This document shows positions 1-64,000 of a DNA stretch of 64,000 bases, one piece after another; positions within the stretch are counted from its first letter, which is position 1; each line of letters starts with the position of its first letter. This DNA comes from Astropecten irregularis. Its lineage: Eukaryota > Echinodermata > Asteroidea > Paxillosida > Astropectinidae. The DNA is taken from positions 9,612,541 to 9,676,540 of the forward strand of contig OZ020256.1 of the NCBI GenBank assembly GCA_963971285.1, given 5' to 3'. The position numbers were made by a program, and so were the translations under genes. The notes under the pieces are model-generated. The model saw only the letters and a list, made by a program, of their open reading frames with translations, made no database searches and was not told the origin of the DNA.

Positions 1-140
1 CTATCAATCGTAGGACTTTTGAAGTTTTGATGCATTGAAAACGCTACGTGGGATATGCCCCATACGATGGGTTATCCTTCGTAACTTGAGTTACGATCAA
101 TCGCAGGGCTTCGTGAAATCGACCCCATAAACCAATGCCT
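1..140. repeat. Short interspersed repeat, family 'ACGATCAAT' (copy 1)
   Basis: The stretch ends with 'cgtaacttgagttacgatca' and 'gcttcgtgaaatcgacccc'. The same arrangement (gtaacttgagttac, a 'cccatacgatggg'-like centre, 'aaatcgacccc' ends) recurs inverted near 21290-21430 and 42013-42170, so this is a dispersed MITE-like family truncated by the window edge. Confidence 0.6.
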
Positions 141-1040
141 GTAAAACATGATGCGATGGTTATGCCACTGTGGTGTCGGTAGGCCTACCCCCTTTTCCGA
201 TATAATAAAATACATTATCAAACATGATCTGGGAAAGTCACTGTCATACATTCCCCTGTGTGGTCTTATGTTCAGCAATTCAGCAGGAAGAAACTCAGTC
301 ACACGACATACCAGAACAAATAAGCGAAGGTTAGGCCACCCAGCTATGGAAATATCGGGAATATAATAAGAGAAAACAGTTTCTGGCCGTCCATAATAAT
401 CTTGTTTTAAGCCATCAGTGCATGGTCACTTTATGATGGAATTGAAAGATGGTCTGTGATGCTGAACTTTAAGCGCAAGTAAGCCTAGTATAAGAGCATT
501 CAAGGTCGTCTCAATGCGGTCATTAATTCATCCCAAGGTGGACGCTCGACGTGACCCTCTGGGATGGAAAGGATGCTGGAATCAGTGCCTTGTTATCAGT
601 TGGTCTCACAGGCAAACATCAAGTTATGAAAGACGAAGACATCTGGTGGATGATGTCATCGTACTTCAAGGCCGTAATCGCCCGAGATTAAACCTCGCGT
701 AAAGAGGGACACGCGGAGGTCTGCCAAGTTGGAATAGAGAAGAGGACATTATTTCCATTCCTCAGTGATGACGAAGGGTCGGCTGGAGCTAATAATCCGT
801 TATTTTCAGAAGCGACCGTCGGCAGTCGATGAACTAGTTGACTTAAGGAAACCGTACGGTGAAGACTCAGGCGCCGAACCGTGCGGGTGTTTGGTATTAT
901 AATTACAGATCAGTCTTAGTTCGGAATCCTACGGTCGGAGAAGAGTTAAACATTTGCATCTTTATTTTGAGGACAGCGAGTTGACTATTTGACCAGTAAA
1001 ACCACTGGAATCTTAGTCTTTCTTGGATGTTTGAAACTGA
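141..1040. other. No gene recognised; flank upstream of FGF
   Basis: Apart from the repeat at the left edge, I see no protein similarity, tandem repeat or inverted repeat here. An upstream FGF exon with a signal peptide could lie here, but no candidate stands out. Confidence 0.4.
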
Positions 1041-1052
1041 GATTTTGTGATA

Positions 1053-2891
1053 ATGTGCGAAAGTAGCGCCCCCAAAACATACACGGTGGTATTGCCTTGG
1101 AGGGAGTATTTCTGCCAGTCAGGTTACTTTCTCCAGATCGACCCAGGCGGAGAGGTGAGTGGGGCGAGTCGGTCAGGACACAAACACGGTAAGCAGTATG
1201 ATTCTGTTGTATTGGTACAATATACAGTGTATATAGGGACATCGTAATCGACAATTCAAGTTACTTGAAGTTGTCGATATAAGCTACTAATCTAGTATCG
1301 CCAGGGTCACAATCAGAAAACATAAATTATTGTCGCACGAATGATTTTGTATAAACGGGCGTTACACTACGACAACCTCGGGCTTAGGTAGATTTCACTC
1401 AGTTGAAACTCCACCGTGCATGACTGAGATGGGTCCCTTGTTCGTCTCTGTAATGATAAATTACTCCCACTATGACTATTTCCCATTGTCCCTATTCCTA
1501 GCGGTATTTGAGGTAACATCAGTGACGTGTGGTGTGATTGGCTTGAAGGCAGTCCACTCCTGCTTGTACCTAGCAGTGGATGAGAAAGGAAGAGCTCATG
1601 GACAGGTATATTATGAAAACTGAAATAAATGAACCACTTAAACATTCGCAAATTCAACATGTTCCTTTTTAAACTTAAACAATCTCGACAGATTAATTAA
1701 GGAATATTGTCTATACGTCCTAATTGTAGGATATACACTGAAATATTCAGTTGTCCTTTTGCCGAATGATTTTATAATTTTGTGAGCTCTCTCTCTGTGC
1801 CTTGCTCATGTAAGTTGGATGCAACTGATTAACGGCGCGTATTTGGTGGACAGGAATTCGATGACGGAAATAAACGACTCCGTCTTATCAGAAACTGCAG
1901 AGAATTTCGGGAATTTGTTATCGGAAGCTCGTCTTAAAATAATTATCTGAGGCAAGTAATATGACTGAAGCAACATGACCAAAAGTAAGTTTACACTGAG
2001 CACAGATAGCATTTCAGTCGTCGGGGGTACCACGCAGCGGCGTAGCTAGGATTTTTTCAGCAGGGGGGACACGGGGGGGGGGCACACCTGGAATTTTATT
2101 TGTTTTTCAATATTAGAAATGCAAGGGCAGATCCAAGGGGTGTGGGGACGCACGCCCCCTTTTTCTTCCATCAAAAAAAAAAAGGAAAAAAAGCAGAAAA
2201 ACTCCAAAATAGTAGAACAAGAGGAGGAGACAACATTAGGTATAGCTTTGATCGGCCCGAAGTGCATCCTTCGTTATTGACTTGACGCATTTTATTTCCA
2301 TGCCCCCACCCCTTTTGGAAAATCCTTGATCCGCTCCTGAAACTGAGTCCGAAGCGCGAAGTCTTTCACATCCCCCCCCCCCCCCCAGGCCCCAACGTAT
2401 AGCTACGCCCCTGGTACCACGTATACACACTTATGGAAACCATCTCGACATGAAAGAGATCTGTGTATAAATATATTGTCAAATGTCAATTATAGCTCAA
2501 TCCGGTGCATCAACTGGAATGATTGAGGATTGCCGCAAAACTTTTGGACACATAATAATGAAAAGATGAGGCAATAAAGGCTTGATCTTAATTCACATGT
2601 TCACAGGCCCACTTTGATGAATCATGTGAGCTGGTGGAGAAGTTTGACCCGTCCGGCCGTTACACTGTCTTCCAGCCGCGCCGTTTTGCCGCCCGAGGAT
2701 GGCACTTGGCTCTCGGCCGACAGGGTCAGGCCCGGCCCGCTCACAAGATCGACGATGACCAGAAGTGTGCCTGGTTCCTTCCTAAAGCAGTGGACGGAGG
2801 GCAGGGACTCGATGAGGACAGCGACGCGAATGTTGATTCGGACCTGTTGGAGGAATGGGGGTTCAAACCTGGAACGGGACTCGGTTCCTGA
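1053..2891 (+). CDS. Fibroblast growth factor (FGF family), 3 coding exons
   Basis: Predicted secreted ligand of FGF receptor tyrosine kinases. Exons are 1053-1188, 1502-1605 and 2607-2891, with phase 1 then phase 0 introns; together they give 174 aa. Exon 1 encodes the start of the beta-trefoil (YFCQSGYFLQIDPGGEVSG, matching the family's YCRTGFHLQI-PDG). Exon 2 is 104 bp, the size I recall for the middle exon of vertebrate FGFs, and encodes GVIGLKAVHSCLYLAVDEKG. Exon 3 encodes GWHLALGRQGQARPAHK and CAWFLPKAV (family: WYVALN-RGKP.., HFLP), then an acidic tail ending GTGLGS. The ATG at 1053 follows an in-frame TGA at 1038. No signal peptide is encoded, so either an upstream exon is missing or this is a leaderless type. 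Subfamily (FGF8/17/18 or FGF9/16/20) cannot be decided by eye. The tail is duplicated at about 15957. Confidence 0.87.
2039..2411. repeat. TIR repeat with 'GCGTAGCTA' termini
   Basis: Begins 'gcgtagctaggatttttt' and ends 'tatagctacgcccctgg', which are imperfect inverted termini. It lies in FGF intron 2. The interior is low complexity (G-runs, A-runs, a 14-C run). Non-autonomous element; no protein seen. Confidence 0.6.
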
Positions 2892-3480
2892 AGGAAGGAT
2901 AGGCCCTACTTATACTTTCCGCTCTTTATACTAAAGTGATTGCATCCCTTGCTTGATGACAACACATAACTGGTTGGAGAAATCGTTGGGCTTCGAAATG
3001 CAATGTCCAGCTGAATTGGACAACATTTTCGATACAAATATAACTTGCTTGTGATAATACTGAAAGAAGTGCCCGGGACGTACTATTACATTTGATCTTG
3101 TCTTAAATTACCTCGTTTGAGCATAGAGGGCAATATGCATTTGGAACGTGCCACAATTACACAGTTCATTGATTGCAGACCCTTCCTCCATCCGCATCAC
3201 ATGTATTCATTAAACAAAAGCTGAATGTATAGGTCGTCACTTTTGTGAATCACAATTGGGTCCAGGCCTATATTATTTATTTACTATGGTGCCGTGACCC
3301 ACACGCAACATAATAAACAGACCTATTTTAAATAAATTAATAAAAACAAATGTAAATTAAGAACCTTTATCTGCGATTACGAAATTTAAGTAAAAAAAAA
3401 AATCAACCATAAAATCATTGCGGGGAGGAAGTTCTCAAAATGTTCCTCCAACATTTTAAACAAAAAAGAGCAAGAGTTAA
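2892..3480 (+). other. FGF 3' UTR / flank
   Basis: Follows the FGF stop. AATAAA-type polyadenylation signals occur at about 3311 and 3333-3345 and an ATTAAA near 3209. The stretch is duplicated with small differences at about 16047-16680. Actual cleavage site unknown. Confidence 0.45.
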
Positions 3481-3719
3481 GCAGACCGTCAGGTGTTCAG
3501 GGGCACGCGACTCACCGGGATTCTTTCACACGGCTTACCGGCTCCCATAATAGTCCCCATAGGCTTACTGGCAAGCCGACTACTGCATATCCTCCCCACC
3601 ATTGAGACCTTAGCCTGACATGCAAAGCTCTGAAGGACTAAGAGGGAGAAACAAGGCGGCCCCTGGACCATCGCGGTGCCAGGGTCCGCACATGCCATGT
3701 TCCATTCATTATCAGAGAG

Positions 3720-3810
3720 TCAGGATCGGGGAATCGAACCCAGGCTGCCGGAAGTCTGAGCGGTGGTACCGTCGCTTATCCCACCGAGCCACGAAGCGTT
3801 GGTGGCATCC
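3720..3810 (-). mobile_element. tRNA-derived SINE head 1
   Basis: Read on the minus strand the stretch contains 'tggctcggtggga' (A-box type) followed about 45 nt later by 'gggttcgattcccc' (B-box), the internal RNA polymerase III promoter spacing of a tRNA-derived SINE. It does not close into an intact tRNA, so it is not called as a tRNA gene. Also present in the duplicated copy at 16933-17025. Confidence 0.6.
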
Positions 3811-3867
3811 CGACAGTTTCTAAAACCATTTATACCGGACGACAGACAGAAAGAAAACATTAAAAAC

Positions 3868-3950
3868 ATTAACGCCACTTGAAGGGTCGAACCCGGTACA
3901 CAACAACTCAGAGTCCCAATCCGAACCACTCGGCCATCTCAAATGACTTG
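3868..3950 (-). mobile_element. tRNA-derived SINE head 2 (Ser/Leu-like A box)
   Basis: On the minus strand: 'gatggccgagtggttcgga' matches the long-variable-arm tRNA (Ser/Leu) D-arm, and 'ccgggttcgacccttc' is a B-box. It lies about 60 nt upstream of head 1 in the same orientation, suggesting a composite SINE with two tRNA-like promoters. Copy at about 17080-17160. Confidence 0.6.
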
Positions 3951-4684
3951 ATAGCGTTAGGGAATAGTGCAATGATGTGATTGTCAACGGTCTATTCATG
4001 TAGAATCACTCAGGCATGTCATGTATGTATAGTTTAACTTTAGCACGACTAAAGGATGAATCAAGTGAATAAAAAATGGTCGTAAAAAGTTCATTATCGC
4101 GTTAGCCTTCAACACAGAAAAGGAAAAACGTGCATATAGCCTTTTGCTCTGTTTCAAACTAACATAAATGTCTAGGTTTTTTAAGACGAATGTTTGTCAT
4201 GAAGCTTGCAAGGATCTTACTTTGAAAAAAAAAACCCAAGCAAATTCACATCATGCTACCTTTAGAAAATCGAAACATTTTTTTTTACCATGACTCCTGG
4301 TATGGTTAATGAGAAACAGTTGAACTTTTCAAACTTTATAAAGTGAATATGCATCAGTTTTCATTGATATACATCCAGTCATTATTAATAGATGAAACAT
4401 GTCTGTCGCATATTCCCTTTAAAGAACCTCTACATAACAAAACATAACTTCGGATTGATGATGTCATAGATTTCAAACTTACATGATGCAGCTCGGTCGA
4501 GCGAGTATACAACAGAAACAAGACCGTAATCGTTGACAAGTACGGAGCCCGCAAAGGGACAGCCGACAATTTTTATTTTATCTCGTTCGAACGAAATGGA
4601 GCTTTGCGAGCTCCGTAGACAGGGCTAACGTAAGATTGAACTTTTCGTTTTAATGTGTTTTTCCTCTCTCTCTCTCACTCTAAG

Positions 4685-5189
4685 ATATGTTGTCTGAAGT
4701 GGTGGAAGCAGTCCGTGGTTTGGTGTATTTGGACGTTGGAGCACGGACAGGCACCTATTATGTCTTGAAGGCTGTAGCACTGGGTGAAAGAGCCGTCTTG
4801 ATCATCGGCCGGCCCGTTCTCTGGGGCTTGGCTTATGATGTAAGGACCCCGTACTGGACGAAAAGTATGCATTATAAATTAGTATTAACATCAAAGGGAG
4901 AAGTGACATGAGTTATTTTCCTTGTCATCAGAATAGTTGGTTTACGTTCCAGTCGATAGGCCTATTTGGTGAAATTGAAAAATGTATTCCATTTATATGC
5001 GTCCCATGAAGAAATTAATTTTTCCTGTTGTGACTTACAAAGTGTGTCTATCACAATCATTTGCCAATGACTTGTTGACTGTTTCCTCCCGCCATCATTC
5101 ATGGGTCTCATTTTTGCAGGGGGAAGAGGGCGTGAGGAGGGTGCTTGAGATTATCAGGGATGAATTTGATCTTGATATGGCTCTCACAG
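4685..5189 (+). pseudogene. 2-hydroxyacid (glycolate) oxidase, two orphan exons
   Basis: Two exons, 4685-4839 and 5120-5189, with clean splice sites and a phase-0 junction. They encode the C-terminal part of an FMN-dependent alpha-hydroxyacid oxidase (HAO1/HAO2 family, peroxisomal oxidation of glycolate and similar acids). Recognisable blocks are [30 protein letters not shown] and GEEGVRRVLEIIRDEFDLDM. The family's FMN-phosphate loop LDGGVRxGTD reads [11 protein letters not shown]: a glycine is lost, two residues before it are missing and one residue is inserted after VL. No upstream FMN-barrel exons and no final exon were found on either side. Most likely a decayed fragment, though both exons are still open and a rapidly evolving functional exon pair cannot be excluded without transcripts. 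Confidence 0.75.
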
Positions 5190-5264
5190 GTTGGTTTCTG
5201 TTGCAAATTTCATAATGTGATGTATAGGCCTACGTTTTTCGGCCAGACATTCATTTTGTATATT

Positions 5265-5501
5265 AGGGCCTTTTTGAAACGGAGGCTCACGCTCAGGCTC
5301 AGGCTCCAGCCTCATTTCGTGAATCCATTCTGAAATAACGGGTATCAAAATAGAGACTTTTGTCTGCGGTTCACAAGTAGATTCTCTGGTTTGAAAAGGA
5401 AAACAGAGCTTCAGCTTCAATGAAAAACCACTATTTCAGCATAATGGATGACGGAACCGGAGCCTGAGCCTGAGCCTAAGCCTCCGTTTCGAAAAGGCCC
5501 A
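5265..5501. mobile_element. Palindromic MITE with GGCTCA/GGCTCC arms (copy 1)
   Basis: Starts 'gggcctttttgaaacggagg' and ends with its complement 'cctccgtttcgaaaaggccc'. Arms carry (ggctca)n. ATTA is present directly outside both ends (possible 4-bp target duplication). Copies at about 8219-8475 and 25521-25756. Confidence 0.75.
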
Positions 5502-5802
5502 TTAGTGTGAAGGAATTCCCGTGGTTTCTCGCCCATGCCCCATTTGAAAACCAGCGTCATTTTGTCCCAACTCGTCCCATTGATCTATGCCTTCTCCACT
5601 TCGTCCGAAACTATTCGTCTAAATCTTCTCCAGTGTCACAAATAAAAACAATTATAATCGACATTCTTCACTGTGGCTAAAAATTTTGCATTCAATTCGT
5701 CCTCATCTTTCCCATATTTTTGTCATCAACTTTGTTCAATTTTGCTCCAACTTCCCGTCACTTGCCTTGACTTTGGCCACTGGCCACAAGTTGGTCCCAA
5801 AC

Positions 5803-6159
5803 GCAGGCGCGGTTCTAGAGCCAACATTTTTGGGGGGGCTAGAAGAGCTATTATTATTATTATTATTATTTTTTTTTTATTTTTTTTTTTGGGGGGGGGG
5901 GGGGGCGGGGGCTAGAAGACCCAATATTTTGGGTTCTTTTAACACTCGCTTCTGCTATGTCTTATCAGGGGTCGAAAAACATGCACATTATAGCCTACAC
6001 AACGCGGTTTTTGTTTATGTAATTGGCGCTTAATAAATGAAAAAATCCAGTATTTTCAAGAATTTTTTTGTCAATTGCATTTGTTTGGGGGGGGGGGGGG
6101 GTTTAGACAATTTTTTTTTTAGCCCCCCCCCCATAGCCCCACCGTAGAACCGCGCCTGC
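5803..6159. mobile_element. Fold-back repeat with 'GCAGGCGCGGTTCTA' termini
   Basis: Terminal inverted repeats 'gcaggcgcggttctagagcc' and its near complement at 6140-6159. The interior has runs of (tta)n, T and G; the G-run at 5891-5904 and C-runs near 6122 face each other in the fold-back. No coding content. Confidence 0.65.
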
Positions 6160-6279
6160 CAAAACGTTGGTATAGTGAATGTAGGGATCGATTTATTTTT
6201 GAGTTCTGTGATTCAATTTTCCTCACTATAATTATCGGAGTGTGGAGTACAGCGGTAATGCAATCCGGATGTTATTAAT

Positions 6280-6401
6280 GGAAGACTTTTGAGAACCGGT
6301 CTTCAAGTCAACAGCGCACGCGCACACAATTGTTTTGCGCCTGCGCTGTTGTGCGTGCGCGTGCGCTGTTGACTTGAAGACCGGTTTTCAAAAGTCTCCC
6401 A
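6280..6401. mobile_element. Fold-back MITE 'GACTTTTGAGAACCGGTCTT' (copy 1)
   Basis: A 120-bp palindrome with arms 'gaagacttttgagaaccggt' and 'accggttttcaaaagtctcc' and a GC-rich centre rich in gcgcacgcgc. A second copy with the same arms is at 20238-20368. Confidence 0.8.
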
Positions 6402-7870
6402 TTGTTTTGCTTTTAATAATTTTGGTACAGGTTATTCCAGATTGGCTGAAATTCCACCTAGCCTGGTGATGAGATGTCCGTATTAATTTGCTGAACTGTG
6501 ATGCTCAGTGGAAGGACCTGTTTCACTAGTTCTATTTTTTAATGGGAATATAGCGACAATTCCATAGTTCTGCTCATCGGTCGAAGTTGTGCTGACCGCT
6601 TAACACTGGCAAAGGCCCGCCAAATCTTTCCAGTAAGTCGTTGCTTGTCAGCTTGTGAATGCCGAAGAATATGCACATAAACGTGGAGATTGTGTAAGGG
6701 CGAGGAAAATATCTTGTAGAAGGTTTGCTGTGCGCTCTGGCAATCTTCATTTAGGGCGGAATGTTGGTCTCTTTTTAAGGGTATATCATTACAGCCATTT
6801 GGCATTCAACGAGAATTCGAGAACCGCACAATAAAGATGTAATGTTTTGATCCCTTTAATGATATTATTTTTCATGTCAGCATTCATAGTATGTTAATTT
6901 GATGATAAAACGACGGTGTCATTTCGTCAGTGAGGTTCGTCTCAAAAACAATTGTTCTATCTACTTTCATCTCTCATCTCCAGGGGGCGTTGCATAAAAA
7001 TTCACACTGGTTCCCTGTCCGTCTTCAACATAGACTGGTTCCCGTCTCAATAATCAATGAATGAATGTAGACACCGGCAATTAGCAGTGAATTAATTAAG
7101 AACCGTGTGCCATACTTATACACGCACCTATGGCAGCCACTAGCCAGTGACTTCAGCCGTTTTCAGGTCGCAGCCAGAGATTTGGAACACATTGCTGAGA
7201 TGACCAGTCTGTTGGTGATCCACTAGCTGATTAAAATGATCCAATATACTATTCACACTCCAAGAAGACTCGAGCCATTTTCATTTCATATTTCGTTCTT
7301 TATTCATCTTCACGAATCATAAGGCACTATTATAACTTAAGACGCACTGCAACAACAATTTAACAGAAGTCCAAAGTGCTAAAATCAAAAACAAATAAGG
7401 TGCAAACAGTCAACAGTAATGAAGACTACATGAGTAGGCCTATAGGTTGGTCATAATGGGCCTATCAATTAGCAAAACAAAGTAAGCTCTTAAAGGGCTC
7501 TTAATCATGTACATGTATTTCGTGATTTTTGAAACGACTAATAGCCTGTGCTTCAACTTGAGCACCTCATTCAGAAAGAGAGTTCAAGTAATTGAGTTTT
7601 CTAAAAGGGCATCATGGGCATGGCTTTAGGCCTGATATGCGGCAATTTCTGTTCATTTCTGAAAACAGCGATGGGACCAAATCTTGCGAGGCCTTATGAA
7701 ATTTAAATGAATTTACTGTACATGTATATGGAACGGACATAACTTAACAATGGCAAACCAGGTCAAGTTAATTAGTCTATAAATCTCAAAATATGTAATA
7801 AAAGCATTGACCTATTAGGCCCTATGTCTTGGGTACTCAATTTGTCTACATGATGGAGCAAGGTAACAGA
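6402..7870. other. No gene recognised
   Basis: Non-coding, AT-rich. I see only a half-site of the 'agactggttcccg' repeat near 7010-7060. No exon-like similarity on either strand. Confidence 0.4.
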
Positions 7871-7942
7871 TAGACTGGTTCCCGTTCCCCACCGTTGTCT
7901 CCTGACGTCTACGTCACTCGAATATAGGACATGAACCAGTCA
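7871..7942. mobile_element. 72-bp mini-MITE 'GACTGGTTCCC'
   Basis: Begins 'tagactggttcccgttcccc' and ends 'catgaaccagtca', with a 'gacgtctacgtcactcgaa' core. The same short element, inverted, is inserted at 17522-17594. Confidence 0.6.
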
Positions 7943-8218
7943 ATCACATGCACCGGTGAGTTATCTGCATACAAATTGTCTCTTTTGTTTTAGTCTATTT
8001 GTCCAAAAGCGTACACACAATTACTTGTGTATAATAGCTTTCAAAATGTAAGCGTTTTGTGCACCGATTCAACTGACAATAGGTGAACTTGAAAATTACG
8101 TGAGCACGTGGATGATATAAATTGATTAAAAACAAAAAGACTTCTCAAAGAGCCTCTCAAACGCCCCCTCGTGGTGGGACACATTCTCTGATAGTGAACC
8201 ACGGGAATGTGGGATATC

Positions 8219-8423
8219 TAGGCACTTTTCCAAACCTCGTTTCCGGCTCAGGCTCCGGCTCCGGCTTCGGCTCCATTTCGTGTATCCATTTTCAAATAAC
8301 GGGTATCAAAATAGAGGCTTTTGGCTACGGTTTGGAAGTAGATACTCTATTTTGAACAAGAAAACAGAGATTCAGCTTCAATGAAAAGCCACAACCTACA
8401 TTTTCAGCATATGGATGACAGCA

Positions 8424-8456
<33 letters not shown>

Positions 8457-8475
8457 AGGTTTGGAAAAGGGCCCT
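8219..8475. mobile_element. Palindromic MITE with GGCTCC arms (copy 2) and GGAGCC microsatellite
   Basis: Same termini as the 5265 copy ('ttttccaaacctcg' and 'gaggtttggaaaag'). The right arm has expanded to about six tandem ggagcc hexamers (8425-8456) while the left arm keeps four. Confidence 0.75.
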
Positions 8476-8637
8476 TGATCAGGTCGAACAATGGACCTTT
8501 CCCATGAAATATGTTAATTAGATACGCGTACGCGCAAATGCATCACTGATTGGCAAGCTACATGCCCTCTGTGTATTTGGTACGTACATGCTTAATGTAG
8601 CTGCAACTTTTTTGCCAACCAGTTGTGCATTTGCACT

Positions 8638-8832
8638 GGGGGGGGGGGGGGGGTAGAAAGCATGCACAACGCGTTTTTCATGTAATTGGCGCGTAATAAC
8701 TGAAAAGATCCAGTATTTTTTTCCAGCAACTTTTTTCCAATTGCATTTTTGTTTGGCGGGGGCGGGGGCGGGGGGGGGGGGGGGTGGACAAGACGCATTT
8801 TGTTTGGGGTGGATCAACCCCCCCCCCCCGCC
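8638..8832. repeat. G-run/C-run low-complexity block
   Basis: Runs of 14 G (8638-8651), a (ggggc)n tract ending in 14 G (8757-8784) and 11 C (about 8818-8829) within 200 bp. Part of it resembles the interior of the fold-back at 5803-6159 ('gcatgcacaacgcg', 'taattggcgc'). No gene. Confidence 0.6.
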
Positions 8833-9259
8833 CCGCTGAAAAAAAACCCAGCTGATCCTCTTTTCCAACCATTTTGAAGTCGGTTCTACTAAGACTAAGA
8901 AGCTTCATGTTTAACCTGTAGGTATGGCAGCGGCAGATTGGTATTAAATGCGCTTCAAAACTCGTGCAGGCGTAATTCCGACTTGTTACACTGACTGAAA
9001 AATCGGGCTGATTTAGACTGATATATAAAATTTACTTTTGTTCGTCAGGTCTTAATGAAAATTTTTTAAGCTTAATAAGCTGAACGCATAGCAAACACAG
9101 AGGAGCCAGATTCTAGCATACTTATATGAGTTTATATGGATACACTGGTTATTGACTTTAATCATTGACTTATTCTATGATCGGTTGGCTGTAGGCCTAC
9201 AGGAGAAACCTACCAATTAAAGGGCCGCAACTATCTTGAGGGGCAGACCGTCTGTGGAT

Positions 9260-10513
9260 TTAGTTCAAGTTGTACTTGATATCCTTGACGCCCATAAACT
9301 CGTTCATGGGAATCTTGCCATCTCCTGTGAAATGGTAAAACACAAGAAAAAACAAGACCTTTAAAGGCACGAAACAAGACATGCAAATACAGACAACAAA
9401 GAGAGGATAAAAAGAAGATGAAACAAACTGAAAATGGAATGCCGATTTTGGGAAAACAACGTATGTACGTAACTTTGTGCACAAATTAATTGTCTTAAAT
9501 TTTGATTGTTTAAATGTACATTACAGGATTGGTAACATACCCAAACAGAAATGTTCACATCTTTTCTCCATAACTTTCATAGTATGAAGATGGTGCTGAT
9601 AGAAACATAGCGTTAAAATATTTCTGCCTGAAATTGTGTATTTATCCAGAAATTATTCAAACAAAGACAGAAAACGGTTTTGAAAACCATTCTTTATGTT
9701 TCATTAAAAAAAATTGAGTCGGTTTTTCGCTATTGTCTCGGCACTCACGGATGTCCGATTGAGCTCAAATCTTCACAGGTGTGTTTTTTATGTACGTGTT
9801 GGGTGGATTAAACAAAGTGTGAGTGCTGTTCTGTGACCTTTATGCCAACCGCGCATTACTGCCTTTGATTATACGACGGATTTCAGGTTTTCAAATGAGG
9901 GCCAAATCACTCACCATTTTTGTCCAAGAATTTTACCATCTCCTTGAAATCCTCTTGGGTGCCCTTCTCGAACGTCCACTCCGCCTCGGTGATGTAGCCA
10001 TCGCGGTCGATGTCCAGCATGTGGAAGACTTTCTGCTTGCTCGATTCGTCTGCAGATCGTTTGGGTCTGCCTAGCCTGGGGGAGGGGGGGGGGAATATCA
10101 CAGATCAGACTTGTTTTTATGTCAGAATCATAGATAGCTTTTATCCTGTCATGTGACTTCGGATACCACACTTACAACAGATAAAACCACCTGTAGGCAA
10201 ACTGGTATGGATGTGGGTTAGCAAGATTTCAAGCCCAAGTTTTTTGCAAAGGCCCCACTATTTTGCTGGCCTGTTCTGATGATTTGCCAACGACGTTCCA
10301 TTCATTTTGTAAAGCCAGATAATACTTCTGTTTGTTTATATGCAAAAGGCACACATACTTTATGGCTACATTTAGTCCGATTCTCTTTCCATCAAAGGTC
10401 GGGTAAAATTCAACGTCTTTCCCGATATCCCATGCTGGCATGCGTCCGGATTTAGACGTGCAGGCCCAAGAAACGGAGGCCAAACCAAGTACAAGAAGAA
10501 CGATCCTTTCCAT
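9260..10513 (-). CDS. Secreted two-EF-hand calcium-binding protein, 3 coding exons
   Basis: Exons 10359-10513, 9915-10075 and 9260-9324 (phases 2 and 1) encode 126 aa. A signal peptide is evident (MERIVLLVLGLASVSWACTS). Exon 2 supplies RPKRSADE, a possible dibasic processing site, then a canonical EF-hand loop DIDRDGYITEAE. The second loop is built across the exon 2/3 junction: DKNGDGKIPMNE. Both loops have acidic residues at positions 1, 5 and 12 (loop 1 also at 3). The protein ends DIKYNLN. Probably exported through the secretory pathway and calcium-binding; I do not recognise a named family. An ATTAAA lies at 9157-9162, about 100 bp past the stop. A TATA-bearing promoter and leader exon lie upstream. 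A duplicate of promoter and exon 1 lies further upstream at 14562-15415. Confidence 0.85.
9510..9900. repeat. Two truncated TTAA-MITE fragments in EF-hand intron 2
   Basis: 9516-9670 matches the right half of the family at 26743-27109 ('aaacagaaatgttcac', 'tttatccagaaatta'). 9700-9840 matches the 'tccgattgagctcaaa..ttcacagg' family seen complete at 57561-57942. Both are intronic. Confidence 0.6.
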
Positions 10514-10747
10514 GGTTTATGCTATTTCACGACAAAAAATAAACAAACAAATAGAAACACAATAAAGGGAACTCAAAAGGCCCTCATGAATGGTTGGTGT
10601 TGTCATTTTGTGTCTAAAGCTGCCTAAAGCTGCCTACTTTCTCTATCAATTATCAATGGAAGTAACGCATCATCGACAAATGCTTTTGAACTTATACATT
10701 AAAATGCTGAGGTAAATCTGCAATCATACAATAATATTTACCCGAAC

Positions 10748-10983
10748 ACGGGCCAATTTCATAGAGCTAAAATGTGCACCAAAAAGCACCAAAAAACCTT
10801 GGTAAATAAAATCAGTATGCCAGCCAAAACTCAGTGTTGTGAATGTTATGCTCAGCAAACAATGGCCGAATACAAGCAGTAAAAGTCACATGAAAATTTG
10901 GTTGATAATCATGTTTGATCAAAGAAGACTTTTCATGCTGAAACTAATATTGTGCTAAAGCAGCTCTATGAAACTTGGCCCGT
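10748..10983. mobile_element. Palindromic MITE 'GGGCCAATTTCATAGAGCT'
   Basis: Inverted ends 'gggccaatttcatagagct' and 'agctctatgaaacttggccc' inside the leader intron. The same element sits at the same place in the duplicate (14913-15148), so it predates the duplication. An independent copy is at 56214-56456. Confidence 0.75.
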
Positions 10984-11148
10984 GGAGGTTCTTGATCAAG
11001 TAAGTGACAATAATTACAGGACGACAGTGATGTAAGTTGGAATGTAGCTTATGTTTATGGCACATAACCGTGCTGTAGCATTTTTGAACAGCTGAAGACA
11101 AATGTCTCAATAACATTTCACACAATATAACATTTAAGTTAAACTCAC

Positions 11149-11256
11149 ATTTGTGTGCAGCTCGGAGCGATAATGCAGGTGAACACAGCTCGGTGGGTCT
11201 CTTGAGACTGGCTTCAGCAGAATGACTTCCAAGAGCCGTACCCGGTCAATTTATAG
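11149..11256 (-). promoter_or_regulatory. TATA promoter and 5' leader exon of the EF-hand gene
   Basis: On the minus strand 'ggctataaattgacc' gives a TATA box at 11250-11255. About 70 bp of predicted leader follow, ending at a consensus donor (aaat|gtgagt) at 11149. The next exon would begin at 10521 (gaaatag|cataaaccATGG). The whole arrangement is conserved in the copy at 15314-15415, supporting function. Confidence 0.6.
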
Positions 11257-11325
11257 CCAGCTATGATGTCAGTTTTTGCTGGGGTTTGGGAGGGAATCTC
11301 CCTCCAGTGGCCCTATTTATCAAAT

Positions 11326-11480
11326 TTAAAGGGAGCATATAGGATTTGCAAGGCCTCCAAAAAAATTATTGAGTTTGAGACAGAAAATGAACTCAACAGT
11401 TCGTTATCAGTGCTAACAGCCACCATGGGAAATCTTGGTTCATTTGATTTGTCGTGGAATGAAAACACACCTATGCAATT
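11326..11480 (+). mobile_element. Truncated TTAA MITE (family of 57561)
   Basis: Starts at 'ttaaagggagcatataggat' and follows 'tttgcaaggcctccaaaaa' and 'caccatgggaaatcttggtt' before diverging. An ORF of 175 codons overlapping it is read-through of this repeat and is not called. Confidence 0.6.
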
Positions 11481-12136
11481 TTCAGCTCATGTTGATTATT
11501 GGAAACAGAAGAAAACGACGAACCGTCGCACAAATTGGGAGGGAATAACTGTCTCATTTTTGATCTACCGAAGACAAACAATGTTTTGGTTTTTTTTTTT
11601 TAATTATTTTTTAATTTTTAAAAAACTCTTTTCTGGATATTTCAAGCAGTATGTTCATAGGATGTTTCTACTATTTAACCATGTAAGTCCTACGTACACT
11701 TATGGACATTCTGTTTTATTTTGTTACCAGTTGTATCAATGCCCTTTAAGGCTATGCATGGCGGAAGTACATTATGCTTGGCAAGAATGATCAATGACAC
11801 ATTGGCACTCTCAATTTAAAAACAATATGCTCATCGAGGGGTAGATGTGTAAAATATTGTGTGAAGGCCCAGGATTTTTTTCCTCGTTCGTGAACGTGTC
11901 TCCATGTATCGGTAATGGATCATATGACCCGCCGACCAATCAGCGTTCGACATGTAATAATATACTGGCCTTTTTCCTTGGACAAAACAAAACACATGAA
12001 AACGAAATCTATCTGGTGGAGCTTTTTACTTTGACAAGTTTTAATCCCCCCTTCGCCAGGGAAATCTGTGGAGGGAGAGTGCACTCTATTGCAGATATAG
12101 GCCTAGCCATGGTGGTAAATTTCGTGACTATATGTT

Positions 12137-12280
12137 TTAAGGTAGTATCATGCTTTGGTAGGAAACCAAAACAGAAATGTTCACAGATTTACCTATAACT
12201 TACAGGGTATAAAGATGCTGGAAGAAACATACCGTTAAAATCTTTGAATGAATGCAAGAAATAGTCCGCAATTTTATCGG
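12137..12280 (+). mobile_element. Truncated TTAA MITE (family of 26743)
   Basis: Starts 'ttaaggtagtatcatgcttt' and continues with the family's 'accaaaacagaaatgttcac' and 'gggtataaagatg' blocks; it fades near 12280. Confidence 0.6.
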
Positions 12281-12481
12281 AATGTATAGGCCCCTTTTTT
12301 TCTCATGAGACGAGTTCATTGATATAGCGAATGGTATGAAAGTAAACAATCTACAAATACCTATAATGAACTATAATATTTTGCTACGTCACTAACTTGA
12401 GATTTTTTTTCATTTATATTGAACCTTCGGTTGTCCCGAAAAATTGTTCAGTCGTTCAGCACTGATGACTAGGCCTACAGG

Positions 12482-12965
12482 GTGCACCCAAGTAAATAGT
12501 GCCAAAATCCGTCCGCCGAGCTCATGAATAAAAGTTAAGCACTCAATATATTTTAAAATAAGAGAGTTGTGAGAGTTATGAAAAAAAAGGATTGAAGAAA
12601 TATGGCACTGGACCTCCTGCCTGGACTCTGGGCTTCCATTTGTTACCATTTTGGATGCAATTGGGTGAGAAAGTGGGTCTATTTCAGCCGCTTTGCAGAG
12701 GGATGCTTTTTTGAAAATGGCTTCTTTGACTGGAGTGATCCATACCTTGTTTTAGGGGTGGTCAGCTGAGAATGAGTAGGCCTATATCTCAAAAATTCAA
12801 TGGTCACCCTTCCATAAAATGAAAAGAAAATGAAAGGTGACATGTTCATCATCATTTTTCTGTGCAACTTGAACAGCTATGAGAGTTCTGTATATTTTTA
12901 AATGATTTTTGAAGTTTGAGGATTTATCACTGTTGTCTATGGGAGTTTATTTACTTGGGTGCAAC
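12482..12965. mobile_element. 484-bp TIR element 'GTGCACCCAAGTAAATA'
   Basis: Termini 'gtgcacccaagtaaata' and 'tatttacttgggtgcaac' are inverted repeats. The interior is AT-rich with no coding similarity. Confidence 0.55.
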
Positions 12966-12975
12966 CGTCATGGAG

Positions 12976-13182
12976 AATACAAGGGTTTGCACTTCGGCGG
13001 CCATCTTAGCTTTTGATCGCAACTTTAAAACGAGGCACTTTCACGCATGCGCACTTTTCGAAGTGTAACCCGTGTATTGAGAAATTACAATACACAGGTT
13101 TACACTTCGGCGGTTTTGATCGCAACTTCAAAACGAGGCACTTTCACGCATGCGCACTTTTCGAAGTGTAAACCCGTGTATT
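12976..13182. repeat. Two tandem copies of a ~100-bp fold-back
   Basis: Units 12976-13078 and 13089-13182 share 'tttcacgcatgcgcactttt' and 'cttttgatcgcaactt'. Each unit's own ends are inverted ('aatacaagggtttgcacttc' / 'gaagtgtaacccgtgtatt'). So a palindromic unit is itself directly duplicated. Confidence 0.7.
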
Positions 13183-13324
13183 ACTGGATTTGCCCCGAAA
13201 TTAACACCCCACCAAATGAGGCCATGTCATAGAATGGATGCCACCCCCTGGAGCTTGATATTTTACAACTTGAAACGGACGGATGTATGGTGGCATACAA
13301 GACACACATCATATTCTGCATTGC

Positions 13325-13975
13325 TTAAAGGTACACGACGGCTTCAAAGTTCTAAAAAATCAACATTGTAGAGTCTAACACATTATTTCTAGAACACTTA
13401 ATGAGGATTTTCGTAAAAGAAAATCAGAAAAATATCGCGTAATTAAGGTTAATTAACAGAAAAACAAAATGAGGTCAAAGGTCAGCGTATACGCATTTCC
13501 AGCCTCAGTAAGTGTTGGAAGGATGTGGTACATGGTTTTAGACTGGTACTCGTAGCTGTGACTTAAATGTTGCAGCTACCGTATGGGAATTCCAGGAACG
13601 CGATACACGTTCGTTTTAGCCGTGCACCGTGGAAAAATCATCGGCAAAACATAAACAATTACTGAATTAGGCGAATCTGTTGACAGGCTTTTCAGAATTA
13701 TTCACAAACTGTTTTTGAGCTGATGAAATGTTTGCGAGTTGACGCATATGGTTTGAGTTGACGTAATTTTTGCGAGTTGACGTAATGTTTGCGAGTTGAC
13801 GTAATGTTTGCGAGTTGACGTAATGTTTGCGAGTTGATGCAATGTAATTATCACGAAAACGGCTATATTTTACCGTTTATTTGTGTGGAATGACCTTTCC
13901 AGTTATGGTAAAGGCATCGGCATTGGCGCCAAAAAGCGCCCAAAATAGCGCGACGAGGCCGGCGTGTACCTTCAA
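13325..13975. mobile_element. TTAA element with 19-bp minisatellite (copy 1)
   Basis: Begins 'ttaaaggtacacgacggctt' and ends 'gaggccggcgtgtaccttcaa', i.e. TTAA-like ends with inverted GGTACAC(G/A)CCGGC. Inside is a tandem array of about five 'gcgagttgacgtaatgttt' units (13755-13845). A larger copy is at 35274-36682. Confidence 0.7.
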
Positions 13976-14107
13976 TGAATTATCTGTGCAACTGTTATGT
14001 ATTAGAAGAGTTCTGTTAATATGCCTTTAATCAATGCAGCATGTCTTTGCATAATTATTATAATCATTCACACGTGTGCCGGTACACTGAATTCACTTCA
14101 CCTTGAA

Positions 14108-14235
14108 TTAAAGGTACATACAATACATGATTGGTAAAGGTCACAGGACAGCACTCACACTTTGTTTGATCAAACATGTACATGAAATAATAAACCTGTG
14201 ACAATTTGAGCTCAATATCGGACATCTGTTTTTTT
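14108..14235 (-). mobile_element. Truncated TTAA MITE (family of 57561)
   Basis: 'ttaaaggtacatacaataca' followed by 'tgattggtaaaggtcacagg' and 'ttgagctcaatatcggacat', the inverted right end of the family; truncated inside. Confidence 0.6.
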
Positions 14236-14561
14236 TAATGTGTGATGTAACCTATATCATCAGACAATACAATATCACGTGACTCCTCATTTCGGGTCGT
14301 TAGAATCCCCATATACATGTATAGCCTAGTGCCTCAGGATACATAAACTACTTGTGGCAAACTGTGGTATGGAGGTGGGATGGGGCATGGTTGGGGTTAA
14401 AGAAGACGTATAAGAAATGGAGCAAGATTTTGCAAGTTTTTGCAAAGGCCCCTTGCACTATTTTGCTGGCCAGTTCTGATGATTTAATTTGCCAACGACG
14501 TTCCATTCATTTTGTAAAGCCAGATAAAACTTATGTTTGTTAATGCAAAATGCATACATAC

Positions 14562-14722
14562 CTGTGAGTTATCCCGACACCAACGGCACCGTCTTCATAA
14601 TTATAGGTCGGGTAAATTTCAGTATTCTTCCCGATATCCCATGCTGTCGTGCGTCCGGAACTGGAAGTGCAGGCCCAAGAAACGGAGGCCAAACCAAGTA
14701 CAAGAAGAACGATCCTTTCCAT
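14562..14722 (-). CDS. Duplicated signal-peptide exon of the EF-hand gene (alternative first exon or truncated paralog)
   Basis: Encodes MERIVLLVLGLASVSWACTS then SSGRTTAWDIGKNTEIYPTYN and ITHR, ending at a good donor (cacag|gtatgt) in phase 2, exactly the phase of the exon at 10359-10513. No EF-hand exon exists between this exon and the other copy. If transcribed it could therefore only acquire EF-hands by splicing past the 10.4-kb first exon to 10075 and 9324, giving a 128-residue isoform. Differences from the sister exon include an in-frame 6-bp length change and several substitutions after WDIGK, while the signal peptide is identical. That pattern suggests the exon is under coding constraint, but expression is unproven. 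It may also be a truncated paralog. Confidence 0.55.
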
Positions 14723-15313
14723 GGTTTATGCTATTTCACGACAAAAAATAACACGGAACAAATAAGATAAATCACAACAAAGGGAACTGAAAAGGCCCTC
14801 AATGATTGATTTTGTGCTAAAGGCTGACTTTCTCTATAATCGTATCATCGACAAATGCTTTAGAACATACATTATGCTGAGGTAAATCTGCAATCATACA
14901 ATTTTACCCGAACACGGGCCAATTTCATAGGGCTAAAATTTGCACCAAAAAGCACCACTACCCTTGGTAAATAAAATCAGTATGCCAGCCAAAACTCAGT
15001 GTTGTGAATGTTATGTCAGCAAACAATGGCCGGATACAAGCAGTAAAAGTCACATGAAAATTTGGTTGATAATCATGTTTGATCAAAGAAGACTTTTCAT
15101 GCTGAAACTAATTTTGTGCTAAGGCAGCTCTATGAAACTTGGCCCGTGGAGGTTCTTGATCAAGTAAGTGACAATAATTACAAGACGACAGTGATGTAAG
15201 TTGGAATGTAGCTAATTATGTTCATGGCACATAACCGTGCTGAAGCATTTTGAACAGCTGAAGAAAAATGTCTAATAACATTTCACACAATATAACATTT
15301 AAGTTAAACTCAC

Positions 15314-15420
15314 ATTTTGTGTGCAGCTCGGAGCGATAATGCAGGTGAACACAGTTCTCGGTTGAGTCTGGCTTGAGCAGAATGACTTCCAAGACCGGTA
15401 CCCGGTCAATTTATAGCCAG
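15314..15420 (-). promoter_or_regulatory. Duplicated TATA promoter and leader exon
   Basis: TATA box at 15410-15415 ('ggctataaattgaccgggta' on the minus strand) and leader exon donor 'attt|gtgagt'-like at 15314 are retained, with the core promoter nearly identical to 11149-11256. Small changes lie in the leader (a missing 'gggtctctt'-like segment). Appears intact. Confidence 0.55.
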
Positions 15421-15956
15421 CTCCTTTTATACAGGCCACCACTGGCGGTGCTATTGTCCGGATATGGTGTCAGTTTTTGCTCGGGGTTTGGGCGGGAATG
15501 TCCCTCCAGTGGACCTATTTACCAAATTTAACTCTTACGGCATGAGGTGTAATTCCAATTTCATGACTAAGGCGGAAATGTGATTTTTGGAAAAACTCGT
15601 GATTTCGTGTTTTTTTTATGGTGTATTTTCGCTAAAGGTGGACAGCTATATACGTCCGAAAACAAGACCAGTAGCTCCGACCTAACTTCTTAACTACGGT
15701 TAGATTTAAAAGACATGTCAATGTGTCACAGCAGCTGCATGCTGCTCATAATTTGATATTTCGTGGAATGATGACCTGTGGAACTTTCAGCTCAATTGAT
15801 CACTGGAAACAGTATAGAAAACAACGGAAACCCGTTGCAGTATTATTGTTACGTCAAATTGCCTGTGAGGAAATAGCTCTCTGTTTCGGTGTCTGGTTTT
15901 ACTTTATTTTCTGGATGAATACGGCAGTTTAAGGTAAAAATAATTATTTTCGGAGT

Positions 15957-16047
15957 GCAGGGACTCGATGAGGACAGCGACGCGAATGTTGATTCGGACG
16001 TGTTGGAGGAATGGGAGTTCAAACCTGGAACGGGACTCGGTTCCTGA
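15957..16047 (+). pseudogene. Truncated FGF C-terminal exon fragment
   Basis: Matches the last 30 codons of the FGF exon at 2803-2891 up to the stop, with a few substitutions (for example LLEEWG to VLEEWE). The beta-trefoil part is absent, so it cannot make an FGF. The break falls at 'gtgcag|ggactcgatg', which by chance resembles a splice acceptor. Part of segmental duplication D2. Confidence 0.8.
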
Positions 16048-17249
16048 AGGAAGGATAGGCCCTACTTATACTTCCCGCTCTTAAAGTGATTGCATCCCTT
16101 GCTTGATGACACCACATAACTGGTTGAAGAAATCGTTGGGCTTCGAAATGCAATGTCCAGCTGAATTGGACAACATTTTCGATACAAATCTAAATTGTGA
16201 TAATACTGAACGTAGGCCTATACTACTAGTAAATTTGATAACCGCAAAGGAAGAGTAAGTATGCAATCTTGTCTTAAATTACCTCGTTTGAGCATAGATG
16301 GCAATATGCATTTGGAACTTGCCACAATTACACAGTTCATTGATTGCAGACCCTTCCTCCATCCGCCTAAAATGTATTCATAAACAAAAGCTGAATGTAT
16401 AGGTCACCACTTTTGCGCATCACATTGGGTCCAGGCCTATATTATTTATTTACTATGGTATCGTGACCGACCCACACGCAACATAATAAAACAGAACTAC
16501 AAGCAGACTTACAAACAAAGATAATTCAATTAAAAATATAATAAATTAATTTAAAAAAATGTAAGTTAAGAACCTTTATCTACGATTACGAAATTTCATA
16601 CAAGTAATGAAAAAAATCAACCATAAAATCATTGCGAGAGGAAGTTCTCAAAATGTTCCTCCAACATTTCAAACCAAAAAAGAGCAAGAGTTAAGCAGAC
16701 CGCCAGGTGTTCAGGGGCACGCGACTCACCGGGATTCTTTCACCCGGCTTACCGGCTCCCATAATAGTACCCATGTGGCTTACTGGCAAGCCGACTACTG
16801 CATATCCTCCCCACCATTGAGACCTTAGCCTGACATGCAGAGCTCTGAAGGACTAAGAGGGAGAAACAAGGCGGCCCCTGGACCATCGCGGTGCCAGGGT
16901 CCGCACATGCCATGTTCCATTCATTATCAGAGAGTCAGGATCGGGGAATCGAACCCAGACTGCCGGAAGTCTGAGCGGTGGTACCGTCGCTTATCCCACC
17001 GAGCCACGAAGCGTTGGTGGCATTCCGACAGTTTCTAAAACTATTTATACCGGACGACAGACATAAAGAAAACATTACAAAACATTTACGCCACTTGAAG
17101 GGTCGAACCCGGTACACACAACTCAGAATCCCAATCCGAACCACTCGGCAATATCAAATGACTTGAAAGCGTTAGGGAATAGTGCAATGATGTGATTGTC
17201 AATGGTCTATTCATGTAGAATCACTCAGGCATGTCATGTATGTATATGG

Positions 17250-17385
17250 GATGCATTCGTTTAGCTCCCCCGGGTCAGCCCTTTCTGGGGGAATGGTCGT
17301 GTTTTACTGCACAAAACAAGCGAGAGAATGGAGACGAGGTTGACTGGTGTCGACCCGGGTGAGCTTAACGAATGCACCCAGTGTT
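17250..17385. mobile_element. Fold-back MITE inserted in D2 copy 2
   Basis: Ends 'tgggatgcattcgtttagct' and 'agcttaacgaatgcaccca' are inverted repeats, with a second inner pair around 'cccgggt'. Absent from the aligned position near 4033 in the other copy, which dates the insertion after the duplication. Confidence 0.75.
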
Positions 17386-17408
17386 TAACTTTAGCACGAC
17401 TTCTGTGA

Positions 17409-17850
17409 TTAAAGGTAAGTATCATACTTTGGTTTTTGTTAAAGAAGTACAGATTCTTGTGCAAAAACATCAAGGAAGATACAGTAACAGTCGTCTGTGA
17501 AAATTTCAGTCCCATACGATGCTGGACTGGTTCCCGCTACATTTGAGTGACGATAGACGTCAGGAGACTACTGTAGGGAACAGGAACCAGTCTAATACGA
17601 TGCCTACTTTTTGAGAAAACCGTGAAAAACGGCCGCAGTATTTCTTAAGACTTTTCTCTTTTATTTTTGATCTTTTACAAGATTTTTGGTCGTTGTTTTA
17701 CTAATTTCTGGATAAATACACCATTTCAGGCGGAAACATTTTAACGGTGCTTTCTACCAGCACCATCTTCTTACCCTGAAAGTTATACGTAAATCTGTAA
17801 AAATGTCTGTTTTGGATTCTTACCAAAGTATGATACTATAGTACCTTTAA
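17409..17850. mobile_element. TTAA MITE carrying a nested insertion
   Basis: Ends 'ttaaaggtaagtatcatact' and its complement at 17829-17850, flanked by TTAA. Internally it matches 26743-27109 except for a 73-bp insertion at 17522-17594. Confidence 0.8.
17522..17594. mobile_element. 73-bp mini-MITE with 8-bp target duplication
   Basis: Element 'ctggactggttcccg'...'ggaaccagtcta' is flanked by atacgatg on both sides (17514-17521 and 17595-17602). The uninterrupted family sequence has a single 'atacggtg' there. An 8-bp duplication points to hAT-type mobilisation. Confidence 0.8.
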
Positions 17851-18054
17851 ATACATTTTTCTTTGTAGCCGTTTTTATAATTACCCTGATTCCCCTGCAG
17901 ACGGTCTTTTGTGGGATGACATAAATCATACAGCAAGGACTAGCTCGATTCTTAAATCATTTGTTGTGGGTTATTTAAAACATGTTGTTACCTCTTGTTA
18001 AAGGTCATTTGTATCGAACAATAACAAAAGGAATTCCGGAAAATCCTAACACCT

Positions 18055-18346
18055 AACAAATGGTGGTGGTGGTAGAGACATACCGTTAACATTTGTCCGC
18101 ATGGAATGGTGTATTTATCCAGAAATGTGTAAAACGACCGAAAATATTTTTGATCTTTTTAAAGATAAAAAATATAAGAGAAAAGACTAAAGAAATAGTG
18201 TGGCTGTTTTTCAACTTTTTCTCAAAAAGTGGGCACCGTATGGGACTGAAATTTTCACAGATGACTTTTACTGTATCTTCCTTGATATTTTTGCCCAAGA
18301 ATCTGTACTTCTTTGACAAAAACCAAAGTATGATATTACCTTCAAA
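18055..18346. mobile_element. Truncated TTAA MITE (family of 26743), inverted
   Basis: Carries 'gtatttatccagaaatgtg', 'gggactgaaattttcacag' and ends 'ccaaagtatgatattacctt'. The left end is eroded. Confidence 0.65.
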
Positions 18347-19124
18347 ATAAATCCAATCCAAATTTTGAGTTGTTTCATACACACAGACACACAACAAAAC
18401 ACACACCTGGTTTGAAAACACATTTCTCACTTTCAAAAAATGAATCTTTATTAAAATATCTGCAAATCTTTACATTCTTCACGGTGAAGGAAATGTACAG
18501 GCCCACTGGCAACTTGGATGACATCATCACATTATTATACAAAAGAAAAACCCTTTTCAGGAGCAAATTTCAAATCTTCCCTGGTCGCTCAATGGTTGTC
18601 AAGGATTTTAATTACTGTTTAAAAACGGTTTGTACATAATTAATATAAAATCGTCCAGAACTGAATGCACAGCACTGTGAACTCACAGCAGACATTGTGT
18701 CGATAGTAAGAAAAACTCATTTCCTAAAAATCTCTATCACATTTTTCTTTTCTTAAGGCCAAACATTTCAATATTAGTAGTGTGTTTTTCCTTTAATTTA
18801 ATACGGCCATTTTGTTTAGTTCCCCAAAGGCTTGGTTATAATAACACAGTACAGTAGATAACTAGGCACCAGACTATAAGATTTCTTCCCTCGGGTGGGT
18901 GGTGCTGGAGGGAGATAATGACCCATATATAAATCATGTACAAGCTTATGGCAGCAAGATGAAGTCACATGACCACAGCTTGCTCAATTATATATCAGTA
19001 CATATCTAATGGTATTGATAATTGTACTCAACCTCACAAAACCAGATTATCTTGTTACTTATTGATGGATTTTTGGATTTTTGGAATGAAATCTAAAAAT
19101 CAAACGGAAGCGGGTTAAATCTTT

Positions 19125-19250
19125 AAAATTAGTCTTAAGATGAATTGTCACTATCACCATGGTGATTTTCATTGTGACATTACACCTTGTTTAGCAACTA
19201 AAACTGGTTCATGATTTAAGATTGATCTTAGTGCTCGGTGACATTGACCA
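19125..19250. repeat. MITE 'CTTAAGATGAATTGTCAC' (copy 1)
   Basis: Shares 'tcaccatggtgatt', 'tagcaact/tagcaatt' and 'gatcttagtgct' in order with 38360-38500. The two ends are weakly inverted (ttaagatga). Confidence 0.55.
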
Positions 19251-20237
19251 CAGTGTTGCACACTCGGTACACGGTACACACTCAGTCAGCCCTCAATGAA
19301 ATACAACGCTCAACAAAACAAGATTGGAAAAGGAAATAAACCAGCGCACCAGAGATGTTCATAGTTGTACAGGAAATCTTGCTACACATTTCAACTCATT
19401 TCCCCCCCTCGCACAAGGAAGAGATACATTCTCCATTTCCCATGCACAATTCTTTTTCAGGGTCCAGTAATATTTATGAGGTGAATGTGAAAAAGGTCCG
19501 ACAGTGACCATTCAAAATGACCAGTGAGTCCATGTCTATCACGGTCACACTAAATGAGGATTAGCAACACAGAATGACACCTACTGTCCAGCAATGCAAA
19601 CTTCAGTAAAAATGTGCATTCAAATTCAATTAACCAGTAATGATATGTTTTGCAGAGATTACGGTACACATTAAGTGATCAAAATGTACGGAATACACAC
19701 AAAAATGAGATCAAATGATTAACATATTCAAATAAATTCTAACATGGTATAAAAAAGACCAAAAACAAACAAAAACATACAGAAAACCACAAAACCTGGT
19801 ATGACATAAATTTAGTGGGTTTTGTGCAGTAATGGTAAAAATATGCAAATAATTATGGTAATTAAAATCGATAAAGATGGAGGTGCGCCTAATGTTATAA
19901 TGAGGATGAAGTTACTAACCTGTTGAATTATATGCAAATGTATTCTTAAAAAAGAAAAGGAAGAAGCTATTTCAGTGATCTTCAGTGTTGGCTTTTCTCA
20001 TTCTCACAATACCCCAATCTCAGTTTACCCGATTTCACAGTTTTATTTCAGGCACATGCATGTCTCTGCATGCACGTCATGCCTTAGGGTAAACTAGGCA
20101 CAGGGTAATCTCAGAATGCAACACTACATGGTATGAGTGCAGAACTTTCACTTTGTAATAATTAAACAAATCAGTTAATTAATTTCATGTATAAAAACAA
20201 AGTTATGATATTAATATGAAATTGATCCGTATTTGAA

Positions 20238-20368
20238 ATGGGAGACTTTTGAGAACCGGTCTTCAAGTCAACAGCGCACGCACAACAGCACAGGCGTTTT
20301 GCGCGCATGCTCACAAATGCGTGCGCGTGTGCCGTTGACTTAAAGACCGGTTCTCAAAAGTCTCCCAT
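20238..20368. mobile_element. Fold-back MITE 'GACTTTTGAGAACCGGTCTT' (copy 2)
   Basis: Same arms as 6280-6401 with a rearranged GC-rich centre ('caacagcacaggcgttttgc'). Confidence 0.8.
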
Positions 20369-20888
20369 CGCTTTGTTTAAATCTTAAAATGAAGGAGAGA
20401 GGAAAAATCAGTTCTGGAAAATATTGAACAACAACAGATCTTTCATTTTACTGAGAGATTGTATATAGTAACAGGAAGGCTATGTCACCTTCAATTGCAT
20501 TCACCACTTGTATTTGTAGATAGATCTGGTTCTTCATTACCCACTGGTGAGTGGTGACTTCACCAGTTAAAAGCTTGATCTGAATCACTGAATCTGAATC
20601 ATAATGTTAGCAATTCAACTTGATGAAAAAATGGGACAAAACAAGTCTAGCACAAACAGGCCACAGAAGCCTGGCATTTCCGTCAACCAAATGCAATAAC
20701 ATTTCTTCAGAAATTGTTTCTTGGTCAGCTCCACATAACTACTGTAGATTCTTTAGTATGACATCAATTTCTTTCTTTCTTTTTCACTTGATGTTGTTAA
20801 CACTGAAAAGGATGGTGGTCTCACTCATGCAAATTATGGTAAGACTTATATAAAATGAAGGTCTGTTGTCATGGTAATTTGCCCTTTC

Positions 20889-21179
20889 TAGATCAGCGCG
20901 GAGTGACGTCATTCCAACTCGCCTACCTTGGAGCCGATGAAAACAACGCATTAAGTTGTACAGGTTTCAAGACAAAAAGCTGCGAGAATTGTTTAATCTT
21001 ATTATAGGGTACTTCAAAGAAGGATTATTGTCTGAGGAAAAGGTATGACTAGAAAATGAAAGTTGTACAGAACACGATTTCTGTGCATGATTTGTCCATA
21101 GCTTGCGCCATCTACACGTTAGTTTTCATCAGTTGTCAAGTTATGAGATTGAAAGTACCCGAATGTCCGCGCTGATCTA
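20889..21179. mobile_element. 291-bp TIR element 'TAGATCAGCGCGGA'
   Basis: Termini 'tagatcagcgcggagtgacg' and 'gtccgcgctgatcta' are inverted repeats; interior without coding similarity. Confidence 0.65.
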
Positions 21180-21289
21180 TACAACTCCAACCACAAGCAA
21201 ATGATATTGGAACTTTGGAAGTCACATACATGTCAAAGAGATCATAGTAAGAAGATATGGACTGACATGCTAAGTGTAACAAACCCTGG

Positions 21290-21430
21290 GGTCCATTTTA
21301 CGAAGCCCTGCGATCGATCATAACTGGAGTTACAAAGGATAACCTATCATAGGGGACCTATCCCACGTGGGGCTTCAATGCATTCAAAGTCCTACAATAA
21401 TAGTAAGTTACCAAGAGTTTGATGAAATTG
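21290..21430. repeat. Short interspersed repeat (family of 1-140), copy 2
   Basis: 'gcgatcgatcataactggag', 'cccacgtggggcttcaatgc' and the 'aaattgacccc' end follow the order of the other family members. Confidence 0.6.
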
Positions 21431-24400
21431 ACCCCTGTCAACTCTTTTATCACAATTAATCTGTGCATCACATAAATACACCCCATTCTGAAGATGTCTG
21501 GCTAGCATGGGACAAGTACCGTACATACAGATGAAAAGTTTCCCAGCAGCATATATACCCCACAATATCTGAGATCTACGTACCAGTATGACATCACCAT
21601 TTTGAGCTTCTATATTTAGCATTAGAGTGGAGCGCATAAAACTTAGTGTACAAAATGGCAAAAAGACAGTGTATGCTACAACCATGCTGGAATCTCAATT
21701 CACTTCCATCAAATATAATCATAGCCATTTGTAAAACTTATGCATCGGTGGCAGTATTTCTGTTCACAAAGTCATAAAAAATAATACAATTTAAAACAAA
21801 AGTTCTTTTACACAAAACAATGGTAGATATGAAGATGACTATTAAGATTACCGGTAGTCCAAACACTCTTTGCAAACCAATCACAAACAACTATTAAGTG
21901 TCTTTTTTTTCAATTCTGAAGCAGACTATTTCCCCATCCTAACCACAGGATTTTAACCTGAACCCCTAATTGTAGGCCCTTGAAAGTACAACCGCAAGAA
22001 GCACACATCTTGGCACCCAACAGACAAAACCAAACCCTCTGTTAAATTCAGCTTGTATTCTAATGTACAAGGAAAGATCCCTTTAAAAATATCACTATTT
22101 AAAAACAAAACTATCATTTATATTTTGTACAAGTTCAGTACTATGTATTCCTTCGTACTGGGGCACTTTCCCAAAATTACTTATTTTTGTAATGTACTTA
22201 ATTTCTTATTGATTTAATTTTTTAATTCTTATTTAAAAAGAAGCATTTTTGCAAATACGCAGTCAGTACTGCTATAGTACGGCACTTGTTAAAAAAAACC
22301 TTGAATTGGTGTCCTCAGGAATTAGAATTCTGAGAATGGTATGCAAGAACTAAACTGAGACTCTGTGGTGCATTTTATTGCCAGTGTCCAAAACCCATGC
22401 CCAGTTTCCTGCAAATGTTTCAAGGTTTGCAAGGTAGGCAGAAATCCTCCGCAATCCTTCACAATTCCTACTTAAATCTGCGCATTTCCTTCATACAAAC
22501 AATCCTTGTAGAGTTCCTGTGCTATTCCTCTAACTTCTGTTTGACTGACGTCCATGTACTGTGAGCAGACAAAAAGAGGCTTGAGCAAACTTGAGCTGTA
22601 CTTCACAGATGTAGTCTCAAACTTGTCTTCTTGTTATTATCTCCAAATGGGACTCCATGCAGACTGCAAGTTGTGCAGATACTGCACAGGGATGGCACTG
22701 GCACCCATCACTCAGGGTATTCAATCAGATTATATTAAAAGCACCATTGATTAACAGAGTACAGATGTCTGTGGGTCTTCGTTTGGTCCCAACTTCCAAG
22801 TCGGACCTTTTTCACAGGAAGCGTAAAAATACCGGTTGAGATCTTGAAGCACTGCATTCCAAAACGAGTTTCCATTTCAATAAAGACTCTATTGATGAAG
22901 TATTCATTGTTCTGCTGTCTCATCCTGACACTCGTCTGCTCAATGGCAAACCAAATCAATCCATTCAAACACTTTCAACAATTCAAATTCCTTCTTATAG
23001 TTTGTATTCCCTTCAAGTGGGCACCTCTGCTTCCGATATCCAGTTAAGTGACAATATGTAAAAATGGAAGCTTGAGTGAAAAGGTATCATACACAATTAA
23101 CAACAAATTACAAAGGTTAAATATGTATAGTGTTTTTTGTTTTGTTTTTGGTAATGCAGTTGCTCTCTCCATTGTTGAAATGAGAGTTTCTTGTGAGAGT
23201 TCTGTTAATCCTGGCTCCGCCTTTGTGCAATCCTCACTTTCTTCCATGCAGGAGTTCCACAAATTAATGGACGTGACATCTGCAAAGATTTCTATTCCAT
23301 GTTTAAGGATGACAGTTGCCTACTGTATGCAGTCTCGGCCATTAGAAGGAGGACGGCTTTTTGGTTATTGGGGTATGGAACCCTTGTAAGATTTGGCTGA
23401 ATAGAGGTACATACATGTAGGTGGATGCAAAGAAGACATACTCTAATACAAATCATGGAAATAGCTCCCTCTCTTTCCTCATGAGCCACACAATTCCCTT
23501 TACAATAGGCACTTTTGCAGAAAAAAAGGAGAAAAACTTGACGCCAACATCACATCTTAATTTAAAGGCTGTACGCTAATCATTAGAGATCATTCCGTCT
23601 CCAAATTAAGGATTTCACAGTGCAAGGCTTTAATCATGGCAGCATCTTGCCAAGCAAAACGTTTGTAGTAAACCATTGGTTTGGTTGCAGGTCCAAGCTG
23701 ATAAAAGAATGGCTGTATACATACAAGGAAATGCTGTACAAAGATACAGTAAAATAGATGGAAGGATTTCACTTTATGTTTACTCATGAACCGGATTTTC
23801 CTCGTTTTCTTTTTTTACAATGTAAATTATTTTACAATATGTCATCAGTACAACAAACAGATGAAACAAAATGGCAGACAGCAATAGCCTTCAAAAATTG
23901 GTTAGTTGGTAATAATACATACACAACAAACAAGTATCTCAAATGACTTCAAATTGAAGCCAAGTCCATATTATTAACCCTTAATTCAGGATAGAGATAG
24001 ATCTTGTGCTGTAACTGTTCTTTTGTATACCCCTGACTGGTGGTGGAAGATACATGTATGCTACTATGCTGTCTGTCAATCTTCCTGAATTTAACAGGGA
24101 AAGAAACAAATTGTATTCTACCCTCCCCTCGAAGAATCAAATTCTGCTTTATAAAGGATCAGCAGTCTCTGAAGAAGACAGGTCATTCATTTCAAGTATG
24201 CAATCCTGGCAGACTCATTTAGATGCTGGTGTGTGCTGGGAGTGACCAACGTCCAGGTTAATTATCCAGTCGATAACAATAATGCCTGACCAAACACGTC
24301 AATTGTAAAGTTTCCAAAAAGACAAAACCAGCACTTTCAAATATTCCCCCTGCAAATTGTTGATCCATGCACTCTGATCAGCTGACAATATTTCTGCCAT

Positions 24401-24990
24401 TGAAGAAGCATGATTCTTGGATAGCCTTCCATGATACTGACTCTAGCAGGTCCAATGGGAAATGAGAAGCAAGCAGAAATTGCAGAATACTTCAGATTCT
24501 GACTGTGTAACTGTTCCTAAAGGGAAGCATCATCGTGTGTTATCTCCAAACAGTTCCAAGGGAAAATGGCAGTATTCACTTAGAATTCTGCCAGCAAAAT
24601 TCATGCTTTTTTCTTCCCTCTTTGCTGTTGAATGCTCACGTTTGGTTGAGGTCTACATCTGGTATGGAAGCATGTAAGTATCCCATCTCCCGTACACATT
24701 CGCTGTTAAGTGGAAAACAAATTGAAAACCGAACCAACTCCTCCTTCCGACAAGTAACAAAAAATTCCACTGAGATTTCTCATGATCATGGCTGTGGAGA
24801 GTTCCACCTAGAGTCCTACCTGTCTTGCAGAAACTTCTTTCCTTAACCGGAAGGAGAGATAGGATATATATAACAAGAGGACTTTCAGAGACTGCCTGAT
24901 CTCCTACCATTCACAGTAAACTATGTGTGGCACAAGACAAAATGCTGGCTGACCAAGGTGGGGTAAGTTGAGGGACAATCGATGGAGGAA

Positions 24991-26250
24991 CTAGTGTGGA
25001 ACCTCCTCAACTGGGGCATTCTGGCTCTGCTGAATCTCCTCAAAGGTGGTCTCAAAGCAGCGCTTGAGGTCTGCGTAGGACACCACCAGGATGTTCTGTT
25101 CGTCCCGGGACATCAAGGTAACCTTCTCCGGCACACCAGAATCCAACTTGAAAAGAATGACAACAAACACGAGAAGGATTGATAATAATCACCTAATGAG
25201 AGTAAGTCTTGGAGTATGATTTAGTTTGGCTGCCTCTCTGGATAGTTTCATTATCAGTGGCTGATCTTACCTTATTCAGAGACTGTATGATATGGGCCAT
25301 GTCAATCCAGGGGGTGCTATCAGATGTAACTTGATGGAACAGGTAATCTCTGTATAGCTTCAACAAATAACGGTCACCAGTCTCTGACCAGGTTGGATCC
25401 CCGTTAAACCTAGGAAAAGAAAACAAGAATTCAAACCCAAATGTCAATTATCAAAATAAAAATAACACAAAAGAGAGATATTATGGTGTATCCACAAATG
25501 GCATGGTCACTTTTATACCAGGGCCCTTTTCCAAACCTCGGCTCCGGCTCAGGCTCCGGCTTCGTCTCTGTCATCCATATGCTGAAAATATAGGTTGTTG
25601 CTTTTTATTGAAGCTGAATCTCTGTTTTCCTGTTCAAAATAGAGTATCTACTTCCAAACCGTATGCAAAAGCCTCGATTTTGATAACCGTTATTTTAGAA
25701 TGGATTCACGAAATGGAGCCGGAGCCTGAGCCGGAGCCAAGGTTTGGAAAAGGCCCCAGGTTGGGGCAAGATGTGCACTTAGTGCTTCCTTGTTATGATA
25801 TCGACCCACAATTATTCTTCGTTGTGATGACTAATTATTACTATGATTATCCTTCTACAACATGAACAGAGACTGATGCTTTTATTTCAATGTGAAATCA
25901 AGATGCTTGTGTGAGTATCTTGCCACTACGAGAAACATCTCGCTTCAACGCTCATAATATCTACAGTTTGGGATATTGTGCATATGTCCGCCCATATGAT
26001 AAGTTCCAGAGCATGCTAATCTTATTCATATGCCTCCTGAGATGAGGCTACTTACTCTGGTCGTTCATTCATGATACCCAGCTTGCACAGGAGGCGGAAG
26101 TGTCGTCCGTTGCCCACCTCCTTAGCCACTTCTTCCTCTAGGACGTCACCCCTCATCTGAGCAGCGTCCAGCTGGGTGTAGAACCTAGCACCGATCATTG
26201 GCATGATGTCATTGACTGACCGGGGCCTTGGCTGGGTGGTCAGTAGATAC
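24991..26250 (-). CDS. PAN3: PAN3 coding exons 13-15 (coiled coil and C-terminal knob)
   Basis: 26056-26250, 25271-25409 and 24991-25146. This region dimerises PAN3 and binds PAN2. Blocks: YLLTTQPRPRSVNDIMPMIG, FRLLCKLGIMNERPEFN, TPWIDMAHIIQSLNK, LDSGVPEKVTLMSRDEQ and VVSYADLKRCFETTFEEIQQ, ending VEEVPH and a TAG at 24991-24993. Confidence 0.97.
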
Positions 26251-29200
26251 CTGTGGACAGGACAGTTGGGTTATTTCTTTTCCTTGTTGAAATACAATTC
26301 TATAGCACAAAACTAGAATCATTTGATTGTTGGAATGATTGATTGATAGAGTTCTTCGAGAATCATGGCAAAGCAGGAAACTAATGAACAGTTGATCGAT
26401 CGACTGATTGACTAACTGACTGCTTTAATAACTGCCCAGTTCCTTCTTACTTACAGAATCAGATTCTTGAGATCGCTGGAGAAGTTGTGGGCTACCAGTT
26501 CCAGAGAGCCCTGTATGTGCTGTCTCTGGATGCTCTGGACAGAGTTGCAGGCTAATACCAGGACCACCTTGCCAAGGGACACCAGGTCTTCTTGCTGAAA
26601 TATTAACAACGACAAAGAATGGATAAGCTCCAAGATAATCACTATTTGCTCCAGTTCTCACATTAGTTGTTCAAAGAGAATCCTTGCAAAACCTACATTT
26701 CATTTCATTTTATTGTCCAGTTGGAAAATCACCTTGTCTACATTAAAGGTAATATCAAACTTTGTTTTTTTGTCAAAGAAATACAGAGTTGTGGGCAAAA
26801 ATATCAAGGAAAATACAGTAACAGTCATCTGTGAAAATTTCAGTCCCATACGGTGCCCACCTTTTGAGAAAAACAGTGAAAAACGGCCACAGTATTTCTT
26901 AAGTCTTTTCTCTTTTATTTTTGATCTTCAAAAGATTAAAAATAATTTTGGTCACTGGTTTTTCTCTTTTCTGGATAATTACAATATTTCAGGTAGAAAA
27001 ATCTTAACGATATGTTTCTACCATCACCATCTTTATACCCTGTAAGTTATAATTAAATCTGTGAAGATTTCTGTTTTGGTTTCTTACCAAAGTATGATAC
27101 TACCTTTAATCCAATAAAACAGAAAACATGAAAGATACATTGACATTGCTTACCATCTTGTCATAACCTTCTGAGGGGCATTGAGTCTATACATTTGTAT
27201 AAGAACTACTATATCTTCTTATAGTTTCATTTTTTAATGTGAATCACTCAGCAAATGATTTGGCCACATGTTTGGTTCAAATTTCACTAATCCATCAACT
27301 TTAACACATTTCAAGATATCTTGGGTAAGTGTTAATTTCAGACATATTTTTCTTACCTGGTAGTGGGATATCATGGCAAGTGGGTTGTTACCGCCATCAA
27401 ACGTCAGTACATCAAAGATGCCTACGCAGTTGACTCGCAATCGGGACTTGCCTGACACCAAGATCTTGGTGGGATCCATGACTCGACAGGCCAGGCCGGC
27501 AGCGTGTATGGTGCGTAGGGCGGAGGAGAGCTGAACGACATAGGTCCAAATGAGACTCTCAGGCAGGAGACCAGTGCGTGGCTGGGGACCGTTGACACCT
27601 GACAGGGTTCAAAGGTCAAATTTCACATAATACTAGGGACAACAAACAGTGTAGACAGTGGTACTTGAACTAATGGTTTCGACAATGGTACTTATTTCAT
27701 TAAATGAAAAAAAAAACGATATTAAAAACTTTGAAATCACTTAAAGTGAATAAATGACTGGCTGACCAATGACTGTCCCACCACTGAGTAACCAATCACT
27801 GAGTAACCAATCACTGACTGACCAATCACTGACTGACCAATCACTGACTGACCAATCACTGACTGACCAATCACTGGCTGACCAATCACTGAATGACCAA
27901 TCACTGAATGACCAATCACTGGCTGACCAACCACTGACTGACCTGTGTGGTGCGGTCCTTGTGGTCCCATGAAGCCCCCCTTGTGCTGTTGTCCTTTCCC
28001 AAAGCTGTTGCTACCGCCACTGAAGCCGTTGCTAGCCTGGGCCCCTGGGCCAGTGAAGTGTCTGTTCATCATGGTCAGGGCAGTCGGATGGTAGTCATGG
28101 ACAAACACCGTGGCTAGAGGGAAAAAGGACATACAAAAATGACCAGTGTCTTTGTTTTTCTCCTTTGAAATTAGAAGTTAAACACCTCCACCCACCCCCT
28201 GGGAAAAACCCTGACAAACAAGCCAAAGGGAAAATTTGGCAAATAGAGGAATGAACTGTCAAGAAAGAAGCATTTTGTTGGTAGCCCATTGACCATCCAA
28301 AGTACTGTATACATATTCAGCCACAGTCCATCTTATTGTACCCACTGAACATGGGATGTGTCTTAGATATATCCCAAGAATTCTTTAAAAAAAAAAAACC
28401 CAAAGTAACAAACATCAGAACCAATCTTAGAAATTCATAAGGCAAGAATAACTGCTCTTGTGAACACATCAACTCCTTAAAGGGAACACGATATAGGATT
28501 AAATCTACAATGATATTTTGTGTCTCGAGCTAATTATTTCCTGGATTAAATATGAGAAAAAAAATGTTGAAAATGTTTGTCCAAGCTACTACTCCCCTTG
28601 AGTGGGACCCTCATTAACATAAATCTTCCCAAATGCGTGACGTAAATCGAGGAAGCTGCAGCCACGCGCGCGCGAGCCGGCGCCCAATTCACCGGCCGGT
28701 CACATTGTATATATGCATGTCCACGAAGCCTAAAATCGTTTATCAAAAATACTTTTCGAGAAAAAAGGCTTCAAAGATTTTACACACACGGTTTTACGTT
28801 GGTCTGTGTGGGAGACGGATCACTGAACAGCAGCTTGCCGGCAATGCCGGGGGTCTGTGACCGTGCAAGTTAAGATGTTTTCTAGACCTTCGATAAATTT
28901 CCGCCCCTCGATCTGCGTCACGAACAGCGCCCTCAATTTGAGTCGCGGCAAATTCCCAAAAGGGGGAGGCAATTTTTGGGCGGCAAAAAATCAAATGAAA
29001 AGTTCACTTGCACCAGTTTTGCTTTTAATTCACATTTAATACATTACATAAATGAATTTATTTATGAAATAAAATGCGATACGCCCAGTTCAAGCAGCTT
29101 GTTTCCTTTAAATGTTTGTCCACATCCATTTAGCTATTTATTGCTGCAGCAGTCAGCACTCAACACCATCACAAGTCAGCTACTGTACAGATACTGGAGC

Positions 29201-32200
29201 TATACACTTAACATCAATATAAGGCAATGAGACAACATTAAAGAGCCAAGATGGATTCAACTTCATTGGTTAATGAGGAATCCATTAATTATACTGAGCT
29301 CAGAATACAAGCCTGTATCATTCATTATGTGAGAGTAGAACCTGGCCATCCTAAACAGTAAGCAAGAGAGGGCGTCCTGGACTAGTTCTACTTACAATGT
29401 TCTCCAAAGGCTTTAGTGCTGAAGACTTCTCGCAGCGTGACTATGTTGGAATGCTGTAGTTTCTTCCACTTGTCCACAAGAACCATCCACTGTGTGTTGG
29501 TCATCCTAAAGCCTGTTACAGTCAACGGTAGAATCACACAGGATTAGGAACGATTTTGTTCATGTAGGAGTTTTCAGAAATAATGGGAAACTGACTGAAT
29601 TTAAAGTCACTGCAAAGTGAACAAAAGAAAAATTTACTGGAGCGGGATTCGAACCAACGACCTCCTTAACACCAAACAGGCACTCTACCAACTTGAGCTA
29701 TCCAACCCTACGTTGGTGGTATCCCAGTCAGTTTTTCTTTTACGAAACCTTTTTAATGAATTTAAAACTTGGAGTTAGGAGGGCCTGATATTTCAATCCT
29801 AGCAGAATCTTTCTCAAAAGTGTAACACTTTCAGATTACCGCATGATTGTTTTCAAATTCCATTCCCATGTACTGATTATTTATAAGCAAACAAGCAGTG
29901 ATAGATCAAAATGAAGTTAAGCAAATTCAGAATCACAATTAAGTTAAAGTGAAATACTGTTTATCAATTCTTTTCCTCAAATGCTGGCAGAATAAAAAGT
30001 CATAACTTATCCTTGACACCAAGACCAGATAGATTGGTGTGCATTACTTCCTGCTCCAGGGATGCAGGGATGGGACTAGTGTGTCTAGCTATGGACTCAC
30101 CATGTATTCTTCTGAGGCAGTACAGCTTGTTATCCTTCTTGTTGATGGCCTTGTAGCATGTGGTGGTATAGCCAAAAGTACTGGATTTCTCCATGGGGCT
30201 CTTGGGAGGTGGTTCCAGGGGGAACAACGTGTGATACTTGTCTACTTCCTGTGGAATGTCTGTAGGGTGAGGGAAAGAGGAGGAGGGGGTGACCAGGGCA
30301 ATGAATGAGGGAAAAATGGGAATCCATTGACCTCAATGCTTCAACGACCACTCCTAGTGCTGCCCAATCGCTTTAAGGCTTTATTGGTGAGTTTAAACTT
30401 TGTAAATGCAATTTAAGGGTTGATGCATTCTTTGCAAGTAATAGTAATTATGTTCAGTTAAGTATGTATGGTATGATGGCTATGTATTCTTATTAAGAGA
30501 GCAACGTCATAACACAAACACAGTATTAACTAATTCCCATATTCCAGATATCAATTTGAACTCCGGAGTAGAAAGAAGCCAATCCACTTTATAGCTTTGT
30601 CTGCAAATGATTAAAACCCAGCCAGTGGAGATTCCCAATGCTTGTTTCTCTGAGACACTGTTTCCAATGCATCATGATTTCAATAAAAGATACAAACATA
30701 GATGAATTATTAAACCAGAGGATCACAATAGCCATCCTGAGCACAGCCAATCCCCAGTGGGGCTCGGTCTTAAAGTTGTCCTAAAGATATTGCGCTTGAT
30801 GCACCAGACACCCACAACCACGGACCCAACAGGATTACCAACAGCCTCCCAAACCCCACACCCCTGACTATAGAGGAGGAGCCAAGTGGTCCACTCTACA
30901 TGGAGCTGATCCACCCTACCTACCTGGGTTCTCTCCAGGATCTACCTGGGCCATGGATACCGCCCTACAGGGGACTGATCTGCCCTACCTACCTGGGTTC
31001 TCTCCAGGATCTACCTGGGCCATGGACACCGCCCTACATGGGGCTGATCTGCCCTACATACCTGGGTTCTCTCCAGGATCTACCTGGGCCATGGACACCG
31101 CCCTACATGGGGCTGATCTGCCCTACCTACCTGGGTTCTCTCCAGGATCTACCTGGGCCATGGACACTGCCCTACATGGGACTGATCTGCCCTACATACC
31201 TGGGTTCTCTCCAGGATCTACCTGGGCCATGGGCACCGCCCTACATGGGGCTGATCTGCCCTACATACCTGGGTTCTCTCCAGGATCTACCTGGGCCATG
31301 GACACTGCCCTACATGGGGCTGATCTGCCCTACATACCTGGGTTCTCTCCAGGATCTACCTGGGCCATGGACACTGCCCTACATGGGGCTGATCCGCCCT
31401 ACATACCTGGGTTCTCTCCAGGATCTACCTGGGCCATGGGCACCGCCCTACATGGGGCTGATCTGCCCTACATACCTGGGTTCTCTCCAGGATCTACCTG
31501 GGCCATGGACACTGCCCTACATGGGACTGATCCGCCCTACATACCTGGGTTCTCTCCAGGATCTACCTGGGGCATGGATACCGCCCTACATGGGGCTGAT
31601 CTGCCCTACATACCTGGGTTCTCTCCAGGATCTACCTGGGGCATGGGCACCGCCCTACATGGGGCTGATCTGCCCTACATACCTGGGTTCTCTCCAGGAT
31701 CTACCTGGGCCATGGACACTGCCCTACATGGGGCTGATCCGCCCTACATACCTGGGTTCTCTCCAGGATCTACCTGGGCCATGGGCACCGCCCTACACGG
31801 GGCTGATCTGCCCTACATACCTGGGTTCTCTCCAGGATCTACCTGGGCCATGGGCACCGCCCTACATGGGGCTGATCTGCCCTACATACCTGGGTTCTCT
31901 CCAGGATCTACCTGGGCCATGGACACTGCCCTACATGGGACTGATCTGCCCTACATACCTGGGTTCTCTCCAGGATCTACCTGGGCCATGGGCACCGCCC
32001 TACATGGGGCTGATCTGCACTACCTACCTGGGTTCACGCCAGGATCTACCTGGGCCATGGACACCGCCCTACATGGGGCTGATCTGCCCTACCTACCTGG
32101 GTTCTCTCCAGGATCTACCTGGGCCATGGACACCGCCCTCTTGTTGTATATCTCCATCTTGAGTTCCTCACCAACAAAGAATGATGGAGCATTGGGCTTG

Positions 32201-35200
32201 GGCTTCATGTACGCAACATGGGCAGGCATGGACTGATACATGTGGAAGTTGGGATACACCTAGACAAATAAATCAACCAAACAATTTTCCTTTTTACTTC
32301 AAATTGCTCCAATACATGTACCTTTCTATTTCAATTAAATTGAACACCTGGGGCCGATTTAACAAATGCTTTGCGATCATCGCTAAAGCCCAAATCCATT
32401 GCTAAACTTAAAATTGCTACGTACAGTAGTGATCGATTTCCCGTTTAGCGATGATTGCAAAGCGTTAGTGAATTCGGCTCCTGATCTTTCCAAAGGACAA
32501 GAAGAATGAGCATGTGTTTTATGGGTATAAATTGACACCTCTCTCCTTACCCAAAGGCAGGTAAGTCTGGTTAGATTGAAGTTAGTCTGCCTGTAGGTAG
32601 ACTGAAGATAGTCAGACCTTGCATGAAGCTGAACCACATATTATACCAGCTTCAGAAAGCAAGCGAAGATGGCAGGTTACAAGTTCAGGTCAAAGTTCAA
32701 AGTTCAAGGGATCATTACTCGCTGCAGTATTTCTTCTCAAACTTAAACTCTATTGAGGAGGGACAGTTTAGACTATGCAGACAGGTCTACATATTAGCAT
32801 TAATATGTCTGAACAATCTGTCTCAACAACAACTGATTAAGAAAGATTTGAGGCTTTCCATGATGGCAATTGGTAAATGGATTGGGTTTGCGGAAACACA
32901 ATGTAAGAATCATTCGTACTTCTCGTAAAAGCTCAATGTTTTGACTAGCCTGCTCTAGTCATCATCAGGAGATGATGATGATGACTAGATGATGACTAGA
33001 GCAGGCTAGTCGAAACGTTGAGACTTTACGAGAAGTGCGAACGAAATAGAAGTGCGAAAGTACGAATAATTTTTACATGGTGTTTTCCTGATTGAGGCAA
33101 CAATTTGTCCAACAAGGTACATTACCTCACTTGCGATTCTATCCGAGAGAATGTTTTCAGTTTTTAAAAAGTAATGTAGTACAGTGGATTGCCGCTATAA
33201 CTAACATGGCGTTCGTTACAGTGATTTAAAGAACCTTATTGGGTATGTATTATACACAAAAATTGGGAGCCAAGGATGATGTACGGTATTGCCAAATGTT
33301 CGGTATAGCAATGTTCATTCCACTGTACGAATGCAAGGAGTTTGGGAAAGGATAGATATGTTTTTATCTCTGTTGTACAGGATTTGAACAGCCTATGGCT
33401 TGAGGTCTTGCATGGCAGGAGAACAATCTATGAAGGTCTGAAGTGTCATCATGTGAATTCATATCTTCTCTAAGAAGTGCGGGTCAGAAAGGAACCTGAG
33501 GTTGTTAACCGGATATTACTGGGAAGTATTCTCTGGCTATCTTCATGAGAGTAATGTCTGGGTTGATTCACAGTGTGTCAGGGCCAATCTCTTCCGAGTC
33601 ATTGACGGGAGGAATACCATCCATGGACTTACAGCTCTTGGCATGGATGGCTGCACCTGGTCCTCTGTGTAGAAGTATGTTGTACCACCGATGTTCTCCT
33701 GCACCATGGCACCGGGGAAGTTACCCTGGGCTGAGTTGATGTCCAGGGGTGGGGGCTGGCCACCTTTCCTTCTCATGGACGGGGAATTTCCTGGGGAGTG
33801 GAGGGGTGAGGCACCAGCTGAGAGGGATCCTGGTGAGGTTGGTGAGATAACAAGAAATTGAGGTCTTCATTTAGGCTTCTAATTTTTCCAAGGTTTTGCA
33901 CTTTCACATCTTAAATCAGCACATCTTCATTTGCAGCAGATATCCGCATGGGATAAACTTTTGCAGAAAAGGAAAGTTTTTCACACCTGAATTATAGTGG
34001 TCGTTCATTCCGCCCGAGTTGTGGGGCCCCAGCGAGGCCGAGTTGTTGTTAGCCCCCCTCATCCCGCTGGCATCGTTCATCATGCCATTGCCTCCTGGCT
34101 GGGCATGTGACCTCGGGACAAACTCTGGTATCTTGGAGATGAGATCATTAGGCGTGGGGCCACCTGGCTTGAAGTCAGCCACGTTCCGGACGTTGGGCAG
34201 GAACTCAGCAGAGTTGGCACCAGGGTTGGCATTGTGGTTGCGTGGGGTGAACTCCTTGATGGTGCCCGTGTTGCGGACGCCGGGGTAGAACTGCATGCCC
34301 TGGACGTTAGAGTTCTGATGTTAGAGAGAGCCAGACAACGAGCCAATCAGATGCAGCTGCTGCCACATTATGATTCTTATTCTCTCGGCCAGACTCTTTA
34401 TCCCTATGTGTGATAAGCAACTCTTGTCTTGTGTGGTAAGTGCAGAGGGCTAGCTTAACGGACATTCTCTTCAACATGTCACTTTCTTTAACTAAGACAC
34501 AGTATTAAAGCCCCCTGCTTCGATCGACGTGCAACTAAAAATACTACTTCTACTTCTAATAAACCTTTTGGGGAAAGCCTCTGTCAGGGAAAATTATTTG
34601 ATTGTGCATATTTCTGTCTCCTTATGACTGTGTTTTCCTCTTTTTTTTGATGACTTCCTTGAACTTACATAAACAGCTAAATCCACAGCAAGACCTCTCT
34701 GTCTGTGGGTTTTAATTTGGCTTGCTAGCATTTTCAGGTGCTGTTAGCACGGCACTGCCAATGGTGCACAGATACAATCAGAGTCTTGATGTTGAGGGGA
34801 AATTTGCCAAAGACGGCTCTGGCGTGATAAAGATCTTCCCTGCTCTGTGCTGCCACATTCTTCTCCAGCAAAGGAATGAAAACAAAACTATCAAGAAATG
34901 AACGTCCTTCACCTACGGACTTAAAAACAGACAGAATTGAAGGAGATAACCAAGCCCTTGTAAAGCTTGAAAAGGTAAAATAAAATCCAGATTAAAGGGA
35001 AACGGCAAAAACAACGGGACAAGGAAACTTACCACATCATTTGGGGGCGAGACCTTCATCCCACCAAAATTGGTCGCCATTCTTGAATCTGTATTGGGCC
35101 CTGGTTTGTATATAAAACAAAACAAAACAAATTGACCAGTTGATGGCAGAGTTACAACCGTCGTTAAAATAATAACTATTACAACAAAATTACTGATGAA

Positions 35201-38200
35201 GTTGGTACAAATATAACAATTTCTTAAAGGCATAAAACACTACCCCAAATTCATGCAAATTAAGTATGTATATTTAAAGGTACACACCGGCTTCAAAGTC
35301 CAAAAAAATGAAGAGTGAAGAGTACAACACAATATTTCTAGAACACTTGATGAAGGTTTTCGTGAAAAAAAATCTGAAATATGTCGTTTAATTAGGGTTA
35401 ATTAACGGAAATCAAAATAAGGTCAAAGTTAGCGTATACGCATTTCCAGCCGTAACAAGTGTTAGAAGGATGTGGCACATTAGACTGGTACTCGTAGCTG
35501 TGACTAAATGTTGCAGCTCCCGTATGATAATTCCAGGAACGCGACGTACGTTCAAGCTGTTTACAATACTAAAATCATTGGCAAAACAACAAAACAAATC
35601 TGTTGAAAAAATAAGGCTTTTCAAAATTATTCACAAAATGTTTCGAAGTTGACACAATGTTTTTGAGTTGATGCAATGTTTTTGAGTGCGCAATGTTTTT
35701 GAGTTGACTCAATGTTATCGAGTCAGTGATGCAATGTTTGCGAGTTGGCGCAATGTTTGCGAGTTGGCGTAATGTTTGCGAGTTGCCGCAATGTTTGCGA
35801 GTTGGCGTAATGTTTGCGAGTTGGCGTAATGTTTGCGAGTTGACGTAATGTTTGCGAGTTGTCACAATGTTTGCGAGTTGGCGCAGTGTTTTTGACGAAA
35901 GGATTTTGGGGCATGATCGATGAAACAATTTCGATCTGTTCCAAGCTCTATGTTTCGAGGGACCGAAACGATTTCCACATGAATACACAAAATATAATTT
36001 TTATAATGACACAAACAGATTTTGAGGGCATGAAATGATTTTCATGCATGACAAGAAATTATCTCCAGGCTTTCCCGCTCCGTTCGAAAATCCCACCAAA
36101 AAAACAAAAAATTGTAACGGGGACCGGGTGAGTGACTCAGCCACTTGCATGCCGCGCGGTCTCGCATGAAAAATACTACACGAACATCCGTGCGTGGATG
36201 GATCGGGCCGCACTGGTTATCACGGGCCCATGCCTCGGGCTGAATGCGTCGTAAACCCCCACGCGCTGTGTCTGCAGAGGTGATAATGCACCCGTAGTGA
36301 CCGGACTTTCATAAAAAATTAATTTGGCATGTATTTATTTTGCCTGTTCGCGTTGGAAATTCCTGATTTAAAAAAGGGAACACTAGGTCAAATCTTAAGT
36401 TGTTTTGGTTAAAAAAGAGTGATTAAACAAAAAGTTATACGTAAATTTTGTATAGTTAAACAGCTTTTAAACGACTGGAAATGGATCTATCAAAATTTTG
36501 ACTCATGAAATCACGTGACTTCCTTTCTTTTCGTAATTATCACGAAAACGGGTAAATTTGACCGTTTATTTGTGTGGAATGTTCTATTCTACTTTTTGAA
36601 GACCTTTCCAGTCATGATAAAGGCATGCATTGGCGCCAAAAAGCGCCCAAAAAAGCGCGACGAGGCCGGCGTGTACCTTTACACAAATATGTCACAGCAA
36701 CAGGAAAATTGTGACAATTTATTCAGAGCTATAATTTGGCAGATTTGCAATTTCAAAGAGTAACAAATGGGACTACAACTGATAGCGTTTTCATGTTGTT
36801 GGTGATCTGTAGTATATGAAACAGATTGTAAGATCAATGCCTTGGTTCAGTATAGGAGTACACTGTACACAAGACTGTTTCTGAAATGACTGAAGTCCGT
36901 CTGATGGTCAGATGATGTTGGTCTGGATAGAGTAAGGCAAATGGGTCATGTTATAATGACTGTTAGTGACAGGGTTTACCTGGAGGTGACATTGGTCCAA
37001 ACATGGCTCTTCTAACATCTTCCTCTCCCCTAATGCCATCTTCAGAATAGTTGGACAGACCAGTGCCGACTGAGTGTGACCTCTGCAATAACAACCAAAG
37101 ACAAATAAACAATAATAATCAACGCTCAAGCAATCATTTCATGTCCTTATGTACCGCTCCCCCGATAGCGCTTCAGGGCATTTCCACTGTTTGAGGACAT
37201 TTCTGTAAATAACTTACCTCTTTTTGGGGGGCAAATTTGCATGCATTTCAAGGAATCGCAAATGCTATACTTGGTTATTCCAATAAATTTTTTTTTAAAT
37301 TGGAGTCTTTCAAGAATGATTGATGAAGGAATAGGTCAAAGTCACTTAACAGGTAACTTACATTACTGTGGAATTGCCCTTCACAGTAAGAAGGCCAATA
37401 TTGTGAGCAGGTGGCAAGTTGAACGAATGAAGACGATTATCAGAGCTGAAGGACTTGCTTAATAGGAGTAATCAGCGCAGGAGCAGGTTGACTACCTTCA
37501 GTCTGGTACATTAAATCTAAGATGTGGCATGGCATCTCTTGGCAACGAGCAGAACATAATGCCAAATTGTACATTAACCATCAGCTGAACTGAGACCGTA
37601 ATCTACTGACAAATATTCACCTATGTCACGCTGTACATGTACAATTGTACATGTACATGGTACATGTAACTGCATGATGCTCAAGAGTATACACAAACTA
37701 CATGGAATGTAGACGTAGGTCCTTTGAAAACAAGGCTCTCGATGACATGTAACCAAGATAACAGTACAACCAAGTGGGAGTAAGACATGGGTGATTTGTT
37801 TCTTCAAATGTGGCAGAGCTCTCAACAACTGCAAAATATCACATCAAATACCACACAAGCAGCTAATCAGACCTACATGTATTGCATGGCAGAATGCTGT
37901 TAAATTGTATTACTAGCAGTGTCACATGTTACAATATGAAACAGCTCAGACGTAAACAACCTTCAATGGCGTTTAAGGGGATAAATAGTTATAATGACAT
38001 GCACATGCACCGTCTGGTAGATCCATACATCATATGCTGTAAACTGAGAAGGTGTAAGTCTGTCTGGTGGATCAGGCAGCAAAGAGTGCCGCATTCTGAC
38101 CGACGGCCAACGGTGTATCTTCTCTTCCAGCACTCTGCAACCCAATACCCACTGCAGCATGAAGATTCAACATGACCTTCCCAACAATTTTGTTTCCACC

Positions 38201-41200
38201 CTCCAACGATTCTAGAAATTTGAACCTCGGATATCTCCTGTCCAAATTCTCTGTGTAAGCAGAAGCAACACAAACTGAAGGATCTTTTTATGTAGAAAAC
38301 AAAAAAGCAAGCAAGCACAAACAGCACGTTGTCTGGGCTAGATTCCACACAGCACAAAGATAAATCTTAAGATGACTTGTTCGGTATCACCATGGTGATT
38401 TACAGTGTACATGTATATTATGACATCATATGTTGCTTAGCAATTAAGATGAATTTACACTTAAGATGAATCTTAGTGCTTTATGAAATCGGTCCCTGGT
38501 TTGATTTTTCAGCAGTACACATATAAGCAGAGAAGTTTGCTACATTGTATGCAACTGCCCGTCATGCCTGAAGATAGGAACCATTACTCAGTAATGTCAT
38601 TCAATGCTGCAGTAATGATCCAATGATAATCACTACCAGATGCACACATATCACTGCATGGTCTTGCAAACTTTGATGTTGCCAATCTTTGTCAAGGCTG
38701 AGATTTCCTGGCTAAAATCTTGAAATGATATAACTGCGCTCTTAACATTTATGAGTTTTTCTGAGTGATGTACAGGAACATGAGCATGTAGAAAACATCA
38801 AACCTGGAATCTCATGAAGGTCACGACCTTTGCAGTACTAGTCTTGGCCTTAGCAACCCCTTCAAATTCAATTTCCAACAGAGATGTCCCTTGGAAAGGG
38901 CAATTGAAATCATGTCAGCATACTGGGCATTATTCAAATTGAATTTGCATGAGACTTTGGCTAGATCCCTTTTACATGTAACGGCTACAGCTGTTGCTAT
39001 TGGCAACAATGCACCTGTCTGCAATAAAGCATGAGCAGCAGTCGATTTCACGAAACTTTACGCAGTGGCGTAAGTGCACTTACGCAACTGCGTAAAGTTT
39101 CGTGAAATCGGCCACTTGGCATAGAAACATGCCTAACAACAGCTATATTTGTAGCTGTTAATTGCGATCATGGCTTATGGTGCTTTCTCACATTTTTTTA
39201 TATCATTTAAAAAGAATGTGACATGTAACAAAGCCGACTGACGCCAGCTTATTGTGTAAATTCATGAATATACATGAACGTACATTATACAAGTACAAGC
39301 ACAAGTCACAAGAGACGCATTCACAAATTGCATACCATACCTGCATGAAATGCTGGAACTTGCTGGTGGAGGCACCAAAGTTGTCATTCTCCATGTCAAA
39401 TGGAACTGTAAAGAAATGGTCGGGTGCCATGTGTGGATCGGCAACTGCAATAAAAGAAGCACAGAGAAGGCAGGAAACACTTATTAGTTTCTCTATCACC
39501 AAGCCAAATAAGTTTGAGAAATTCTACCTTAAACAAAATTAGATTCAGGGAAAAACCTGATTGGGGATAGACCCATTGCATCGAAATTGACCAAATTAGA
39601 TCAAACTATGATACAACTGCATGTATTTTGCTAGTGAATATTACAGTAAGTAACAACTGAACAATTATTTCAAAGGGTGTTTCTTGTCATGAAAAATGGC
39701 AGGATGAACATGACAAGATAAAAGGAAAACCAACAGTAGTGAGAAATTCAAGTCTACAACACTTCAGTGTCCACTGAACAAGAGAGTTCTATGTGCAATG
39801 TATGTACATGTACACATGTATAGTGTACATCATGGGCATTTCATAACCAAACAATGTCTCTCTTTACAGGTGCACTTCACAACATCCCTAGTCCCATCAC
39901 AGCACTCCTGAAACCCTCTTATTTCCCTAGGGAGAATACAGCTGTATGAATGTTTGTCAATTACAGCAATGTGTCTTGCTTAAGGACATGGGCATCACAA
40001 TCTGTGGAATTATTCACATGACTTGATGACTTGGCCAGTTAAGCACAATGATGAAGATATGAAGACACTGTGCAAATCCACAATTTCCTCCATTTTGTAT
40101 GAGGTAAATTGCTCTGCCACCTTCAATCACAAAATGCTGAAGTTATTCATTATCTTTGCTGAAGACAATTCAATCAGTTTTACATCTAGCAGACGAAAAA
40201 AAACACCAGTCAAATCTATAGAAAGTAAATAATAATTACGCCTACATAGGCCTAATAAATGACAATTACAGTACATGCATCTTACATACACATAGATGGC
40301 AAATGCCTACCTCTCCCTAAAATACCTTAAAAATTTTACCCCCACAAAATAAACCTAAACCCCATAATAATAAATGACCTCTCTGGCATGCCTGGGAACA
40401 TGAACCAGACAATTCAAATTGTGTACACTATTTGATGTGTACAGCAAAATAAATGACTTCATGTACAATATATATGTAGAGCTACTGAGAGTTTATTAGA
40501 AAACCATAGATTACAATTATCTAATATAAACAGTCTTACGGGGACCTTTCGGCTTTAATATCAGAAAATGTTAATATTAAATTGAATAGCCACTGCATGG
40601 TCCAGCCATGTTAGTGTGATAAATCAATTAACCGTAGTAGAGGCATATAACAGACTGATGCTGATTACACAGACAGGTATATGTATGTAGGTCTGATTGT
40701 AGCTTTATTACATATTGATTCATTTTCCTCGATGCGACTGATTTTCTCGGAGACATTTCAAGCCATCTCTCTGAAGTAATCATCCACATCTTGAATTTTC
40801 CATCGTCGGGAAAGCAGGGAGGAGGATTGGAGGAGTGACAATTACTTGTTTATTTTTTTCATGACTCAGTAACGGGATTTCAATCAGAATATGGAACTGT
40901 CCTCGGGATGATTTCAAGGGAGAGACCGATGGATGCATTGGATCTCTCCTACTGCCTTCTTTGGGGAAGTTGAAGGGCTGATGAACCATGAATAATGCTG
41001 ATACCTAGCTTGCTTGTCAATTGATTTGGGAATGTGTTGCAGAGGACTGCATGTTTATGCAGGACTTGAGCGTCATAGAGGTTACTGTGAAAGGGAGGGA
41101 TAGGGGTTGACGGGATGATTGCCTTCCGTGCCTCTGGTCACTGACTCTAAATGTTTCCGGACGTTTCATCATCTAGTGCTCAGTGTTCTTTTTACCCAGA

Positions 41201-44200
41201 GAACATTAACATGTCCCCCTTTCAGGAGGGAGTTCAAAGCCCTGAGTTGAGCAAACAATAGTGTACCAACACACACACATATGCAGTACTACTACACCAG
41301 CACTTAACACATCCTATGTGTACTGTGCAAACTCTCACCAAGGATCAATCCACTTTAATCCACTGAGAAGAACTAACCATGTACTACTAGAAGTACTTGT
41401 GCACATGTAATACCGGCCAGTGCACACTACGCATACTGCTCCAGACAGAATGAAGACACTAGTTGGGAAATGACAATCACTATTAATACTAAAACACACC
41501 GCAAATTGTTCACAATATTTTGAAAACCATCAAACTGATTTTTATACTTCCCAGAAAAAGAAAATCCAAAATCAACACTGAACAGAATGACACATGCACT
41601 TCCCTGTTTAAAATTGTTTAAGTGGTTTCTTTCTTGGCACTACACGCATTTCTTTAAAATTCTTTTCCTGAAAATATTGTTAAGTAACTTTGTTGTCAAC
41701 AGTGAATTTTGATCTGTAGAGATGGCCATTTAAATTGATGTAAGAGAACAAGCCTTGACAACCAAAGTGCACAGGTGAAGTACATGTACCAGGACATGTA
41801 CATGTAAAATACCTGGAGAGTTAGTGACCTATCAGGAATTTTGTGTGTCAGCAAGAGACATGTTATAAATGTAAATACAGTGCACACATGTACATAGGTA
41901 GTGAATACCGGTATGTTTCATCAATAAAAGTGAAGAAGTTGGCCATGAATTTGTTGTACAGTTTGAATTCACAATCTGGGCCTTTTTGGACTGTGATTGC
42001 ACATTATAGTACAACACCAGGGGTCTATATCACGAAGCTTAAGACCTACGATCAATTGTAACTTGAGTTACGAAGGATTATATCCCATCGTATCCTATGA
42101 CTTCTACACGGGGTTGCAATGCGCCATAATTCCTATGATTGATAGTAAGTTACGATGAGTTTGGTGAAATCATGTGTGCATGTTCATTGTAGCATGCAAT
42201 GCAATATTGTGAGTAGCATGATTGCAATATATGAAATGAATGGATCAATAGGAACTGTGGATGGATAATAATATCTATGTACATCTTTTAACTTGTTATC
42301 TCTTTATGTGTATTATCTCTTGCCATAATTCCAAAACAACTTCAATGCATTTTCCCATAGACCCTCTTGTTGATCGGTTATTTCAACAGGGGGCACCCTT
42401 TAAAAGGGCACATCCACTATTCTCGACGTGCACGCGATGCCCCCTTTACCACCCCATGATGCATTGCGTTGTTGTGGGATATCACGATCAGCAATAGACC
42501 CCAAGGTGCAGAAATGCATACCAGATATCCCCCAAATAATACCCTGTGAAGTTACGTACACTCACACGGAACTATATGGAAGTACATGTATTACATTGAC
42601 AATATCACAGATTGTGTCCCATTGTTGCCTTTTCACTGCATGTACATTGTGATTACCTGTAATAACCCTTCAAATAAGATTCATGCACTTAATTAATAAT
42701 AACTGACATCCATGTGCTTATTACCCTCTGCAACTTACTGTCAGTTAAAATATACATTTTATGTATTAAAAGCCATCATTTTTGAGGTTGAAAAGGACAG
42801 CAGGACATTTACAAACTGGGCCTTCCTTACATGTATGTTAAGTAAATCTGCTAGCTTGCCTACATATTCCCCACTTTGATGTACATGTACAGTCGAACCT
42901 CATTAATAGGAGCTCTCTTAAGACGAGATCTCGGTTAAGACGAGCATATCACGCCGGTCCCAACCAAGTTTTGCACGTTTCTATGGGGAAATATTTGCTT
43001 AATACGAGCACTGATAATACGAAAAACCTTTTAATACGAGCGTTTTGGGCTGACCCAGTTGCGTGAAAGTCATTGTAAACAACCCATTTAATACGAGGAT
43101 TTTTTAATCTGGCTTCTTTTGGAATCGATTTTCAGATTTCTTTGTACAGATTAAGAAAAATTCCACCACCATCAAGTTGCCGTTGTTTTATGTTACCGAA
43201 AGCTAAATTCACCGCAGCGCTAATGCCCACTTATCCCATCCTGCGGTTTTACCAGTGGCTTGCCCAGTTGAAAGTGTAAACGAAAAACAGACAACGTCAA
43301 CGCGTCGTATTTTTTTTTTATTGTGCGTGATCCACCTGGGGTTTTTTGGCTGTCACGAAAGTCAAAACCCGCCCGAGGAAAACGGCGAGGTCTTCCATTT
43401 TGTCGATTCGTTTTCGTACTTAGGAGAAAAACTTCTTCAGTTTTTTTTCAAAAATCAAACTATTTGTCCACGCTAATTTCCAGACAATTTTACCTTGCTG
43501 ATGACTTGTAGCCAACATATCTGAACAAAATAATATTCCACGAACGGACCGATACGATCCGATTACGGCCCGACCAATCGGCCGATGTTACAGCTACACG
43601 TGGTCACCATGCACGTGGTCCGATATGTGGCTAAACTGCAGCATGGGTTTCGTTCGTGCAATGCTTCCGCTGATTGGTCACCGTTACGAAGTGCCGACAG
43701 CGCTAATTTTGTGATTGGCTACATGGATGGGAGGGAAAAAAAGACAGATGTTGGTCTGCTAAAAAAAACAGACATCTTTAAAAAATAATCCGTGTCAAAA
43801 AAAAAACCACCACGAACTCACTTATTAATTTAAGTTAAAAAAGGCGCCCTCTCGTGTCCATCAAAATATCACTGGTTCCCTGCAGTGCACATTGCATCAT
43901 ACTACTGCACACATTGTTTGGCAACCAACTTGTCTGAACGTGCGGTGCTAACGTTCGTCGCTGTCATCCACTCGCAATTTTCATGTCGTTTTCGTGCCGT
44001 CATTATTTTTATTTACTTGGTTTTTATTATTCTTACATATTGTAATGAAATCCCTTTTACAACCGTGACAATTCAACAAAATGAAATTTATCAAGCACAT
44101 TTATTAAGTTCTTCTAAAATGTAAACACGGACTTGACACGTAATTATGGGTTACCAGAGGGATAGTGCATGCTGTATGTGCAGTGTACTGCACACAAGTG

Positions 44201-47200
44201 CATTTTGGTTGACAAAATATGGATCCCGCATAATACGAGGCCCCGCTTAATACGAGCATTTTCGGTAAGTCCCGGCGACCTCGTATTAACGAGGCTCGAC
44301 TGTACATTGTATTTCATATCATTATGTAGATCTACAATGACAAAGTGTGTACATGTATCTCTGTGGTAATCTGTGCATATATGCATGGATGCTTGTGCAA
44401 GCTGGAATATTAAAAATAGAAGAAAAACAACAAACAGGCCTTAGTTTGAAACATGTACATATGTATGTATTCCAGCAATTTATGTGTTCATCTCCCAAGT
44501 GTGTTCCAGGAAGACTATGGTACTACTGAGTACTTGCAGTGCAGTGCAGTGAGGGGGAAGGAGTTGTACTCATGGAGGGGAATTGCCCCGGAGGCACTGG
44601 TTAATATCATGTTTTTACAGTATGCTTTCTTAGATGTGGGTGTATCTTAATATCCAGTGGGCTGGAGTTGTAGGATGTTGCTCTCTGGGCATCAATGTAC
44701 AGTGCACTGTGGGCCAGAGCAGCTAGCTTAGTCTGAGTCCAGGAACCATCTGGTAGGAAACAGACATTGTACATGTACAGGGGACTTTTTGTACACTAAA
44801 TGATACATGGTGCACACTTGGGCTGATGCACAGTGCAATGCCCTGATGATGTGAGTTCAGTAGCCCTAGAAGGGCAATGCTAGACTTGGTATTGGTCTGC
44901 TGTTCATATCTGCTTATTTCTTGGACCGGTTTGTCAAATCTTGTTTGCTACAAGGAAGAATTCAATATTTCTTAGAACAAAAGAAAGAAAATAAACTCCA
45001 AAGAAGGGCATTTGATTTGTCCCATGATGTTGGGATGATTATTTGTCTGGTATTTGTGTAGCATCAGCAAGCTTAAACGATTCTTTCATAATGGGAGCAC
45101 CTTTTAAGATGTGCTTAAATCTGTACCATGCAATTCCGGCCCATCTTTGTCCAATGACCTCAATGACCTGAGATGAAAAGAGTGAACTGACAGGCGTTCA
45201 GCAGACATGCACAAGTCTCTTAACAGCTGGGCAGGGTGTAGTCCAAGTACAAAATGCCACCACGTGTGGAGGAACAAATTGGTCACTTTCACGGTGAACT
45301 TTAGCATGCTGTGACAGATGTCATGAAGGATTGATCCTGTTACTGTAGCGAGGAAACAAAGCGGAAAGGATAAATCTTGCCCATGTAGTGACTGCATTTG
45401 ACCAAATCATAAAAGCACTGCAGAGTCTGCGCAAAGGCATAGATGGTACAAATGAATTTTCTGGTGGAACAGAAAGCAGACTTAACGGAAATGAATTTCA
45501 AACACCGAACCTTTGATAACAAAATATGTACACGTATGCTATTTGTGTCCCAGATCCAGATCAGTGGTGAACTTTCTTTGCAAATTGTAGTTACCAAACA
45601 TAATTTACAGATTTTTGGTAAGATCTTGGCAATCTTGGCAAAATGCACAAACACAGCTGTTTTTAACATGCCTACATGCAGTTGGTGTTAGCTTCAAGAC
45701 GAATTGTGAAGGTGAACAGGATTTTTCAAGATTTTTGAGAATGGATTTGAGCAGAGTGTAACATCGTCACCATGGTATAAATGCAATTATCACTGCTGCG
45801 TCAGTTATATGTGATTGTAAAATGTAATGCTTACTAGTCAGGAAATACTGTTCAAGTTCAAGTAATGTACATGTACGTATCCATCATGTATGCAGACTAT
45901 GCACACATATGTGTAAATTATATGCAATTTCAGTTGGTGCCCTACAAATAAGCTTAGCCAAGATTTGGTTTGGTGTGAAATTGGTGTTTACCAAGCTCTA
46001 AGAAATAATGTGTAGATCCCAGACCCAATATATAGCTGCTAAGTGTAAAATACCACAATCTGATAAATATTGATGCAAGTCAAACACGATCTGAGAGCAC
46101 CAGCCTATTGCAATACTACATGGAAGTCTGGCTGACAATCTGTCCCTTTTGCATAGGCCTATACATCTCTTCTCTTTGCAGTGCTTGTCCAGATCTACTG
46201 TATGACACTGAAGCCTGGTCTTAATTATGGCTGTAATTAAATTTCATGTACGTGAACTTTGTTAATTGATGGCAGGAAATGTATGCACATGTGTTTAGAG
46301 GAAAGCCAAACAGGACAGGATCCACATAATTGTCTATCACAGTGATTTAAATGATTTAATTTAATAAATCATGTTAAGTATGTTTTGTACATGAAAAATA
46401 GGAGACAAGGATGATGTTTGATAAAGCCCAATGCCTGGTAAAGTAGTGTTCATTTCAGCAGAGTTTACTGTAGCCTACTGTACTGTACATACTGTACAAT
46501 CATGTACATGTACCTGTACATGCATGTGCATGGCATGAGCACATCAAATTGTGCATTTATTAATTGCTCTTCCCATGCACTGCCATCCCTCTTGAGCTGC
46601 CTTACCTCCAGTGTGGGATGTCATAAATTGAAATTGTCCATTTGTCTGTATTTAGGTCACCTGGCTGAACAGCACTCAAAATCTCCTACATCAATATCCA
46701 CTATGTGTTCATGTCCATAAGTCAAGACCCCTTGGGAAACTCTGGTAAACACCAAGTGTCCTACAAGGAGTTCCCATGCAATGTCAAGACATGAATGGGC
46801 AGGGTTGGGGTTGGTAAGGGTTGGTAAGTCTACACCCTGCTATCAAATAACTCATTCCAATGCACATGAATGCACCAGGGCCTGGGATTGTTCAAATGCA
46901 GCATTTGTAATTTAGCAGTCGTAGGCAACATGAACTTAATTAATTTTTTGCATGAACACAATTTGCATTGCTCCATGTAATTTCAAGCCACGTGTACAGC
47001 CATGGAGTAAGGATATGTATCTGTAAGTATCATTGCTAAAAATACATGTAAAATGTCAGTTCAATATGCCTGCCAATGTGAAGACTAGCCTTTAGCAGTA
47101 TTGTAAGTAACAATTGCATATCAATTAACACAGATTCTTTATGATTTCCACATACACTATATTTGTGGCATGGAATTCCTTTTTCCAGGATAAAAAGCAC

Positions 47201-50200
47201 TTGATAAATGATGACTAGCTCTAGTGAATGGCCAAACCAGTTGTGCAACCTTCTGGAGCTGCCATGCCATGCAGTTCTCTTCTGGGCTCTGGTCCCAAAC
47301 AGTACACACTCTCAGTGGAGCAGCTGCAAGCACTTCCCTTGAATGTCATCAACAGCCCCCTTGTTTGCAATTACCAACAGGTCTGTACATGTAGATGTAC
47401 CCTCTCCCACAAGTTAACCCACATTTGGTCCTGGCTAGGGTAAAATGGATTGCAAATTAAGGTTTACTGCCCGGGGAAATGATCTTTGCAGACTGGGGCA
47501 GTCTGAGCAGGACCCTGCACATCAAACTTGGCCATGGTCACGTGGTTCGTGCAACTCAACTGACTTGCCTGTAGATTTCATATTAAATTGCATGAAAAAA
47601 AAAAGAAGTTCGATAATTCAATTTACATGGCAGGATTTGAACTTCCAATCCTTGCAAATCCTTGCAAACCCATGCAAAGCTTCAAAGTGAAATTAACATA
47701 AGAAATGAAGGTCTCCTGATGAGGAGGGCCAGATCACACTAGCCGGAACGTCAAGAAAACTTCTCAACGGTTCTTGTCAAAATCACACTTTTCATTTCTT
47801 AATTTGAGTCTAGTCGGGTCACGGCCATAGTTGTAAAGTTTTCCAGGGACAACTGGGAATGCTCTCTCCATGGTGCCCCATATGAACCTGACTCTTGTGT
47901 TTACTTCAGCACAGAAATAGCCTTAAAATGCCACTCACTTCACAGGATGTGAAATGAACCGTAAAGAGACAAGGCAATTTCCCCCTCACAGTTATGTGAC
48001 AGAAATTGAAAGAGCCTGAGTGAGTGGAGATTCTGAGGTGGAGCAGGGAGGCCAATGAGGGGACACAAAGTACTACCTCTCTGGAAGCTCAAGGCTCAAG
48101 ACAATGAAGAGGAAGTGCCTATGTAAATGGATGCAAAGAGGTCAGGTATGATACAGCAGCCTAGCTTCAGAGACAAGGAACAAGCAGGTCCCCTGACATC
48201 AACTGAAGTGAGTCCTGTGATTGCAGCATCAGTCAAGTGCATCCCTTCAGTTCATCAAACTTCATGTACATGTAGGCCTATACATGTCATTTTCTGGACG
48301 GGTGATTTTTTTTCATACACTGCTCCTACATACTGTAGTGTACATGTGTATGTCAACAAATAATTTACAATGTTAAAAGCCTACATTTTCCAAGTTTCAA
48401 ATGTAGTCTCGAGAATCATAATTTCATGACCTACTTTTTGTGCAGTGATACACAGGTTTCTAAGGTATTTCCAATTTTTGTCATCAGGTTTGTTAAGTTT
48501 GCTTTTACTAGAACTAGGTCACATAAACTGATAAAACGTTTTGAGCTAAACACAGGACTACAGGACTTGTACACGCATGTAACTTGTTTGTCCAGTGAAC
48601 TGCCTGCTGTTAAAATGATGACAGAACACTGGCTCAAACCATCAAGATGACATGTACTGTATTCCCTGTGGTGTAACCAACATGTAATGTACACAGTTCA
48701 TGTATACAAGCACATGTGTATGTGTATGTACATGTACATGTATGCATATATGCACATACAACATGTACATCATGTATATTGTGTACTTGCATTGACTGTT
48801 TAAAATATCAACAAATAATTGCATCCATGTCATTTGTACACCTTCAATGTTATAAAATGATTCGTGAACAATAAGGCCTGCTGGGCAAAGTCTGTTGTGC
48901 AGGCCTACATAAGTACATATTATCAACCTCCTTTAACTGTTTAAAGGTACAATACTCTGTACATGATTGGTAAAGGTCACAGGACTGCACTCATACTTTG
49001 TCTGATGAAACATGAACATAAAATAATAAACCTGTGAAAATTTGAGCTCAATCAGACATCTGAGTCACGAGAAACTAGCGAAAACCCTACTAGATTTTTC
49101 TTATAAAACATGAAGAATAGTTTACTTTTTACTTGTTCCAAAAATCGTTCGGACGAACGATCTTTGGAAAAGACACTAAATGTTGACTTGCTTGAAAAAC
49201 CCAGCATCTGACGAACCAAGATTTCCCATGGTGATTGTGTTTGCACTGTTTACGAACTGTTGAGTCCATTTTCTGTTTCAAACTCGATAATTTTTTTTGG
49301 AGGCCTTGCAAATCCTATATGCTCCCTTTAAGTCTACATGTGTAAGTGTTGTCATGAATATTAATTTCTTGTCATTATTCAATTTTACTAAATATTCAAA
49401 ATCGGTTTTGTACAATGTACAGGGCGCAATTAATGGGACACATTAGCAGTTTACAAAAACATAAAAGGTTCAAATATAGATACTTTTGGGCACACATTTT
49501 GTTTTAAATTATACACATTTCATGTACATGTACTGTGCACATTAACACTTCATATGAAGCAATGTACAATATTCTTATTGCCTTCTCCATACATTTTACA
49601 GAAGGTACATGTATACATGTACACACAAGTAGGCTTGGGGCTGAAAAGTTATACAAAAAAATAGACAATAACCATGGTGACTGCAAAGATTGTGTAAACT
49701 CCATGTTACAGTGCTTTTTCCTTCATGCAAGAACCTTAGTTTCTGTATCTTTTTATTCACCATTTCCAATAGTGAAACAATCTCCAATTACAGGAACATT
49801 TAACAAAAACAACATTTGATATGCACAATGAACCAGGTTTCATGTGGAAATGACTGCATAATTCACTGTGCAGATAATGGCTGATTACTGTAATGAAATC
49901 AGTGCATTATGATTCCCCATAGAAATACAAATGTATGTACATTGTATATTGCAACATTAAAGGCCAACATGATTACGGTACACACTGAGTATGTACATAT
50001 ATTCCTGTGTGGGCCTTCTTTATAAGGCAGACAATGTGATTATAAATGCAAATGTTCAGCCAGAGAGTGAATGACCCGCATAAGCCTACACTAGAACTGT
50101 ACACTGTACATGTACATGTGTACTGTACATGTATCACCGAGGAAACACAAAAATGAAAAAATGTCATTCATCACCGCACCATGAGATGACTACATGTAGG

Positions 50201-51857
50201 TAAAACATTATGTACGCATCTGTCAGAAACTTTTACACAAACACAACATATGTTCAGCAGGCAAACAGATTTTTTCAAAGGAGAGTGAGCGTGTTTTTTT
50301 TGCACGACTGAAAATGCAGATACTTTCTAACTACATGTATTCCTTTTCTGTCAACAAAAAAGTGACCTACATGTGTAATTCGATGGTGTAATAACAATTT
50401 TACTGAATATTAAGTTATGAATTGTCAAATTAATTAACTGCAAGAAAAAAGTAATTATAAGAAACTATGTAATTGCTGCCAGGATAATGATTGTTTCTTC
50501 CTTCCTGAGTTATCATTGGGTGTGCAGTGTGCACAATGACCCTGGATCAGACTACAAGAAGCAGACAATATCTTCTTCACTACTTTGCCACAGGTGCACA
50601 GGTTCTGTTACAAGCATTCCATGTTTTATAATCTGTACTCACAAACAACTGCTGCAAATTTATGTTTCTCGGGTTACAATCTGTACAAGTTATTGTACAC
50701 ATTTTCAAGGTTGAATATAATGAATTTGTGACTTGGAAATGACTTGTTATGGCTGAATATTTATAAAGGATGTAGAATACCTGATGTAGACATGAAGGTT
50801 CAATACTGTATTCGTTCCTTCAAGTTCAAAGATTTCACTTTATAATACTGTCTGGTGTGCCTGGCTTTGAGAATCCTAATTATCAATGTAGTGGCATTAC
50901 TTGAATACATACACATGATGTCAAATGTTTTGGGTCAAGTCTGCTGTGTGTGCTGTGCCTTCATTAACCAGTATTGAGAGGCTAGTACCAGTCTGCTGAT
51001 AATGCTTGCTACATGGAAAACATAGAATACATACGAATGGTGTCCCAACCTGGTGGAATGATCCAGATGGCTTGAAATATTCAAACTGATCAATAACTGA
51101 TCAATTTACAATTTGCAAATTTGCAACTTTGAAACAGCTGCATTCTGTTCCTCTTTTTTTTTCTCCAAACACTTACTGGTACAGTATGTAGCTCGGACAT
51201 AGTGTATTCAACGTCCATGCATGATCAGACACATAAGTACAGATCTACAAACCTTTTGTACATGTCATGTACATGTACTGTCCATGCATGGTGTACTACG
51301 TACATGTCTATGGGCTTTTGTGCCATGTGTCTCTTTCAATGACACTATTCATAAACCACCAAAGGTCTTCATGCATGTTGTTCACTAAAAATGGTTTGGA
51401 TTTCTTGTGTACACATATGTGCATGTACATGCACTACCGTACATGTATATAGTGTGTGTGTAATGAACATAGACCCATATGTAGAGTATTATGTAGTGTA
51501 CATTACATGCACTAGCACTAGTAGCAAAAAATGTATACTGGGATATACATTCATACCATGAATGTGCACATCAATGTACAACATGTAGGCCTACATGTAC
51601 ATACACTACATACATGTACTGTGTTAACATCTACAAAATGATCATTTCATATATAGTGTGTACAGTACACTGTGTACCTAGTCAATGTACGCTGCCCTAC
51701 ACAGTCTAGTAAGTAGTAGTAATCCTAGTACTGTACTACATGTGTACATGTAATGATGTATACCCCATATCCTGTGTGATAATGTATGTGATAATGTATC
51801 ATAAAATACACATGATTTTCACTTACCCATATACTGCTTGAGTACATGAAGGTCCAT
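24991..51857 (-). CDS. PAN3: PAN3, PAN2-PAN3 poly(A)-nuclease deadenylation complex subunit
   Basis: Adaptor that brings the PAN2 exonuclease to poly(A)-binding protein-coated mRNA tails in the cytoplasm. Fifteen coding exons: 51827-51857, 39341-39444, 36980-37082, 35033-35100, 33987-34314, 33633-33829, 32097-32259, 30101-30259, 29396-29512, 27943-28113, 27357-27598, 26455-26594, 26056-26250, 25271-25409, 24991-25146. All junctions are GT-AG and phase-compatible, giving 770 aa. Residues 1-340 are low complexity with PAM2-like EFxP motifs. About 345-620 is the PAN3 pseudokinase (LRRIHG, KLQHSNIVTLREVF, GLACRVMDPTKILV). The rest is the coiled coil and C-terminal knob (SVNDIMPMIGARFYTQLDAA, PTWSETGDRYLLKL, VSYADLKRCFE). 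As in PAN3 generally, kinase HRD and DFG motifs are absent. No CCCH zinc finger was found. Two introns start with repeats that multiply the splice donor. Confidence 0.95.
25521..25756. mobile_element. Palindromic MITE with GGCTCC arms (copy 3) in PAN3 intron 13
   Basis: 'gggcccttttccaaacctcg' to 'caaggtttggaaaaggcccc', with ggctcc/ggagcc arms and the shared 'ttgaagctgaatctctgttt' interior. Confidence 0.8.
26455..27598 (-). CDS. PAN3: PAN3 coding exons 11-12 (pseudokinase C-lobe)
   Basis: 27357-27598 encodes LLPESLIWTYVVQLSSALRT, IHAAGLACRVMDPTKILVSG and RLRVNCVGIFDVLTF. 26455-26594 encodes EDLVSLGKVVLVLACNS and SSDLKNLIL. HRD is replaced (GLACRVMDP) and DFG is absent, as expected for PAN3, which binds ATP without catalysis. 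Confidence 0.96.
26743..27109. mobile_element. Complete 367-bp TTAA MITE in PAN3 intron 11
   Basis: Both ends TTAAAGGTA(A/G)TATCA(A/T)ACTTTG in inverted orientation, i.e. about 22-bp TIRs inside TTAA (piggyBac-type target). Reference copy for the fragments at 9516, 12137, 17409 and 18055. Confidence 0.85.
27760..27942 (-). repeat. 15-bp minisatellite of splice-donor-like units in PAN3 intron 10
   Basis: Twelve units (consensus ggtcagtcagtgatt on the minus strand) start with the true donor GTCAGT. Read through from exon 10 they encode (GQSVI)n variants: GQSVV, GQPVI, GHSVI, GYSVI. Every unit opens with G|GT in the same phase as the true donor. Confidence 0.93.
27943..28113 (-). CDS. PAN3: PAN3 coding exon 10 (pseudokinase hinge/insert)
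   Basis: Residues 425-480: TVFVHDYHPTALTMMNRHF, then a Gly/Ser/Gln-rich insert ending GPHHT. Ends aca g|gtcagt in phase 1. The 15-bp repeat begins immediately at the donor and keeps the exon's frame open for a further 60 codons. Confidence 0.93.
28478..28990. other. GC/CpG-rich patch in PAN3 intron 9
   Basis: Within an AT-rich intron, 28625-28980 contains gcgcgcgcgagccggcgcc, ccggccggtcac and several CpGs. A possible TTAA-type boundary ('ttaaagggaacacgatatag') lies at the left. It could be a single-copy transposon or a CpG-rich regulatory region; no TIR partner found. Confidence 0.35.
29396..30259 (-). CDS. PAN3: PAN3 coding exons 8-9 (pseudokinase N-lobe)
   Basis: 30101-30259 gives IPQEVDKYHTLFPLEPPP, FGYTTTCYKAIN and YCLRRIH. 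29396-29512 gives MVLVDKWKKLQHSNIVTLRE and FSTKAFGEH. They form the nucleotide-binding N-lobe; the split codon gives RRIHG-FRM as in other PAN3 proteins. Confidence 0.95.
29640..29715 (-). mobile_element. tRNA-derived SINE fragment in PAN3 intron 8
   Basis: Minus strand: 'tagctcaagttggtagagtg' (A-box) and 'ttggttcgaatcccgctcc' (B-box). The anticodon arm region does not form a proper stem, and it is flanked by aaaagaaaaa / tttttcttttac. Not a functional tRNA by eye. Confidence 0.6.
30899..32140 (-). repeat. 69-bp minisatellite, 18 copies, overlapping PAN3 exon 7 donor
   Basis: Eighteen units of exactly 69 bp; the first (minus-strand sense) is the exon 7 end, the other seventeen fill most of intron 7. 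Units differ at a few positions (gtaggtag/gtatgtag donor, tgtcc/tgccc, gatcag/gatcgg). Because 69 is divisible by 3 and no stop occurs on the plus strand, the array shows 420- and 427-codon ORFs in two antisense frames; these are treated as artefacts. Confidence 0.97.
32097..32259 (-). CDS. PAN3: PAN3 coding exon 7, 3' end amplified into the intron
   Basis: Residues 278-331: VYPNFHMYQSMPAHVAYMKP, NAPSFFVGEELKMEI and AQVDPGENP. The exon ends ..aacccag|gtaggtag. Its last 43 bases plus 26 intronic bases form the unit of the 69-bp minisatellite that follows. The productive donor must be the first one (32096/32095), because any later copy reads GGT AGG TAG or GGT ATG TAG, a stop. Confidence 0.92.
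32349..32481. mobile_element. Fold-back repeat in PAN3 intron 6
   Basis: 'ggggccgatttaacaaatgc' / 'tttgcgatcatcgctaaa' versus 'tttagcgatgattgcaaagc' / 'gaattcggctcc': arms of about 50 bp. Confidence 0.7.
32918..33045. repeat. Inverted pair of hammerhead-like repeat ends
   Basis: Left arm 'acttctcgtaaaagctcaat'..'gactagcctgctctagtc' and right arm 'gactagagcaggctagtc'..'gagactttacgagaagt' are complementary over about 50 bp with a gatgatgatg spacer. Each arm contains (in opposite senses) the GATGA-stem-(G/A)AAAC layout discussed in the findings. Confidence 0.65.
33182..33325. mobile_element. 144-bp Tigger/pogo-like MITE (TA target)
   Basis: Begins TA|cagtggattgccgctata and ends 'gcaatgttcattccactg'|TA. 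TIR CAGTGGA with flanking TA fits Tc1/mariner-superfamily (pogo/Tigger) non-autonomous elements. Confidence 0.65.
33633..33829 (-). CDS. PAN3: PAN3 coding exon 6
   Basis: Residues 213-277: SAGASPLHSPGNSPSMRR, then ENIGGTTYFYTED, a block conserved just before the pseudokinase in animal PAN3 (GGTTYFYT). Phase 1 in, phase 0 out. Confidence 0.9.
33987..34314 (-). CDS. PAN3: PAN3 coding exon 5 with PAM2-like motifs
   Basis: Residues 103-211. Contains three EFxP motifs: KEFTP (122-126), NPGANSAEFLP (132-142) and PEFVP (165-169). The middle one fits the PAM2 pattern (..N..A.EF.P) by which PAN3 binds the MLLE domain of cytoplasmic poly(A)-binding protein. The rest is Asn/Gly/Pro-rich and probably disordered. 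Confidence 0.85.
35033..39444 (-). CDS. PAN3: PAN3 coding exons 2-4
   Basis: 39341-39444 (ADPHMAPDHFFTVPFDMEND..FMQ), 36980-37082 (RSHSVGTGLSNYSEDG..MSPP) and 35033-35100 (PNTDSRMATNFGGMKVSPPN). This N-terminal stretch is not conserved enough to recognise alone. It is assigned by splice-site quality and uninterrupted phase (0, 1, 0). For the second exon the acceptor at 37083 (attgcag|agg) is required; the AG two bases later breaks the frame. Confidence 0.75.
35274..36682. mobile_element. TTAA element with 19-bp minisatellite (copy 2, 1.4 kb)
   Basis: Same ends as 13325-13975 ('ttaaaggtacacaccggctt' / 'gaggccggcgtgtaccttta'). The array of gcgagttggcgtaatgttt-like units has about 12 copies (35640-35895). 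About 600 bp of sequence not in the short copy follows. Lies in PAN3 intron 3. Confidence 0.75.
38360..38500. repeat. MITE 'CTTAAGATGA' (copy 2)
   Basis: Family of 19125-19250; the centre is interrupted by 'cagtgtacatgtatattatg'. Confidence 0.5.
39041..39112. repeat. 72-bp near-perfect palindrome
   Basis: 'gtcgatttcacgaaacttta' pairs with 'taaagtttcgtgaaatcggc' and cgcag-ggcgtaagt with acttacgc-ctgcg. Only a few mismatches over 35-bp arms. In PAN3 intron 2, about 400 bp from exon 2. Probably a small fold-back MITE. Confidence 0.8.
39445..42012. other. PAN3 intron 1, no gene recognised
   Basis: First part of the 12.4-kb intron. AT-rich with scattered acatgtac words; no exon, tRNA-like head or inverted repeat of note on either strand. 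Confidence 0.4.
42013..42170. repeat. Short interspersed repeat (family of 1-140), copy 3
   Basis: 'tacgatcaattgtaacttga', 'cccatcgtatcctatgactt' and 'aagttacgatgagtttggtg' in family order. Confidence 0.6.
42890..44302. mobile_element. 1.4-kb Tigger/pogo-like element, non-autonomous
   Basis: TA|cagtcgaacctcattaatag ... 'ctcgtattaacgaggctcgactg'-type end|TA. Subterminal repeats of 'taatacgag' occur at both ends (for example 43010-43045, 44230-44290). No transposase ORF longer than about 80 codons, so a deleted derivative of a Tc1/mariner-pogo element. Confidence 0.75.
47711..47760 (+). ncRNA. Possible degenerate hammerhead ribozyme core
   Basis: CTGATGAG at 47715-47722, a short hairpin (ggc...gcc around 47727-47743), then GGAACGTC at 47744-47751, where an active motif would need GAAA. 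Such cores occur at the ends of Penelope-like and related retroelements. The core substitution and lack of an obvious stem I make activity unlikely. Confidence 0.3.
48941..49331 (-). mobile_element. TTAA MITE, complete, inverted copy of 57561
   Basis: Ends 'ttaaaggtacaatactctgt' and 'cctatatgctccctttaa'; interior matches the copy at 57561-57942 in reverse. Confidence 0.75.
51827..51857 (-). CDS. PAN3: PAN3 coding exon 1 (start codon)
   Basis: Encodes MDLHVLKQYM plus one base, ending atgg|gtaagt (phase 1). Chosen because the phase exactly completes the codon opening exon 2 (V, then ADPHMAPDHFF). Context is caacaATGg, and an in-frame TGA lies about 18 codons upstream if the exon is contiguous. 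A 12.4-kb intron follows. The link is inferred from phase and context, not from homology. Confidence 0.6.
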
Positions 51858-53545
51858 TGTTGGAAACTTGGCCAGTGCAGTGCTCACACACAAGTGCAAA
51901 TCAGTTCAGAACAGTAATGGACACTGCCCTTAACTACAGTGTATGCATAACTGCATGTAGGAAATAGTACATTATGACAGAGCACATGTAGAGTCAGTGT
52001 AAATGTAGGAAATGAATGTACATGCACGTGCATGGGCCCACATCTTCACCTACAGGGACATCCCTGTACAGGTACATGTACATACTACAATGTGTTGAAG
52101 TCTCCGGTTGGCCGTGCACTGACTACAGTGTATGCATACATACAATCATGTAAATGTCCACCCTCTACTGACTGGTATACAGCTGAAGGCACACCTAATG
52201 TACAGACAGCTAGGGTAATTTGCAAGACTTATTATTACCAATCCCAGTACTAGTACTGTTAAGAAGAGGCCTATTCTTCAGTGACTCACTCGGTGAGCAA
52301 CACCATGTGTGTGTGTGCACAGAGTGTACTGGTGTGAGAGGGGTGGCCTGCATACATGTACACTGCATGTGCAATGGTCAGGTACTGATGTGCATGCAAA
52401 GTATGCATTATGCCTGGTGTGCTATCCTGAACTTGATACTCTTTGCTTTATATCTAACAAGCTGTTAAGGTTAAAGGTACAAGCCGTGCTAACAGTCAAA
52501 TTCTTTCAGGCTAATTCCTTCCCATTGACACTCTAATGACAAACTTGATAGGCCTACATACTGTACACGTACATTGTACATTTGATTTTCAACAGACTTT
52601 TTTCAGCCTGGCAACATATTCATCAATTGATTATTAAAAAAGAAAGGACAAAAGAAAAGACAAAGGAAAAATGGTGACTTGCAGATAATAATTCTACCAC
52701 AGCAGCAGATTTCAAGTGACAAGATTTCAAGTGGACCAGTGCATATTTCATATCAACTTAGCTGGTTGCACAAGAAAATCACTGATGTCCATGTACATGT
52801 ACTGTACATGTAACATCAGCAGACAATTTTTTACATTTATCTAGGCCGAGTGCATTTTAAAATGCAAGTTTGACTCCTGATTAATACCATTACAAAATTG
52901 TGTACATGCACAATACACAGTATAATTTATGCAAGTATTCCCTGCAGGTTTGTATATTTTGTGTATAAAACATACCAAACCTGTTTATTTTAACCACTAT
53001 AATGAACGACCATTATAACAGACACTATATAGGCCTACATGTATGTGGATCCCGCCATGTTTGTCATTTTCCACTGTATGTGTATTGATTTGATGTAAAG
53101 TACCAACAGTCTGCCTGATGTTCATGTTCAAGTAACACTGACACTCCGTGCAATGACACACAAATTGTGACCCTCAACCTTGTTGTATGACCCACATGCA
53201 CCTACATGTAAGGCAGCTAGTTTAACTGTAAGTCTTAGCTAACTCTGAAGGTCACTTTGTAGTAAATATACATCTATTGTACATGAATAGAAATTGATGC
53301 TTTGTTCTTGTATGATGATAGTAGAGCTTTGGTAGAGACACAATACAGCACTATGTACATGTGCATATGTGCTTAACCTTTTTCAGATACTTGAGTATCA
53401 CTGGCTGGAAGGGCCACTTTCAGTAATCAGTACCATATCTCTTCCCAAACAGATTATCACATGGTGTAACTTTAAAGGTACATGTACCTGTATTAGGTAA
53501 ACATGTACATGTACATGTGAACAGTACATATTATGTTTCTTTATC
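51858..53545. other. Upstream flank of PAN3 exon 1
   Basis: A promoter or non-coding first exon of PAN3 should lie here or further right. I see no CpG-rich or TATA-type candidate. Contains many gtacatgtac words and a weak Tigger-like trace near 52990-53080 ('ccattataacagacac', 'ttttccactgta'). Confidence 0.35.
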
Positions 53546-53550
53546 ACGGG

Positions 53551-53827
53551 AGTAGGGCCGTAAGTTTACGAATAGTTCTGTAACCGGTTACCCGTCTGTA
53601 ATTCGGTTACGGTTACCCGTATAACAAAGAAAACATTTGCATATTGTGCATTTAGATGGTATACAAAAGGTCAGTCCTACATGTACATGTACATCAATAA
53701 TGGGTGTTTTAAAAAGAAAAGACGCTTAAAAGAACCCATATGCGGTTAACCAAAATCGGAAAAAGTTTTCAGGTAACCGTTTGAACGGTCGGTTAACAGA
53801 GTAACTGGTTACAAACTGCAGCCCTAT
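53551..53827. mobile_element. 277-bp TIR element 'TAGGGCCGTA'
   Basis: 'tagggccgtaagtttacg' versus 'gtaactggttacaaactgcagcccta'-type end, with inner gtaaccggttac repeats. Ends resemble short hAT-type TIRs, but the flanks (cacgggag / tcacagag) give no exact duplication. Confidence 0.5.
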
Positions 53828-56213
53828 CACAGAGGATCTTACCTTTCTGATAATTATCAAACAATACACAATACCGCAATCAGAATGTACTACTACCTGA
53901 CTACATGTAACAAAATAGGAACAACTTTCGTATACATGTAGGAACAGCTTTTCTTACGTCATGCAGGTAAAGATTGTACAGTTCATATCGGGTAATCTAA
54001 AATTAATGTAAATTAATGCAAGCATTAGAGTAGATACAGTAGAGACTTCTGGTCCATTGGTCTAAACCTGACCTGTTTGAATCAGACTCGGAGTGGTTTA
54101 CATATTAAAGACACAAGCTCTGTGCCAAATGATAAAGCACAGAGGAATGAATAGACTAATCCTTCCTCCATGGCTATAAACCAAGCAGGCATGTATGGTG
54201 TACTGATTGGAGATATGCTCTGAGTAATACACATGTACATGTATATTGTAATACATCTAGCATCTAGCAAGGCTATTGTGTGATGATGCATCTCTTTTGG
54301 TGACACACACTATGTGCACCATGTAATACCTGATTTATTATGACACATCCTGAGTTTCCCCCATCCTTACTTAAAACCAATTGTGCTCTGTAGTCTGTAC
54401 AGTACCAACAATACCAGCCTAATTACTAACAGGTTCTATCCACACTACCCTCATCTTAGATATTGTCACTGTCATCAACCAGTGATTGCGCAAGCTGCAT
54501 CTAATTACATGTATGTATAATGCACATCAAGAATTCATACAGTTGGCATCTCCTCAAGACAACAACATGGAGTAAAAGATTAAATGTCATTGAACTACAA
54601 GCCTAAAACATTCTGCAGACTTCAAGGTACTAAGTTCTTTATAAATTCCAGTCAAATTGAAGTCTTGATAAAGGAGATATTTAATGTGTGTTACTGTCTT
54701 TACATATTCAGCCTTTTTGGAAACAATTTACTAGGATCAAAATGTCAGGTCAGCCTATGCATGATGATGCAGGTCAACAGGCGGTACCAGTGAGAAGTTT
54801 GCAGTTGCCTATGAGGATTGGCAGTTCCCACAGAAATATCCTAGCAAAAATGGGCCACTTCCAAACCAATGCTTGTGGAATGTTACATGAACTAAACAGG
54901 TGCACCTACATGTACATACAGTGTACATCTACACAACATGAACGATGCCACATCTATTTCTCAATTCTCCCATTCAATTTACATGTTAAAATTAAATTAC
55001 ATCTCCTTGAATAGGCAAATACATGTTGTACCTGTGTACACATGATTTAACATACGTGTACATGTATGGCATATTGGGCATCAATGACAATGTATTGTAA
55101 ACAGATACATAAAAAAAACCCATGTCTTTTTTGATCTAGAGAAAGAAATGGTTTCCAAGGTGAAGACAATTCAAGACACACATAGACCTAGCCATGGACA
55201 GTATATAGCAAGCCATTTCTGGGTGTACAGTGTGTGCTTGCATGACTTCTGACTAGCAGTAGCAACCAGTCAAATTGACAATGTACAATTGTTGGTAAAG
55301 CACTGGTTCAGTCACCAATGTACATGTACATGTCAGTCACAGGTTCGAATCCAACTTTTACCACTTTACTTTTAAAATCAGTTATATGCCTATAAATATT
55401 CATGTACCAGTAAACTGTATGATCTATTTGAAGATATTAAAACCTGTAACAGAGACAAAACAAGAATTTCTAGACATTTCTAGAATTCACAATGAGATTA
55501 TATATGCACGTAGAAATAATAGCAACAATAATACTACACGTACAATGTACAGCTTCATACCTACACATGTACAGTACACTATGTGCACATGGTGTATACT
55601 TTGTAATTCAAGGATTATTTATGTTTAACCTATGTCTGCATGCACATGTATGCTGATATCATGGATACATGTATTATTGTAAAAAGTGGAACAACTTTGC
55701 ACTCTTTTCAAAAAGTGTTTTTTTTTTTTTATACCCAATCATCACAAACTGTACACTTGTATGCAATAAAAAAGAACTTTATGTTCACCCAATGGCCCTG
55801 ACAAATAAGACTTGGCACCTTCACACGAAAGCACAACAATTTCAACAAATATACTTCAGACCACAATATTCCCCAGTGATAAAAAGCCCATGATGCCTTC
55901 CCTGTATTAAACTTAGTCTATAATACAGTAATAATGCCTCCGTGCACCTCAGTGGATGTGATATATACGCAGTCCAAAATGGGAATCCATTCTGGTAAGG
56001 ATGGATGAGAGACTGTAATCTAAGGCCTGTCCAGACAGGGGATTTATTATTCCAATGCCCTGTGCCATTCAGTTTTTTAATATCAAAGGTGGGGAACCAT
56101 ACTTACTATTAGGGGATGACAATCATTTCAAAGATGTGTACATGTACTTTGCAATATACGACCAGGGTAACTGTCCTCATTGCAATGTGAACTGTACATG
56201 TAGAGAGTACACC
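53828..56213. other. No gene recognised
   Basis: AT-rich, with scattered acatgtac words. A tRNA-like trace is at 55290-55360 (listed). ORFs up to 108 codons show no protein similarity. Confidence 0.4.
55290..55360 (+). mobile_element. tRNA-derived SINE trace interrupted by GTACAT repeat
   Basis: 'ttggtaaagcactggttcag' followed by 'cacaggttcgaatccaac' (B-box), with the anticodon region replaced by 'tgtacatgtacatgt'. Not a functional tRNA. Confidence 0.45.
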
Positions 56214-56456
56214 TGGGGCCAATTTCATAGAGCTGCTTAGCACAAAAATTTGATAAGCATGACATTTTCTGTCTTAGTAAAAACAGGATCAACAACCAAA
56301 TTTCCGTGTGCTGTGTATCGCTTTCAATTGTTCTTTGGCTGTTGTTCGCTGACCATGAATACCAAATGGAATTTTCATTGGTGGTTTGTTTTATTGGGTA
56401 AGCTATTTTTGTGCTAAGCAATTTTTTTGTGCTAAGCAGCTATATGAAATTGGCCC
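56214..56456. mobile_element. Palindromic MITE 'GGGGCCAATTTCATAGAGCT' (complete)
   Basis: Arms 'ggccaatttcatagagctgc' / 'gcagctatatgaaattggcc' with 'ttagcac'/'gtgctaa' next. Same family as the copies in the EF-hand leader introns (10748, 14913). Confidence 0.8.
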
Positions 56457-57560
56457 TTGTACATGCACTGATCATAGAGTGAGGAAGAGCTACACTGTAC
56501 GATTACATGCAGGCCTACATGCTACATGTATGCATATTTTTGTGTGTTCCTGAATGTGTACAAAACTCATTTAACACCTCACAATATGTTGGTTAAACTG
56601 TTACACTACTCCTGGAAATGTGTTACAAGCAATCAACATGCATGGACACCAGTATCATTAGGCCTGTAGTAGACCACCATTTTGAGGTCAATGAAAAATA
56701 CTCAGTGTGTACATTACAATGACATCAAGCACCATGCAAAGGTATACTGACCTTTGACCTGCAGTCACCATACTCAAATGACTTCATACAGAGCAATAAG
56801 GTCTACTGAAAATTGACAAATACAAACTAATTCCCACGCAGATACAGTATTCAGGGTATACATGCACATGTATGTAAGAGTTCAAGTATATAATTCATGA
56901 CACCAATGCAAGAATGTCAGTGGGATGATGATACCCGATGCACAAGGCTAGGGATGCAGGTTTTGTTCTTGTCAGGTGGACATAATGGACACGTACATAA
57001 TGTTCATGTACACTGTACACACCAGCAGCTTACACTATACATTCATCAGTTTTCATCAGTGAAATGTCTCCAGGTTTCTCATGTCAAAACACCCCTACTT
57101 TCAAACAACTGCATAACCTGACTTGTTTTTCAGGTAAATATATGGGATTCTATACAATGTTTACATGAACACATGTTGTACATGTACATGTACATGTACA
57201 TGCTGTGCTGTACATGCAGGCCTATGTACTGTGTACAGTCCCATTCATAGTCAGTGCATAGTGCATAGCTCTATGGGTCCACCACTGCACCATAGTGGTT
57301 CACATGGCTCCAAGGTTGATCAAAATCAAAAGCAAACAAACATTCTACTGTATTTTTCTATGACTGAATCTGAACATGGAGGAAGGAAAAGACTTGAATG
57401 CAGCTCTGGTGATCTGGGACTCTTTCTTGAGTCTGCTTACCATAGAATTCACATCTTATGATTATCATTATTCCCTTGAAAAAATGAAGGACTGATTTTG
57501 AATTTCAGCACTACACAGTACCAGAGCAATAAAACCGTGCTACACACATGTACACCCTAC
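56457..57560. other. No gene recognised
   Basis: Low-complexity acatgtac array at 57174-57205 and scattered words; no exon-like similarity. Confidence 0.4.
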
Positions 57561-57942
57561 TTAAGGGAGCATAATTATAGGATTTGCAAGGCCTCCAAAA
57601 AAAGTTATTGAGTTTGAGACAGAAAATGGACTCAACATTTTGTAAACAGTGCAAATAGTCACCATGGGAAATCTTGGTTCATCAGATGCTGGGTTTTCAA
57701 GCAAATCAAGATTAAGTGTCTTTTCCAAAGATCGTTCGTCTGAACGTTTTTTGGAACAAACATAAAAGTAAACTATTCTTCATGTTTTAGAAGAAAAATC
57801 GAGTCGGGTTTTCGCTATTTTCTTGTGACTCAAATGTCCGATTGAGCTCAAATTTTCACAGGTTTATTATTACATGTATGTTTGTCAGACAAAGTATGAG
57901 TGTTGTCCTGTGACTTTTACCAATCATGTATTGTACCTTTAA
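57561..57942 (+). mobile_element. Complete 382-bp TTAA MITE
   Basis: 'ttaagggagcataattatag' to 'catgtattgtacctttaa', flanked by TTAA. Interior blocks: 'ggatttgcaaggcctccaaa', 'accatgggaaatcttggttc', 'ttgagctcaaattttcacag'. Reference for copies at 9700, 11326, 14108 and 48941. Confidence 0.8.
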
Positions 57943-59614
57943 GTGCTGATTCTAGTGGTGCCCTTGCAGTAAACAGAGCCATGGAATCAAGCTCTGATCT
58001 AAAGCCAACATGCACACTTTGTGTAGCCTTCCAGTTAGATACATTTCACATGGAAATCAAACATGACAAAGTGCTCATTAGCATTTTGTCTTACAAATCA
58101 AAATCTGTACAACACTGATTGACCATCTGTGAGTGAAAACAGGTAATTTCACTTTGCAAAATTGATAAATTAACTTCTTTTCACTTACATGTAGGCAGTA
58201 GACCTATTCCGTTGTAAATGAATAACCAACAATGACAAAAGTAATTTGTTTGGAGACAGGCTTCTGTCAGATATCCACACTGTGTCGGATACTACATGTG
58301 CAGTGTACATGTGCATGTGCAGTGTACATGTACCATCTAACAAAAGGAACTTTGAAATCTTGATGTTTTTTGTAAAGCATTTCATTTGGCTCCTTAGATG
58401 AGAGTGTTATGTGTACACGCATGGTACATACTTGACATTCTTTGAACTATAGGCATACCCCACTAATCCCCTATATAGTTGATAAATAAATAAACATTAG
58501 TCTATAACAAATGTTGTCATTTCTTGCTTTTAGTGGAAAACCGTAATTCCTGACAGTATAACCACTGCCGACAGACTGACAATTAAGTGTCACAGTGTCT
58601 GGTTGGTTTCCAATGTGTGCTACTATACATAAATATTGTTATTTAGTTGCTCAATTATTATTTCCGACATGCAGCATCATGACACTTGCCCACAGGTGGC
58701 GAATCCAAAATACACACAAACCAGCAATATTAGCCTTCCACAGTCATTTTTGGTTGAAATGTTCAATGTATTACAATACATGTGTTCGTGTATTTCTAGG
58801 GTGTGAACTTTGGTCTCAGTTAAACGTGTTAAAGGGACAATGTCCATGATGTAATTTTCCCAGTGTCTAACAGTCTAACATGTCTGATTTTTATTCAGGT
58901 GACTGATTGGTTTGAAAAAAAAATGGTTAAAATGTGTACACATACCAGCATGTAATATGTTCAAAAGACTACTGCTTGCGTTTTCAGGAATGTGATGGTT
59001 ACTGACTTACATGTACACTGTATCGTTCATTTTCTAACTACCCTCAGAAGTATAATATGCAGAACTTCAGGAGCGTGTTCATTTGTAGACACATTAATCC
59101 CACCCTTATCAGTAACCATGGTTACACATCAAAGATGCAAGAGGATGAACATATGCACAATCTGCACACAGTGTTAAGTACATAATTATGTACATGTACA
59201 GTATTCATGCATACAAATGTATACAATGTACCCCAAACAGTACAATGATTTTGGATGAGTAAAGCCTGGTTCTCAGGATGATGGGAGTGGGAAACACCAT
59301 TGGGAACTGTATTAAATATGCAGCAGCTGTCTCTGGAAGCAAGACATGGGTTTGCCCCCAATCACTTACAGAAAAATGTAACTTTTCACCAATAGAGGGC
59401 CTCAACAATTGCACACGGTGGCAGAAAGTCTAAATTACCATTACATGTAAATCCCATTTTGAAAAATAAAGTACAACTACCGGTACATGAATTACAGAAA
59501 GTTTTTATTATAACTGGGTCAAACTGGCCCATTATTCACGACAATCATAAAAATGGTGAGTTGAAAAATGACGGTACATGTACAGTATGTATGAACACTT
59601 TGTGCAGTGTGTAA
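57943..59614. other. No gene recognised
   Basis: AT-rich; no exon, tRNA-like head or inverted repeat of note on either strand. Confidence 0.4.
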
Positions 59615-60533
59615 TAAGGCTGAGTCATCTCGGAATTTTTTTGTTCCGGAACCCGACCGAGTTTTTTCGGTCGGGATCCGGTGTTCCGATAAATGAATTC
59701 ACGAACAATGACATACGTCTTTGGTGACCCCAAAAATAAAGAAAAACATAAACAAAATCCCGACATCGAACACGTGCAAAAACACGGCTGAAGGTACTGA
59801 GTGTTGTTACACCGATGTACGCTTGTAATTTAGTTCCGAGATCCCTGTAAAATATTCCTTCCGAAATTCCCAAGTACCAAAAATCGCGTTTTCCTGATCA
59901 GCTATATCTTACATGAATTTCAATCAGTCATTTTTGTCCTATTGGCCGAGTAGAAACATCGTGAAATCCTTCCGAAATCAACGGTCGCACTGTGGGTATT
60001 TCTTCCATAAAGACGTAAACAATCATCTCGCACGCCATGCCATTGAATTTCCTATGCATGATACTGGTACTCCGCGCAAAGTGCACCAGTGCAGCGAAAG
60101 TCTCAACCACGTGCGTCGGCAGGAAGCTTTCCGTACATGTACACATCATGTACATCAACATGTGTACAGTACACAACGTGCGTACGATGTGTGTATGTGG
60201 CATGCACGGTGAAGTAGCGCTCGGACGGACCATGGACCACGATCGGGGGTCGGCAGCGGTGCATTAAAATGCGGTGGTGGTAGGCCTACACGTACGATCC
60301 GATCGACAGGACTTTTGACATCGCTAGTTTTTCGCTACAGAAACTTTAACTTTACGATTGGTAAGATTGAATAAAAGAAACGTGATTTTTATTCAGATTT
60401 GAAGAAGAAAGTTAAGAAAAAGTATTTCTTATGTGTTTTATTGTTTCATCGGAACACCGGAACGAAAAATCGGACAGGGAATCTGATCGCATCGGTCGGA
60501 AATCAGCATTCCGACCGTTCCGACTCAGCCTTA
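59615..60533. mobile_element. 919-bp hAT-like non-autonomous element, exact 8-bp TSD
   Basis: TIR taaggctgagtc / gactcagcctta, flanked on both sides by gtgtgtaa (59607-59614 and 60534-60541). 'ccgaccgagt..cggtcggga' and 'cgaccgttccgactcagc' are subterminal inverted blocks. No transposase ORF. Confidence 0.85.
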
Positions 60534-60541
60534 GTGTGTAA

Positions 60542-61490
60542 TGAATAAAAAATCAAAAACCTGGCCAATTACACGTACATGTACAATGAATGCAAAAATG
60601 TAATTGGATGAGTTTAACCTAATCAATAACATAATATGTTTTTTCTTTGTAACTTCATGTACTGTACATGTAAATAACATACAATTAAATCTGATCTGTT
60701 TGTTATTCTTCTATAAACAGTGTGCAAGCATGAACTGACTGTAAAGTGTAACCAGCCTCATCCATTTTTGTTGCCACCAGTGAAAGAGCCACTCTGGCTA
60801 AAAATAGCTCCAGACTAAAAGCAGAGGAAGGAAAAACAAACAAACTGATAAATACACACATCAATCTACATCATACATACATACATTGTGTTGTAAGCAG
60901 TAAGCTGCCATGTATGCAGTAGTACAGTGTAGGTCTGTTAAAGTTCTAGTTAGGGATTTTAGCTACGATTTAGGGTACAAAATAGGTTTGAACTTTGAGC
61001 TTGAAGAATGTATATCCTTCAATGCAGTCAAGTAATCAGCTTTGACAGACAGAGAGACTGCATCACACCATAGAGTTAGGAAGAGATGGTCAAACTTGAA
61101 AATGGTGGACAATTTGTGATGTGTGGAATTTTCAAATGTATTTTCTTTTCTCCCTGTCTAACTGTGAAATTCTATCTTAACACAGGTCAGCAATTTGAAC
61201 CGACAGACCAATATGGTGTGGAATTCTTTCCAAAGTAATCATTTTAAAGATGTCTGAACATTCCACCTTACAACAAAATTAAGATTTTCCTGCTACATGT
61301 ATTTACATGTACTTTGACGAAATGCAGAAAACATAATTCTCGATAGCTATGACCATTGTGCTTGGTACATTTTGCAGAACTTTCCCATAGAGGACTGATC
61401 TTCCTTCTAAACTGTACCAGGGCTGGAAATAAGGTTTGGTGAGGGCAAGGCCAATTTTCTATTGCAAGGGGCACTTCCACTGGAAAATCA
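60542..61490. other. No gene recognised
   Basis: AT-rich spacer between two transposable elements; no coding or repeat signal noticed. Confidence 0.4.
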
Positions 61491-61493
61491 TAA

Positions 61494-63402
61494 GGGAGCT
61501 CATCCAAAAGGTTACACCGCGGTGTCACCGCAATCACCGCGGTTTGGACGGGTCCTTAACAACCAGCCCACTTTCGACAGTCCTTGCTTATTTAGCATAT
61601 TAAAAGAACTGACTAACAAAACTCCCTATTGTTATTTTAACTACCCACTGAACGCGGTGGCCGCGGCGCAACCGCAGACGCCACAGACTCATTTCTGTCT
61701 GCCGCGGCCACCGCGTCTGATCTTGGAGACAAAAAACCAAACTATTACTTCCTCACTGAAAATACATTTTTGGGGGACTTGGCTTGGACCATTTTCTCTG
61801 GGACCTGCATTATTTTGTCTCTACCAAACTATTATTTAATGGCCCCGGCTAAAAATACGTGTTTTTTTTCAGGGACTTGGCCGACCATTTTCTCTGGGAC
61901 CTGCATTATTTTGTCTCTACCAAACTATTATTTCCCCGGGGGAAAATGTGTTTTTTAGGGACTTGGCCGACCATTTTCTCTGGGACCTGCATTATTTTGT
62001 CTCTACCAAACTATTATTACCCCCCGCTGAAAATACGTTTTTTTAAGGACTTGGCCGACCATTTTCTCTGGGACCTGCATTATTTTGTCTCTACCAAATT
62101 ATTATTACCCCCAGGGGAAAATACGTCTTTTAGGGACTTGGCCGACCATTTTCTCTGGGACCTGCATTATTTTGTCTCTACCAAACTATTATTACCCCCG
62201 GGGAAAATACGTCTTTTAGGGACTTGGCCGACCATTTTCTCTGGGACCTGCATTATTTTGTCTCTACCAAACTATTATTACCCCCGGGGGAAAATACGTT
62301 TTTTAGGGACTTGGCCGACCATTTTCTCTGGGACCTGCATTTTTTTGTCTCTACCAAACTATTATTACCCCCGGGGGAAAATACGTCTTTTAGGGACTTG
62401 GCCGACCATTTTCTCTGGGACCTGCATTATTTTGTCTCTACCAAACTATTATTACCCCCGCTGAAAATACGTTTTTTAAGGACTTGGCCGACCATTTTCT
62501 CTGGGACCTGCATTATTTGTCTCTACCAAACTATTATTACCCCCGGGGGAAAATACGTCTTTTAGGGACTTGGCCGACCATTTTCTCTTGGACCTGCATT
62601 ATTTTGTCTCTACCAAACTATTATTACCCCCGCTGAAAATACGTTTTTTAAGGACTTGGCCGACCATTTTCTCTGGGACCTGCATTATTTTGTCTCTACC
62701 AAACTATTATTTCCCCGGGGGAAAATGTGTTTTTTAGGGACTTGGCCGACCATTTTCTCTGGGACCTGCATTATTTTGTCTCTACCAAACTATTATTACC
62801 CCCGCTGAAAATACGTTTTTTAAGGGACTTGGCCGACCATTTTCTCTGGGACCTGCATTATTTTGTCTCTACCAAACTATTATTACCCCCGGGGGAAAAT
62901 ACGTCTTTTGGGGACTTGGCCGACCATTTTCTCTGGGACCTGCATTATTTTGTTTCTACCAAACTATTATTTCCCCGGGGGAAAATGTGTTTTTTAGGGA
63001 CTTGGCCGACCATTTTCTCTGGGACCTGCATTATTTTGTCTCTACCAAACTATTATTACCCCCCGCTGAAAATACGTTTTTTTAAGGACTTGGCCGACCA
63101 TTTTCTCTGGGACCTGCATTATTTTGTCTCTACCAAACTATTATTTCCCTGGCTGAATACAGGATACGGTTTCGGCCAGCGGGAAATTTCATTGATGAAC
63201 CGCGACCACCGCGTTTGCTAGTGCATAATTCATAAGTATCAACATAACAATAGCACTCGTTTTGAGGCTCTGCCTCATTAACTTGTCACCGCATGGGTGA
63301 TTTTTTGTGCAAAGGGCCGCGTTCGCCGCGGTCCTTGGCAACAAGCCTAAACCGCGGTGGCCGCGTGCGGTCAGACCGCGGCGACCTTTTGGATGAGCTC
63401 CC
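61494..63402. mobile_element. 1.9-kb TIR element (Harbinger-like TAA target) filled by an 87-bp minisatellite
   Basis: Perfect 19-bp TIR gggagctcatccaaaaggt at both ends, flanked by direct TAA (61491-61493, 63403-63405). Subterminal regions are rich in ccgcgg. The centre is a tandem array (below). TAA/TTA 3-bp duplication is typical of PIF/Harbinger elements; no transposase or Myb-like ORF is present. Confidence 0.85.
61770..63160 (+). repeat. 87-bp minisatellite, about 16 copies
   Basis: Units begin 'gacttggccgaccattttct' and recur every 86-88 bp (61777, 61874, 61960, 62048, 62135, 62221, 62308 and on to about 63089). Variants alternate 'cccccgggggaaaa' and 'cccccgctgaaaa' linkers. ORFs of 201 and 164 codons simply translate the repeat. 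Confidence 0.95.
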
Positions 63403-63405
63403 TAA

Positions 63406-64000
63406 TGTCTATGGAAACATTTGAAGGGGCACCAAGGCCAAGAACCAGGGCAACGAAGGCCATATGCATGGCCTCTGTTTATTTTTGGGCTTGCTGTACC
63501 AGGCTCTCCATCCTTGGTGTGATATCCTACTTGGGGAAGTTGCCAAGTATCAGCACACTGTAGTATACTATGTAGGAGATGACGTACACCAGTAGAATTA
63601 GAAATGACCAGTGCCAAGTGATATATTCCATTTTCATATATCCTAAGTAAAAACATGGAGGTGCTCCAAGGTAGATGGTTGAAACCAATCTGAGTCAACC
63701 AGTACCTCTAGTCAAATCTTACCAAAGTCAACTCATAACCAAGTCAACCCAGGTCAACTGTTGAATACCCAATTCAACTCCTGCCCAGGTCAACTCATTC
63801 CTTCATTTATATTGCTATAGGTATACTAGGAAAAAACATAACAAATGATTACAAATTATTTATTAACTTGTCATAAATAAATAAACATGTAGGCTGACAG
63901 TGAAACAGAAGAAAAATTAACACATAGTTTAATAAAATAATGCATTCCAGCATTTATTTATTCGTTAACATAAAACATATCAAAGATGACGACTTGACTT
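63406..64000. other. Right-edge flank
   Basis: Contains degenerate 'ccaagtcaacccaggtcaac' direct repeats (63680-63800) and AATAAA words at 63873-63885. One short hydrophobic ORF is listed separately. Confidence 0.4.
63527..63637 (-). CDS. Short hydrophobic ORF, possible terminal exon of a membrane protein
   Basis: A 36-residue ORF beginning MKMEYITWHW with a 20-residue hydrophobic stretch (FLILLVYVISYIVYYSVLIL) and ending GNFPK-stop. An AG acceptor (tttttacttag) lies just upstream. It reads like one transmembrane helix of a larger protein, but I do not recognise it and the partner exons would be outside the window. Weak call. Confidence 0.2.
   Translation of the reverse strand: MKMEYITWHWSFLILLVYVISYIVYYSVLILGNFPK

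Follow-up and report, generated by a model that had tools for sequence, protein, structure and literature searches.

A minisatellite spanning the boundary of exon 7 and intron 7 in the PAN3 gene of Astropecten irregularis

In a window of 64,000 nucleotides of Astropecten irregularis DNA, on the minus strand, the boundary between exon 7 and intron 7 of PAN3 is repeated 18 times in tandem, each copy carrying a consensus 5' splice site. On the reading that we prefer, with a probability of about 0.78, the array is a neutral minisatellite of the mirage type, which lengthens intron 7 and is removed by splicing at the donor of its first copy.

Results

The repeat unit spans an authentic exon-intron boundary of PAN3

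We identified the gene from its minus-strand translations, which match human PAN3 (PDB 9qtu_A) and fly PAN3 (4bwp_A) across a series of exons. The labels 'exon 7' and 'exon 10' follow the numbering of an earlier note on this DNA. Aligned with residues 278-470 of human PAN3, the spliced exon 6-7-8 peptide gave an E-value of 8.5e-47. The identity of PAN3 rests on these PDB sequence matches, since Pfam gave no match reaching its cut-off in the five PAN3 frames scanned. A separate check of the stretch near exon 9 returned no match, and exon 9 matched human PAN3 in another comparison. Rfam, at its gathering thresholds, reported nothing in the window. A PAN3 exon query detected no relative in a collection of non-eukaryotic genome contigs and a collection of viral contigs, one scan each, both scans being weakened by the overrun of the query into the intron and by three of its six peptide patterns, which were judged useless.

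The exons around the array were then placed as follows (a slash within a sequence or between two positions marks a cut). Exon 7 (32097-32259, minus strand; 163 nt, starting in phase 0 and ending in phase 1) lies between the acceptor TCTAG and the donor CCCAG/GTAGGT, and its peptide, VYPNFHMYQ...MAQVDPGENP, aligns with human PAN3 (9qtu_A). The upstream exon sequence, exon 6 (taken here as 33633-33866, minus strand), ends at 33633 with the donor AGCT/GTAAGT. Intron 7 (30260-32096, minus strand) is 1837 nt long, 1199 nt of which are array, and leads to exon 8 (30101-30259, minus strand; 159 nt), whose acceptor, CTCTTTCCCTCACCCTACAG/ACA, lies beyond the array. Over the exon 7-8 junction, the peptide MAQVDPGENP/DIPQEVD aligns with human MAQIDQADMPAVPTEVD without a gap, which supports the donor at 32097/32096 and the acceptor at 30259. 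With the junction placed at 32097/32096, the array unit takes its first 43 nt from the end of the exon and its last 26 nt from the beginning of the intron.

A single array was detected by Tandem Repeats Finder at 30896-32139 (period 69, 18.0 copies, 95% matches, 0% indels), with a score of 2236; the top score in 10 simulated first-order Markov windows of 64 kb was 60. Cut at the exon edge, the minus-strand array falls, between 32139 and 30898, into 18 units, each exactly 69 bp long. The array and its register are established, as are the reading frame and the homology to PAN3. The units flanking the array fail to match (58/69 differences before the first, 41/69 after the last), and blastn retrieved no further array copies elsewhere in the 64-kb window. 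Copy 1 (32071-32139, minus strand) holds the authentic exon end and the donor 32097/32096 (GTAGGTAG); copies 2-18 (30898-32070, minus strand) hold 17 extra donors, whose last exon-side bases are 32028, 31959, 31890 and so on down to 30924. The unit that the earlier note had described, the last 43 nt of exon 7 plus the first 26 nt of intron 7, agrees with this anatomy in 18/18 units. Its proposal that the minisatellite arose from an exon-intron boundary stands as well: homology to PAN3 puts the boundary inside the unit, whereas a boundary outside it had been named as the refuting observation. Its coordinates, 30899-32140, located the array and were one base off.

Every later donor leads to an in-frame stop codon

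Across the boundary the reading frame is ...CCA G/GT A[GT]G TAG, in which TAG is the third codon if the split codon is counted; the earlier note had given it as the second or third. We translated the transcripts expected from donors 2, 3 and 18 (3 of the 17 extra donors), and all of them terminate at this TAG, at intron bases 6-8. Because this stop belongs to the intronic portion of copy 1 itself, none of the 17 later donors can avoid it. The expectation that a wrong donor would make a nonsense transcript is borne out by these translations, and the choice of the first donor as the productive one is favoured both by the gapless human PAN3 junction and by the TAG that later donors take in. The usual rule for nonsense-mediated decay (NMD) asks for more than 50-55 nt between a stop and the junction that follows it. 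With later donors, 61-1165 nt would separate the TAG from the new junction downstream of it, more than this minimum, so decay is predicted. A transcript spliced by leakage at a later donor would therefore stop early, and NMD would be expected to remove it.

The first donor is not distinguished by strength or predicted accessibility

We searched the window for the donor motif AACCCAG/GTA[GT]GTAG and found it in 18/18 array units and nowhere else on either strand, in keeping with the 17 extra consensus donors announced for the intron. Five donors (copies 1, 2, 15, 17 and 18) carry GTAGGT and 13 carry GTATGT; paired with the 5' end of U1, taken as unmodified bases, the five give a duplex energy of -13.7 kcal/mol and the 13 others -10.2, a gap not to be overread, since G and T are nearly equal in frequency at position +4 of donors. 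In U1 pairing, no other copy surpasses copy 1 and 13/17 fall below it; by this energy, pairing is also weaker at the donors of exon 6 (-5.4) and exon 8 (-9.2). Each of the 18 units also contains a second donor-like site, CCCAG/GTAGATCC (-8.3; core CCCAG/GTAGAT), on which the earlier note was silent. The site within the exon itself, GCCCAG/GTAGATCC (GCCCAG at 32119-32124, cut at 32119/32118, minus strand), would on translation shift the frame and reach a stop in exon 8.

The predicted mean unpaired fraction in a long fold is 0.23 for copy 1, within a range of 0.14-0.49 over the 18 copies, and copies 2, 15 and 18 are predicted to be more accessible (0.44-0.49). Copy 1 is thus predicted to be no more open than the others, and we rejected local RNA structure as the cause of first-donor use. 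Donor 2, only 69 nt downstream of donor 1, has a mean of 0.47 vs 0.23 and is also the more open in 3/3 local folds; on paper, it would be a strong competitor. Since donor 2 equals donor 1 in pairing and exceeds it in predicted openness, local strength and structure fail to explain first-donor use. We infer use of the first donor because it is transcribed before the others and, at 163 nt, is the donor closest to the acceptor of exon 7, an arrangement in which exon definition would fix the choice. Donors 2 or 3 would give exons of 232 or 301 nt, which are within the length suited to exon definition, a point against exon definition fixing the first donor. The array is probably removed harmlessly from its first copy.

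The same observations bear on regulated unproductive splicing, in which a controlled share of later-donor use would, through the TAG and NMD, set PAN3 output, with array length as the tuning element. The earlier note had raised NMD-regulated output, and the preservation of the donor motif in all 17 later copies, the position of the stop relative to the new junctions and the qualities of donor 2 speak for this reading. However, the donor columns are not significantly conserved: in the 69-bp unit 13/69 columns are variable, 1/15 among the donor columns vs 12/54 elsewhere (P = 0.16), and the split between exonic (6/43) and intronic (7/26) columns is not significant either (P = 0.21). Selection keeping decoy donors was therefore rejected as unsupported. 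Moreover, 13/17 extra copies carry the weaker-pairing T at +4, the pattern resembles ordinary array turnover, and published mirages, in the excerpts available from the source papers, are said to leave splicing undisturbed. We consider regulated splicing unlikely; both regulatory readings, through NMD or through U1 decoys, are possible but unsupported.

The copies bear the marks of multi-unit turnover

To describe how the copies are related, we compared them with one another and with the array consensus. The exonic part of copy 1 agrees with the consensus throughout (43/43 bases), and its intronic part departs from it at one base; the array is thus either young or kept in step with the exon. 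Several copies are identical (4 = 7 = 10 = 12 = 13; 6 = 11; 3 = 14), and those at the far edge, 17 and 18, differ from the consensus at 3 and 5 positions. Divergence at the edges is not clean, interior copy 9 and copy 2 each differing at 4 positions. Units three apart resemble each other more than expected (mean difference at lag 3 2.33, permutation p 0.0004, and p 0.003 without the end copies), and among the five lags tested, 1, 2, 4 and 5 were not significant. A three-unit periodicity fits multi-unit duplication. An imperfect match between the two edges, with AGGGCGG on the exon side and AGAGTGG past the last unit, may have seeded the first duplication. On the neutral reading, a 69-bp segment across the boundary would have been duplicated in tandem, after which unequal exchange or slippage would have brought the array to 18 units, blocks of several units being copied together. 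Such growth, confined to the intron, would leave the protein unchanged, provided that the spliceosome takes the first donor.

Misassembly is common among tandem arrays. The assembly process could have produced the PAN3 array or altered its number of copies, as was apparently the case for the mirage of amphioxus BflGb6 in a draft genome, according to excerpts of PMC3087553. The copies with variants of their own (for example 2, 5, 17 and 18) and the two clean and distinct edges argue against such an artefact, which we hold to be very unlikely.

On the plus strand, the frames 30774-32162 and 30800-32236 are open over the whole array and could be misannotated as repeat proteins. We rejected them as genes, since open frames are to be expected from a unit of 69 bp (3 x 23): 2/6 frames of the unit consensus are open, and at least two are open in 4283/5000 base-shuffled units. 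A Pfam aldolase match in the frame 30800-32236 (E 0.0012, 18.8 bits vs a cut-off of 27.8) was sub-threshold and was set aside.

U1 decoys and intron gain are poorly placed to explain the array

The 17 extra sites might instead bind U1 and either prevent premature polyadenylation within the intron or delay splicing, an idea close to the decoy U1 binding suggested by the earlier note. The array does hold 18 of the 35 GT sites of the window at -10.2 or better, and the single AATAAA of intron 7, at 30385, lies downstream of it. One AATAAA or ATTAAA in 1837 nt is nevertheless a weak target, and the variation of the donor columns (the P = 0.16 above) lends no support to the suggestion, to which we attach hardly any credence. 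The least credible reading is intron gain in progress, with copies becoming new exons or splitting the intron as in the AGGT duplication model published for amphioxus globins (PMC3087553), human duplications (PMC2812944) and a potato gene (PMC4974935). In its favour, AG/GT occurs twice per unit and the best in-array AG reaches 0.60 pyrimidines (15 nt scored), near the 0.67 of the exon 7 acceptor. Against it, the acceptor in use, at 30259, scores 0.87 and is not part of the array, 0/166 of the in-array AGs scored exceed 0.60, and the PAN3 frame runs into TAG in the intron part of the unit in the translations from donors 2, 3 and 18. The repeat-derived acceptor expected of intron gain was not found, acceptor 30259 being outside the array and no array copy lying elsewhere in the window.

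A second array appears to start at the exon 10 donor

We also analysed a 15-bp ladder of 11.6 copies (27770-27943, minus strand), which starts at the exon 10 donor ACACAG/GTCAGTCA (27943/27942). In the stretch scanned (28080-27480), 27943/27942 is the best-pairing GT (-8.5), and its phase 1 matches that of the acceptor at 27598; the next-best ladder sites, 27784 and 27781 at the far end, are in the wrong phase. Among the best 25 GT sites, donor-like copies within the ladder keep phase 1, four of them being ATTG/GTCAGTCA at -5.0 and the others weaker. The reading frame through the ladder is open, and every extra ladder donor, if used, would lengthen the protein by five residues in frame. With the ladder omitted, the peptide aligns to human and fly PAN3 through the exon 10 stretch; the ladder is likely, although not proven, to be intronic rather than coding, PAN3 being variable here and the ladder-omitted peptide the only one aligned. 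A match of the ladder to the frog protein 7wkk_I was taken as low-complexity. The earlier note had set the exon 7 array apart from this ladder; the contrast in frame holds, but the ladder, too, begins at a donor and is probably part of the intron. Since its unit has no more than the last exonic base in common with the exon, the ladder abuts the boundary and does not span it.

If the ladder does start at the donor, 2 of the 5 minisatellites of the window (unit of at least 10 bp, at least 5 copies) begin at PAN3 donors. Random placement gives at least two such coincidences with a chance of 0.0005 to 0.012 for 12 to 60 donors, in a test that is post hoc and in which the donor numbers are assumed. 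Both array-start donors contain a 4-bp direct repeat (GTAGGTAG and GTCAGTCA). That two arrays of one gene sit on donors is new here if this reading of the ladder is right. A bolder proposal, that 5' splice sites seed minisatellites in the genome and that copy number then tunes PAN3 output, seems to us quite improbable; if true, leaky later donors would produce stops in intron 7 and in-frame additions of five residues in intron 10.

Other features of the window

Elsewhere in the window, a dispersed repeat joins 13325-13836 and 35274-35766 (79% identity over 518 bp), with a 19-bp minisatellite (AATGTTTGCGAGTTGACG-) at both sites, and other parts of the 13325-13836 region recur near 9.8k, 36.6k, 48.9k and 57.9k. 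An 86-bp tandem array of 15.9 copies, or alternatively one with a 173-bp double unit, occupies 61758-63149. At 2592-2891 on the plus strand, an exon-like frame matches the FGF domain (Pfam PF00167, E 1.5e-5, 25.5 bits vs a cut-off of 24).

Discussion

Tandem repeats of exon-intron boundaries were named mirages in the amphioxus Adh3 and globin genes (PMC3087553; the primary source for Adh3, PMC117041, is taken here through PMC3087553 and PMC3902484). According to the excerpts available of PMC3087553, units measure 10-72 bp in Adh3 and 150-160 bp in the globins BflGb6 and BflGb9, copy number differs between haplotypes of one globin gene, and the globin clusters have homogenised units with excluded edges. 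The same source holds that its data suggest that mirages leave regular splicing intact, and that the copied signals could be cryptic sites. In excerpts of PMC3902484, lancelet PGBD5 is described with 60- and 108-bp repeats, the first ones abutting 5' splice sites, and troponin C is cited as a further mirage case; between them, the two papers state undisturbed splicing for Adh3, the globins and troponin C. The PAN3 array resembles the amphioxus mirages in that its unit spans an authentic boundary and copies splice signals, and in its 69-bp, near-identical copies (95% matches), a unit size within the range of theirs. It differs in copy number, 18 vs 2-7 in the globin and PGBD5 cases as far as these excerpts go. 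On homogenised interiors and excluded edges the picture is mixed: copies 17-18 have diverged and several interior copies are identical, but copy 1 is near-consensus and copy 9 departs at 4 positions. Mirages are further characterised by length instability, between haplotypes or tissues, and by undisturbed splicing, whereas the PAN3 array is known from one assembled sequence.

Two other systems come close, in the portions of the papers available. Human segmental duplications contain variable internal tandem repeats at exon-intron boundaries (PMC2812944), a minisatellite expansion to which that of PAN3 is alike; the human repeats can create introns, mostly with a known repeat-retaining transcript, whereas the outside acceptor of PAN3 gives no sign of a new intron. 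In a potato gene, an intron was gained by a tandem duplication that, as in PAN3, crosses a boundary and copies splice signals (PMC4974935). In contrast to the potato gene, no new intron is proposed for PAN3, in which the donor side is repeated, and 18 times. By analogy with these systems, the PAN3 array is a further case of a known kind, though not an amphioxus mirage in the strict sense, and the lineage may not be shared. Our search of the boundary-repeat literature, in which the gene name was not queried and subscription papers lay mostly outside, found no paper on PAN3 arrays, and we do not claim that the array is unpublished.

The locus adds a case to the mirages and offers a natural test of donor choice: 18 near-identical contexts, of which only the first is productive, and in which a wrong choice leaves a clear and countable junction. 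It would show directly whether position, a donor's being made first and lying closest to the upstream acceptor, counts for more than sequence strength and the number of competing donors. Together with the ladder three exons further on, the PAN3 array hints that tandem duplication may start preferentially at donors.
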